NCBI GenBank assembly: GCA_021805735.1
Contig: JAJZEE010000019.1
Span: forward strand, 1 to 47,622
Length of the DNA: 47,622 bases
Source of the DNA: Bacillota bacterium
Lineage (GTDB): Bacteria; Bacillota; Bacilli; Alicyclobacillales; SLC66
Direction: 5' to 3'
The translations under genes and the position numbers were made by a program. The notes below the pieces were generated by a model. That model was not told the DNA's origin. It searched no databases and saw nothing but the letters and a program-made list of their open reading frames with translations. Shown in pieces: positions 1 through 47,622 of this stretch; position 1 is the first letter of the stretch; each line of letters opens with the position of its first letter.

Positions 1-1
1 T

Positions 2-148
2 CTGCTAGTACCAGTATGGATCTTCAATTATCAAGGAACAAGAAACATTTTCATGCTTGGTGGTGGCCATCAGGCCATGGTAGTTTTGAACAGGCTCTAT
101 AAGTACACCACGGCAGGGAAGAAGTTTCCGCCGGATCGGCCACGATGA
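2..148 (+). CDS. C-terminal end of an unidentified protein (partial)
   Basis: An open frame enters from the left edge and ends at TGA 146-148, giving 48 residues of a C-terminus. It reads through a hydrophobic/aromatic stretch (VPVWIFNYQGTRNIF), then a glycine-rich GGGHQ and a basic tail ending in PPDRPR. I do not recognise the family and no start is visible, so this could also be a chance open frame. The following gene lies on the opposite strand. Confidence 0.35.
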   Translation: MLVPVWIFNYQGTRNIFMLGGGHQAMVVLNRLYKYTTAGKKFPPDRPR

Positions 149-212
149 CCCACACGTTTTGATGCTCTGGTATTGTCATGATCACAGAATCAGGCCCATC
201 CGCCGACAACGC

Positions 213-1073
213 TCACCACAGCCCGCGGATGAGTGATTCTGATGAGGGAACGGTCCGGTTCTCCAAGAAGCGTTTCACGATGGTATTCCACGTAGACGCT
301 GATTCAAAATATGGAGAATGTCCGGCCCCGGGAATTTCTACAGTCAGCGCTCCAGGCACAGATGCTGCCAAAACCCTGATCAGTGGCGCGGGGATGGTCT
401 GATCGTTCTCACCGAAGACGAACAGAACTGGGCAATCAACCTTGGCAATCCGGTCAGAATCATACGCGGTTGCCAGAAGCTTCGCCATCATGGCTGCATT
501 GGAGCGTTCTGCGCCAAAACTGCCGATCACTTGGTAGAGGTAGGAAAGCGCAAGATCTCGTTCGGACAGACGCTCGTCTATGGCTTGATGTAGCCCCAGG
601 AACTGAGTTTCCGGTCGGTCAGGGGCGAGTCTCTGAACAGCACTGTGGACGATTTCTGGCGGCAGGGGAATTCCGGCGGTTGTGGAAGCCAATGTGAGGG
701 AGCGAACTCGATCAGGCGCTTCCACCGCAAAACCTAATACCGCCCAACCACCCATCGACTGACCTATGAGATGAGCTCGGTCAATGTCAAGATGATCGAG
801 CAGGTCACGCAAATCCTTCACTGCGGTGGCCGGACTGCACTTGCGCGCACTGTCTGTCGATCTGCCGAAGCCGCGTTGGTCCCAGACGACGACTTGATAT
901 TGGCTTGCGAATGCCGCCACTTGTTGATACCAAATGCCGCCGTTGCCCCCCAACCCGTGACAAAATACTACGGGTTCCCCCGCACCGACCGTTTCATAGT
1001 ACAGTTTCTCGTCGTCGACCAATAGGAAACCAGGTTCGCGCGGAATTGCACGCATTCCCTCTGGATACGCCAT
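213..1073 (-). CDS. alpha/beta-fold hydrolase
   Basis: This 286-residue protein has the full layout of the alpha/beta hydrolase superfamily: an oxyanion-hole HGLGG near residue 39, the nucleophile elbow GQSMGG (Ser106), the acid in GENDQ (Asp224) and the late histidine in GAGHSP (His252). It has no signal peptide and should be cytoplasmic. Substrate is unknown; the family includes esterases, lactonases and C-C hydrolases. I chose the ATG at 1073 (MAYPEG) because a GAGAGAAGG ribosome site lies about eight bases before it; an in-frame ATG 13 codons upstream (1112) lacks one. The gene stands alone, facing the left edge, with the Uma2 gene upstream on the same strand. Confidence 0.85.
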   Translation of the reverse strand: MAYPEGMRAIPREPGFLLVDDEKLYYETVGAGEPVVFCHGLGGNGGIWYQQVAAFASQYQVVVWDQRGFGRSTDSARKCSPATAVKDLRDLLDHLDIDRAHLIGQSMGGWAVLGFAVEAPDRVRSLTLASTTAGIPLPPEIVHSAVQRLAPDRPETQFLGLHQAIDERLSERDLALSYLYQVIGSFGAERSNAAMMAKLLATAYDSDRIAKVDCPVLFVFGENDQTIPAPLIRVLAASVPGALTVEIPGAGHSPYFESASTWNTIVKRFLENRTVPSSESLIRGLW

Positions 1074-1177
1074 GCTTTCTACCTTCTCTCGTTGAAACCA
1101 TGCTCTGCCCATGCTTGCATCAAGTTTATCATCGACGAACCTCTTCCGCTACGGCGGGAAGCGCTAAGTTGAATGCC

Positions 1178-1720
1178 CTACGGGGTCGTGAACACCTGCT
1201 TCAAATCGATGGCCAGGTCGGGAAATATGCCGACCTGGAGAGTAGCCGTATTTTCGTACACATCGGGTTCTGCATACTTGTCGTCTGCGCCAAGTTGGTA
1301 GACCTCGACGTACTCCGTGAGCGGGTCGACGATCCAGAACTCGCGCACGCCTTCGCGCTCGTATTTGCGCAGCTTGATCCGGCGATCCTTGGCGGATGTG
1401 GAAGGCGACAGGATCTCGACGATCAGGTCGGGAACGCCGACGCAACCCCTGTGCTGCAGTTTGCCCGGATCACAGACGAGCGTGATATCCGGTTCCACAT
1501 GCTCATCTTCATCCTCGACTCGGAACCATACCCCGAATGGAGCATGGAATACTTGACATGACTTTCCTTGCAGATAGACGTAAAATAGGGCGTACAGACT
1601 TCCGCTCACTCTTTGATGCGGCGTCGATGGCGGCGGGGACATGTCATACACGACGCCGTCGATCATCTCCCACCGCGTCATTTCATACTGAGGGGAGGAC
1701 TCCTTGGTGCGGTCGGCCAC
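1178..1720 (-). CDS. Uma2 family endonuclease (DUF820)
   Basis: The 180-residue protein matches the Uma2/DUF820 family, a PD-(D/E)XK-like restriction-nuclease fold that is abundant in cyanobacteria and scattered in Bacillota. Visible hallmarks are YEMIDGVVYDMSPPP near the N-terminus, HVEPDITLVCD in the centre, PDLIVEILSPST and the following RRIKLRKYEREGVREFWIVDP. The acidic residues in the EPDI and VEILS motifs with the K in the RIKL segment are the expected catalytic set. Cellular role is unknown; many copies are associated with mobile or defence regions. Length is normal for the family. It lies upstream of the hydrolase on the same strand and divergent from the phe leader. Confidence 0.85.
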   Translation of the reverse strand: MADRTKESSPQYEMTRWEMIDGVVYDMSPPPSTPHQRVSGSLYALFYVYLQGKSCQVFHAPFGVWFRVEDEDEHVEPDITLVCDPGKLQHRGCVGVPDLIVEILSPSTSAKDRRIKLRKYEREGVREFWIVDPLTEYVEVYQLGADDKYAEPDVYENTATLQVGIFPDLAIDLKQVFTTP

Positions 1721-1964
1721 TGCGGATCATTCCCTTTCCCGGTTTGATTTCCATATGTACTCAGTGTAACGACCGGGTATCGCGGCGGCAAGAGGCTGAC
1801 AAAGAATTTGCCGACTGGCGTTTCGATTATACTTGTGAACTTGCGCGCCACCAACAACGGTGAATTCCCACTCTCGCTTTTGTTCGCAGGTTACGGACAG
1901 ATGATTGGACACAGTGAGGTTTCTTAACGAGTGACTGGCGGAAACAAGGACATAAGACGCATGG

Positions 1965-1993
1965 TTGCGGGCGAGACGCGCATGCTGTATCAT
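1965..1993 (+). promoter_or_regulatory. candidate sigma-A promoter of the pheST leader
   Basis: TTGCGG (1965-1970) and TATCAT (1988-1993) are separated by 17 bp, which puts the transcript start near 2000, just before the first conserved T-box bulge. Both hexamers match the consensus only partly, so this is inferred mainly from position. Confidence 0.4.
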
Positions 1994-2004
1994 GGTGGAA
2001 ACTG

Positions 2005-2290
2005 ATGACCGAGAGAGTACCTTGGCTTGCCCTTGTACAAGGGACGGCGCGCCGTGACTGAAAGCGCGCCGCATGCGGCGCCAGGCGAAGTTCACTCGCG
2101 AGGCGATGTGCTGAACTGGAAGTAGGCAGATCCGCAGATCCCGCGTTACCGGGATGCATGAGGGAAGCGCCATGGCGGAAGTCAATCGCGCCGGATGCCG
2201 CCGTACGGGGCTTAGCGCGGGTGTTGATGGAACAGCTTCCGAATAAGGGTGGTACCACGAAGTTTTCGTCCCTTGGCGAAGGCTTTTTTT
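2005..2290 (+). promoter_or_regulatory. T-box leader (phenylalanine) of pheST
   Basis: This is a tRNA-sensing T-box riboswitch. The 14-nt T-box sequence AGGGTGGTACCACG lies at 2246-2259 and is followed by a hairpin with a T-run. The Stem I hallmark GAGAGAGTA is at about 2011-2019 and a GTGACTGAAAG distal-loop-like stretch is at about 2054. A TTC triplet in the context GTTCAC (2091-2093) is the best specifier candidate and fits phenylalanine, agreeing with the downstream pheS and pheT. Uncharged tRNA-Phe would pair with the T-box bulge and favour read-through. The exact start and internal stems were not folded. Confidence 0.85.
2265..2290 (+). terminator. T-box regulated intrinsic terminator
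   Basis: TTCGTC and GGCGAA (one G-T wobble) close over a CCTT loop and run into an uninterrupted stretch of seven or eight T. The 5' half of this region overlaps the antiterminator formed with the T-box sequence at 2246. Confidence 0.75.
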
Positions 2291-2308
2291 GTGCTTTCTG
2301 ACGCAGGC

Positions 2309-2422
2309 AGGATGCTGTAGTTTCCATAGGACTCTTTATTTCCTGCAGGATTCTTTATTTACCGTAAAATGCTTTGTTCTCCTTAGGATTCTTGATTTCC
2401 GGTAGGATGTTTAGTTACCCGA
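2309..2422 (+). repeat. six imperfect 19-bp tandem repeats in the pheS 5' leader
   Basis: Six head-to-tail 19-bp units start at 2309, 2328, 2347, 2366, 2385 and 2404. The consensus is close to AGGATTCTTTATTTCCGGT; the third unit from the end (2366) is the most divergent. They lie after the T-box terminator and about 100 bp before the pheS start, so they are in the read-through mRNA only. The unit length is not a multiple of three and no ORF with a ribosome site uses them. Function unknown. Confidence 0.8.
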
Positions 2423-2523
2423 GACGGTGGATCGCGCTCGACACAGTGCTCCCACATGCAAGAGGGCGCGAAACGGCAAGAAGGCATGAAGGCGAAGGAC
2501 ACACAGAACGGGGTGGAGAAGGC

Positions 2524-3552
2524 TTGAAGAACAAACTGTTGGCCCTGCGCGATGTCGCGTTGTTGCGTCTTGAACAGCTGGATCTCGAAGCGTGGCGCGT
2601 GGAATATTTGGGCAAGAAAGGCGAGTTGGCGACTGTGCTGAGAGGGATGGCGACATTGTCGGCGGAGGAGCGGCCTGTCATTGGACTGGTCGCCAACGAA
2701 GTGCGGGCCGACCTTGAAGAGGCGTTCGTCGCGCGCAAGGCGGAACTGGACAGTCGCCAGGCGGCGCTGCGCGAGCAGGCTGAGACCATCGACGTGACCC
2801 TTGCGGGGCGCACTCCTTATCTGGGCGCTGAACATCCACTGCGCAAGGTCATCCGGCGGATTGAAGATATCTTTATCGGCTTCGGGTTTACGGTGGAGGA
2901 CGGTCCCGAAGTGGAACTCGACCGATACAACTTCGAAGCGCTCAATCTGCCCAAGGATCACCCGGCAAGAGATATGCAGGACACGTTTTATCTGACGGAA
3001 GAGATTCTGCTGCGGACGCATACATCGCCTGTGCAGGCCCGCACGCTGGAACGCAGGTGTCCGGAAACGCCGATTCGGATCGTGGTGCCGGGTCGTGTGT
3101 ACAGACGGGATGATGACGATGCGACACATTCCCACGCCTTCATGCAGATTGAGGCGCTGGTCGTCGACCACGGGATCCGGATGAGCGATTTGAAAGGAAT
3201 ACTGTTGCAGTTTGCCCGCGATTTGTTTGGCGCCGATCAGGAGATCCGTTTGCGTCCCAGTTTCTTTCCCTTCACCGAACCGAGCGCGGAGATGGACATC
3301 CGCTGCATCTACTGCCACGGCGATGGTTGTTCGACGTGCAAACATACGGGCTGGATCGAAATACTTGGTTGCGGAATGGTTCATCCGCATGTACTGGAAG
3401 CGGGCGGATACGACACCAGTTCACTAACGGGATTCGCCATCGGCATGGGTGTCGAACGAATCGCCATGCTCTCCTATCAAGTGGAGGATATCCGGCAATT
3501 TTACCTGAACGATGTCCGTCTGCTTGAACAGTTCGCAACGCTGACGCGCTAG
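2524..3552 (+). CDS. pheS: phenylalanyl-tRNA synthetase alpha subunit
   Basis: PheS is the catalytic subunit of the alpha2-beta2 enzyme that charges tRNA-Phe. I start it at TTG 2524 ([18 protein letters not shown]), preceded by a GGGTGGAGAA ribosome site; this gives 342 residues, normal for the family, whereas the longer frame from ATG 2374 would run through the tandem repeats. The N-terminal coiled-coil region (about 1-85) is followed by the class II core: the ITTT-free motif 2 region around [13 protein letters not shown], the [20 protein letters not shown] segment and motif 3 [14 protein letters not shown] near the C-terminus. It is the first gene of an operon with pheT 10 bp downstream and is controlled by the upstream T-box. 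Confidence 0.97.
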
Positions 3553-3562
3553 GGGTGACGAC

Positions 3563-6013
3563 ATGAAAATTACGTGGAACTGGCTCTCCCAATACGTGGA
3601 TTTGCAGGGATTGACTCCGGAACAAGTAGCGGAGGATTTGACAAACGCGGGAATTCCGGTTGAATATCTGGCGCCTGTGGCAACGGGCATAGAGAATGTT
3701 GTCGTCGGGCATGTCAAGTCTGCGAATCAGCACCCAAACGCGGATCGGCTGCGTGTGTGCACGGTCGCAGTCGGTGCGGCGGAGGATCTGACCATTGTCT
3801 GTGGGGCGGCCAATGTTGCCGCAGGTCAGCGGGTGCCTGTCGCTCTGGCCGGGGCGCGTCTGCCGCAGGGACCCATTGGAAAATCCACGCTGCGCGGAGT
3901 AGCCTCGGAAGGTATGATCTGTTCCGCGTCTGAACTGGGTCTTGATGTGCGACTGCTGCCCAAGGATCAGACAACGGGCATCTTCGTCCTGCCCGCCGAC
4001 GCTCCTGTGGGCGAGAGCATCGTCGAATACCTGGAACTCAGCGACATGGTCATGGAACTGGAACTGACTCCGAACCGCAGCGATTGTCTGTCCCTGCGCG
4101 GGGTGGCTTATGAGGTTGCGGCGCTCTACAGCCGCAAAGTCAGCATGCAGGCGCCGCAACTGCGGACGCCGCCGCAGGCGGAACGGCCCCTGAAAGTGGA
4201 GATCGCGACTGACAGGTGCATGGCGTACGCCGGTCAGGTGGTCTCTGGATTGTCTTTGCGCCCCGCTCCTTTATGGATGCAGATGCGGCTACTCGCGGTT
4301 GGTGTGCGGCCAATCAACAATATCGTCGATATTACCAATTATGTCATGTTTGAATGGGGGCAGCCGCTGCACGCGTTTGACTATGACGCGATAGCGGGCG
4401 GGCATATCATCGTCCGCGACGCGCAGAGAGAGGAAGCGCTCGTTACCCTTGACGGCCAGGCGCGCGCTCTCGAACCCGCCATGACCGTGATCGCCGATCC
4501 TGAAAAGGCGCTTGGCCTGGCGGGTGTGATGGGCGGGGAGAGCAGCGAAGTGACCGCAAACACGCGCGCGGTCGTGATCGAATCGGCGCTGTTTGATCCG
4601 CTGCAAACGCGGCGCACCGGCAAGCGACTGCAACTGCGCTCCGAGGCCGGTATGAGGTTTGAAAAAGGGATCGATCCCGCAGCGACATTGCCGGCGCTTG
4701 CTCGCGCTGTGGAACTCCTGTGCGCGTATGGAGGCGGCGCGATCGCCAGTGGCCCGCGGCTTGCGGGAGCGGCGCTGGCGGATGCGAACACGAGACACGA
4801 TGCTGTCCGGCAAGTCGCCGTGAGGGCTGATCGCGCCACCGCTGTGCTAGGCTTTACAGTCGACATCGAACAGATACTGTCCGTTTGCGAACGTCTCCAG
4901 TTTGCGGCTCGCGAAGAGAATGGAACTGTTCTGGTGGATGTGCCGTCGCGCAGGCCGGATATCCGGATTGAAGAGGATCTGATAGAGGAAATCGCCCGTC
5001 TGATCGGGTATGACCATATTCCTGCCACCATGATTGCAGGTTCGCTCACTGCGGGTGGATTGTCTAATGAGCAACAACTGACGCGCGTGGCCACGGATCA
5101 TCTGATCGCGCTCGGGATGCAGCAAGTGGTCACCTATTCCTTTGTAACTCCGGCAGTGGCGGAACGCACGCGGTTGCAGCCGGATGACGAATTGCGCCGC
5201 ATGATTCCTCTGTTGCATCCCCTGTCGGAGGAGCGCAGCGTGCTTCGTACGATGATGCTGCCATCTTTGCTGGAGGTTGCCGAGTATAACGTCAACAGAC
5301 GGCAGCTCGATCTGCGTCTGTTTGAAATCGGCACAGTATATCTTCCTGAATCGCTGCCGCTGCAAAAACAACCGACAGAACGAAGAGTGATTGCGGGGCT
5401 GCTGATCGGGCAGGCACAGGCGCCGTCGCCTTTAAGCGAATCGCGGAGCATTGACTTCTTTGACGTAAAGGGCATGGTCGAGAGTCTGCTCAAGCGAATT
5501 GGAGTGGACGCCGCTGCGCAATATACGCGTTCGATGGCTCCCTTTCTGCATGGGGGGCAGGCCGCAGACATCACGGCGGCAGGATCCCCGATTGGTGTGA
5601 TCGGGAAATTGCGCCAGGAGGTATGCGCGAATTTTGGAATCGACCTGACTGACGCCTTCTATTTCGAGTTATCGGTGGAGGCGCTGTTGCCTCTGATTCG
5701 CGAACGTCTCCATGTTGTGGAATTGCCGCGCTTCCCCGGCACTTTGCGCGACCTGGCCCTGGTCGTCAATCGCGCCTTGCCAGTCAGTGAATTGCTCACC
5801 GCAGTGCGGTCAGTGGCGGGGCCGCTTCTCGATGATGTGCGGGTGTTCGACGTTTATACCGGAGAGCATGTGGGCATAGAGGAGAAGAGTGTCGCATTGC
5901 GTCTCTCTTTTCGGTCGCGTGAACGGACGCTTACAGATGAAGACTTGCAGAAACCCATTGCGGCGGTTCTCGACGCCGTAACAATCGCTTACGGCGCTTC
6001 ATTGCGTGGATAG
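3563..6013 (+). CDS. pheT: phenylalanyl-tRNA synthetase beta subunit
   Basis: The 816-residue PheT has the standard bacterial domain order: the N-terminal MKITWNWLSQYVD start, a tRNA-binding OB-fold at about residues 40-150 (VVVGHVKSANQHPNADRLRVC), the B3/B4 editing region that hydrolyses mis-charged Tyr-tRNA-Phe, the B5 DNA-binding-like domain (about 400-475), the catalytic-like core, and a C-terminal FDX-ACB anticodon-binding domain beginning near PRFPGTLRDLALVV. Length is normal. It is co-transcribed with pheS. No rnhC follows, unlike the Bacillus subtilis order; instead a repeat-filled gap separates it from zapA. Confidence 0.97.
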   Translation: MKITWNWLSQYVDLQGLTPEQVAEDLTNAGIPVEYLAPVATGIENVVVGHVKSANQHPNADRLRVCTVAVGAAEDLTIVCGAANVAAGQRVPVALAGARLPQGPIGKSTLRGVASEGMICSASELGLDVRLLPKDQTTGIFVLPADAPVGESIVEYLELSDMVMELELTPNRSDCLSLRGVAYEVAALYSRKVSMQAPQLRTPPQAERPLKVEIATDRCMAYAGQVVSGLSLRPAPLWMQMRLLAVGVRPINNIVDITNYVMFEWGQPLHAFDYDAIAGGHIIVRDAQREEALVTLDGQARALEPAMTVIADPEKALGLAGVMGGESSEVTANTRAVVIESALFDPLQTRRTGKRLQLRSEAGMRFEKGIDPAATLPALARAVELLCAYGGGAIASGPRLAGAALADANTRHDAVRQVAVRADRATAVLGFTVDIEQILSVCERLQFAAREENGTVLVDVPSRRPDIRIEEDLIEEIARLIGYDHIPATMIAGSLTAGGLSNEQQLTRVATDHLIALGMQQVVTYSFVTPAVAERTRLQPDDELRRMIPLLHPLSEERSVLRTMMLPSLLEVAEYNVNRRQLDLRLFEIGTVYLPESLPLQKQPTERRVIAGLLIGQAQAPSPLSESRSIDFFDVKGMVESLLKRIGVDAAAQYTRSMAPFLHGGQAADITAAGSPIGVIGKLRQEVCANFGIDLTDAFYFELSVEALLPLIRERLHVVELPRFPGTLRDLALVVNRALPVSELLTAVRSVAGPLLDDVRVFDVYTGEHVGIEEKSVALRLSFRSRERTLTDEDLQKPIAAVLDAVTIAYGASLRG

Positions 6014-6020
6014 ACTGCCA

Positions 6021-6096
6021 TCTCTGAGCAGGGTCACAGCATATGAATCCGGCTGGCAGGAACGGCCGTGCGTTTTTCCGGGATAGACCACCATGC
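6021..6096 (+). repeat. right half-copy of the long-hairpin repeat (family A)
   Basis: Starting at CTGAGCAGG, the sequence matches the right arm (GTCACAGCATATGAATCC) and the conserved tail (GGCAGGAACGGCCG then TTTTCCGGGATAG) of the repeats at 6169 and 36019. The left arm is missing, because the pheT coding region and stop lie there. It ends with the ACCATGCC seen after other copies. It is best read as a truncated element. Confidence 0.75.
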
Positions 6097-6168
6097 CGCC
6101 GCGCGGCACCATCAGGGAATGAAAAAGGCGCGGCAAGGTTTTTCACGGATGCAAGACCCACTATGGGA

Positions 6169-6276
6169 GGAGTCATATATTGCGCCCGTCGCGAGTTTAG
6201 CGACAGCGCTGTCTGAGCAGGGGCGCAATATATGACTCCGACCGGCAGGAACGACCGATTTTCCGGGATAGGGGCG
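6169..6276 (+). repeat. long-hairpin repeat family A, copy A1
   Basis: The arms GGAGTCATATATTGCGCCC (6169-6187) and its perfect complement (6221-6239) enclose a 33-nt loop containing GCGAGTTTAGCG and GTCTGAGCAG. A conserved tail follows, ending in TTTTCCGGGATAG at about 6271. Compared with the copy at 36019, the arm differs at four positions and every one is matched by a compensating change in the other arm. The element lies between pheT and zapA; the ATG at 6280 that would extend zapA lies in the tail region and is likely not a real start. Confidence 0.9.
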
Positions 6277-6357
6277 ACCATGCCGTTCTTTGCCAGACGG
6301 CAGAAGCAGGAATCTGCACTCCAATCACGAATAGACAAGCGTGCGGAGGTGGCTTAT

Positions 6358-6618
6358 GTGACTGAGGGGCAAAATCGCGTCAAAGTCGATATATTCGGAC
6401 AGGTGTACACGCTGCGGGGCCCCACCTCGCCCGAACGCCTGACGCGCCTTGCCGCGCTTGTCGATGAGAAGATGAATGCGCTGTTCGCGCAGAATCCGCG
6501 CTTGGATTTGCAGACTCTGGCGGTCCTGACGGCTTTGAACCTGGCGCAGGAATATGATGATATCGCGAGAGAATACGAGACATTGCTTGATGCTTTGGAA
6601 GAAGAAGCGAGGTCGTGA
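6358..6618 (+). CDS. zapA: cell division protein ZapA
   Basis: ZapA binds and bundles FtsZ at the division ring. The 86-residue protein from GTG 6358 (TEGQNRVKVDIFGQVYTLRG) has the family's beta-hairpin head (about 5-25), then PERLTRLAALVDEKMN and a long helical coiled coil (LDLQTLAVLTALNLAQEYDD to the end). GGAGGTGG at about 6345-6352 supports this start. An in-frame ATG at 6280 would add 26 residues but comes from the tail of the repeat element and lacks a comparable ribosome site. The neighbours pheT and cvpA match the usual Bacilli order. Confidence 0.9.
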   Translation: MTEGQNRVKVDIFGQVYTLRGPTSPERLTRLAALVDEKMNALFAQNPRLDLQTLAVLTALNLAQEYDDIAREYETLLDALEEEARS

Positions 6619-6648
6619 TGGTTACCCCGCGATAAGGGGATATGTGAT

Positions 6649-7203
6649 ATGGATATTGCTGATTGGGTTATTGTCGCTGTTTTGCTGTTTAGCGCCTGGG
6701 ATGGCTACAGAACAGGATTTGTCGCGCAGTTAGTACGGCTTTTTGGCACTGTAATCGCCTATGTATCCGCGTGGCAGTTCCACGGTCTGCTCACGCCGAC
6801 TCTGGATCACTGGTTGCGCGCGACCGTTTTGAAACACATACACTCTCCGTCAGTAGTACCGGCGCTTGGTCTGTTTAACACCGGCAACACCGTGGGCACG
6901 CTTGCGCAAGCGATAGCGAGCGCTCTTTCGTTCGGCATTGTATTTTACATTTCTCTCATCGTCATTCGTTATGCGGGCCATTTGTTAGGAACTGTGTTCA
7001 GTCTTCCGGTGTTGTCATTTGTCAACAGGGTAACCGGGCTCGCGGCTGGCGTGGTGGTTGCTTTCCTGTTAATTGCCGTGCTGATCAGCGTTGCCTCCTA
7101 TCTGCCCATGTCGCCAGTCAAGACGCAGATTCGCCACTCCGCTCTGGCGCCCATGTTCCGTCAGCCCGTTCGCGAACTCGTCAAAATCGAAGGCGGCCTG
7201 TAG
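6649..7203 (+). CDS. cvpA: CvpA family membrane protein
   Basis: The 184-residue protein has four hydrophobic segments (about 4-20, 25-45, 85-112 and 128-150) and begins with MDIADWVIVAVLLFSAWDGYRTGF, typical of CvpA/YshB proteins. Family members were first named for colicin V production in Escherichia coli; the role in Bacilli is not established. Start ATG 6649 follows a GATAAGGGG-type ribosome site. It lies 30 bp behind zapA and probably shares its transcript. Confidence 0.9.
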   Translation: MDIADWVIVAVLLFSAWDGYRTGFVAQLVRLFGTVIAYVSAWQFHGLLTPTLDHWLRATVLKHIHSPSVVPALGLFNTGNTVGTLAQAIASALSFGIVFYISLIVIRYAGHLLGTVFSLPVLSFVNRVTGLAAGVVVAFLLIAVLISVASYLPMSPVKTQIRHSALAPMFRQPVRELVKIEGGL

Positions 7204-7204
7204 G

Positions 7205-7258
7205 GCGGCAGCGCAGGCAGGCAGGAGTGCGGACTGGGTCCGTTCCCGCCTGTGCCGC
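7205..7258 (+). terminator. candidate hairpin at the end of cvpA
   Basis: GCGGCA (7205-7210) pairs with TGCCGC (7253-7258) and CAGGC (7214-7218) with GCCTG (7248-7252), with a three-base bulge. No T-run follows on either strand, so a terminator function between the convergent cvpA and holin-like genes is only inferred from position. Confidence 0.3.
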
Positions 7259-7290
7259 TGCAGGTCTTGCCCTTATTGAGTCGTCGCCGA

Positions 7291-7629
7291 CTAATCCTTG
7301 GCGCTGCGCATGGTGGTCGGAACAAAGAGGTCCACGATCCCAATGATCAGCGACGCGAGCAACGCGCCGAGCACCGTGACATGCATGCCTGGCACGATCG
7401 CCTGGGCCAGGAAGATAACGACGGCGCCGACAAGGAATCCGATCAACCCCCTACCGTAAGGTGAGATGTTTTGACCGAAGACACGTTCAAAGACCCACCC
7501 GATGGCTGCGATTACCACGGCTGCAAGTAGTGCTGTCCAGAATCCCGAGACGTGGAACCCAGGGTCTATCAGGTCAATGAACATCAGGACAAGAGCGGAA
7601 ACGACGAATCGGACGATTGTTCCGAGCAT
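7291..7629 (-). CDS. phage holin family 4 (YvlD-like) membrane protein
   Basis: A 112-residue protein with four predicted membrane spans separated by short turns (MLGTIVRFVVSALVLMFI, GFWTALLAAVVIAAIGWVF, GLIGFLVGAVVIFLAQAI, VLGALLASLIIGIVDLFV). It fits the small membrane family named after phage holins (PF04020; YvlD of Bacillus subtilis). Despite the name, chromosomal members are not known to be lytic; some are linked to envelope stress responses. GGAGGTGG seven bases before the ATG supports the start at 7629. It is transcribed against cvpA and away from mutS2. Confidence 0.85.
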   Translation of the reverse strand: MLGTIVRFVVSALVLMFIDLIDPGFHVSGFWTALLAAVVIAAIGWVFERVFGQNISPYGRGLIGFLVGAVVIFLAQAIVPGMHVTVLGALLASLIIGIVDLFVPTTMRSAKD

Positions 7630-7739
7630 CTATGATCCACCTCCATGTATGTCCGCTTGCTGTAGTGTTTCCCGAACAGCGGGGAATCATGAGACCATAT
7701 GACGATCGCGCGCCGATCGGCTCGGGAAGTGAGTAGACG

Positions 7740-10088
7740 ATGAATGAACGCGTATTGCGCCTGCTTGAGTATGACAGAATCCGGACTCAAGTGGTCGAAT
7801 TGTGCTTGACTCCCTATGGCAGGGAACTTGCGGAGCGCATGGAGCCGCTCCCGGATTTGCCGGCGGTGGATCTTGCCCTTGCCATGACCGGGGAAGGGGA
7901 GACCTTTTACCGTCGCAAGGGCGCCCCGCCGTTTGCGGACACGTCCGATATTCGAACGTCCGTCGCAAAAGCGCGGCTTGGCGCCGTTGTCGGCGCTGTT
8001 GATCTGGTTGCCGTTGGGATTACCGCGAATCGGGCTCGACGAGTACACAGATTGATTGTAGATCTGGCGACCGACGCGGCCATGGAGCATTTTGCACGGG
8101 CTGCATCAGACCTTGCCGTAGCGAAGGAAATCGAAGACGAAATTCTGTTTTGCATTGACGAGGATGCAGTCGTCCTTGATCGCGCCAGTGAAGGGTTGCG
8201 CCGTGTGAGGCAAGACATACGGTCTGTACAGGCGCGCATGAAGAGAACTCTTGATGAGATGGTTCGCTCACCCACTGTGCAGAAGCACCTTCAGGACAAC
8301 ATCGTGACCATGCGCGGCGACCGATACTGTCTGGCTGTTCGCGCTGACAGTCAAAGTCAGATTCGGGGCGTCATTCACGATGTATCGGCATCGGGGTCAA
8401 CGGTATTCGTGGAACCCGATAGAGTTCTTGCGCTTGGCAATGAGTTGCGTCGGCAAGAACTCGAGGAAATCAAAGAGGTGGAACGGATTCTCATCCGTCT
8501 GTCGGGCATTGTGGCGACGCATGCCGAGGCGCTGGAAGCGGCTCTAAGAGCTGTCGCGACAATCGATTTCGCGGTCGCGCGAGCTCGTTATGCGCATGCT
8601 CTGCGGGCCGTGCGGCCGATCATGACAAACCGACCGCAGTTGCGTATCCGGGCGGGTCGTCACCCACTACTCGATCAGCAGCATGTGGTGCCGCTCGATG
8701 TCCGTCTTGGCGACGATTTTCAGGCTTTGGTCATTACGGGGCCCAATACGGGCGGCAAAACGGTGACTTTGAAGACTGTGGGCGTATTTGTGTTGATGGC
8801 GTTGTCCGGCCTTTATCTACCGGCTCTTGAGGGCACAGAAATTGGTATGTTCACGGAGGTTTTTGCCGATATTGGCGATGAACAGAGCATTGAACAGAGT
8901 CTTTCAACGTTTTCCAGCCATATGAAAAACATTGTCCATGTTCTGGGCGTCGCCAGCGAACGATCGTTGCTCCTGTTCGATGAACTCGGAGCAGGTACGG
9001 ACCCTACAGAAGGGGCCGCACTGGCGATGGCGATTCTTGACTATCTGCATGCGAGAGACATTTGCGTCGCAGCGACAACTCACTACAGCGAACTGAAGGC
9101 GTATGCGTACACCACGCCTCGCACCGTGAATGCCAGTATGGAATTTGACGTAGAAACCCTGGCGCCGACGTATCGCCTGCTGATGGGCATTCCGGGGCGC
9201 TCCAACGCATTTGCGATCGCCCGCCGTCTCGGCTTGCCAGCGACGATCATTGATACTGCGGTCGATAAACTGTCCACCAGCGACGTCAGGGTGGAGGATC
9301 TGATCGCAAAACTGCAGGCGAGTGTAGGCGCCGCAGCGAAAGAGGAGGAATTGCTGCGCGAAACGCGCGTCCGCGCGCAGGCGCTCGAACAGGAGTTGCT
9401 GGACGAAAAGCTGCGCGAACAGGAGGAGCGTGAGCGTCGCAAACGACAGGCGCAAGACGAACTGCGCGCTCAGGTCCGCAAAGCCAGGGCAGAAGCGGAG
9501 ATGATCTTGAGGGAACTGCGGGAACTACGCGATGCGGGGGCGTTGGTGAAAGATCATCAGCTCACGGAAGCGCGCAAACGTCTGGACGGGTTGACCCCGG
9601 CTTCCACATTGCCGACGGCTGTTCGCTCGAAACGGCCGCAGCCCGTTCAAGTGGGCGATGAAGTGCGGGTATTGTCGCTCGCGGGACAAAAAGGCACCGT
9701 TCTCGACATTCCAGCGGACAGTCGCGAGATCCTGGTGGCCATCGGCATGATGAAGGTAAAAGTGGAACATTCCCAGGTGGAGTTGCTCAGACGGGCGGAT
9801 AAAGTGGAAACCCCGGCAGCGCGCGTCGTTCGGAGTTCGGAGAGCGTGAAACCAGCACTGGATATCCGCGGCGCTACGGTAGAGGAGGCCATTCGCGAAA
9901 TCGACCAATATCTGGACCGGGCGATTCTGGCCGGGTATCATCAGGTTTCGCTGATCCATGGCAAGGGTACGGGAGCTCTGCGCAGCGGGCTGCAGCCTTA
10001 TCTGCGGTCGCATCCGCGCGTTCAGATGACCCGCTTGGGCGGTCAGGGGGAAGGCGGAGGCGGAGTGACTGTCGTAGAACTGCGCTGA
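7740..10088 (+). CDS. mutS2: endonuclease MutS2
   Basis: MutS2 is a MutS-like ATPase without the mismatch-recognition domain; in Bacilli it acts on branched DNA or on collided ribosomes. The 782-residue protein has the core clamp domains (1 to about 310), an ATPase domain with Walker A GPNTGGKTVTLKT at about residue 334 and the downstream FDELGAGTDPTEG Walker B region, a long charged coiled coil (about 530-605), a KOW-like basic segment near 640-680, and a C-terminal Smr nuclease domain from about residue 702 (LDIRGATVEEA to IHGKGTGAL). Its 3' end overlaps the 3' end of the convergent penicillin-binding protein gene by 46 bp. Confidence 0.97.
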   Translation: MNERVLRLLEYDRIRTQVVELCLTPYGRELAERMEPLPDLPAVDLALAMTGEGETFYRRKGAPPFADTSDIRTSVAKARLGAVVGAVDLVAVGITANRARRVHRLIVDLATDAAMEHFARAASDLAVAKEIEDEILFCIDEDAVVLDRASEGLRRVRQDIRSVQARMKRTLDEMVRSPTVQKHLQDNIVTMRGDRYCLAVRADSQSQIRGVIHDVSASGSTVFVEPDRVLALGNELRRQELEEIKEVERILIRLSGIVATHAEALEAALRAVATIDFAVARARYAHALRAVRPIMTNRPQLRIRAGRHPLLDQQHVVPLDVRLGDDFQALVITGPNTGGKTVTLKTVGVFVLMALSGLYLPALEGTEIGMFTEVFADIGDEQSIEQSLSTFSSHMKNIVHVLGVASERSLLLFDELGAGTDPTEGAALAMAILDYLHARDICVAATTHYSELKAYAYTTPRTVNASMEFDVETLAPTYRLLMGIPGRSNAFAIARRLGLPATIIDTAVDKLSTSDVRVEDLIAKLQASVGAAAKEEELLRETRVRAQALEQELLDEKLREQEERERRKRQAQDELRAQVRKARAEAEMILRELRELRDAGALVKDHQLTEARKRLDGLTPASTLPTAVRSKRPQPVQVGDEVRVLSLAGQKGTVLDIPADSREILVAIGMMKVKVEHSQVELLRRADKVETPAARVVRSSESVKPALDIRGATVEEAIREIDQYLDRAILAGYHQVSLIHGKGTGALRSGLQPYLRSHPRVQMTRLGGQGEGGGGVTVVELR

Positions 10089-12451
10089 ACGTCGATCAGG
10101 GGCGCGCCGCCCCGCGGATCACTCTGTGTCGGAATCGCCTCGAACAGATCTGTCGGCGCATCATTCTTGTGCTTCTGATCGATTGTGACAGCGGGGCGAT
10201 TGAACAGGATCTCGGTCCTGATGTCTTCAGGCGGGGTCAATTCCGTAGCCAGGTATCGCTTGCCTGCGACCGTGACAGTCAGCGTCAGTTGATGGTCGCG
10301 GCAGACCTCGGCGGGGGCCGACGCCGCGCAGAAGTAGTCCGTTTCTGTTTCATGGACAGCCTTGCACAGAGGGCTAGCCAGCAGACCTGATTTGGTGCAG
10401 ATCAGGTAGGGCCTGATCTCAGAAGGCAGTGTAAACCTGTCGTGTCGGAGGGCGATGAGCGGCGCCAGAATTTGTCCAAACAGTTTCGTTGCGCGTGTAT
10501 TCTCATGATACCGTGGCGTTGTCAGCAATGCGTGCGGGATATCATAACCGACCCATGCGCTCATCGTGTACCGCGGGGTGTAGCCGACAAACCAGGCGTC
10601 TCTGTTGTCGTCCGTTGTGCCCGTCTTGCCGGCCACATCGCCGTGGCTCAACAAGGCGTGCAGAGAATGGGCAGTGCCGTAAGGGCTCTTGATAACCTGC
10701 TCCAACATCGTGGTCAGCAGCGCGGCTGTGTTATTGGAAAATACCCGCCGCGGTCTCGCACGGCGCTTGTAAATGGGGTTGCCAAAGGCGTCGTCAATCC
10801 GGTCGATCAAAGACGACTCCGTATATACGCCCCCGGCAGGCAATGACGCGTAGGCTGAGGCCAGTTCGAGCGGGCTGACTCCGCCATGTGTGCCTCCGAT
10901 GGCGAGACCGAGACTGTTCGCGTCTTCCCGCTCGATTCCGGCGAGGCCGAGCTGCCAGGCAAACCGCGCGCCCGTTTGCGGTCCTATTTGGTTAAGGAGT
11001 TCGATGGCGGGCAGGTTGTACGATTGCATCAACGCGTCGCGAATCGTCATCAGTCCATGGTATTTCTGATCCCAGTTCAGGGGTGTCCACTCGCCGCTCG
11101 CCGCATATGGATCAGGATACTCGCGAGGAATATCGTCGACAATGGATCCAGGCGTGATGATTCCCTGCTCAAGCGCCGGTCCATAGACCACAAGCGGCTT
11201 GAGAGACGACCCGGCCTGCCGTCGCGCAACGGCGTGATCCACCTGGTTTGTCGCGTAACTGCGTCCACCCGCCAGCGCCAGAATGCGTGCGGACCGGTTC
11301 TGGAGCAACACCAGACCGACCTCTTCCTCAGCGTTATGAACGACATGCGCGCTGAAACGGTCGTGGACCGTGTAGGTGACAGGCGGAGGAAAAACGGAAT
11401 TGTGAAGGATGTTTGCCACGCGGGATTGCAATTGTTGATCAATGGACGTGTAAATGCGGTATCCGCCGGATTCCAGCTGATCGCGCGCCTGTTCGAGCGG
11501 GATCCCCTCACTCTCGGAGATCATTTGGGGAGCCAGTCGACTTACCTGCGCGAGTATGAAGGGCATTTTACTCTCATAAGGCGCCAGCAAAACGGCGTCG
11601 TGACGCACTTCGGACAAGACCGGCTCATCTAGGGCCGCGGCATACTCCCGGTTGGACAGGAACTTGAGTTCTCTCATTTTCGACAAAATCCTGATTTGTC
11701 TATCCCGCACTCGATCAGGATGGCGGCGCAGTGAAAACAACGATGGATTGTTCGGAATGGCCGCAAGCAGGGCGGCCTGTGCGACGGTTACGTCTTTGGC
11801 GCGCCGTCCGAATACGTGCAGCGCTGCGCTCTCGATCCCATAGACCGGAACTCCGTTCATGCGGCCAAAGTAGATCGCATTGAGGTATTCTGAGAGGATC
11901 TGAGTTTTGGTTTGTCGATGTTCGAGTTCCAGCGCGAGAGCCATTTCCTGTAATTTCCGCCGCAGTGTCCGTTCTTGCCGAGGGAACATGGCCAATTTGA
12001 CCGTCTGCTGAGTGATGGTCGAACCACCGCTGCGAATGGCGCGGTGGCGTATATCGTCGATCGCTGAGCGAACGATGGCCACTGGATCAATGCCGACATG
12101 ACGATAGAAATCTTTGTCTTCAGCGGCGATGAACGCAAGCTGGATGTTCTTTCCCGCTTCCCGCAGCGTCTGCAGCGGTCTCCGGTCGCCATTGCCCGCA
12201 AAACGGCCGATCAGGGTGCCGTCACTCGCATACACGAGCGATGCGGCCGACAGATCGACGAAGTCGGACAGCCGGAGCGTTGGGATGTCTCTTAGCAGGT
12301 AGACGCCAAGTCCAAGGACGCATCCGGTTGCGATACTGACGGCAGAAAGTCCGACAGCCAGCGCTCTGCGACGGCGGCGCATGCGCTGTTGGCGCCCGCG
12401 ATTTCGCCGTCGTGACAACGATCCCGGTTCCGCAGGAGACTTGCGTGACAT
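10043..12451 (-). CDS. class A penicillin-binding protein (PBP1A-type)
   Basis: A bifunctional peptidoglycan synthase of 802 residues. A very basic cytoplasmic N-terminus (RRRNRGRQQRMRRRRR) precedes a membrane anchor (about 32-54). The GT51 glycosyltransferase domain shows AAEDKDFYRHVGID and GGSTITQQ; the transpeptidase domain shows the active-site GSSLKP (S-x-x-K), a SYN triad (MQSYNLPA) and KTGT. The C-terminal 60 residues are low-complexity and proline-rich. It polymerises and cross-links glycan strands outside the membrane. The gene runs toward mutS2 and divergently from the Bmr-type operon. The start was chosen at the first ATG with the basic N-terminus; the ribosome site GGGGTG is modest. 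Confidence 0.93.
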   Translation of the reverse strand: MSRKSPAEPGSLSRRRNRGRQQRMRRRRRALAVGLSAVSIATGCVLGLGVYLLRDIPTLRLSDFVDLSAASLVYASDGTLIGRFAGNGDRRPLQTLREAGKNIQLAFIAAEDKDFYRHVGIDPVAIVRSAIDDIRHRAIRSGGSTITQQTVKLAMFPRQERTLRRKLQEMALALELEHRQTKTQILSEYLNAIYFGRMNGVPVYGIESAALHVFGRRAKDVTVAQAALLAAIPNNPSLFSLRRHPDRVRDRQIRILSKMRELKFLSNREYAAALDEPVLSEVRHDAVLLAPYESKMPFILAQVSRLAPQMISESEGIPLEQARDQLESGGYRIYTSIDQQLQSRVANILHNSVFPPPVTYTVHDRFSAHVVHNAEEEVGLVLLQNRSARILALAGGRSYATNQVDHAVARRQAGSSLKPLVVYGPALEQGIITPGSIVDDIPREYPDPYAASGEWTPLNWDQKYHGLMTIRDALMQSYNLPAIELLNQIGPQTGARFAWQLGLAGIEREDANSLGLAIGGTHGGVSPLELASAYASLPAGGVYTESSLIDRIDDAFGNPIYKRRARPRRVFSNNTAALLTTMLEQVIKSPYGTAHSLHALLSHGDVAGKTGTTDDNRDAWFVGYTPRYTMSAWVGYDIPHALLTTPRYHENTRATKLFGQILAPLIALRHDRFTLPSEIRPYLICTKSGLLASPLCKAVHETETDYFCAASAPAEVCRDHQLTLTVTVAGKRYLATELTPPEDIRTEILFNRPAVTIDQKHKNDAPTDLFEAIPTQSDPRGGAPLIDVQRSSTTVTPPPPSP

Positions 12452-12470
12452 GGATGATCACCCCACACAA

Positions 12471-12499
12471 TTGACAATACTCCCAAAGGATGCTATAGT
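12471..12499 (+). promoter_or_regulatory. strong sigma-A promoter of the Bmr-like leader
   Basis: A perfect TTGACA (12471-12476) and TATAGT (12494-12499) are spaced by 17 bp. Transcription would start near 12506, giving a 5' leader of about 275 nt before the exporter start, with the small ORF at 12541 and a terminator-like hairpin at 12673 inside it. Confidence 0.85.
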
Positions 12500-12540
12500 A
12501 TCATAGAACTTATACACGAACGGAAGGGGGAAGCATTTCC

Positions 12541-12642
12541 ATGCGGCAAGTTCTCGTGGTTTTACAGGCGCTGCTATTCGCTGTGCCAGATGACTGCGAC
12601 AACTTCAAATATGGGAATGTGACCCGAGATCCTTCGTCGTAA
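12541..12642 (+). CDS. putative 33-residue leader peptide
   Basis: ATG 12541 is preceded by GGAAGGGGGAAGC and opens a 33-codon frame (MRQVLVVLQALLFAVPDDCD, then NFKYGNVTRDPSS) ending at TAA 12640. In Bacillus subtilis the orthologous exporter genes bmrC-bmrD are controlled by ribosome-mediated attenuation through the small leader gene bmrB. The position here, between a strong promoter and a hairpin with T-rich 3' flank just before the bmrC-like gene, matches that arrangement, though I cannot claim sequence similarity to BmrB. The stop codon lies inside a small hairpin (CGTAACC 12636-12642 with GGTTGCG). Confidence 0.6.
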   Translation: MRQVLVVLQALLFAVPDDCDNFKYGNVTRDPSS

Positions 12643-12672
12643 CCAGGTGGTTGCGAAGAGGGAAACATAACG

Positions 12673-12706
12673 AAGCGCAGGTCACGCCCACATGTGACCT
12701 GCGCTT
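12673..12706 (+). terminator. attenuator-like hairpin before the exporter operon
   Basis: AAGCGCAGGTCAC (12673-12685) pairs perfectly with GTGACCTGCGCTT (12694-12706) over an eight-base loop, with TTTGTG as a weak T-run. GTGACC at 12619-12624, inside the leader ORF, could instead pair with GGTCAC (12680-12685), offering an alternative fold that a stalled ribosome could tip. Confidence 0.7.
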
Positions 12707-12782
12707 TGTGGCTTATGGAGACGATCCAATGCCTGTCGCGCAGTCGCCGATAGGTCTTTTTGCGTCTGATGGAGGTGTTTGC

Positions 12783-14759
12783 ATGCTTGTCGTACTGCGC
12801 AAGTTGGGGTGGTTTTTCAAGGAGCATCGACGACGTTATTTGATTGCGCTGACGCTCTTGATGGCGCTGAATGTAATCGAGGTCGTGCCGCCCGATCTGC
12901 TTGGCAACGCCATTAATGAAATGAATCAGGGCGCGATGACGCCGTTTCTCCTTTTGCAGACTGTGATGCTGTACGGCGGGTTGGCCGCGGTCTCATACTT
13001 GTTCACATTCGTGTGGATGTTCCAGTTGTTTGGCGGTGGAAACGTTCTGCAAAGGACGCTTCGTTCCCGTCTGATGGCGCAGTTTCTGCGCATGACGCCG
13101 GCGTTTTTTGAAAAGAACCGCACCGGGGATCTGATGGCGCGAGCCACCAATGATCTCAATGCTGTGGCACAGACGGCCGGTTTTGGCATCCTGACGCTGA
13201 TTGATTCTACGACATATTCTGCCACCATTCTTCTTACCATGGGCACGCTGATCAGTTGGAAGCTGACGCTTTTGTCTCTGCTCCCGCTGCCAGTGATCGC
13301 CTTGCTGATGACGAAGTATGGGAAGGTGCTGCACGAGCGTTTCACTCTCGCGCAGGATTCATTTGGCGATATGAATGACCGAGTGCTCGAGACGATCGCG
13401 GGCATTCGGGTGGTCAGGGCGTACGTGCAGGAGGAAGCGGAGGATCGGCGCTTTGGCGACACGACAGAAGATGTGTACCAGAAAAATGTTGCGGTGGCGC
13501 GGATCGACGCCTTATTTGAGCCGACGATCAAGATTCTGGTCGGAGCCAGCTATTTGACCGGTCTGGGGTATGGAACCTACATGGTATTTCAGAGTCAACT
13601 CACGCTCGGACAACTGACATCGTTCAATATCTATCTTGGCATGCTCATCTGGCCCATGCTGGCGATTGGCGAACTCATCAACATCATGCAGCGCGGCAAT
13701 GCCTCGCTGGATCGGGTGATGGAGACACTGGCGCAGCAACCGGTTGTGGAGGATGCCCCCGAACTGCCGTACAGTATGCAGGCGGCTGGAACGGCTGGAA
13801 CGGCTGGGGCGGCTGCAAATTGGAGGGAGGCGCTGGCGACGGTGGATGCGCCGAAGGCGGAGTCTGCAGTGACCGCGGGACCTAGGTGCATTGAGTTTGA
13901 TCGCGTCACTTTTCGGTATCCACTGTCGGCGGATGACAACCTGCGTGAGATCTCGCTCACCATCCGCCCCGGAGAGACGCTTGGCATCGTCGGGCGCACG
14001 GGCAGCGGCAAATCGACTTTGATCAAACAGCTCCTGCGGGAATATCCGGCAGGAACGGGCGCTCTGCGCATCGGCGGCGCGCGGATCGAGCAACTTCCGC
14101 TGGCGCAGTTGCACGGTTGGCTTGGCTATGTGCCGCAGGAAGCGATGCTCTTTTCGCGCACCGTGGAAGAAAATGTCCGCTTCGGCGCACCTGACGCGAG
14201 CGACGCCCGAATGGCGCAGGCGCTGGAGATGGCCTGTTTTACCAAAGACATTGAGCTGCTGCCAAAGGGAATCAGGACACTGGTCGGCGAAAAAGGGGTG
14301 TCGCTGTCCGGTGGACAAAAGCAGCGCATTGCACTGGCGCGCGCACTCATCACGGATCCGGAGATTCTGCTCATGGACGATGCGATGTCAGCCGTTGACG
14401 CGCGCACTGAGGCCCATATCGTCGAGGCGATTCGGCGGGCTCGTCAAGGCCGGACGACACTCATCGCGACGCACCGACTGTCGGCGGTATTGCATGCAAA
14501 CTGGATTGTCGTGCTGGAAGACGGACGCATCGCAGAGCAGGGAACGCATGGGAGTCTGTTGCGCGCGGGCGGCTGGTATCGGGAGCAGTATGTGCGGCAA
14601 CAAACGGAGGAAGGCGGCGCGGGCAGCGACTACGACATCGTGGATGATGCGCTCTCCGATGATGGGCCCTCTGAGCGGGCGGATGCCGTATCGTCAACTG
14701 CGTCAGTGAGCCGAACATCGGCACCAGCATCTGTACCAACATCCGGGGTGAGAGTATGA
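12783..14759 (+). CDS. bmrC: heterodimeric multidrug ABC exporter subunit, BmrC (YheI) type
   Basis: The 658-residue protein has an exporter-type six-helix membrane domain (about 20-320) fused to a nucleotide-binding domain. Walker A GRTGSGKST is near residue 404, the signature is canonical LSGGQ (about 508), but the Walker B end reads LLMDDA, with Asp where the catalytic Glu is expected. This degenerate site is the hallmark of the C-type half of BmrC/BmrD-like heterodimers. ATG 12783 is preceded by GGAGGTGTT; a longer frame from 12651 would run through the attenuator hairpin. An Ala/Gly/Thr-rich linker (about 340-365), built of repeated GTAG units, separates the two domains. It overlaps the partner gene by ATGA. 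Confidence 0.9.
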   Translation: MLVVLRKLGWFFKEHRRRYLIALTLLMALNVIEVVPPDLLGNAINEMNQGAMTPFLLLQTVMLYGGLAAVSYLFTFVWMFQLFGGGNVLQRTLRSRLMAQFLRMTPAFFEKNRTGDLMARATNDLNAVAQTAGFGILTLIDSTTYSATILLTMGTLISWKLTLLSLLPLPVIALLMTKYGKVLHERFTLAQDSFGDMNDRVLETIAGIRVVRAYVQEEAEDRRFGDTTEDVYQKNVAVARIDALFEPTIKILVGASYLTGLGYGTYMVFQSQLTLGQLTSFNIYLGMLIWPMLAIGELINIMQRGNASLDRVMETLAQQPVVEDAPELPYSMQAAGTAGTAGAAANWREALATVDAPKAESAVTAGPRCIEFDRVTFRYPLSADDNLREISLTIRPGETLGIVGRTGSGKSTLIKQLLREYPAGTGALRIGGARIEQLPLAQLHGWLGYVPQEAMLFSRTVEENVRFGAPDASDARMAQALEMACFTKDIELLPKGIRTLVGEKGVSLSGGQKQRIALARALITDPEILLMDDAMSAVDARTEAHIVEAIRRARQGRTTLIATHRLSAVLHANWIVVLEDGRIAEQGTHGSLLRAGGWYREQYVRQQTEEGGAGSDYDIVDDALSDDGPSERADAVSSTASVSRTSAPASVPTSGVRV

Positions 14760-16783
14760 ATATCCAGACTATCAATTGGCGGTTGATCCGCTACGCAGCG
14801 CTGTGCAAGCGAACGATCCTGCTGGCCCTCGCGATGCTTCTCATCTCCGTGGCGGCAGACCTGGCCGGTCCGTTTGTCGCCAAGACGATGATCAATCAGC
14901 ACATTCTTGGCATCGAACAGAGTTGGTACCAGACGTCTGGACCGGGGCCTTACGCTGTGCATTTCGCTGGCCGCTGGTACGAACGGGCGGTCTATTTTGC
15001 GCCTGGCCAGAAGAAGGGAGCGCCAGCCTCGGTTGTTGAGGTAGGCAGCCGGTTTTATTTCGCCCGGCAGGCGTTGCCGTTTGCCGGCGAGCGAGCCGTG
15101 CACGCCGGTCAGTTGACGGTGACGGCGGGATCGCGCCATGTCACGCTGCCGGTGCAGGCGCTCACCGCGCGGCAACTGTTCGCCTTTTATCGTCCAGAAC
15201 TGCCGGGACTTTGGCAACTGGCCCTTCTGTATTTCGGGCTGCTGCTCATCTCGTCCGTATTTACCTACGGGCAGCGCTGGCTGTTGCAGGTGGCGGCGGA
15301 TCGCATCATACAAACGATGCGGCGCGACGTGTTCCGGCATGTTCATCGGTTGCCGGTGCGCTATTTTGACAACCTGCCCGCAGGCAAGGTGGTGTCCCGG
15401 ATCACCAATGACACCGAGGCGATTCGCGAACTGTATGTCACCGTGCTGGCCAATGTGTTTTCCAGTTTCATCACCATGGGAGGCATCTACATCGCGCTGT
15501 TCATCCTCGATGTGCAGTTGGCTGTCATCTGCCTGCTGCTTGTGCCCATTCTGGTTGTCTGGGTCACGCTGTACAGGAAGTATGCGGTGGGGATCAACCA
15601 ACGCATACGCGCACTCGTCAGCGACATCAATGCAATGCTCAATGAGACAATCCAGGGCATGCCCGTCATCCGCACGTTCAATCGGCAGCAGCGCACCTTT
15701 GCCGAGTTTGAGGCGATCAATGAAGCGCAGTATCGGGATCAGACGAAAATCCTGCGCATCAACGCGTGGACCGGGCACAATCTGGCGGGCGCTCTGCGCA
15801 ACGCGTTTTTTATGGCTCTGATCACGTACTTTGGGTACCAATCGTTTCATCTGGCGGGCGCGATTTCGTTTGGCGCGCTGTATGCGTTTGTGGATTATCT
15901 CAACCGCCTGTTTCAGCCTGTCATTCAGGTCGTCAATCAACTCGCCAATCTTGAGCAGGCTCGCGTCTCGGCGGAGCGGGTATTTGAACTGCTTGATGAG
16001 CCCGGCGTGGACACCGTTCCAGGCGCCATCGAACGGTATCGCGGCGATGTCGTATTTGCCGATGTGCATTTTAGCTATGACGGCAAGGAAGATGTGCTGC
16101 ACGGGATCTCGTTTGCAGCCAAACAGGGGCAGACAGTTGCCTTGGTGGGACATACCGGCTCGGGCAAGAGTTCGATCATGAATCTGCTGTTTCGCTTTTA
16201 CGATGCGCAGTCGGGCCGGATTACGGTGGACGGCGTGGACATCGCCACTGTGGCGCCGCAGCATCTGCGTCGGCACATGGGGATCGTGCTGCAGGATCCA
16301 TTTTTGTTCACCGGAACGATCGCGTCAAACGTCAGCCTGGGAGACGAGGCGGTAACGCGTGAACGGGTGGATCAGGCACTGCGCGATGTGGGAGCGGAGC
16401 GTCTGCTCAGTCATCTGCCAGGGGGCTGGGATGAGCCGGTGGTGGAAAAAGGCAGCACACTGTCCGCCGGTCAGCGGCAACTGATCTCCTTTGCGCGGGC
16501 GCTCGCGTTTGATCCAGCCATCCTCGTGCTGGATGAGGCCACATCGAGCATCGACACGGAGACGGAGGCGGTGATCCAGGATGCGCTTGAGGTCCTCAAG
16601 CGCGGACGGACGACGTTCATCATCGCGCATCGGCTGTCGACGATTCGCAGCGCCGATCTCATTCTCGTGCTGGACCGCGGCGTGATCGTGGAGCGAGGCA
16701 CGCACGAGGGGCTGATGGCGTCGGGCGGCAGGTACCAGCAAATGTACCAACTGCAGCAGGGGGAACAGGTCGCTGCGATGTGA
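14756..16783 (+). CDS. bmrD: heterodimeric multidrug ABC exporter subunit, BmrD (YheH) type
   Basis: The partner half-transporter, 675 residues. Between the first two membrane helices there is an extracytoplasmic insertion of about 80-100 residues (roughly 45-145), as in YheH proteins. The nucleotide-binding domain has Walker A GHTGSGKSS (about 464), a non-consensus signature LSAGQ (about 567) and an intact Walker B ILVLDEATSSID. The dimer would therefore have one consensus ATP site (this Walker A/B with the LSGGQ of the partner) and one degenerate site, as known for BmrCD. It is translationally coupled to bmrC by a 4-bp overlap. A strong hairpin spans its stop codon. Confidence 0.9.
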   Translation: MNIQTINWRLIRYAALCKRTILLALAMLLISVAADLAGPFVAKTMINQHILGIEQSWYQTSGPGPYAVHFAGRWYERAVYFAPGQKKGAPASVVEVGSRFYFARQALPFAGERAVHAGQLTVTAGSRHVTLPVQALTARQLFAFYRPELPGLWQLALLYFGLLLISSVFTYGQRWLLQVAADRIIQTMRRDVFRHVHRLPVRYFDNLPAGKVVSRITNDTEAIRELYVTVLANVFSSFITMGGIYIALFILDVQLAVICLLLVPILVVWVTLYRKYAVGINQRIRALVSDINAMLNETIQGMPVIRTFNRQQRTFAEFEAINEAQYRDQTKILRINAWTGHNLAGALRNAFFMALITYFGYQSFHLAGAISFGALYAFVDYLNRLFQPVIQVVNQLANLEQARVSAERVFELLDEPGVDTVPGAIERYRGDVVFADVHFSYDGKEDVLHGISFAAKQGQTVALVGHTGSGKSSIMNLLFRFYDAQSGRITVDGVDIATVAPQHLRRHMGIVLQDPFLFTGTIASNVSLGDEAVTRERVDQALRDVGAERLLSHLPGGWDEPVVEKGSTLSAGQRQLISFARALAFDPAILVLDEATSSIDTETEAVIQDALEVLKRGRTTFIIAHRLSTIRSADLILVLDRGVIVERGTHEGLMASGGRYQQMYQLQQGEQVAAM

Positions 16784-16800
16784 GCATGGCGCAGCGACCT
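16767..16800 (+). terminator. perfect 11-bp hairpin spanning the bmrD stop codon
   Basis: AGGTCGCTGCG (16767-16777) and CGCAGCGACCT (16790-16800) form a perfect stem; the TGA stop (16781-16783) lies in the loop. There is no T-run, so it may protect the mRNA 3' end or be the upper part of a two-hairpin end with the one at 16839. Confidence 0.45.
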
Positions 16801-16838
16801 GTGTGAGTATCAGGAGAGGAGGTGGTTCCATGCTCCAG

Positions 16839-16874
16839 AAACCTGAAGGCTGTGTCCTTGTCAATCAGGTTTTT
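16839..16874 (+). terminator. candidate intrinsic terminator after bmrD
   Basis: AAACCTGA (16839-16846) pairs with TCAGGTTT (16865-16872), followed by TTTTTG. A 24-codon ORF with a strong GGAGAGGAGGTGG site starts inside this region (ATG 16830, stop 16904); I see no support that it makes a functional peptide. Confidence 0.5.
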
Positions 16875-17226
16875 GTGTGTGCTGATGTTCTGAAAACCAA
16901 TTGAGTGCTAATCGTTCCATGTCCTTTACGAAGGGCTTCTTTGCTTTGCTATAGAAACTGGTGTCATCGAAACGTTGAGCCAGCTCTTCTTTAAAGCGCC
17001 CGTATCTCCTTGCCTCTTCTGGATTGGACCGCAGATAATCTCGCAACACCAAATGTCGCTCAATTTGAGGATTATCAAATTGGTAAAAATGGATGTGATG
17101 AGTTCTGTTTTCTCCCCCTTTGCGAAACAATCGTCTACCGGGGATACCCCATTCGCCGACAACATCGTATCCGAGAGTGCCGCATACACGGCAAGCCCCA
17201 TGCCAAAGATAATGTTTTGCGCGGCG
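16861..17226 (-). pseudogene. GrpB-family nucleotidyltransferase-like remnant
   Basis: Read on the reverse strand, this region encodes the C-terminal part of a GrpB-like protein: LGYDVVGEWGIPGRRLFRKG, then ENRTHHIHFYQ, ERHLVLRDYLRSNPEEARRY and the AKKPFVKDMERLALNWF tail are family hallmarks. GrpB proteins are about 175 residues; only about 105 are recognisable and the N-terminal catalytic half is missing. A TGA at 17227-17229 lies in the same frame just upstream, and the ORF before it does not look like GrpB. The first ATG in frame is at 17130, well inside the domain. It is therefore a truncated remnant at the edge of the accessory region. Confidence 0.75.
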
Positions 17227-17418
17227 TCAAGACCCGATCACGTGACTCAACTCTGACAGCACATTTTCTATCCATTCCCACTCCAAGAGAGGATTGGCCG
17301 CCGTCTTTTTGTCCTCTTCCCTATTCGACCTTGATCCGCTTCCGGGTTTTTGGTGAGTCATCATACGCCGAATCATGAACTTGCGCAGAGCCTCCGCCTG
17401 CGGGCGTGTTGTCAGCAT
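17227..17418 (-). CDS. small hypothetical protein (63 aa)
   Basis: ATG 17418 is preceded by GAAAGGAGACACC, a good ribosome site, and opens a 63-codon frame beginning MLTTRPQAEALRKFMIRRMM and ending in LLEWEWIENVLSELSHVIGS. It is basic in the first half and acidic/hydrophobic in the second. I do not recognise it. It ends at the stop that directly precedes the GrpB remnant in the same frame, so it may be part of the same rearranged locus. Confidence 0.45.
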   Translation of the reverse strand: MLTTRPQAEALRKFMIRRMMTHQKPGSGSRSNREEDKKTAANPLLEWEWIENVLSELSHVIGS

Positions 17419-17893
17419 CGCGGTGTCTCCTTTCAGACCGGCGTCGACTGTACGGCGGTTATCATCCAAATGGTTATTTTACTACTGCTATTCCCGGGAT
17501 ATATTACAATGATGAAGGTGTGAGTGCGCCAGTGTCAATGGCGGCTTGGAGGGCCGTTCCGCCAATCGCGAGACGCTCGTGGTCTCTCTTGGACGAAGAA
17601 TCAATCCATTCGATCCGTAGCGTATCGGGAAGCCGGCAACCACTTGCCGAAGGGGTTCCCGAGAGTCCGTGTGTGCGTTCGTCTCTCGTTTTCCGAGAAC
17701 ACCCACAAGGCCGTATGCTTTTGATGGCAGTGGGAGGAACACTCAGTATCTGTGATATGATCGACATAATGTGAGCATGGACTCGTCGTGATGGCGTTAC
17801 ACCGAATACCGTCAAAGGCGCGGAGACACTCGCGAACAGGCGGACTGACCGGCGACAATCGGGGGTATTCAATCATGGATGACTTAAGGGTCA
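17419..17893. other. stretch without a recognisable gene
   Basis: Overlapping ORFs of 66-122 codons exist here on both strands, but none has a recognisable domain, a convincing ribosome site, or the codon pattern of the neighbouring genes. It may hold decayed sequence downstream of the recombinase gene. No clear terminator or promoter was found. Confidence 0.5.
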
Positions 17894-18820
17894 TTATTGC
17901 CATGTGATCTTTCCAACCTCGGATTGAAGATCTGCACGAGTGGCCTGGACGTAAATCATCGTTGTATCCAAACTGTCATGTCCCATAATTTGCGCCAGAC
18001 GGTGTAGCGGCGTGTTCTCCGCCATGACATATCCGAACCGATGTCGTAGATCGTGAGCGCTCAAACCTTCCAGCCGCGCCGCTTTCGCGTACTTTTGAAT
18101 CAAATGGCGTATGGCTCGTTCGGTCAGTCGATCGCCTGTTTTCGCTGAAGGAAACAGATAGGAACGACCTGGACGGAGAAGTGCCAGATATTTTTCCAAA
18201 GCCGATCGGCACGTTGCATTCAAAGGAACTTCTCGCTGTTTATTGCGTTTTCCGGACCGAACCGTAAGCTGGCCACTCCGTTTCCCGAGTTGGATGTCGT
18301 CGATAGTCAAGTTGCATATCTCCATCGTTCGAAGACCGGTATGCAGCATTACAATCAAGATCGTTTGATCGCGAACAGACCCGACATGCTCAGCAGTCGC
18401 GATCAATGCAACTTCTTCTTTATCTGTGATGTTTCGAGGGCTGACCCTTTCTTCTGGAACTAATTTCACCGGTTTGGAAGGATCGCGGTGAATCTTGGAT
18501 TCCAATACAGCCCACCCAAAGAACCGTTTGAGGGTAAGTACTCGTCGGTTGATAGTCGCCGGTTTCAATTCCATCATCTTTTGCGCGGCTTCTCGATATC
18601 GTGTTAACGTTGGGGCAGTTATGTCTTCGATTCGAAAAATAATTGGTTCTTCTTGGTGACCCGTTCTCTCAAACCAACCGATAAAATGTTTCAGGTCGCT
18701 GGCGTATTCCCTCAGCGTTTTGGGATTCAAATCTTCATGGGTTGCGAGAGCATGAATGAAGTCCTGAATCGTCTGTTCACCCTGTTCCGAAATCCTGATC
18801 GTCTCCTTCAAAGTCACCAC
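17894..18820 (-). CDS. tyrosine recombinase/integrase
   Basis: The 308-residue protein has the two-domain XerC/D-like layout: a SAM-like N-terminal core-binding domain (about 15-105) and a catalytic domain. All catalytic residues are visible: Arg164 (HTGLRTMEI), Lys191, His266 and Arg269 (SAHDLRHRF), His291 (MGHDSLDTT) and the nucleophile Tyr300 (MIYVQAT). It should be able to recombine DNA. Base use is less GC-rich than in the flanking housekeeping genes, consistent with transfer. It is not the housekeeping XerC/XerD by context, lying among toxin-antitoxin genes. Two direct repeats just upstream (18838, 18873) could be its binding sites. Confidence 0.93.
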   Translation of the reverse strand: MVTLKETIRISEQGEQTIQDFIHALATHEDLNPKTLREYASDLKHFIGWFERTGHQEEPIIFRIEDITAPTLTRYREAAQKMMELKPATINRRVLTLKRFFGWAVLESKIHRDPSKPVKLVPEERVSPRNITDKEEVALIATAEHVGSVRDQTILIVMLHTGLRTMEICNLTIDDIQLGKRSGQLTVRSGKRNKQREVPLNATCRSALEKYLALLRPGRSYLFPSAKTGDRLTERAIRHLIQKYAKAARLEGLSAHDLRHRFGYVMAENTPLHRLAQIMGHDSLDTTMIYVQATRADLQSEVGKITWQ

Positions 18821-18837
18821 CCAATCCTTGACTTACC

Positions 18838-18897
18838 TTAGCGGACATGATAGTTTGATCTTAAACGAAACATTAGCGGACATCAAGCGTACGTTTA
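18838..18897. repeat. direct repeats between integrase and antitoxin, possible recombination site
   Basis: TTAGCGGACAT occurs at 18838-18848 and again at 18873-18883, a spacing of 35 bp. An imperfect inverted pair TAAACG (18862-18867) and CGTTTA (18892-18897) surrounds the second copy. The block sits in the gap between the divergent recombinase and antitoxin genes, so it could be recombinase arm/core sites or an antitoxin operator. Confidence 0.55.
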
Positions 18898-18953
18898 GAA
18901 CATGCCTTATGACCGCCATTGTGAATTGGACGCCAGGGAACGGAGGGATAGTG

Positions 18954-19208
18954 ATGGTGGTACGAAAGGAAGACCTTCATCATTTGGTCGATCAACTTCC
19001 TGAACAAGCTCAAAATACGGCGTTTGATTTTCTTCAGTATCTCGTCGCTCGATCGGATCGTCAGTTAACCTGGGATGAGATCGATCAGTTAGAACCGGAT
19101 GACGAACCCCTTTCGGAAGATGCACTTCGTCAACTCAACAGTGACTCGGGGTACGTGTCAGGGGAGGAAGCGAAACGTGAGTTCAGGTTACCAATTGACT
19201 TACCATAG
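18954..19208 (+). CDS. RelB-like antitoxin
   Basis: An 84-residue acidic protein (MVVRKEDLHHLVDQLPEQAQ start; EPDDEPLSEDALRQLNSDS near the end) placed directly before and overlapping a RelE-type toxin gene by 32 bp, the usual antitoxin-first order. The N-terminal half resembles the helical dimerisation region of small antitoxins that end in WDEI-type acidic tails. GGAGGGAT before ATG 18954 supports the start; a longer frame from 18828 passes through the direct repeats and is less likely. The acidic tail would neutralise the basic toxin. Confidence 0.8.
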   Translation: MVVRKEDLHHLVDQLPEQAQNTAFDFLQYLVARSDRQLTWDEIDQLEPDDEPLSEDALRQLNSDSGYVSGEEAKREFRLPIDLP

Positions 19209-19440
19209 AGAGGCAATTAAATTTCTGTCCAAGCAAGAAAAAGCGATTCAAGAGCGCATCGCGGCTGGTTTGAAGGGGCTCACTGAGTTCCCTCCAAGAG
19301 GGGATATTAAAAAGCTAAAGGGCTATGATCATGCGCACCGACTTCGAGTAGGTTCGTTTCGCGTCGTGTTCGAAGTTTCTCATTCAGAGAAGATCGTTTA
19401 CATACAGGCTATCGATTCCCGTGGCGGCATGTACAAGTGA
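19177..19440 (+). CDS. RelE/ParE-family toxin
   Basis: The 87-residue basic protein starts at GTG 19177, eight bases after GGGGAGGAAG. It reads SSGYQLTYHREAIKFLSKQE, then IQERIAAGLKGLTEFPPRGD, LKGYDHAHRLRVGSFRVVFE and ends with IDSRGGMYK. The order of beta strand, two helices, and the RLRVGSFRVVFEV strands is that of RelE-type ribosome-dependent mRNA interferases; the Arg in GSFRV and the C-terminal RGGMYK are typical. Translation is coupled to the antitoxin by the overlap. Its end overlaps the decayed MazF-like frame on the other strand. Confidence 0.9.
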   Translation: MSSGYQLTYHREAIKFLSKQEKAIQERIAAGLKGLTEFPPRGDIKKLKGYDHAHRLRVGSFRVVFEVSHSEKIVYIQAIDSRGGMYK

Positions 19441-19652
19441 ACGTCCACTTTACCAATGACCACGGCATTTCTCTCGTTCAGGTCGAGGAACTTTGCTTGG
19501 TCAGTGAGCACGACGCCGCTCAGTTCCGTGAACGGAACTCTTGAATGGGTCGTGTCGACCCCCGAGCGCCAGCCGTTTTGTTCGTGGCCCCGTGTAGGAT
19601 GCACACTCAACCATGCGACGCTCCCGCGTTCAACATGTCCTGTGAGCGTCAT
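19398..19652 (-). pseudogene. MazF-like toxin, internally deleted
   Basis: The frame starts like MazF/PemK (GHVERGSVAWLSVHPTRGHE, QNGWRSG) and later has the characteristic LSGVVLTDQAKFLDL and NERNAVVIGKVD. Roughly 50 residues of the family's central barrel, between the GHEQNGWR and SGVVLTDQ segments, are missing, and the last residues run into the RelE gene on the other strand. It is 84 residues instead of about 110. It is almost certainly inactive. Confidence 0.75.
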
Positions 19653-19849
19653 TAAATGATCTCATCCCCCATTGGATCGCTAAATATTTCTTCGTGAGCA
19701 ACCATACCCGGCTTGCATTTCGCGCGGATCATCGGAAAATGTTTGCGCGGGGCTTCTTGATTGTCGACGAATTGGACCAGTTCAGACACGTCTTGAGGGA
19801 TGCGGACGGCCAAACTATTGGCCCACGTACGTACGGTTGCAGTTGTCAA
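19652..19849 (-). pseudogene. MazE-like antitoxin, decayed
   Basis: The N-terminus VRTWANSLAVRIPQDV is the AbrB/MazE-type DNA-binding hairpin, and the C-terminus HEEIFSDPMGDEII resembles the toxin-binding tail of MazE. The middle does not match and about 15-20 residues are missing, as if an internal deletion or paired frameshifts had occurred. It abuts the MazF remnant with the order and spacing of an original mazEF operon. Confidence 0.7.
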
Positions 19850-19938
19850 ATTCGTATATACCCAGTGTATACATGAACAAAAAACTTCATGTTGTGGGGA
19901 TTGGCTTCACACCATGTGGAGCCGATTTTCTTTGGAGT

Positions 19939-19967
19939 TTGACTGAATAGAGAGATTCGGATAGACT
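19939..19967 (+). promoter_or_regulatory. promoter of the chromate-type operon
   Basis: TTGACT (19939-19944) and TAGACT (19962-19967) are 17 bp apart, placing the transcript start at about 19974, inside the palindrome at 19973-19988 and about 35 bp before the first gene. Confidence 0.6.
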
Positions 19968-19972
19968 CATAG

Positions 19973-19988
19973 TGTAACGACTGTTACA
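19973..19988. promoter_or_regulatory. operator-like perfect palindrome
   Basis: TGTAAC-GACT-GTTACA is a perfect inverted repeat lying over the predicted transcript start, where a bound repressor would block RNA polymerase. The ChrB N-domain protein encoded in the same operon is a candidate ligand-sensing repressor (inference). Confidence 0.6.
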
Positions 19989-20008
19989 ATATGCGAGGAG
20001 GCCGACAA

Positions 20009-20458
20009 ATGAAGTGGATTACGCGGGAAAATGCCAACGTGGACCGGGTGGCGTGCCCCTGGTTGATCAGACGGTTCATCGATCCGGAGGCGGAGATTCT
20101 TTACGTTCCGTCCGGTCAGGTGCAGGAAGTCGCCACGCAGGAGGGCGCCATTCCCTTTGATGTTCCGGGCGTGGAATTGGGGCATGTGGATGGCCGCTGC
20201 TCGTTTGAATCGATCATGCTCAAATACGGGTTGACCGGCATTCCCGCACTGGCGGAGCTGGCAAAAGTTGTTCACGCCGCCGACGTGCAGTCGGACATCG
20301 ATACTTCGCCGTATGGCCTGGGACTGCGGGCCATTGCGCACGGGTTCGCCTATCTGCACGGCAAGAGAGATCATCGCAAAATCGAACTGGAATCGCCGAT
20401 GTACGATGCTCTTTATGCGTACTTTCAACACGAACTCGGACAGCGGCAGGGAGGTTGA
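20009..20458 (+). CDS. stand-alone ChrB C-terminal domain protein (copy 1)
   Basis: The 149-residue protein corresponds to the C-terminal Chrome_Resist domain of ChrB (PF09828): the opening MKWITRENANVDRVACPWLI, then RRFIDPEAEILYVP, the AIPFDVPGVELGH segment and the late AIAHGFAYL helix. In full ChrB (about 300 residues) this domain follows an N-terminal regulatory domain; here it is a free protein. ChrB takes part in chromate sensing and resistance in Proteobacteria. A GAGGAGG site precedes ATG 20009. It is the first gene of a tight five-gene operon and has a paralogue at its end (23380). Confidence 0.85.
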   Translation: MKWITRENANVDRVACPWLIRRFIDPEAEILYVPSGQVQEVATQEGAIPFDVPGVELGHVDGRCSFESIMLKYGLTGIPALAELAKVVHAADVQSDIDTSPYGLGLRAIAHGFAYLHGKRDHRKIELESPMYDALYAYFQHELGQRQGG

Positions 20459-20461
20459 AGC

Positions 20462-21421
20462 ATGAGCCTGCACCGCGCGGGGTTCATCAGAATCCTGCAA
20501 AAGCTCCCGGGCGCGTTTGACCATGCGGATCTTGATCCGGACACCGGAACGGTCGTCTTGGCCAACGAAGCGCAAGGGTGTCTGGAGGTTTTGGACGGGC
20601 AGCTTCTCCGGCATGAGGTATCCATTCCTGACTGTTCTGGCGCCAGCGGGGTCTTGTATCTTCCCGAACTTCGGTCCTTCATTGGCGCCGCCCGCGCAAA
20701 GGGACGCGTCATTCTGGTGGACGCGCGCTCCTGGCAGGTGGTTCGGGAGATGCCGGTCGGCCCGCGACCGAACGGACTGGCGTGGGACGGGGGAAGAAGG
20801 CAGGTCCTCGTCGCTGACGTCAAGGATCATTCGGCGAGACTCATGGATGTTCTATCCGGTGCATCAGTAGCCGATGCAGCGCTCCCTGGGAGACCGAGGT
20901 GGTGCTTGTACGATAACGCCCGGAACCGATATTGGGTGAACATCGCCGATCCTGCCATGGTGGTGGGACTGCGGGGCGCGGATTTACAAAAGGAAGTCGA
21001 GTTCTCCGTCGATGCGGCGGGTCCGCATGGTCTCGCTCTGGACGAGACGACCGCGCGACTGCTGGTCGCTTGCGACGCAGGGCGTCTGCTCGCGCTTGAA
21101 CGGGATACCGGTCGCGTCGTTGGTGAATGCGCTCTGGCTGGTCCGCCGGATGTCGTATGGCTAAACGCTCAAAGAAGACGATTGTATGTCGCGATTGGCG
21201 AACCGGGATGTGTGCAGGCGGTCGACCTGGATACATACGATATTGTCGAGGAGATTGTGACCGAACAGGGAGCCCATACCCTTGCATTTGATGACAGGCG
21301 GCAACTGCTGTACGTATTTCTGCCGAAAACCGGTCAGGCGGCCGTATACGAAGAGACGGATGAACGAAATAGATCGCACGAAATAGACCGCATGATGGAC
21401 GAAGGCGGCGCGTGGCGGTGA
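20462..21421 (+). CDS. YncE/YVTN-type beta-propeller protein, cytoplasmic
   Basis: A 319-residue protein made of repeated blade-like units, each containing a variant of G-x-x-L-D-x-x-x-x-x-L-x-V-A-D/N followed by a short hydrophobic strand (for example GLAWDGGRRQVLVADVKDHS, GLALDETTARLLVACDAG, TLAFDDRRQLLYVFLPKTG). This is the pattern of YVTN/YncE propellers. There is no signal peptide, unlike many propellers of this group, so it probably acts inside the cell. It starts 3 bp after the ChrB-C gene, so the two are translationally linked. Propellers often bind small molecules or partner proteins; the ligand here is unknown. Confidence 0.8.
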   Translation: MSLHRAGFIRILQKLPGAFDHADLDPDTGTVVLANEAQGCLEVLDGQLLRHEVSIPDCSGASGVLYLPELRSFIGAARAKGRVILVDARSWQVVREMPVGPRPNGLAWDGGRRQVLVADVKDHSARLMDVLSGASVADAALPGRPRWCLYDNARNRYWVNIADPAMVVGLRGADLQKEVEFSVDAAGPHGLALDETTARLLVACDAGRLLALERDTGRVVGECALAGPPDVVWLNAQRRRLYVAIGEPGCVQAVDLDTYDIVEEIVTEQGAHTLAFDDRRQLLYVFLPKTGQAAVYEETDERNRSHEIDRMMDEGGAWR

Positions 21422-21474
21422 ACACCCGCGCCCCTGTGGCGTGAAAAGCAAACGAGAAATGAGGAGGATTCTTT

Positions 21475-22857
21475 GTGTTGCAGGCGGCAAGTGCTGAGAG
21501 AGGCGCGGCGGGAGGCAAAGCGGGCAACAGCGCGAGGGCTGCGGGATTGTTGTTGGCGGCTCGCGCCGTGCGGGAAACGGCCTTTGGCTGGATTTCCATC
21601 GCCCTGCCGATCTTCTGGAGAACCAGAGGGCTGTCAGCGGCTGAGATCGGAACGTTATACTCGATCGCATTGCTCGGCTCCTTTGCGCTCACCGTGTTGT
21701 TTCGCCGAGTCTCAGATCGACGGGGCTACCGGACCGCACTGTTGGCGAGCAGCGGACTGTGGGCCGCGATGGTTCCGATTCTCTTATTCACCCGCAATCC
21801 CCTGTGGCTCGGCCTTGCGGTGGCTTTGGGTTCGGTGAGTCCCACAGGCAAGGAGGTCGGGCCTTATCTATCCGTCGAACAAACTCTGTTGGCGGTGATG
21901 TATGGAGGTCAAAAACGGCTGCGTGCATACACTTGGTTTAATTTCATTGGCTACGCGAGCGGTTCAGCAGGGGCGCTGCTCGTCGGCGCGCTTGGATGGA
22001 GCATGGGATTTGGGGCGTACCGCGCCCTGCTTTGGGGGTACATGGCTGCGGGGCTGATTCAAGGGATACTCTATACCCGGTTGCCTCGCGGCGCAGGGCG
22101 GCAGGTCGGAAGCGGGTCGGGCGCCGCTTCGCCTCAAAATGCGTTGGACCACAACGAATCGGCGGACGTGGGGAAACCGACGGGCGAAGGGGAGTCGGTG
22201 GACGATAGGAACGAGTCAGCAGGGCGCCCCCCGACAAGCCAGCCTGCGGCGGACCTGTCCACGGCAGGCCAGTCCTCAGACGGCAGGCGCCGGATATACG
22301 CGCTGTCTGCGCTCTTCGCGCTCGACGCGTTTGGCAGTGGATTCATCGTGCAGAGTTTGCTGGCCTTCTGGTTTTATGAACGTTTTCACTTTGATTTGTC
22401 CCAATTGGGCCTGCTGTTCTTTGGCACCAATGTGCTGTCGGCGCTGTCGTCGTTTGGGGCCGCATGGCTCGGGGAACGCATCGGCCTGCTGAACACGATG
22501 GTCTTTACGCATGTTCCGTCCAATGTGTTTCTTTGCCTGATCCCGCTCATGCCCACCCCTTCGCTTGCTGTGGTCCTGTTGCTGTTGCGCCATGTCCTGT
22601 CGCAAATGGACGTTCCCACGCGCCAGGCGTACACAATGGCCTTGGTTGCGCCGTCTGACCGTGTCTTTGCGGCCACCTGGACCAATGGCGCGCGAAACAT
22701 CGGTTCGGCCTTGACGCCGGCGCTTGCGGGTGTGCTGTTGACGTTCGCTGCGGCAGGTTGGCCTTTTTATTTGGCGGGGGCGTTAAAGATCGGGTATGAT
22801 CTGCTTACATATCAAAGTTTTCGCCGCGTGCCGCTGCGGTTCGCGGAACATCGGTGA
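21475..22857 (+). CDS. major facilitator superfamily transporter
   Basis: The 460-residue protein has about twelve hydrophobic helices in two halves separated by a long polar loop (about 200-275) rich in Gly, Ser, Asp and Glu, with no homology I can name. The loop 2-3 motif appears as FRRVSDRRGYRTALL, a variant of the G-x-x-x-D-R-x-G-R-R signature. GTG 21475 follows GAGGAGG at good spacing. In place of the usual ChrA chromate pump, this carrier is the only transporter of the operon, so export of chromate or another oxyanion is a reasonable inference, not a demonstrated function. Confidence 0.9.
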   Translation: MLQAASAERGAAGGKAGNSARAAGLLLAARAVRETAFGWISIALPIFWRTRGLSAAEIGTLYSIALLGSFALTVLFRRVSDRRGYRTALLASSGLWAAMVPILLFTRNPLWLGLAVALGSVSPTGKEVGPYLSVEQTLLAVMYGGQKRLRAYTWFNFIGYASGSAGALLVGALGWSMGFGAYRALLWGYMAAGLIQGILYTRLPRGAGRQVGSGSGAASPQNALDHNESADVGKPTGEGESVDDRNESAGRPPTSQPAADLSTAGQSSDGRRRIYALSALFALDAFGSGFIVQSLLAFWFYERFHFDLSQLGLLFFGTNVLSALSSFGAAWLGERIGLLNTMVFTHVPSNVFLCLIPLMPTPSLAVVLLLLRHVLSQMDVPTRQAYTMALVAPSDRVFAATWTNGARNIGSALTPALAGVLLTFAAAGWPFYLAGALKIGYDLLTYQSFRRVPLRFAEHR

Positions 22858-22872
22858 GGATGGCGAACGACC

Positions 22873-23379
22873 ATGGATGGCGCGGTGTCTTCTTTTTCCT
22901 GGTTACTGTTGATCTATAGTTTGCCGACGCATCCAAGCAACAAACGGGTGTACGTGTGGCGCAAATTGAAGCAACTTGGCGTCGTGTATCTGGTGGATTC
23001 GGTCAGCGCCCTGCCCTACACGGAACGTCATCGCGAACATCTGCAATGGATCGCTGCGGAAATCGTGGAGATGGGCGGTGCGGCGACGTATTGGCAGGCA
23101 AATTCCCTCGGACCGCAGCAAGATACCCAGTTGCGGCGACAATTTGAGGATCAGGCGACGGAACGGTACACGAGTATCACGGAGGCCTTGGATCGATGGG
23201 AGGCCGCAGCGTATCCCCCGCCCGGCGATGCGGAGGATACGCTGCGACGATTGACGATGGAGTATCGACAGGTGTATGCGCAAGATTTTTTTCATTCGGC
23301 AACCGGAGCATCCGTGCGCGACCGACTGGAACGTCTGCTTTGCGCACGGTTTGTCGAAGGGGGAGAGGAAGAAGCGTAA
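22873..23379 (+). CDS. stand-alone ChrB N-terminal domain protein
   Basis: The 168-residue protein matches the N-terminal regulatory domain of ChrB (PF20229): WLLLIYSLPTHPSNKRVYVW, then RKLKQLGVVYLVDSVSALP, an AAEIVEMGGAATYW segment and a charged helical tail. In full-length ChrB this part is thought to be a DNA-binding, chromate-responsive domain. Here it is encoded separately from its C-terminal partner, which follows immediately (TAA then ATG 23380 with no gap). It is therefore the candidate regulator of the palindrome at 19973. Confidence 0.85.
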   Translation: MDGAVSSFSWLLLIYSLPTHPSNKRVYVWRKLKQLGVVYLVDSVSALPYTERHREHLQWIAAEIVEMGGAATYWQANSLGPQQDTQLRRQFEDQATERYTSITEALDRWEAAAYPPPGDAEDTLRRLTMEYRQVYAQDFFHSATGASVRDRLERLLCARFVEGGEEEA

Positions 23380-23802
23380 ATGAAATGGGTGACCTGGCAA
23401 CGAGTCGGGATTGACCGAATGGCTTGCGCTTGGCTGATTTGGAAGTACATTGACGCGCATGCTGAATTTCATTTTCTTCCCTCCGGTCAGACGGTGGAGG
23501 AAGAGCCGGACGCGATTCCGTTTGACATTCCTGGAGTGCGGCTGAGTCATCACCGCGGAAGGTGTAGTCTTGCGGCCTTTTTAAAGGAATACGGGTTGAC
23601 GGATCCGGTTCTGTCTCAAATCGCTCGCATTGTCGACGGCGCCGACTGCATCACCACCGTGATTCCACCCTCCGAATCCGAAGGCGTGGAGGCGATTTGT
23701 CAAGGAATCCGGTCGTTGGCGAAAGATGATCTGGAGGCCCTGAAGCAGGCCCAAGTGGTATTTGACGCCTTGTATGTTCATCTGAAGGCGGGAACCGCCT
23801 GA
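23380..23802 (+). CDS. stand-alone ChrB C-terminal domain protein (copy 2)
   Basis: A 140-residue Chrome_Resist domain protein, paralogous to the first gene of the operon: MKWVTWQRVGIDRMACAWLI, then the AIPFDIPGVRLSHHRGRCSL segment and QIARIVDGADC. It begins directly after the stop of the ChrB-N gene, as if an ancestral fused chrB had been split by a stop codon. The two copies differ clearly in sequence, so they are old paralogues rather than a recent duplication. It closes the operon. Confidence 0.85.
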   Translation: MKWVTWQRVGIDRMACAWLIWKYIDAHAEFHFLPSGQTVEEEPDAIPFDIPGVRLSHHRGRCSLAAFLKEYGLTDPVLSQIARIVDGADCITTVIPPSESEGVEAICQGIRSLAKDDLEALKQAQVVFDALYVHLKAGTA

Positions 23803-23926
23803 CTCAATCCGGTTGACCTGATACGGCGCGCGAAGTGGACAGGGAGACTGCCTGCGATCACGGACGCAACCCGCCGTCGACGTTGGTCAGTTCTCTGTCC
23901 GTAGCTAGCCGCGAAGGGGGATGTGT

Positions 23927-24319
23927 ATGGATTGTCCGTATTGCGAATCGAATCTCGGCCCTAATGATCGGATAGTCTTAAGGAACGCCCATTGTCTGTA
24001 TCTACAGAACGCAGATTATCAGGATGTACTGATTGGATCGGGAATTATTGTACCGCGCACTCATCGTGAGACGGTTTTTGACTTGACCGAGGAAGAAATG
24101 AAAGCCACGTTCGCATTGCTTACAGGAGCAAAAAGACATCTGGATGAACGATTCCAGCCACAGGGGTATAACATCGGCTGGAATGTCGGGGCCGTTGGCG
24201 GTCAACACATCTTTCACGCTCATTTGCATGTGATTCCTCGTTTTGGGGATGAGCCATTGTCGGGAAAAGGTATTCGGTATTGGCTCAAGCAACCAGAGAA
24301 CGCGAGACAAATCCGTTAA
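23927..24319 (+). CDS. HIT family hydrolase
   Basis: The 130-residue protein has the histidine-triad motif HIFHAHLHVIPRF and an N-terminal CPYC zinc-ribbon-like start (MDCPYCESNLGPNDRIVL), as in Hit/GalT-like nucleotide hydrolases acting on dinucleoside polyphosphates or AMP-lysine. I prefer ATG 23927 since the AAGGGGG site is only a couple of bases from the in-frame ATG at 23921. It is separated from the operon upstream by about 120 bp and runs into the TSUP gene 17 bp downstream. Confidence 0.88.
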   Translation: MDCPYCESNLGPNDRIVLRNAHCLYLQNADYQDVLIGSGIIVPRTHRETVFDLTEEEMKATFALLTGAKRHLDERFQPQGYNIGWNVGAVGGQHIFHAHLHVIPRFGDEPLSGKGIRYWLKQPENARQIR

Positions 24320-24335
24320 GGAGCATAACGAAGCA

Positions 24336-25121
24336 GTGACGGGGGCCGCAGATTTGTTCGAGGCAATCAGCCTGTATGTGTCAATAGGTTTCGTTTCAGG
24401 ATTCGTTGTGGGTGCGGTGTTTGTGAGCGGGAGCATTGTCTTGACCGTCCTGCTTCTAAATGTTCCGTCAGTTGCTCTGGGCGGTTCTCTGTCCGTCTCT
24501 GCGGTGTCAGAAATAGTGGGGCTGCAAACCATCGCCGCCGCGCTCGCGGCGCTCCGTCATTATCGGGATGTTGTTCAGTTCAGCGTGCTCTGGCCGTTTC
24601 TGGCGCCCACGCTGCTGATGGGCTTTGTCGGGGGATATCTCTCAAAACTGCTGCCCCAGCATGCGATGCTCGGCATTTTTGTGATTGTGGCGTTTGCCTC
24701 CATTTTGCTGATGTTGCTGCCTGTGCGTGTGGATCTGCAACGGTCCGGACCCGCCACAAGGTGGGCTGTGATCCTGTCCAGCGGAACCCTGATCGGACTG
24801 CTTGGCGGATTGTACGGAATTGGCGGCGGATTTGTCTTGGTGCCCGCGTTCACGGTGTTGGGTGTCAGGCTCAGGGCAGCGGTGGCCAACGCGCTCATCC
24901 TTGGAGCAGGCATGTCGCTTTTTGGGTTGGTCGCAAAGATGGGCTTCTCGACCATGCCCTGGGGAGTCGCCGTTCCTGTCATCGGGGCGTCGGTCATCGG
25001 CTCTGCGCTCGGCGGACTTCTCGCCAAGAGGCTGCCGCAACGGCTGCTGAAGATGGCTGTTCTGACGGCCCTACTGGCTGTTTCCGTAAAACTGGGCGTG
25101 CAATGGATTCATTCCTCCTAG
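24336..25121 (+). CDS. TSUP (TauE/SafE) family anion permease
   Basis: A roughly 261-residue integral membrane protein with about eight helices and the two internally repeated halves of the TSUP family (for example FVSGFVVGAVFVSGSIV and GLLGGLYGIGGGFVLVPAFT, the second carrying the family's glycine-rich GGLYGIGGGF core). Members export sulfite, sulfoacetate or related anions. GTG 24336 is the best start after the stop of the HIT gene, with AAGGAG some 12 bases upstream; a longer frame from ATG 24243 would overlap HIT by 77 bp. Chromate resembles sulfate, so its position next to the ChrB operon is suggestive. Confidence 0.85.
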   Translation: MTGAADLFEAISLYVSIGFVSGFVVGAVFVSGSIVLTVLLLNVPSVALGGSLSVSAVSEIVGLQTIAAALAALRHYRDVVQFSVLWPFLAPTLLMGFVGGYLSKLLPQHAMLGIFVIVAFASILLMLLPVRVDLQRSGPATRWAVILSSGTLIGLLGGLYGIGGGFVLVPAFTVLGVRLRAAVANALILGAGMSLFGLVAKMGFSTMPWGVAVPVIGASVIGSALGGLLAKRLPQRLLKMAVLTALLAVSVKLGVQWIHSS

Positions 25122-25154
25122 TCCATTTGCGCAAGTATGATATGTCAGGCAGGT

Positions 25155-25181
25155 CGCTGTCCGGGGCACAGCGGTTTTTTT
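25155..25181 (+). terminator. intrinsic terminator after the TSUP gene
   Basis: CGCTGT (25155-25160) and ACAGCG (25168-25173) close a seven-base loop, followed by G and seven T. It would end the transcript of the TSUP gene before the convergent PIN-domain gene. Confidence 0.8.
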
Positions 25182-25185
25182 GATA

Positions 25186-25614
25186 TCACGGACCCAAGGG
25201 AGTTGCCTTCATCGGATCGAACGAAGGCGAGTACAGACGAAGTATATCGGAGTCAAAGCTTACGATGGATTCTCCGCCCCCAGTTTGGGCTCGCGCCATC
25301 AGATACGCATCGGCAAAATCGAGACGATGCTTTTCAAAGAGATGCAGTGCGTTTAGAAGAATCGGAAGTTCATCCGATTCGATTCCCTCCACCAATAAAA
25401 AGTCTTTCAAAACGCATGCTATGTCGCTGTGGTTGAAAGAATATATCTTTCCTCTCAGGACATAACAACATTCAGCGAGGACAACTGCGGCCACCTTGAA
25501 TCGAATACTCCCCGCCTGCTGGATCAAGGTCGCAGCCGCAGGCGACATCTCCGGGTGATCGTTGAGAAGGAAACGCAAAAGGACATTCGTATCGAGCCAA
25601 TGGGTCGAACTCAT
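25186..25614 (-). CDS. PIN-domain toxin (VapC-like)
   Basis: The 142-residue protein has the PIN ribonuclease layout: WLDTNVLLRFLLNDH with Asp8, the Glu48 of VVLAECCYVL, the LDFADAYLMA helix with Asp99 and Asp102, and FDSDILR with Asp121/Asp123 near the C-terminus. These acidic residues bind the catalytic metal. It overlaps the antitoxin gene by 4 bp (ATGA), so the two are translationally coupled. Targets are unknown; VapC proteins usually cut tRNA or rRNA. Confidence 0.9.
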   Translation of the reverse strand: MSSTHWLDTNVLLRFLLNDHPEMSPAAATLIQQAGSIRFKVAAVVLAECCYVLRGKIYSFNHSDIACVLKDFLLVEGIESDELPILLNALHLFEKHRLDFADAYLMARAQTGGGESIVSFDSDILRLYSPSFDPMKATPLGP

Positions 25615-25871
25615 AACCGCTCCGCTAATTCGTCCTGGATAGCCTTGCGCGCTTCGGTCAGTGAAATGTAGCGCAGTCCTTCGCGATGCAAAGCGCCAAA
25701 CAGTTCGTGCGGCGACCTTTGTTTCGCCAATTGAACCCGGATGGATCCTGTATCGTCCATATGGAAAAGAACATGATCGCCCACTTCTGCGCCTAATGCG
25801 CGGCGGATCTCGGCAGGCAATGTCAGTTGATGTTTGCTTGTGAGTTTCGCGATCGCTGTCACACTACTCAT
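25611..25871 (-). CDS. AbrB-type antitoxin
   Basis: The 86-residue protein has an N-terminal swapped-hairpin DNA-binding fold (AIAKLTSKHQLTLPAEIRRA LGAEVGDHVLF segment) of the AbrB/SpoVT group and a C-terminal helical, charged toxin-binding tail. It precedes the PIN toxin gene in the usual antitoxin-first order. An in-frame GTG three codons later (25862) has better spacing to the AAGGGG site than the ATG at 25871; either start keeps the domain intact. It likely represses its own promoter. Confidence 0.88.
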   Translation of the reverse strand: MSSVTAIAKLTSKHQLTLPAEIRRALGAEVGDHVLFHMDDTGSIRVQLAKQRSPHELFGALHREGLRYISLTEARKAIQDELAERL

Positions 25872-26136
25872 CCCCTTGATGTTGATGATACATGACTCCT
25901 TTCGTTTTGTAAACGCCTTACGTGATAGGATATGTAAGGATTGCCGTTGCGATACTGCAGGGTTAATCTCGCGCCGGGAAATTCGGGATCTTCAATCGCT
26001 GCACATCTCCAGACGCAGAATTTTGGAGTAATAAAAATAATGTTTTTTGGACCTGTCATACACTCCAAATCACAAGTATGTTGTCGTTATTAGAGTACTT
26101 TGCTGGTAAAACGAATCGACGACTGGGGGAATTGTT

Positions 26137-27474
26137 ATGGAACTTTCCACGACGGAAAATGAAGTTCATGATGCAAACGCCTTGAATTGGGCGCGCAGAG
26201 TTCTTGATGACTGTTCGTCGCCGCGACTGATGCAACAGGAAGTCTTGAACGCCGTGACAAGAAATGAGACCTGGCGTGGGCAGCAATGCCTGAATCTTCT
26301 GGCCCCAGAGGCTCCGACAAGCCCAATTGTGCGCAGGCTATTGTCGTCAGAGGTGGGCATTCGTGCAGCGGAAGGCCACATTGGTCGTCAGCAAAGGTGG
26401 TTTGTGGGCACCAAGTACATTGATGAAATTGAATCTTTGTGTGTGGAACTGCTTAAACGGGTTTTCCGAACAAATTATGCGGACCATCGTCTTGTCGCCA
26501 GTATGATCGGGAACATGACCGTCTACACGGCCCTGACTCAGCCGGGTGATAACATCATGACGATTTCGCAACCGTTTGGCGGCCATTCAAGCAATCGCCA
26601 TGATGGACCGGCCGGAGTTCGGGGATTGCGGATTTACGATGTTCCGATGGATCCGGTCGAATTGGAAGTTGACATGGTTCAATTTGCGGAATTGGCGCGG
26701 AAAATCAAACCTAAACTGACAACCCTCGGAGCGTCGATGACGCTATTCCCGTTTCCCATAAAGGAAATGGCGGATGTTGTCTCCGAATGGGGCGGTCGGA
26801 TATATTTTGACGGCGCACATCAACTTGGGCTGATCGGCGGCGGTCAATTTCAGGACCCGCTGAGTGAAGGAGCGTGTGTCATGACCGGATCGGCCGGCAA
26901 AACTTTCAGCGGGCCGCAGAGTGGAATCATTGTGTGGAATGATCCCGACTTGAACAAACCCTTGACAGACGCCATCTTCCCAACCCTGGCCGCGACTCAT
27001 CAGGTCAATCGCGTGGCGGCTCTGGCGGCAGCCGCCGCTGAATTTCTGGCCTTCGGTAAAGACTACATGGCGCAAATTGTTGCCAATGCACAGACGCTTG
27101 GCCATGCACTGCATCGACGGGGGATGACTGTCCTTTGCGCGCATAAAGGCTTTACGCGCACACATCAGGTGATCGTCGACGTACGGTCTCTCGGCGGCGG
27201 CTATACGGTTGCCAATCGATTGGCGGAAGCCAACATCATCACAAATAAAAATCTTATTCCCGGCGACGAACCCGAGAATTGGGATTTCCCGGGCGGGTTG
27301 CGTTTGGGATCAACAGAGGTCACGAGATTGGGGATGAAGGAAACAGAAATGGAGTTCATTGCAGATCTCATTGCGAGTGTTTTAATAAACAAAGAAAGTA
27401 CAGAGACGGTCAGGTCGCGTGTGACGGATTTGCGCGCTTCTTTTCAGACATTGCAGTATTGCTTCGTTGAATAG
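26137..27474 (+). CDS. SHMT-like PLP-dependent fold type I enzyme
   Basis: The 445-residue protein follows the serine hydroxymethyltransferase pattern: a Schiff-base lysine (K255) in GSAGKTFSGPQSG, aligned with the THKTLRGPRGG of GlyA; Asp225 and His228 in YFDGAHQLGL contacting PLP; and the early SEVGIRAAEGH region equivalent to the substrate loop. It clearly differs from housekeeping GlyA in the active-site loop (SAGK in place of TTHK, SGP in place of RGP) and carries an unusual N-terminus. It may act on a modified serine or threonine or in a specialised pathway. It is a single gene with no visible operon partner, next to the tyrS leader. Confidence 0.8.
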   Translation: MELSTTENEVHDANALNWARRVLDDCSSPRLMQQEVLNAVTRNETWRGQQCLNLLAPEAPTSPIVRRLLSSEVGIRAAEGHIGRQQRWFVGTKYIDEIESLCVELLKRVFRTNYADHRLVASMIGNMTVYTALTQPGDNIMTISQPFGGHSSNRHDGPAGVRGLRIYDVPMDPVELEVDMVQFAELARKIKPKLTTLGASMTLFPFPIKEMADVVSEWGGRIYFDGAHQLGLIGGGQFQDPLSEGACVMTGSAGKTFSGPQSGIIVWNDPDLNKPLTDAIFPTLAATHQVNRVAALAAAAAEFLAFGKDYMAQIVANAQTLGHALHRRGMTVLCAHKGFTRTHQVIVDVRSLGGGYTVANRLAEANIITNKNLIPGDEPENWDFPGGLRLGSTEVTRLGMKETEMEFIADLIASVLINKESTETVRSRVTDLRASFQTLQYCFVE

Positions 27475-27502
27475 TCGGTTCCTGCGTGCCCTGTGCCCCC
27501 GT

Positions 27503-27532
27503 TTGACAATGGCTGTGCCAATGGCATAGAAT
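27503..27532 (+). promoter_or_regulatory. promoter of the tyrS T-box leader
   Basis: TTGACA (27503-27508) and TAGAAT (27527-27532) are 18 bp apart, a good sigma-A match. The transcript would start near 27539, about 35 nt before Stem I. Confidence 0.75.
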
Positions 27533-27573
27533 GAATCAAAATTCAGATTGGGATTGGCGTTGACGGCTTTGCA

Positions 27574-27786
27574 ACTTGACTGTTGCGCAGTCGCAGGAGG
27601 AGCGTTCCCAGAGAACTGGCGGTCGGTGTGAGCCAGTCGCGGCCTGCGATGAATTACGAAGTCCGAGTCACGTGTTCACACACCGGTGTATGGCGCCGTT
27701 ATCGACTGCAGAGTGGATGCAGAAGCAGGCATCAACGAGGGTGGTACCGCGAGTGATCTCGTCCCTTATGGGACGGGTTTTTTGCG
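27574..27786 (+). promoter_or_regulatory. T-box leader (tyrosine) of tyrS
   Basis: The T-box AGGGTGGTACCGCG lies at 27738-27751, followed by a hairpin and T-run. ACTTGACT (27574-27581) can pair with the AGTC-C-GAGT stretch at 27660-27668, forming the base of Stem I. Just above it on the 3' side lies TAC (27655-27657) in GAATTACGAA, where the specifier is expected; TAC codes tyrosine, matching tyrS. CGCAGG (about 27592) pairs with CCTGCG (about 27643) higher in the stem, and GGTGTGAG fits the distal-loop region. Confidence 0.9.
27760..27782 (+). terminator. T-box regulated terminator of tyrS
   Basis: CGTCCC (27760-27765) and GGGACG (27770-27775) close a TTAT loop and are followed by a run of T. 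Its formation is expected to compete with the T-box antiterminator. Confidence 0.85.
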
Positions 27787-27824
27787 TTTTTTGACATCAA
27801 CATCATTGACAGGGGGAGAGACTG

Positions 27825-29060
27825 ATGAGCGGCAAGGATCTGAATGCAGAAGCGGAGGTCGCGCGGCAATTGGCGATCATTCGCCGGGGCGCCGTAGACA
27901 TCGTGCCTGAGGAGGAATTGGAGCACAAAATACGCCAAAGCGTAATCAGCGGTGAACCTCTGCGGGTTAAGCTCGGGTTGGATCCATCAGCGCCCGATAT
28001 CCACGTCGGACATGCGGTCGTCCTGTATAAGCTACGGCAGTTGCAGGATCTGGGTCATGTTGTGCAACTCGTGATCGGCGATTTTACAGGCCGCATCGGC
28101 GACCCGACAGGCAAATCAGAGACGCGCCGGCAACTGACGGAAGAACAGGTGCAGACCAATGCCAGATCCTACGAGGAGCAGGTCTTTAAAGTGCTGGATC
28201 CCGCCCGCACTGAGATTCATTTCAACTCCTCATGGCTTGCGCCGCTCACCTTTGCGGATGTGGTGCGTCTGGCGTCGACGTTGACTGTGGCCCGCATGCT
28301 GGAACGGGACGACTTTAAAAAGCGTTATGTGTCCGGAGCTCCGATCAGTATTCACGAGTTCTTCTATCCGCTGATGCAGGCGTACGATTCCGTAGCTCTG
28401 AAAACAGACATCGAACTGGGCGGAACCGATCAGACATTCAATCTGCTCATGGGCAGAACGCTGCAAAAAGAATACGGCGTGTCCCAGCAAGTTGCTCTCA
28501 CGATGCCGCTCATTGAAGGACTCGACGGCGCGCAGAAAATGTCCAAGAGTCTGGGCAACTACATCGGGGTCAGTGAACCGGCCAAAGCGATTTACGGCAA
28601 ATCGATGTCCATTCCCGACGAACTGATGCCAAGATACTACGAACTGCTTACTGACTTGTCAAAAGAGGAACTCGATCTCCTTTTCCGGGGCCTTGAAGAT
28701 GGTTCCGTCCATCCGCGCGACGCCAAGATGAGATTGGCCTATCTGCTGACCGCCCGCTTTCAGGGGGTTGACGCTGCACGCGTTGCGCAGGACGAGTTTG
28801 TCAAAGTATTTCAAAGAGGCGCCATGCCGGACGAAATCTCCGAGTTCAGGATTGCGGACGGAGAGGCCGCGCTCTACGCGATATTGACTGCAGCACAGCT
28901 TGCGCCGAGCAATTCGGAGGCGCGAAGACTGATCGCGGGCGGCGGCGTACGGATTGACGGTGTCCAGGCGACAGATCCAGCGGCGCTCGTGACTCCGGCA
29001 GACGGCATGGTGGTGCAGGTGGGAAAACGCAAATTTGTTCGTCTGCGCATATCTGAATGA
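27825..29060 (+). CDS. tyrS: tyrosyl-tRNA synthetase
   Basis: TyrS attaches tyrosine to tRNA-Tyr. The 411-residue class I enzyme has the HIGH-type motif PDIHVGHAVVL near residue 55, the tyrosine pocket around GGTDQTFNLLMGR, the KMSKS loop (QKMSKSLGNY) and a C-terminal S4 RNA-binding domain (PSNSEARRLIAGGGVRIDG to the end). It belongs to the bacterial TyrZ-like/TyrS length class of about 410. It has its own promoter and Tyr-specific T-box leader. It is a single gene, with yunB next. Confidence 0.97.
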   Translation: MSGKDLNAEAEVARQLAIIRRGAVDIVPEEELEHKIRQSVISGEPLRVKLGLDPSAPDIHVGHAVVLYKLRQLQDLGHVVQLVIGDFTGRIGDPTGKSETRRQLTEEQVQTNARSYEEQVFKVLDPARTEIHFNSSWLAPLTFADVVRLASTLTVARMLERDDFKKRYVSGAPISIHEFFYPLMQAYDSVALKTDIELGGTDQTFNLLMGRTLQKEYGVSQQVALTMPLIEGLDGAQKMSKSLGNYIGVSEPAKAIYGKSMSIPDELMPRYYELLTDLSKEELDLLFRGLEDGSVHPRDAKMRLAYLLTARFQGVDAARVAQDEFVKVFQRGAMPDEISEFRIADGEAALYAILTAAQLAPSNSEARRLIAGGGVRIDGVQATDPAALVTPADGMVVQVGKRKFVRLRISE

Positions 29061-29102
29061 GGTGAGCGCACCCCTGTCCGCATACAATGAAAGCAGACAA
29101 GT

Positions 29103-29813
29103 ATGCGGGTATGCGAGGGGGCGGTTCCCATTCGCTTTCGGACGCGGCGGCAACCGTCACGGATAAAACGGTATGCATGGTTCAGCATGATCTTCCTGTC
29201 TTTGTCGCTGTTTGCTCTTGTCCAGAGCGTAACAGCGCTTGACCGTAGCCTCCGTCCTCCATTTATGGCGATGGCGACGGGCATCGCACGCCAAATGGCT
29301 ACGCAGGCGATCAATGATGCGCTTACCAAACGGATTGCCGAAGACGCGGAGTATGCAAAGCTTGTCGTAATCGATAAGGATCGAAATGGTCGGGTGACAA
29401 GCGCCCATTTCAATTTTGCGGAAGTCGCCCGCATCGAAAGTCTCACCACGCTCAGAGTACAGCATGTGCTGACTCGACTTGAAGAGCGCACGATCTACGT
29501 GCCAGCACTGCAGTCCATGGGCAGCGCCATCCTGGCCACGTTGGGGCCATCGATTCCGATTCGGATCGAACCCATGGGATCTGCGCAGAGCGAGGTAGAG
29601 CCAGTGGTCAAGACCGCCGGCATCAATCAGACTGTGCACATTCTGTATCTGCACATTATGGCTCAAGTCAGCGTAGTCGTTCCGTTTGTCACGACTCCCG
29701 TGCGAGTGGACACGAGAATCCCAATCGCTTACGTCGTATTTGTCGGGAGTGTGCCGCAAACCACGATCGTGGGCAGCGGAGTGCCGGTTTATCCAACTCC
29801 GTACGGGCATTGA
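29103..29813 (+). CDS. yunB: sporulation protein YunB
   Basis: The 236-residue protein has a basic N-terminus, one membrane helix (about 24-44) and the family's conserved body: the ATQAINDALTKRI segment, LVVIDKDRNGRVTSAHFNFA, the LGPSIPIRIEPMGS loop and C-terminal VDTRIPIAYVVF. YunB is made in the mother cell under sigma-E control in Bacillus subtilis and is needed for normal sporulation. Start is ATG 29103; the ribosome site is weak and a nearby alternative start cannot be excluded. No strong terminator was found after it. Confidence 0.88.
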   Translation: MRVCEGAVPIRFRTRRQPSRIKRYAWFSMIFLSLSLFALVQSVTALDRSLRPPFMAMATGIARQMATQAINDALTKRIAEDAEYAKLVVIDKDRNGRVTSAHFNFAEVARIESLTTLRVQHVLTRLEERTIYVPALQSMGSAILATLGPSIPIRIEPMGSAQSEVEPVVKTAGINQTVHILYLHIMAQVSVVVPFVTTPVRVDTRIPIAYVVFVGSVPQTTIVGSGVPVYPTPYGH

Positions 29814-29823
29814 CAGCCAATGA

Positions 29824-29864
29824 TTGACAGCGCTTCGCGCGTTGGACAGATGCTATACTCTGTC
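29824..29864 (+). promoter_or_regulatory. extended -10 promoter overlapped by a palindrome
   Basis: TGCTATACT (29851-29859) is an extended -10 element; a TTGACA at 29824-29829 is 24 bp upstream, too far for a normal -35. GACAGA (29845-29850) and TCTGTC (29859-29864) form a perfect inverted repeat that encloses the -10, a classic repressor position. The next ORFs are the small acidic ORF (29955) and pheA. Confidence 0.5.
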
Positions 29865-29954
29865 TAAGGTTCGCATTGCCGCCAACTGGTGGTTGGCCAC
29901 GAACCCTGATACAAACGTGGATTTTCATGGTAGGCTTGAAAGGTGGCAGGCAAC

Positions 29955-30107
29955 ATGTCAGCAGCGATCGTACGATTCATGGATTTCTCGAACGATGAAG
30001 ATACGTGGATTGAGTGGGAGAGTGACGTGATGGAGAGCGCCGATGACCCTGCGGACTATGCATATGGAGTAGTCTGGACGCCCTCCTGGTTACAGTTTGG
30101 AGACTGA
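29955..30107 (+). CDS. small acidic protein of 50 residues
   Basis: A 50-codon ORF from ATG 29955, preceded by GAAAGGTGGCAGG, begins MSAAIVRFMDFSNDEDTWIE and ends in YGVVWTPSWLQFGD. It is rich in Asp, Glu and Trp and has no homology I can name. A promoter with an overlapping palindrome lies about 95 bp upstream and pheA begins 48 bp downstream. It may be a real small protein or a short leader ORF. Confidence 0.5.
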   Translation: MSAAIVRFMDFSNDEDTWIEWESDVMESADDPADYAYGVVWTPSWLQFGD

Positions 30108-30155
30108 CGCGCAGGCCGCTGCCTGTCGGGATCTCATGGAAAAAGGAGAACTACG

Positions 30156-31058
30156 ATGATTGGATATCTTGGTCCCAAGGGCACTTATACGGAACAGGCC
30201 GCGCGTTTTTTTGCCGATTCGCTCTATGCGGGCCGCATGTCCATCCGCCCGTATCCATCTATCTCGCAGACACTGGACGCTGTGGAGAACGGCGATGTCG
30301 CCGTAGCTGCGGTGCCCATGGAGAATTCGCTGGAAGGTTCCATTCTCGTGACGCTGGATCGGTTGGCGGTGGCGCCGCTGCATATTAGCGCGGAAGTTAC
30401 GTTGCCCATCAGGCACGCCGCTTTTGCAATAGTGGGAACAGACCCACAGCAGATTTTGGAGGTCCGCTCAAAACCCGAGGCCCTTGCTCAGTGTCGACGA
30501 ACGCTCCGCACGATCATGCCGCGCGCAAATCACGCCGATATGGACAGCACGGCTGCGGCCATTCACTTTGTGGCGCAACGGGGCGATCCGTCCATCGCGT
30601 GCGTCGGCGACCTGGCGGCGGGCCTTGAAGCGGGTCTGCAACTGCTGCAGATGGATGTTCAGGACGAACCATACAATGAGACCCGTTTCGCACTCATCGT
30701 CAGGGCTGGCCAAAGACCGCCGCAAGAAGGCTCTGCTGCCACTGGTTCTGGCGAATTGACGCTGCCCGATGTTTATAAGACGTCTCTGCTGCTCGCTCTT
30801 GGAAACGATCATCCGGGAGCGCTGTTTGAGGTACTCGGAGTATTCGCGAGACATCGAATCAACCTGTCCCGGCTTGAGTCCCGACCAACTCGGCGCGGTC
30901 TGGGCAGCTATCACTTCTACATCGATTTGCTGCTGCGCGACACGGACGAGACCGTGCGTGACGCGATCACAGAACTTGGTCGGCTGTCGGGGTTCACAGT
31001 CAAGGATCTCGGTTCCTATCCCTGTTACTCGCCAGCCGAGAAAGCAACCGACCAATAG
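30156..31058 (+). CDS. pheA: prephenate dehydratase
   Basis: PheA converts prephenate to phenylpyruvate in phenylalanine synthesis. The 300-residue protein has the PDT catalytic domain (GYLGPKGTYTEQAARFF start; the VPMENSLEGSI loop; the ETRFALIV motif with the essential Thr-Arg-Phe at about 170-180) and a C-terminal ACT regulatory domain starting near KTSLLLALGNDHPGALFEVL, with ESRPTRRGLGSYHFYID of the phenylalanine-binding site. It is monofunctional, without a chorismate mutase domain. AAAAGGAGAA precedes the ATG. It sits next to the small acidic ORF, with no other aromatic genes. Confidence 0.95.
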   Translation: MIGYLGPKGTYTEQAARFFADSLYAGRMSIRPYPSISQTLDAVENGDVAVAAVPMENSLEGSILVTLDRLAVAPLHISAEVTLPIRHAAFAIVGTDPQQILEVRSKPEALAQCRRTLRTIMPRANHADMDSTAAAIHFVAQRGDPSIACVGDLAAGLEAGLQLLQMDVQDEPYNETRFALIVRAGQRPPQEGSAATGSGELTLPDVYKTSLLLALGNDHPGALFEVLGVFARHRINLSRLESRPTRRGLGSYHFYIDLLLRDTDETVRDAITELGRLSGFTVKDLGSYPCYSPAEKATDQ

Positions 31059-31066
31059 CAAGAAAT

Positions 31067-31095
31067 TTGACAGATTTAGTCGAAAACCCTATAAT
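31067..31095 (+). promoter_or_regulatory. consensus sigma-A promoter
   Basis: TTGACA (31067-31072) and TATAAT (31090-31095) are both perfect and 17 bp apart, the strongest promoter seen in the window. The expected start near 31102 lies about 55 nt before a terminator-like hairpin (31157-31187). Confidence 0.9.
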
Positions 31096-31101
31096 GGCGT
31101 C

Positions 31102-31187
31102 ACAACTCATTTTAAACTGAAAAGGACTGCCAACATACGGATTTGTGCCAACCCCACGCACACTCCGTATGGTGTGCGGTTCTTTTT
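31102..31187 (+). ncRNA. candidate short structured RNA or attenuated leader
   Basis: A transcript from the 31067 promoter would be about 85 nt, with no ORF of meaning, ending in the hairpin CGCACAC/GTGTGCG. The 8-base loop TCCGTATG (31164-31171) is perfectly complementary to CATACGGA at 31134-31141, so a pseudoknot or a competing hairpin can form. I do not recognise a known riboswitch or sRNA class. It may serve as an attenuated leader of the LysM gene at 31284 or be an independent RNA. Confidence 0.5.
31157..31187 (+). terminator. intrinsic terminator of the short transcript
   Basis: CGCACAC (31157-31163) and GTGTGCG (31172-31178) form a seven-base-pair stem, followed by GTTCTTTTT. It lies about 100 bp before the LysM gene. 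Confidence 0.75.
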
Positions 31188-31283
31188 AGCGTAAAGCCAC
31201 GCCCATGTTTTCCAGTTCCCCTGTCATTTGCCCCAGGTCCGCATATATTGCTACAGACATTCGACCTAGGGGGCTGACATGTA

Positions 31284-32201
31284 GTGAACATATATGTGGT
31301 GCAAAAAGGGGACACCATGTGGAAGATCGCCAAGCGTTTTGGTCTGTCTCTGCAAACCCTCATTGCGGCAAATCCTCAAATCGCCAATCCCAATGTACTG
31401 CGCATCGGGGATCGTCTCAATGTGCCCGCTGCCGCTTCAGGCATGGCGCCGATGATGACAGACCCGTACGGGTACAGTTATCCGGAACCCGTATGGCCGT
31501 ACGTAGTGAAAACAGGCGACACCATGTGGAAGATTGCAAAGCAACTCGGGGTTCCGTTCCAGGAACTTTTGATGATGAATCCACAGGTGGCCAATCCCGA
31601 CCAGATCATGCCAGGGCAAGTGATTCAGGCGCCTGGCCACGCGCCCGCAGGAACGGGCCACTATGTCTCCGGGCAACCACTGCCTTACGGGGAACCGCAG
31701 CACCCGTATGGACCGCCTGCGACCACGCAACCGCTAGCGCCATTCGGTGAACCATCGACGCCAGGCCAGTCGCTGTCGTATGGAGAGCCGTTGCCTTCGG
31801 GAGGCGTACTGAGCGCTTTGCCGCCCATCGCTCCTCCTCCACCGCTGCAGGTCAAGGCCGACTTTCAGTATGCGGAAGAAACCCACGTTACAAAGATGAA
31901 GATGCCAAAGATGAAACCAACGCCTCCTGCCGTGGCGAAACTGTACGTCACAGAGGAGATCATTGAGAAAAAGCCTGCTGGCGAGGCAATCGTCTGTGAG
32001 GATCCGATGTTGCCGCCCGGTGTGATCATCACAGGACCATTGGACCCGGCGCACAAGGTTGTCCATCCGTATGCTCCCTCTCCCTTTGCGCCTGTAGAGG
32101 GGGGGGCGGCGGCTCATTTTCATAAGGGAATGAAGATGCGTGAGAGTTCATCGTCCTGGAACATGGAATCATCCTGGTTCCGAGAGTCAGCATCGCGCTG
32201 A
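31284..32201 (+). CDS. safA: LysM-domain spore coat morphogenetic protein, SafA-like
   Basis: The 305-residue protein has two LysM domains (about 4-48 and 73-117, each with GDTMWKIAK and a NPQ-AN turn) followed by a long proline-rich tail with patches of Lys and Met. SafA in Bacillus binds the spore cortex and organises the inner coat, but usually has one LysM. The next gene is cotS-like, and yunB lies upstream, consistent with a sporulation role. GTG 31284 follows AGGGGGCTGACATGTA. Another LysM peptidoglycan-binding role is possible, so the symbol is by context. Confidence 0.75.
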   Translation: MNIYVVQKGDTMWKIAKRFGLSLQTLIAANPQIANPNVLRIGDRLNVPAAASGMAPMMTDPYGYSYPEPVWPYVVKTGDTMWKIAKQLGVPFQELLMMNPQVANPDQIMPGQVIQAPGHAPAGTGHYVSGQPLPYGEPQHPYGPPATTQPLAPFGEPSTPGQSLSYGEPLPSGGVLSALPPIAPPPPLQVKADFQYAEETHVTKMKMPKMKPTPPAVAKLYVTEEIIEKKPAGEAIVCEDPMLPPGVIITGPLDPAHKVVHPYAPSPFAPVEGGAAAHFHKGMKMRESSSSWNMESSWFRESASR

Positions 32202-32286
32202 CTGGAAGCAATGAAACGTTCCCAACAGGACCGGCGGGTTGCCAACCGGTCCTGTCTATACGCGCCATATCGCTGGAGTGGTTCTG

Positions 32287-33246
32287 ATGGAGACTTGGCT
32301 GACCGATGATGCGTTGCACCACATTCAGACATCCTATGGGCTGCGCATTTGGGCTACGGTACCCATGCGCAGTGTTGTCGGGCTGGTCACAGACCGCGGA
32401 CGATTTATGTGCAAGCGCTATGACACCGACAAGGGTGTATCCGAAGAACGTCTGCGAGCCATAGTTGACGTGAAAACTCAGCTTGAACAGGCGGGGCTTT
32501 CCCGATCATACCTGAGCACTTGCGACGGTGAACCCTTCTGTTATTGGCGACAGGCGCCGGTGACGGTCGAACCGTGGCTTGCGGGCCGTCACGCTGATTT
32601 TTCCAACGCTGCCGAACGGAGGCGCGCCATGCAGGCAGTAGCGCGGTTACACAGGGCGCAACTGCGCATTCCCTTTGTACTGCGTCATAACACGACGATT
32701 TTGCAAAAGCTGGCCTTTCGACTGGCAAGAGCCGACGAAGTGGCCGGTCGAGGAGAACTGCTGGGCATTTCTCGGGAAGAATGGGAGGAGTGGCGCGGGC
32801 GGGCAGAGCATGTGCTGCGCAGTCTGCCTCATCGGCAAATCACTGCCCTTACGAACCGTGATCGCGCGACAGGAGTGCTCTGCCACCGCGACCTGGCGCC
32901 TCACAATATCTTGATGGCGGCTGGATCGCCAGCGCAGCTGATCGACTTTGATCTTACTGGGGTTGATTCACCGATCTACGATCTGCATCAACTGTTTGAC
33001 CACATGATGTACCGCCATCCGTCCGGTCAGTGGCAAAATGACGCGCTGGACGCCTATTGCCGGGTGCGCCCACTGAGCCGGGAGCACCTGGAGGCGCTTG
33101 CTGCGCTCGCAGAGTTTCCATCAGTTCTGTTGCGGGAAATCGGTGAACTGAGGGGCGCGCGTTCCGGAAAAGCGAAACAGCGGGCGGCTGTCCGCGTAAG
33201 ATTTGCCAGTCAGTTGTTGCGGCAGCGTATGCGGGCGTTGGCGTGA
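32287..33246 (+). CDS. CotS/YutH-type spore coat kinase-fold protein
   Basis: A 319-residue protein of the aminoglycoside-phosphotransferase/choline-kinase fold. It shows the GLVTDRGRFMCKRY nucleotide-loop lysine region, the Brenner motif LCHRDLAPHNILM and the DFG-like QLIDFDLTGVDS. This pattern fits the CotS family of spore coat-associated kinase-like proteins. I start at ATG 32287 (METWLTDDALHH) with CTGGAGTGG upstream; an upstream ATG at 32239 has no ribosome site. It follows the SafA-like gene on the same strand, supporting a coat function. Confidence 0.82.
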   Translation: METWLTDDALHHIQTSYGLRIWATVPMRSVVGLVTDRGRFMCKRYDTDKGVSEERLRAIVDVKTQLEQAGLSRSYLSTCDGEPFCYWRQAPVTVEPWLAGRHADFSNAAERRRAMQAVARLHRAQLRIPFVLRHNTTILQKLAFRLARADEVAGRGELLGISREEWEEWRGRAEHVLRSLPHRQITALTNRDRATGVLCHRDLAPHNILMAAGSPAQLIDFDLTGVDSPIYDLHQLFDHMMYRHPSGQWQNDALDAYCRVRPLSREHLEALAALAEFPSVLLREIGELRGARSGKAKQRAAVRVRFASQLLRQRMRALA

Positions 33247-33285
33247 TATACTACGGATGAATCGTATTGTCGGGAGGATTCTGGG

Positions 33286-34134
33286 TTGAAGTCGATTCGC
33301 GTCGCTTTGGGGCAGGTTCAGCCTGTTCTGGGAGATGTTTATGCCAATGCGGACAAGCATATGGCCTTTATTGATCGGGCAGTGGAACAGGGAGCGGATG
33401 TGGTAGTCTTTCCGGAGCTTGGACTGACGGGGTACCTGCTTCGGGATCTCACGTATCAGGTGGCGCGCAGGATCGATGACCGCGATATTGGGAAACTGAT
33501 CGGCGCGAGTCAGCGCATCGACGTTTTATTCAGCTTTGTCGAGGAAAGCGCTGCACATCGCTTTTATACGTGTTCTGTATACGCGAGCGGCGGCCGAGTC
33601 ATTCATGTGCATCGCAAGATTTACCTTCCGACGTATGGGCTATTTGAGGAAGGCAGACATTTTAGTCGCGGCGAGTCGCTGAATTCGTTTGCAGTGGCAG
33701 AATATCGCGCCGGTATTGCGATTTGTGAAGACGTCTGGCATCCTTCTGTTCCGTACCTCCTGTCCGTGGCTGGCATGGATGTGCTGTATGTGCCTGCCGC
33801 GGGTCCGGGTCGCGCCCTTGGCGGAGATCCGCATTCGGGCTCGCAATTGTTTTGGGAGCGGCTCATTCGTACTTACGCACAGCTTTTTACCTGTTACGTG
33901 GTGTTCGTGAATCGAGTCGGTTTTGAAGATGGCGTATTTTTCTTCGGTCATTCTGCCATCGCCGGTCCGGACGGCGAGATGGTGGGCAAGGTAGCATCGC
34001 ATGACGAGCGCTTGGAGATCTTTTCCCTCGATTTGGCCAATATCCGCAAGGAGCGCTACCGTACACCATTACTTCGCGATGAAGACGTTCATTTTACCCA
34101 GCGGACATTGGCGAGACTTGTGGAGGGACAGTAA
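33286..34134 (+). CDS. carbon-nitrogen hydrolase, glutaminase component of NAD synthetase
   Basis: A nitrilase-superfamily protein of 282 residues from TTG 33286. The catalytic triad is visible: Glu in FPELGLTGY (about 46), Lys in HRKIYLPTYGLFEE (about 110-115) and Cys in ICEDVWHP (about 148). It lies directly before nadE (TAA then one base then ATG), and in many bacteria such a domain is fused to NadE to supply ammonia from glutamine. Here it is a separate gene, so the two proteins probably associate. GGAGGATTCTGGG precedes the start. Confidence 0.9.
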   Translation: MKSIRVALGQVQPVLGDVYANADKHMAFIDRAVEQGADVVVFPELGLTGYLLRDLTYQVARRIDDRDIGKLIGASQRIDVLFSFVEESAAHRFYTCSVYASGGRVIHVHRKIYLPTYGLFEEGRHFSRGESLNSFAVAEYRAGIAICEDVWHPSVPYLLSVAGMDVLYVPAAGPGRALGGDPHSGSQLFWERLIRTYAQLFTCYVVFVNRVGFEDGVFFFGHSAIAGPDGEMVGKVASHDERLEIFSLDLANIRKERYRTPLLRDEDVHFTQRTLARLVEGQ

Positions 34135-34135
34135 T

Positions 34136-34984
34136 ATGCAGCGCGATCGCGCCATGGACATCTGCCGTAAACTCGAAACCAGCGTTGCTGGCGCAGTACC
34201 CGTGCTCGTGGGATTCCTGCGAGACGAGATTCAGAAGACTGGACATCGCAACGCCATTTTCGGCCTGTCGGGAGGAATCGATTCTGCCGTGGTGGCGTAT
34301 CTTGCGGTGCTGGCGCTTGGCAAAGACCATGTCTACCCTCTGATCATGCCCTATAGGGAAAGCAGCCAGGCCAGCGTCAATGACGCCAGACAAGTGTTGG
34401 CCGACCTCGGTCTGCAAGAACGGATGATTGACATTACCTCTCAGGTGGACGCGTATTTTAGTTGTCAGGAATGCGCCACCCATTTGCGCAGAGGAAACAA
34501 GATGGCCCGAGAACGCATGTCCATCATTTACGATCAGTCAGTGGTGTATCAGGCACTTCCTCTTGGCACGAGCAACAAGACGGAACTTTTGCTCGGGTAT
34601 GGCACGCAGTTTGGCGATCTGGCCTCCGCGTTGAACCCCGTTGGCGACCTGTTCAAGACGCAGGTTCGCGCCATCGCGGGGCAACTCAGCGTGCCGGAGT
34701 CGATCCGGCGCAAAGCGCCCTCCGCTGATCTGTGGCAGGATCAGACCGATGAGGATGAACTCGGATTCTCCTATGAAGACGCCGATGCGATTTTGCATCT
34801 GTTGGTGGATGAGCGGCTGACGGAAGATGAAGTTGTCGGGCAGGGTTTCCAGGGTGAACTGGTTGATCAGGTGATGCGCCGTATCCGGCAAAATCAGTAC
34901 AAGAGACGCATGCCAGTGATTGCGAAGGTATCCAGTCGAACGATCGGCATTGATTTTCGGTATCCGCGCGACTGGGGCATGTAA
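34136..34984 (+). CDS. nadE: NAD synthetase
   Basis: NadE amidates nicotinate adenine dinucleotide to NAD. The 282-residue protein has the adenylation P-loop FGLSGGIDSAVVAYLA (about residue 42), a SQASVNDARQVLADLG segment, the ALPLGTSNKTELLLGYGTQF NAD-binding stretch and the C-terminal RKAPSADLWQDQTDEDELGF. It is the short, synthetase-only form. A TGGAGGGAC site overlaps the end of the upstream glutaminase-like gene. It was probably once a fused protein, or the two genes have not fused. Confidence 0.95.
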   Translation: MQRDRAMDICRKLETSVAGAVPVLVGFLRDEIQKTGHRNAIFGLSGGIDSAVVAYLAVLALGKDHVYPLIMPYRESSQASVNDARQVLADLGLQERMIDITSQVDAYFSCQECATHLRRGNKMARERMSIIYDQSVVYQALPLGTSNKTELLLGYGTQFGDLASALNPVGDLFKTQVRAIAGQLSVPESIRRKAPSADLWQDQTDEDELGFSYEDADAILHLLVDERLTEDEVVGQGFQGELVDQVMRRIRQNQYKRRMPVIAKVSSRTIGIDFRYPRDWGM

Positions 34985-35004
34985 GTGGGAGGCACGGGGC
35001 TTTT

Positions 35005-35739
35005 ATGGCCGGACACTCGAAATGGAAAAACATTGCTCACCGCAAGGGCAAACAGGATTCTTCAAAGGGGCAGTTGTTCACGAAACTGTGTCGCGATATT
35101 TACGCGGCGGCCAGGCGCGGCGGCGGTAATCCGGATACGAATTACCACCTGAAAGTCGCTCTTGATAAAGCGCGGGTCGCGAGTGTGCCGAATGACACAA
35201 TAACACGCACCATCGCAAAAGCCACTGGCACTCTCGAGGGCATGCAGGTAGAGGAGTTCATGTATGAAGGGTATGGCCCAGCAGGAGTTGCCGTCTTGCT
35301 GGAACTGTCTACGAGTAACCGCAATAGGACCGCTGCGGAGATTCGCCATCTGTTTTCAAGGGCCGGCGGCAGCCTCGGCGAATCCGGGTGCGTGGCGTGG
35401 ATGTTTAAACGGGTAGGTCTCATCGAAGTCGGAGACCGCGCGAAACTCACCGCAGATGAGATGACGTTGATCGCGCTGGAGGCTGGCGTGGATGATCTGG
35501 AGGAACAGGAAGACGGGTTTCTGCTGTACACAGTTCCAGAGGATCTGACTGATGTCGATCAGTCCTTGCGTTTAGCGGAAGTGCATTCTGATCGTGTGCA
35601 GATTTCCTACATCCCCATCACGACGGTGGCGGTTCCCGCACAGGAAGCGGAACGTGTAGCAGCGCTGCTGGGCGATCTTGAAGAACATGACGACGTGCAA
35701 AATGTCTATACCAATGCGGAGTTTTCAGAGGCGCAATGA
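35005..35739 (+). CDS. yebC: YebC/PmpR family protein
   Basis: The 244-residue protein begins MAGHSKWKNIAHRKGKQDSS, the almost invariant YebC start, and continues with ARRGGGNPDTNYHLKVALDK and the GYGPAGVAVLLE core. YebC-type proteins are DNA-binding regulators or, in the YebC2 subgroup, help ribosomes through poly-proline stretches. It lies before the ruvCAB genes, as in many bacteria, but is separated by 540 bp of repeats. Confidence 0.95.
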   Translation: MAGHSKWKNIAHRKGKQDSSKGQLFTKLCRDIYAAARRGGGNPDTNYHLKVALDKARVASVPNDTITRTIAKATGTLEGMQVEEFMYEGYGPAGVAVLLELSTSNRNRTAAEIRHLFSRAGGSLGESGCVAWMFKRVGLIEVGDRAKLTADEMTLIALEAGVDDLEEQEDGFLLYTVPEDLTDVDQSLRLAEVHSDRVQISYIPITTVAVPAQEAERVAALLGDLEEHDDVQNVYTNAEFSEAQ

Positions 35740-35845
35740 TCGTTCCTGGTTGGACGGCCCTTCGTTTGACGGCAGCGCGTTGCAGAAAAGCAGGGAGTCC
35801 AAAGACAGACGGCGAATAAGAACACAAGATAGACCAGACATCCAT

Positions 35846-35898
35846 GCCTGAGTTTTGCGAAGCAAAATCTCACTTGCGTAGCACCAACAACCGGGATG
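35846..35898. repeat. repeat family B copy B1
   Basis: The reverse complement contains CCCGGTTGTTGGTGCT, shared with the repeat at 38441, and a hairpin TGAGTTTTGCGAAGC/AAAATCTCA, shared with the repeat at 43664. It thus links the two partial copies into one family of REP-like elements. It lies directly before the family A repeats of this gap. Confidence 0.6.
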
Positions 35899-35910
35899 AA
35901 AAACCCGCTT

Positions 35911-35986
35911 GGCCAGAACCGTATGCTGTACCGAGGCGAGTTCGGCGCAGCCGTGTTTGGGAAGCGGCACAGCATACGATTCCGGC
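35911..35986. repeat. long-hairpin repeat family A, copy A4
   Basis: Arms at 35911-35933 and 35965-35986 flank a loop with CGAGTTCGGCGCAGCC. It is the most diverged copy, with three arm mismatches, and uses the A-T state at a position that is G-C or T-A in others. The right-flank tail is not conserved. Confidence 0.75.
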
Positions 35987-36018
35987 GGGCAGCAGTGGGA
36001 TAAAAAACCCGCCCGTGA

Positions 36019-36120
36019 GGATTCATATGCTGTGCCCGTCGCGAGTTCGGCGCAGCCGTGTCTGAGCAGGGGCACAGCATATGAATCCAGCTGGCAGGGA
36101 CGATCGATTTTCCGGGATAG
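36019..36120. repeat. long-hairpin repeat family A, copy A2
   Basis: GGATTCATATGCTGTGCCC (36019-36037) pairs perfectly with 36070-36088 across a 32-nt loop (GCGAGTTCGGCGCAGCCG and GTCTGAGCAG). The conserved tail follows and ends in TTTTCCGGGATAG at about 36120. Together with A1 it shows four compensated arm substitutions. Confidence 0.9.
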
Positions 36121-36164
36121 TCACCCATGCCACCTTGCTCCACCAACAGCAGATGAAACACTCG

Positions 36165-36247
36165 CTCTGGCGGGGTCGTATACTGTGCCGAGGCGAGTTC
36201 GGCGCAGCCGTGTCTGAGCAGCGGCACAGTATACGACTCCGCCAGAG
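36165..36247. repeat. long-hairpin repeat family A, copy A3
   Basis: The arms 36165-36190 and 36222-36247 pair over 26 bp with a single G-T wobble, the longest stem of the family, around the same loop sequence (CGAGTTCGGCGCAGCCG and TGTCTGAGCAG). It ends 29 bp before ruvC and could affect its expression. Confidence 0.9.
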
Positions 36248-36276
36248 CAGGCACATAGTGGGGGAGGCTTTTGTGA

Positions 36277-36795
36277 GTGCGCATATTGGGGATCGACCCT
36301 GGTTTTGGGCGAACGGGATACGGGGTCATCGACACGGCGCGCGGACTCGCGGCGATCGAATACGGGTGCATCGAGACAGTGCCGCATACGCCAACGGGCG
36401 AGAGACTGCGCGATATCTACGAAGCGGTGACCGACATTATCAGCCGTCTGAAACCCGATGTGGCCGCGATTGAGCAACTGTTTTTCAATCGCAACGTGAC
36501 GACAGCCTTCACGGCTTCGGAAGCGAGAGGCGTCGTCGTGCTGGCCGCAGAGATGGCCGCCGTGCCGCAGATCGCCTACACGCCGATGCAGGTAAAGCAA
36601 GCGGTTGTCGGGTATGGCCGAGCCGAGAAGCGCCAGGTGCAGGAGATGGTCCGGATACTGCTCGGACTGCAGGCGGTTCCGAAGCCGGACGACGCCGCAG
36701 ACGCTCTGGCCATTGCCATTGCGCACGCTCACAGCAGTCCCTATTTGACGCGCGTCATGCACAGCCGCGAGGGATCAGGGAGGGATTCGGTGTGA
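36277..36795 (+). CDS. ruvC: Holliday junction resolvase RuvC
   Basis: RuvC cleaves Holliday junctions. The 172-residue protein starts at GTG 36277 (MRILGIDPGFGRTGYGVI) after GGGGGAGG and shows the acidic catalytic set: Asp7, a Glu in VAAIEQLFF and the C-terminal Asp residues in KPDDAADALAIAIAH. It overlaps ruvA by 4 bp (GTGA), so the two are coupled. The hairpin repeat A3 ends just upstream. Confidence 0.95.
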   Translation: MRILGIDPGFGRTGYGVIDTARGLAAIEYGCIETVPHTPTGERLRDIYEAVTDIISRLKPDVAAIEQLFFNRNVTTAFTASEARGVVVLAAEMAAVPQIAYTPMQVKQAVVGYGRAEKRQVQEMVRILLGLQAVPKPDDAADALAIAIAHAHSSPYLTRVMHSREGSGRDSV

Positions 36796-37415
36796 TCGCC
36801 TTTTTGGATGGAACGGTGGCATGGACAGAAGACGACGCGCTGGTGATGGACACAGGAGGAGTGGGATACCGCATCTATGTGCCTGGTCCGCTGACCAAAA
36901 GCGCCCAGGTTGGGGAATCGCTCCGGATTTTCACGTATCAGCACGTGAGGGAAGACGCGTTATTGCTCTATGGATTTGCGCAGGATGAGGAACGGCGTCT
37001 GTTCATCCGCTTGCAAAACGCCGGCGGAGTAGGTCCGAAGCTCGCCCTGCAAATGATCAGCTTCATGGGAGCGCCGGGGATCGTTGCCGCAGTGCGCGGT
37101 GAGGACGCCAGAGCGCTCACCAGTGTGCCTGGAATCGGAAGCAAGACCGCGCAGCGGTTGATCCTAGAGCTGAAAGATCGCCTCGATGATTTGGCTGCAC
37201 CCCCTGGAACGGGCGCTGTTTCCGTCTCGACAAAGCGTCTCGAGCAGGAGGAATCCATGCTTTCCGGTCGATTGTCCGAGGTTCAGACGGCTCTCGCGGC
37301 TCTCGGTTTTGCGGACCGGGAAACGACGCCGGTATTGAGGGAACTTTCCGCTGACATCGCGGCGGCGGATTTGGCGCAAGGGGTAAAGCTCGCGCTTCGG
37401 GCGCTGGGTCGGTAA
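36792..37415 (+). CDS. ruvA: Holliday junction branch migration protein RuvA
   Basis: RuvA binds the junction as a tetramer and loads RuvB. The 207-residue protein has the OB-fold domain I ([20 protein letters not shown]), the double helix-hairpin-helix domain II ([12 protein letters not shown] and [19 protein letters not shown]) and a C-terminal domain III ([16 protein letters not shown]) that contacts RuvB. Start GTG 36792 overlaps ruvC. ruvB begins 17 bp after its stop. Confidence 0.95.
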
Positions 37416-37432
37416 GGAGGGAACGGACGCCA

Positions 37433-38437
37433 ATGCATGAGCGCATCGTAAATGCTGTGCAACTTGAGGAAGACGTCAGGGAGGAAACCCTGCGGCCGCG
37501 CTATCTGCACGAATATATTGGCCAGGAAACCGTTAAGGAAAATTTGCGCATATATATAGACGCGGCAAAACTGCGCCGCGAATCGCTGGATCATGTGCTG
37601 TTCTATGGTCCCCCCGGTCTGGGGAAGACTTCGCTCGCGCACATCATCGCGAACGAACTCGGCGTGAACATTCGCGTGACTTCGGGCCCGGCCATTGAGC
37701 GCGCTGGAGACCTTGCGGCGATCGTGACGAATCTGGGCGCGGATGACGTGCTGTTCATCGACGAGATCCATCGCCTGCCAAAGACGGTGGAAGAAGTGCT
37801 CTATCCGGCTATGGAAGATTTTGCCGTCGATATCATGCTTGGCAAAGGTCCCAGCGCGCGCTCGTTGCGACTCGATCTCCCGCGCTTTACTCTCATCGGG
37901 GCGACCACTCGCGCCGGGCTGCTGTCCGCGCCCTTGCGGGATCGATTCGGGGTCGTGTGCCGGTTGAGTTACTTTCCGGTGGACGAACTGGAATTGATCG
38001 TGGCGCGTGCAGCCAGCATCCTGGGCGTGTCCCTGGAACGGCCGGGAGCGCAGGAAATCGCTCGCCGTTCCAGGGGAACGCCGCGCATTGCCAATCGTCT
38101 GTTGCGAAGAGTGCGCGATTTCGCGCAGGTGATGGGTGATGGGCGGATTGATTCCAGCCTGGCGGCGGAGGCGCTGTCTCGAATGAAAGTGGATGAATAC
38201 GGACTTGACGAACTGGATCACAGACTCCTTCTGGGTATTATTGATAAATTCGGCGGAGGGCCGGTGGGGCTGGACACGTTGTCTGCCACAGTCGGCGAGG
38301 ACGCGGGCACGATTGAGGATGTGTATGAACCGTATCTGTTGCAGACGGGACTGCTCCGTCGTACTGCCAGGGGACGGGAAGCCACCGAGTGGGCGTACGC
38401 TCATTTTGGCAGGTCTTATCCAGAAAAATCGCCGTAG
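37433..38437 (+). CDS. ruvB: Holliday junction branch migration ATPase RuvB
   Basis: RuvB is the hexameric motor of the RuvABC complex. The 334-residue protein has the [11 protein letters not shown] start, Walker [18 protein letters not shown] (about residue 59), Walker [12 protein letters not shown], sensor 1 [19 protein letters not shown] and the winged-helix C-terminus (DLLDT-like [16 protein letters not shown] to [16 protein letters not shown]). It ends the ruvCAB operon. A family B repeat follows. Confidence 0.97.
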
Positions 38438-38440
38438 GCG

Positions 38441-38490
38441 TATTTTCTACCCGGTTGTTGGTGCTGCGAAGCAGCATGATGGTCTATCCA
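38441..38490. repeat. repeat family B copy B2
   Basis: CCCGGTTGTTGGTGCT is shared with B1 (on the opposite strand at 35846) and is followed by GCGAAGC, the family's hairpin loop motif. The hairpin TGCTGCGAAGCAGCA is internal. It occupies the gap between ruvB and sigI. Confidence 0.55.
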
Positions 38491-38613
38491 GAAAGCACGT
38501 AATATTCTGTGTGTCAGGAAGATGACCAAGCGGTTAATGTATTTAACATTTTACGTGGACGGTCATAATCGATAGCTGCAATACGAATTGTTGTGAGAAG
38601 GGTGGCAGAACGG

Positions 38614-39363
38614 GTGGGTCGTCTATCCTTCCGGCGAAAGCAAGCGGCTGGATCCGATACACTGGAAGCGTTGCTTGCGAAAGCTGCCACAGGAGACACT
38701 GAGGCGCGGGAGCAACTGCTAAAGAGCTATCTGCCGTTTGTCGAACGCGTAGCTTCGGGCGTCTGTGGGCGGGCTGTAGCTCGAACTGATGACGAATTCC
38801 AAATCGCTCTTGTAGCTCTCAACGAGGCGATCGACGCATACAGGACGGATCGCGGCGCTTTTATAAGCTTCGCTGACACGGTGATGCGGCGACGGTTGAT
38901 CGACTCCTTTCGAGTGAACAGCCGCATGCGCGAATTGCCTTTTACCTCGTTTGAGGAAGAAGACGAAGAAGGCAACGTGCAAAATACCGTTGAAACGAGC
39001 AGCGCGCTCGAAGCGTTTGCGCGTGATCAGGAAACATCCGCACGGGTGGAAGAGATCGCGCGTTACGCGGAGGAACTCGGCGCCTACGGTCTGCGATTCC
39101 AGGATCTCGTTGATGTCAGTCCGAAGCATGTGGACGCTCGCCGGAACGCGATCGACGCAGCCAAAATAGTGGCCGGTGATCCCGAACTGCGATCCATGTT
39201 TCTAAAGTCTCGCTCACTGCCTTTGAAACAGCTGGAAGCGCGTGTACAGGTCAGTCGCAAGACACTCGAACGCCAGCGTAGCTACATTGTTGCTGTCATT
39301 GTCCTATTGCTAGGGGACTATGCCCTTCTGCATTCGTTTATTGAAGGAGGAATCGAACGATGA
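38614..39363 (+). CDS. sigI: RNA polymerase sigma factor SigI
   Basis: The 249-residue protein fits SigI: region 2 with ATGDTEAREQLLKSYLPFVE, DDEFQIALVALNEAIDAYRT and SFADTVMRRRLIDSFR, and a distinct C-terminal domain that ends RKTLERQRSYIVAVIVLLLG with the family's hydrophobic close. SigI directs heat-shock or cell-envelope genes in Bacillus subtilis and cellulosome genes in Clostridium thermocellum. GTG 38614 has AAGGGTGG nine bases upstream; upstream GTGs at 38602 and 38593 are possible. It overlaps rsgI by 4 bp. Confidence 0.92.
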   Translation: MGRLSFRRKQAAGSDTLEALLAKAATGDTEAREQLLKSYLPFVERVASGVCGRAVARTDDEFQIALVALNEAIDAYRTDRGAFISFADTVMRRRLIDSFRVNSRMRELPFTSFEEEDEEGNVQNTVETSSALEAFARDQETSARVEEIARYAEELGAYGLRFQDLVDVSPKHVDARRNAIDAAKIVAGDPELRSMFLKSRSLPLKQLEARVQVSRKTLERQRSYIVAVIVLLLGDYALLHSFIEGGIER

Positions 39364-41330
39364 GTCGGGGCATAGTCATGGAATTCGCAGATGAGCGCAC
39401 GGCGGTCGTTCTTACCTCAGATATTGGATTTGTCAGGGTGGAACGGCGAGAAGAAATGGCGGTCGGCGAGGAAATCGAACTGCCCCCCGATCGTCTGCAG
39501 GCAGGTGTATCGACCAAACGCCATACGATGACAGGACGCAAACCGTTCTACATGACAGCGGGAGCCCTGGTGGCATCTCTCATCGTGGCAACCGTGATCA
39601 CTGTGTCCAGGGTGGTTCCCGCGGCTGCGGCTCCTTATGTGTATGTGTCCGTCGATGTCAATCCAAGTGTCGAATTCTCAGTGGACAAGGCGCAACGGGT
39701 AGTCGCCGTCACGGCTCTGGACGCCGACGGCGCACTGGCTGTAAAACAACTGGCTATGATTGGCGATCCCATTGGAAAGGCAATTCAGATATATCTGCAT
39801 GAACTCCTGCGCTTGGGCATGGTAAAGTCCCATGCTTCTGTCATCGTCACGAGTGCCGGGCAAAATGGCGCTCCCCAGAGTGCGCTGACGGGCGTTATTC
39901 AACGAGTCGACAAAGAAGTCAAGGCGGCGCTTGGGCATAAGGCTTATAATGTGGTGTCCTTCGCCGTGCAAAAACGGGTGTTCAGGGCGGCCTTGGCTTA
40001 CCACGTCACTCCGGGGAGACTCGCGCTCTATATAGAGGCGAAGCGAGCGGGTCGACCTGTGTCGTGGACCGATATTGTGCATGGACATTTGGCGAAGGCG
40101 CTGGGTGGTCAGAAGCAACTGACGGATGTGCTGGATCGGTTGCAGAAGGATACAAGCCTTGACGCGGCGCTCCAGGCCGTAGCGACGGCGGAGATCGAGG
40201 CGGAGGCCAAATCCCATACGACGGCGGAGAGCAAGGCTAACGCGATAGTGGGGGCCAAACCCAATGCGCAGGTTTCGAAGACCCCGGTCAAGACGACACA
40301 AGGTGTCGGCGATAAGGGTGCATCGCAACCGCTCACGACGCAACACGTGAACCTCGCGAACAGTGAAACGGAACCGCCGGAGACTCCGCCAGCGCCTCAA
40401 CTGCCTGCTGACTTGCCACCGCTGCCTTCCCAGGCAACCGATACTCCGGCAGGCGGAGGCCAACCTGTGGGGCATGTCGGCGTGAACGTTGGATCGACAT
40501 TGCCGGAACGACAGAATGGGGGAGACAAAAACGGAAAGCCCGCCCAGTCTTCCGAAAAACTTCACGCCAAGAACCATTCAGGATCTGAAGTCAAGGGTGC
40601 GCCAGGTGGGGTTTCGTCTGACAGCCATCCTGGAACGCCGACAGTGAAACGGGGAGCGGGCGCGGATTCTCATTCAGGTGGCGGGTCTGGTGTACTTGTT
40701 TCTCATGGCGGTAAGGGACGCGATAATAAACGTCCTGGCAATGATAAGAATGAACAGGGCAGTAACTCTAACGACATTGGCGACGGCGCAAAACATGCGT
40801 CACACCACAATCGGAACGTCGGATCAGGCATTACTGTGGGCGCAGGAACCACAGTGTCTCTGAACCCTGGAAATACGCGTCCACTGACGGGAACGAGGGT
40901 GGGCGTGAAAGCTGGCAATGGTTCATCTTCAGACCAGAGCAATGGTCCTGCGAAATCACAAGGAACTCAGAAGCGAAACGGGCACTCACAGAAAGATCGA
41001 CAACATCACGCGCCTGCGGATCAGCATAAGCAACAACATCCAGGACAGAAGGAGATAATCGGAGGAACTGGATTATCTGTAGGTTCTGGCACGGGAGATC
41101 GGAGTGGCGGTCGGCCGCAAGGTGGCTCTGTCGGTAGCGGAACGGGATCCGGAACGGGATCGGATGCATCAGTGGGCAGTGGGCTTGGCGTTATTGGCAA
41201 CAGCGCCGGGCAACGTGGGCACGGCAAGTCCGATCACAAGAACAAGTCCGATCACAAGCACCATCACAAGAACAAGCACCATCACAAGAACAAGCACCAT
41301 CACAAGAACAAGGATGGTGGGGGGAATTAG
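39360..41330 (+). CDS. rsgI: anti-sigma-I factor RsgI with a long His/Lys-rich tail
   Basis: RsgI holds SigI inactive at the membrane. Residues 1-50 form the N-terminal anti-sigma domain, 65-83 the membrane helix. Just after it, DVNPS at 99-103 is the conserved autoproteolytic Asn-Pro (N101-P102) whose cleavage is needed for regulated proteolysis. The extracytoplasmic domain follows, then a Gly/Ser/Asn/His-rich low-complexity tail of about 330 residues ending in repeated HHHKNK units. In other species the C-terminus senses carbohydrates; here no known binding domain is seen. The tail could bind metal ions or phosphate, a guess from composition. ATG 39360 overlaps sigI. Confidence 0.9.
   Translation: MSRGIVMEFADERTAVVLTSDIGFVRVERREEMAVGEEIELPPDRLQAGVSTKRHTMTGRKPFYMTAGALVASLIVATVITVSRVVPAAAAPYVYVSVDVNPSVEFSVDKAQRVVAVTALDADGALAVKQLAMIGDPIGKAIQIYLHELLRLGMVKSHASVIVTSAGQNGAPQSALTGVIQRVDKEVKAALGHKAYNVVSFAVQKRVFRAALAYHVTPGRLALYIEAKRAGRPVSWTDIVHGHLAKALGGQKQLTDVLDRLQKDTSLDAALQAVATAEIEAEAKSHTTAESKANAIVGAKPNAQVSKTPVKTTQGVGDKGASQPLTTQHVNLANSETEPPETPPAPQLPADLPPLPSQATDTPAGGGQPVGHVGVNVGSTLPERQNGGDKNGKPAQSSEKLHAKNHSGSEVKGAPGGVSSDSHPGTPTVKRGAGADSHSGGGSGVLVSHGGKGRDNKRPGNDKNEQGSNSNDIGDGAKHASHHNRNVGSGITVGAGTTVSLNPGNTRPLTGTRVGVKAGNGSSSDQSNGPAKSQGTQKRNGHSQKDRQHHAPADQHKQQHPGQKEIIGGTGLSVGSGTGDRSGGRPQGGSVGSGTGSGTGSDASVGSGLGVIGNSAGQRGHGKSDHKNKSDHKHHHKNKHHHKNKHHHKNKDGGGN
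41259..41312 (+). repeat. three exact 18-bp repeats inside the rsgI 3' end
   Basis: CACCATCACAAGAACAAG occurs three times in tandem (41259, 41277, 41295), encoding HHHKNK units. Identical DNA copies indicate recent slippage or selection for length variation. Confidence 0.9.
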
Positions 41331-41384
41331 TCGACTGCGGTACGCCTATGTTATAGTGCTTTAGTCAGGCGGTGACTGTTTTCC

Positions 41385-43654
<2,270 letters not shown>

Positions 43655-43663
43655 TCTGTCCTG

Positions 43664-43744
43664 CAGCATGATCGGCGTCGCGAAGCTCTGAGATCTTGCC
43701 GCGCAAACGCATACTTGAGATTCTGCTTCGCAAAACTCATATTT
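43664..43744. repeat. repeat family B copy B3
   Basis: Shares the hairpin GAGATTCTGCTTCGCAAAAC with the reverse complement of B1 (24 of about 27 positions agree) and carries a second, shorter partly symmetric unit GCGAAGCTCTGAGAT upstream. It fills the gap between tgt and yajC. An ORF upstream extension of yajC through it is not supported. Confidence 0.6.
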
Positions 43745-43780
43745 GAGAGTCCAATCTGTAATCCAAAGGGAGATGATGCT

Positions 43781-44047
43781 ATGCAAAGCAGTGCTTTGGT
43801 CCAGTATTTGCCGCTGGTTTTGATCTTTGTTGTCTTCTACTTTCTGCTTATTCGTCCGCAACAGAGGCGTCAACGCGAACGCAACTCACTGCTGCAGTCG
43901 CTGCAAACAGGGGATCACGTTGTAACAATCGGCGGGATGCATGGCAATATTACGGCGATTGACAACAGTACTGTGAGACTGCGCATCGCAGGCGACACGG
44001 AAGTCACGTTTGAACGCAGTGCGATCAATGCCGTTCGCAAAGATTAG
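43781..44047 (+). CDS. yajC: preprotein translocase subunit YajC
   Basis: The 88-residue protein starts at ATG 43781 (MQSSALVQYLPLVLIFVVFY), with AAAGGGAGATGATGCT upstream. It has one N-terminal membrane helix (about 8-27), then RPQQRRQRERNSLLQSLQ and the GDHVVTIGGMHGNITAID loop typical of YajC. YajC associates with SecDF and YidC. It follows tgt, as in many bacteria; the neighbouring secDF genes are not in this window. Confidence 0.92.
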   Translation: MQSSALVQYLPLVLIFVVFYFLLIRPQQRRQRERNSLLQSLQTGDHVVTIGGMHGNITAIDNSTVRLRIAGDTEVTFERSAINAVRKD

Positions 44048-44050
44048 CTG

Positions 44051-44797
44051 ATGGTGACGATCAAGACTCCGGAGCAGATTGCCATGATGCGGGACGCTGG
44101 CAAACTGCTCGCATCGTGTCATCAGGAGATTGGCAAACGCGTCCGCCCCGGAGTATCCACCTGGGAGATTGACCAGTTTGTCGAGCAGTACCTGCGGGAC
44201 AATGGCGCTACTCCAGAGCAAAAAGGCTATCATGGATACCCGTATGCCACCTGCGCGTCGGTCAACGATGTGATTTGTCACGGTTTCCCATCGCATGAGC
44301 CGTTGGTCGAAGGGGATATCGTGACGATTGACATGGTCGTCAATCGACAAGGATGGCTTGCTGATTCCGCATGGTCATATGCAGTTGGCAAGGTGTCTGA
44401 AGATGCGCAAAGACTGCTTCGCGCGACCGAAACGGCGCTCTTCCTCGGAATAGCGAAAGCGGTTCCCGGCAATCGGATTGGCGACATCGCGCATGCGATT
44501 GAGACGTTTGCGACAGCGTGCGGACTGGCCGTTGTCAGACAGTTTGCGGGTCACGGCATCGGTCGGCAGATGCATGAGGATCCGGTGGTTCCCCACTATG
44601 GAAGCGCCGGAAGAGGGATGGAGCTTCGCGAGGGAATGTGCCTTACGATTGAACCAATGTTAAACTTGGGCGCGTTCAAGGCGCAAATCGATGCTGATGG
44701 GTGGACCGCCCGTACTGTGGACGGTTCCCTATCCGCGCAGTATGAACATACACTCGCAATTACCCCCGATGGTCCGATAATCTTGACTGCTTTGTAA
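44051..44797 (+). CDS. map: type I methionine aminopeptidase
   Basis: Removes the initiator methionine from nascent proteins. The 248-residue protein has the five metal ligands in their expected order: Asp in VTIDMVVNRQGWLADSA (two Asp), His in RQFAGHGIGRQMHEDP, Glu in CLTIEPM and Glu in YEHTLAI. The substrate-histidine region reads GYPYATCASVNDVICHGFPS. It starts three bp after yajC and is probably co-transcribed. A hairpin follows the stop. Confidence 0.95.
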   Translation: MVTIKTPEQIAMMRDAGKLLASCHQEIGKRVRPGVSTWEIDQFVEQYLRDNGATPEQKGYHGYPYATCASVNDVICHGFPSHEPLVEGDIVTIDMVVNRQGWLADSAWSYAVGKVSEDAQRLLRATETALFLGIAKAVPGNRIGDIAHAIETFATACGLAVVRQFAGHGIGRQMHEDPVVPHYGSAGRGMELREGMCLTIEPMLNLGAFKAQIDADGWTARTVDGSLSAQYEHTLAITPDGPIILTAL

Positions 44798-44815
44798 TGG
44801 CGACGACAAAAGTGA

Positions 44816-44852
44816 TAAAGGCGACTCTCGCGAGAAGCGATAGCCGCCTTTA
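44816..44852. terminator. candidate bidirectional hairpin between map and TIGR04086 gene
   Basis: TAAAGGCG (44816-44823) pairs with CGCCTTTA (44845-44852). It lies between convergent genes and could end both, but no long T-run follows on the + strand. Confidence 0.5.
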
Positions 44853-44875
44853 TTGCGGCGGCGGTTATCCGGGAG

Positions 44876-45274
44876 TCACCGCTTGAGATTGACTCCGACC
44901 ATTCCGCCAAACGACCCGATCAACCCTAAAATGGCGATGCGGACAACCGTCTCCAACTGAAAGGCGGCGCTGAGATCGACCAGACTTCCGACGATGGCCA
45001 ACATGGCGCTAAACAGGAGCGCGGTAACACCACCGTAGTACCAGCCTTTAATCCCGGCGCTGCGTGCTGCAAATACGGCGCCAAACAGAACGGAAATGGC
45101 GTTGATCGTATAGGCGGTATAGGGGAGAGTCGATTCTGAAATGGTGGTCCAGGTATAAATGCCTGCCATGACCAACGTGCATAACAGCGATACCACAAAG
45201 GCCACAATCACGCCCAAAACCAATGGAGAACCGCTAAAGTCTGATTTCAGATCACTCCACATCCTGTTTTTCAA
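44876..45274 (-). CDS. TIGR04086 family (YrzE-like) membrane protein
   Basis: A 132-residue protein with four membrane helices (VLGVIVAFVVSLLCTLVMAG, YTAYTINAISVLFGAVFAAR, YYGGVTALLFSAMLAIVGSL, TVVRIAILGLIGSFGGMVGV) as in YrzE. Function is unknown. TTG 45274 follows GGGAGGGTGGCCAG; an in-frame ATG four codons later is further from that site. The family usually lies near yajC/secDF and tgt in Bacilli, which fits. Confidence 0.85.
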   Translation of the reverse strand: MKNRMWSDLKSDFSGSPLVLGVIVAFVVSLLCTLVMAGIYTWTTISESTLPYTAYTINAISVLFGAVFAARSAGIKGWYYGGVTALLFSAMLAIVGSLVDLSAAFQLETVVRIAILGLIGSFGGMVGVNLKR

Positions 45275-45339
45275 CTGGCCACCCTCCCAGGGAAAAGGCT
45301 TGTTCCCTAAGTGTATATGTGGGGCCAGTCCCACTTATG

Positions 45340-46023
45340 TCAGTGAGTCGGAGGCTCTGTTCCGGAGAGCGTAGCGGGAACAGCGCGCAGGTGTCGAATC
45401 GGGATTCCCAGAGCGCGAAACCGCCGTTCATACTCCGTTTGTGCGTATTTAGCAGACATTTCCTCTCCAGGTGGGGCGGTGTTCGACACATTCGTGTCGA
45501 TGGCTTGCACGCTCCACCCCGCTTTCTGGAATGATCCGACAGACCATTCAAAAAACGTCGCGTTGTCGGTCTTGAACTCTAACCATCCGTCAGCCGTCAG
45601 CAGTTTTTTATAGATCTGCAAATAGCGTTGGTGTGTGAGTCGCTTAATGTCGTTGCGTCTGCGCGGCCAAGGATCGGAAAAATTGAGGTAGATCACATGG
45701 AACGCATGGAGCGGCAATACCATTTCTGCTTTTGCCGCATCTGTGCGGATGAAGCGGGCATTTTGCAGACCCTGCGCAGTGGCCAGCGCGGCGGCTCGGG
45801 CAATGATCTCAAGAAACTTCTCAAATGCTACAAACAGAGTGTTTGGCGCATGGTCGGCCATTTGACAGATAAACGATCCCCGACCGCAACCCACCTCCAG
45901 GCACAGGCGGTCGTAACCGGTCAGCCAGCCAGCGGGCAAGACCATATCCTGTTCGGCGTCAACCAGAATCGGCGCGGCCATCTCGAGCAACGCGGGAACT
46001 TTGTCTCTGCCGCGAATTCTCAA
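45340..46023 (-). CDS. trmB: tRNA (guanine-N7-)-methyltransferase
   Basis: TrmB methylates G46 of tRNA. The 227-residue protein has the SAM motif EVGCGRGSFICQMA, the NFSDPWPRRRNDIKRL catalytic stretch and the FKTDNATFFEW motif near the C-terminus. Length is normal. It lies downstream of the divergent DUF421 gene and shares the reverse strand with the TIGR04086 gene. The last nine residues are outside the conserved domain. Confidence 0.95.
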   Translation of the reverse strand: MRIRGRDKVPALLEMAAPILVDAEQDMVLPAGWLTGYDRLCLEVGCGRGSFICQMADHAPNTLFVAFEKFLEIIARAAALATAQGLQNARFIRTDAAKAEMVLPLHAFHVIYLNFSDPWPRRRNDIKRLTHQRYLQIYKKLLTADGWLEFKTDNATFFEWSVGSFQKAGWSVQAIDTNVSNTAPPGEEMSAKYAQTEYERRFRALGIPIRHLRAVPATLSGTEPPTH

Positions 46024-46084
46024 GCGTGTTCCTCCTCATAATAAGGTGAGTTGGTTACGTCGTGAAAAGGAATGTGGTGAACAA

Positions 46085-46792
46085 ATGATCGGCACCCTGT
46101 TTATCCGTACGCTGTTCACCTATGCGTTCGTCTTTTTGGCTTTGCGCATTATGGGCAAGCGGGAAATTGGCAAACTCTCTTTGTTTGATCTCGTCGTGTC
46201 GATCATGATCGCCGAGATTTCAGCCATGGCCTTACAGGATTTGAGAATTCCCATCTGGCACGGCGCGTTTATCATTGGATTGCTGGTTTTGATGCAGATC
46301 GGGGTTTCCTTTCTCTCGCTGCAGAGTCGTCGCGTCTACGAACTGGTCGAAGGTAAGCCAGCGGTTCTCGTTGCAAACGGCGAGATCAACGACAGCGAGA
46401 TGAAGCGCACCCGTTATAGTATGAATGACCTCCTGGTGCAACTGCGCGAAAAAGATTTCGCCAACGTCGCGGACGTTGAATTCGCCATTCTGGAAACATC
46501 AGGGAAACTGTCGGTGTTTCCGAAAGCGAACAAGCGTCCAGTGACAGCCGAGGACTTGGGAATCACGGTGAAATCGACTGTGATGCCGACTTCGCTCATT
46601 GTAAGTGGAGAAGTGCAGTATGACAAGCTGGCGTCTGTGGACAAATCGCCGCAGTGGCTCAGGGAACAGTTGACAGCGCTCGGATACGACGCACCGCAGG
46701 ATGTCTTTTACGCGGCTTGGGATGGTCAGACGTTGTACGTTGATCGGATGGACAAGGACAGCAGGGTACAAAAGCAGGACCCAGCGCTCTGA
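46085..46792 (+). CDS. DUF421 family membrane protein
   Basis: The 235-residue protein has three membrane helices at the N-terminus (about 4-20, 33-50, 58-76), with the family motif FLALRIMGKREIGKLSLFDLVVSIMIAEISA, and a cytoplasmic C-terminal domain that includes SLQSRRVYELVEGKPAVLVANG. YetF and similar proteins belong to this group; in Bacillus some are linked to spore germination or nucleoside handling. ATG 46085 has a weak GGTGAAC ribosome site; a frame from 46001 is longer but has none. Confidence 0.85.
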   Translation: MIGTLFIRTLFTYAFVFLALRIMGKREIGKLSLFDLVVSIMIAEISAMALQDLRIPIWHGAFIIGLLVLMQIGVSFLSLQSRRVYELVEGKPAVLVANGEINDSEMKRTRYSMNDLLVQLREKDFANVADVEFAILETSGKLSVFPKANKRPVTAEDLGITVKSTVMPTSLIVSGEVQYDKLASVDKSPQWLREQLTALGYDAPQDVFYAAWDGQTLYVDRMDKDSRVQKQDPAL

Positions 46793-46800
46793 CAAACGCG

Positions 46801-47622
46801 TCAGCGTGCGAACGGAACGAATTTGGCCAGCGCGGACAGCCGCCGCCCCACTCCAGGAACGCGCGCCAGCGTGTGAGAGGTGATGGCGCGGGTAGCCAGC
46901 AACAGGACTACGTATACGATCAATCCTGTGGTGATGACCGTTGTCAATTGGAGTCCGAGTGACAGCTCTGTTCCGAGCGCCAACCACAACCAATGCATCG
47001 TGACGCTGGCCATCACTGTTGCGCCGAGCATTTTGGCCGTGTCCCTGACATCTACGTAAAACCCGACAAGCCGATGGATGGAAGCGATGTGCAGGACCGT
47101 CGTCAGCGTGACTGAAATCGCGACGGCAAATGCAACGCCGGACACGCCGATGGAGGGTTGTCGGGCCAACACATAGATGACCGCCAGTTTCCCTGCGGCG
47201 CCGATCAGGGAGTTGCGCATGGCTAGACCGGCCCTGTTGATCCCCTGCAGGATTCCGGACAGAGGTCCCTGCAGGTAGAGCAGGAAGCCCGCGGGCGCCA
47301 TGATGGCCAGTAACGGGCCCACATGCGCGTGGTGAAAGATGGCGGCGCACAGGGGCCCGGCAAATTGGAGTAAAATCAGGGAAGTCGGAAATCCGATCAG
47401 GGCTGTGGCGCGAAAGGATTGGTAGAGTCGTCTGGCGATCACCGCCTGGTTGCCTGCCGCAACAGCCTCTGAAATGGATGGAACGAGTTGAACGGCGAGT
47501 GAGTATGTAAATACAGTCGGAAAGACGAGAAGCGGGATTGCCATCCCGCTGTATTCACCGTACAGTCTTGTGGCGAGCGCCGTTGTGACGCCGGCTGTGA
47601 GCAAAGACCGCGTGACGAGGAT
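46801..47622 (-). CDS. SpoVB-like polysaccharide flippase (partial)
   Basis: The visible 270 or so residues form the C-terminal half of a multi-helix MOP-superfamily flippase: TTALATRLYGEYSGMAIPLL, LVFPTVFTYSLAVQLVPSIS, then QGPLSGILQGINRAGLAMRN. This last motif and the VFTYSLA core are typical of SpoVB/YtgP, which move lipid-linked cell-wall precursors. The gene runs off the right edge with no start in view. It is convergent with the DUF421 gene, with 8 bp between stops. Confidence 0.85.
   Translation of the reverse strand: MLVTRSLLTAGVTTALATRLYGEYSGMAIPLLVFPTVFTYSLAVQLVPSISEAVAAGNQAVIARRLYQSFRATALIGFPTSLILLQFAGPLCAAIFHHAHVGPLLAIMAPAGFLLYLQGPLSGILQGINRAGLAMRNSLIGAAGKLAVIYVLARQPSIGVSGVAFAVAISVTLTTVLHIASIHRLVGFYVDVRDTAKMLGATVMASVTMHWLWLALGTELSLGLQLTTVITTGLIVYVVLLLATRAITSHTLARVPGVGRRLSALAKFVPFAR

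Follow-up and report, generated by a model that had tools for sequence, protein, structure and literature searches.

The locus analysed here raises the question of how a chromate-type operon might work when its regulator ChrB is encoded as separate halves and its only transporter is an MFS protein instead of ChrA. The window, by which we mean the whole stretch of 47,622 nucleotides that was analysed, has five ORFs of this operon in its ORF list, all on the plus strand, for a ChrB_C domain (C1), a propeller, an MFS transporter, ChrB_N and a second ChrB_C domain (C2). They are separated, in operon order, by 3, 53, 15 and 0 bp, and ChrB_N and C2 abut as TAA-ATG at 23377-23382. Pfam found PF09828 on the two ChrB_C genes (9.7e-43 and 4.8e-44), MFS_1 on the transporter gene (7.6e-24) and PF20229 on the ChrB_N gene (2.8e-12, over cut-off), so that PF20229 and PF09828 both exceed their curated cut-offs on two adjacent genes. 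ORFs and Pfam thus agree with the original prediction of five tightly packed genes in this order. The C1 ORF is listed as 19991-20458, but its start is probably the ATG at 20009, since the starts of relatives match there and a ribosome site is present. The features are collected in Table 1.

Table 1. Features of the split-ChrB operon, in window positions.
Feature	Position	Strand	Basis or remark
Sigma-70-like promoter, TTGACT-17-TAGACT	19939..19967	+	consensus match only
Putative split-ChrB operator, TGTAAC-GACT-GTTACA	19973..19988	n/a	just downstream of the -10 hexamer
C1, lone ChrB_C domain, ChrF type	20009..20458	+	PF09828; tree; residues
YncE-like propeller, seven-bladed, cytoplasmic; ChrK/ChrZ homologue without signal peptide	20462..21421	+	
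MFS transporter, ChrP clade, putative exporter	21475..22857	+	PF07690; clade with pMOL28 ChrP
ChrB_N, DNA-binding half of split ChrB	22873..23379	+	PF20229; residues
C2, ChrB_C half of split ChrB, Arg180 to Trp and His258 to Asp	23380..23802	+	PF09828; residues; tree

Is this arrangement more than an accident of one assembly? A close relative of the propeller was found in 5 of 101 genomes, the window's own included, at 47-100% identity, and all five (G000, G001, G002, G005 and G056) carry the whole set with identical order and orientation. These genomes belong to one order and two families, which provides the conserved co-occurrence that the original prediction had proposed as a check; the five-gene operon is real and conserved beyond chance. 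ChrB_C occurs in 6 of the 59 genomes of the order, five of them with the module and the sixth (G045) with an N-C pair only. The domain is rare in the phylum sample (6 of 398 genomes over cut-off) and common in Chloroflexota (52/251), the phylum of G494, a genome represented by a Ktedonobacteria contig, and in Pseudomonadota (60/249), the phylum of G748. As ChrB is fused in Pseudomonadota such as CH34, one might suppose that a sequencing or assembly error had broken a fused gene here, or that the gene order is unique to the strain. The same split, however, recurs in five genomes that were assembled separately and in about twenty loci of other contexts, including Chloroflexota and Arthrobacter FB24, making this explanation extremely improbable; a frame error in a fused ChrB is ruled out by the conserved split, and order and split alike are shared by the five genomes. 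The ChrB halves are therefore, as predicted, separate genes and not one polypeptide, a separation that relatives keep. The accompanying statement that ChrB is a single protein in described operons was mistaken, since FB24 has split chrB genes (PMC2751784) and the described family thus already includes split forms.

The surroundings of the operon were also inspected. A tyrosine recombinase gene on the minus strand and a ParE-like toxin gene lie just upstream (window 17894-19440) in a stretch of lower G+C, and the operon may for that reason occupy a variable site. On its other side, a PIN-domain protein and a small partner, judged by eye to be AbrB-like, are encoded on the minus strand (window 25186-25871) and likely form a toxin-antitoxin pair. 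Downstream HIT and TauE/SafE genes were considered as operon members and rejected: a TauE relative follows the operon in G001, and none was found in the regions covered for G002, G005 and G056.

Could the two halves still act as a ChrB repressor? In O. tritici ChrB, Arg18 and Arg23 are needed for DNA binding and Arg180, Arg187 and His229 are essential for the chromate response (PMC3817168); partial ChrB was not functional there, neither half having been supplied with the other. We transferred the O. tritici numbering through the motif spacing around DRxAC, with the identity of His229 with the conserved His of CH34 ChrB1 as a check. The equivalents of Arg18 and Arg23 are present in ChrB_N of the window and in nearly all relatives. 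C1 retains all of Arg180, Arg187 and His229, whereas C2 keeps Arg187 and His229 and has Trp in place of Arg180 and Asp at the His258 position. Arg187 and His229 are indeed kept in all rows, and Arg180 in C1 and in every ChrF and fused-ChrB row of the sample, while the 15 rows with Trp at this position are all split ChrB. In a tree built without the two trait columns, C2 falls into a separate split-ChrB clade (SH-aLRT 96; Bacillota and Chloroflexota) in which 15 of 16 rows have Trp and all 16 have Asp. We thus find that the ChrB_C domain partnered by ChrB_N belongs, by its residues and the tree, to a Bacillota/Chloroflexota clade marked by Arg180 to Trp and His258 to Asp, which has not been part of the picture before. 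C1 groups with ChrF-type domains, and being a ChrB_C that stands alone in a chr-type cluster and keeps the conserved residues, it classifies as ChrF. The original prediction of a paralogous C-domain leading the operon was right in that a ChrB_C domain leads it, but C1 is of ChrF type and a recent C1/C2 duplication is rejected, since the tree places the two in separate groups.

The changed residue in C2 is the reason why we file the pair as a split ChrB-like regulator and not as a proven chromate sensor: without the Arg180 that is essential in O. tritici, it may sense something other than chromate. The operon might handle another oxyanion or toxic compound, the C2 pocket having been rebuilt and ChrA replaced by an MFS as the ligand changed. 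The clade defined by the Trp/Asp exchange and the essential role of Arg180 (PMC3817168) favour this, as do the many Bacillota in which ChrB_N stands without ChrB_C beside a different MFS clade, so that ChrB_N itself is not tied to chromate. Members of the Trp/Asp clade, however, also occur with ChrA (L132, L134 and L155), Arg187 and His229 are kept throughout and C1 has all three essential residues, and we regard the alternative as unlikely. Alternatively, sensing may be divided, N and C2 forming a DNA-binding scaffold, with C1 as a trans-acting sensing subunit and the propeller possibly serving as a platform. This would account for the three residues being intact in C1 and not in C2, and for C1 and C2 sharing an operon in each of the five genomes; yet many clusters have ChrF-type domains and no ChrB_N at all, so that ChrF has an independent role, and we think divided sensing improbable. 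Our preferred reading remains that ChrB_N and C2 are two halves of one repressor.

No sequence relatives of known structure were found for ChrB_N or ChrB_C. The C1 model (pLDDT 94) had no significant Foldseek match in the PDB (E > 0.2) and no sequence match either, but VIA-align gave 6mtz as its best match (Z 11.7 over 138 residues, 3.6 A), followed by PAP phosphatase, RecJ and Cdc45 at Z 5-7, mostly RecJ/Cdc45/DHH-type. The likeness of ChrB_C to DHH/RecJ phosphoesterase domains, seen in VIA only, is a lead only.

The strongest new evidence for split ChrB as a working repressor comes from the promoter region, in the form of a putative operator that the original prediction had not noted. The promoter itself is a consensus match only, as promoter-like sites are about equally frequent in shuffles of the region; that of relatives L026 and L027, TTGACA-17-TAGAAT, is nearer consensus. 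The palindrome TGTAAC-N4-GTTACA is the sole match in the window with one mismatch allowed (0.01 expected), and the whole genome has one exact copy. Each of nine further split-ChrB genomes has exactly one copy, located at an operon of this kind, and another two genomes have two copies each, both at ChrB loci. It adjoins or touches a -10-like hexamer, or directly follows it, in most loci. Among loci fetched for ChrB_C or the propeller, 13 of the 22 that have ChrB_N as a separate gene contain the palindrome, versus 0 of 88 others, and it was not found in 1.19 Mb of sequence from loci lacking such a gene. In Bacillota, two split-ChrB loci (L070 and L128) have the variant GCAAC-N4-GTTGC instead, the split chrB of FB24 has GTAACCACGGTTAC at the equivalent position, and the fused ChrB of CH34 has a different palindrome, TGTAGA-N4-TCTACA. 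Within our sample, this candidate operator is thus tied to split-ChrB operons, and a literature search for a TGTAAC operator together with ChrB found no paper combining both among the results listed for the library searched.

Stand-alone ChrB_N genes are a separate observation. ChrB_N was present in 49 of the 398 sampled genomes of the phylum, and in the 30 loci read (L031-L060, with ChrB_N at about 1501) no ChrB_C lay beside it. The stand-alone genes often adjoin an MFS from a clade of its own, with GTAAC-N4-GTTAC motifs upstream; in other Bacillota, several are preceded by the same motif as the window operon or a near version of it. Together, stand-alone ChrB_N and this MFS could be a regulator-exporter pair of their own.

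What, then, takes the place of the pump? The original prediction that the MFS is the only transporter was upheld: PF02417 was absent from the window operon, and no full-length ChrA was found in the genome either, which has one unpaired short CHR only (G000:C121:37001-37495, L061, a lone gene that is single in relatives too). Short CHR proteins are usually paired; G000, G001, G002, G005 and G491 each have a single unpaired one and no long ChrA. That no long ChrA was found in this genome is new. A long ChrA could be missing from the data because the assembly is MAG-like and incomplete (97%), though five assemblies agree. In the tree, the window MFS shares one clade of 24 rows with pMOL28 ChrP (support 100), apart from the MFS that follows ChrF in Pseudomonadota and from that neighbouring stand-alone ChrB_N genes of other Bacillota. 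In L132, ChrA accompanies a core made up of N, C2, C1 and propeller; in L075 and L156 this core is accompanied by a ChrP-type MFS. L134 and L155 combine N, C2, C1 and ChrA without a propeller, and L137 has both exporters. The genome of L075, G494, has a long CHR too, on another contig. As the same core is found with either, ChrA and the MFS seem to be alternative occupants of a single position in the operon, although the numbers are small and, the loci having been picked for ChrB_C or the propeller, the co-occurrence tables show context and not an unbiased MFS enrichment. A second, different MFS clade was seen directly beside lone ChrB_C (ChrF) in L185-L206, L171, L172 and L175, loci of Pseudomonadota and archaea, some of them inside ChrB-ChrA-ChrF-MFS operons.

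The remaining gene gave weak signals in Pfam (NHL, 0.008) and hits to NCBIfam YncE/PQQ propeller models at 1e-9 to 2e-10, below cut-off. AlphaFold, using an alignment of 22 relatives, nevertheless predicted a propeller (pLDDT 94) with E. coli YncE as best PDB match (E 1.2e-16), and phmmer linked the module propellers to ChrK and ChrZ (2e-22 to 5e-15). The N-terminal hydropathy is 0.84 versus 2.88 and 2.84 for the ChrK/ChrZ propellers; with no signal-peptide-like start, the predicted label 'cytoplasmic' is fair. A scan of named genome contigs gave 29 propeller relatives, reaching archaea, and where ChrB_C lies near them it mostly adjoins the propeller directly. L072 has signal-bearing and signal-less propellers side by side, and in L072, L092, L093 and L151 pairs of C1 and propeller have ChrA, SOD, rhodanese or full ChrB in the same cluster. 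In archaeal MAGs (L081-L085, L180 and L181), ChrF and a cytoplasmic propeller are adjacent with no ChrA or ChrB_N nearby.

Taken together, the locus is probably a ChrA-less chromate-type (oxyanion) resistance operon repressed by split ChrB, with putative export through a ChrP-like MFS. The split repressor would bind the palindrome directly after the -10 hexamer and block transcription in the absence of an inducing anion. Once one is sensed, the operon would make its own repressor and the MFS, which would replace ChrA as the exporter of the anion; C1 and the propeller, as cytoplasmic accessories, may act together on the anion or on damage products. The sequence supplies the anatomy, its conservation, the protein families, the candidate operator with its exclusive split-ChrB link in the sample, an assembly without long ChrA and the altered C2 sensor residues; repression, chromate induction, MFS export and the C1-propeller partnership we infer. 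Chromate is the best-supported candidate, given that elsewhere these genes lie beside ChrA, SOD, rhodanese and ChrB, even though MFS proteins are very varied in their substrates. Of the original suggestion of a new oxyanion system, what stands is that it is possible, the split sensor domain having lost Arg180; gene contexts speak for chromate. A bolder and doubtful proposal is that Bacillota and Chloroflexota have a ChrA-independent class of oxyanion resistance: split ChrB, its pocket rebuilt (Trp180/Asp258), would control the ChrP-type MFS through a dedicated 16-bp operator, while a DHH-like ChrF and the cytoplasmic propeller handle inside the cell an anion that may not be chromate.

The ChrB repressor is thus seen as two genes across phyla, with a precise putative operator that is directly testable. 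Natural systems with an MFS in ChrA's place make the roles of ChrF, ChrP and the ChrK/ChrZ propellers testable, the natural Arg180 to Trp exchange opens a route to identifying the true ligand of the ChrB sensor domain, and operator and parts could serve chromate biosensors.

To conclude, we compare the operon with known systems. In FB24, described in 2009, chrB-Nterm, chrB-Cterm and chrB-Cterm2 are separate genes and are chromate-induced together with the propeller gene chrK, and constructs without parts of the chr cluster had reduced resistance (PMC2751784). The window shares with FB24 the adjacent N- and C-terminal genes, a further ChrB_C gene and the propeller (PMC2751784), as well as near-identical operator half-sites before chrB-Nterm. 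FB24 differs in its pump (ChrA and a short CHR), in a propeller with a signal sequence, in a split C domain that keeps Arg180, in the extra genes chrJ and chrL and in gene order. The pMOL28 cluster chrIBACEFONPYZ of C. metallidurans (2010) combines ChrF (a lone ChrB_C), an MFS of the same clade (ChrP) and the propeller ChrZ in one chromate-induced cluster, yet has full-length ChrB with the TGTAGA-N4-TCTACA palindrome, ChrA, SOD and rhodanese; its description notes that chr-locus variation may mean other oxyanions (PMC2864759). The N-terminus of ChrZ is signal-like, unlike that of the window propeller. TnOtChr chrBACF of O. tritici resembles the window in an N domain with DNA-binding Arg18/Arg23, a C domain with sensor residues, an operator that partly overlaps the -10 region and the presence of ChrF, and differs in fused ChrB, the ChrA pump, the presence of sensor Arg180 and another inverted repeat (PMC3817168). 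A view of the parts as undescribed does not hold: FB24 has split ChrB and ChrK, and pMOL28 has ChrF, ChrP and ChrZ. Judged by these comparisons, the operon brings known parts together in a compact form without ChrA, with a defined putative operator and a changed sensor domain.
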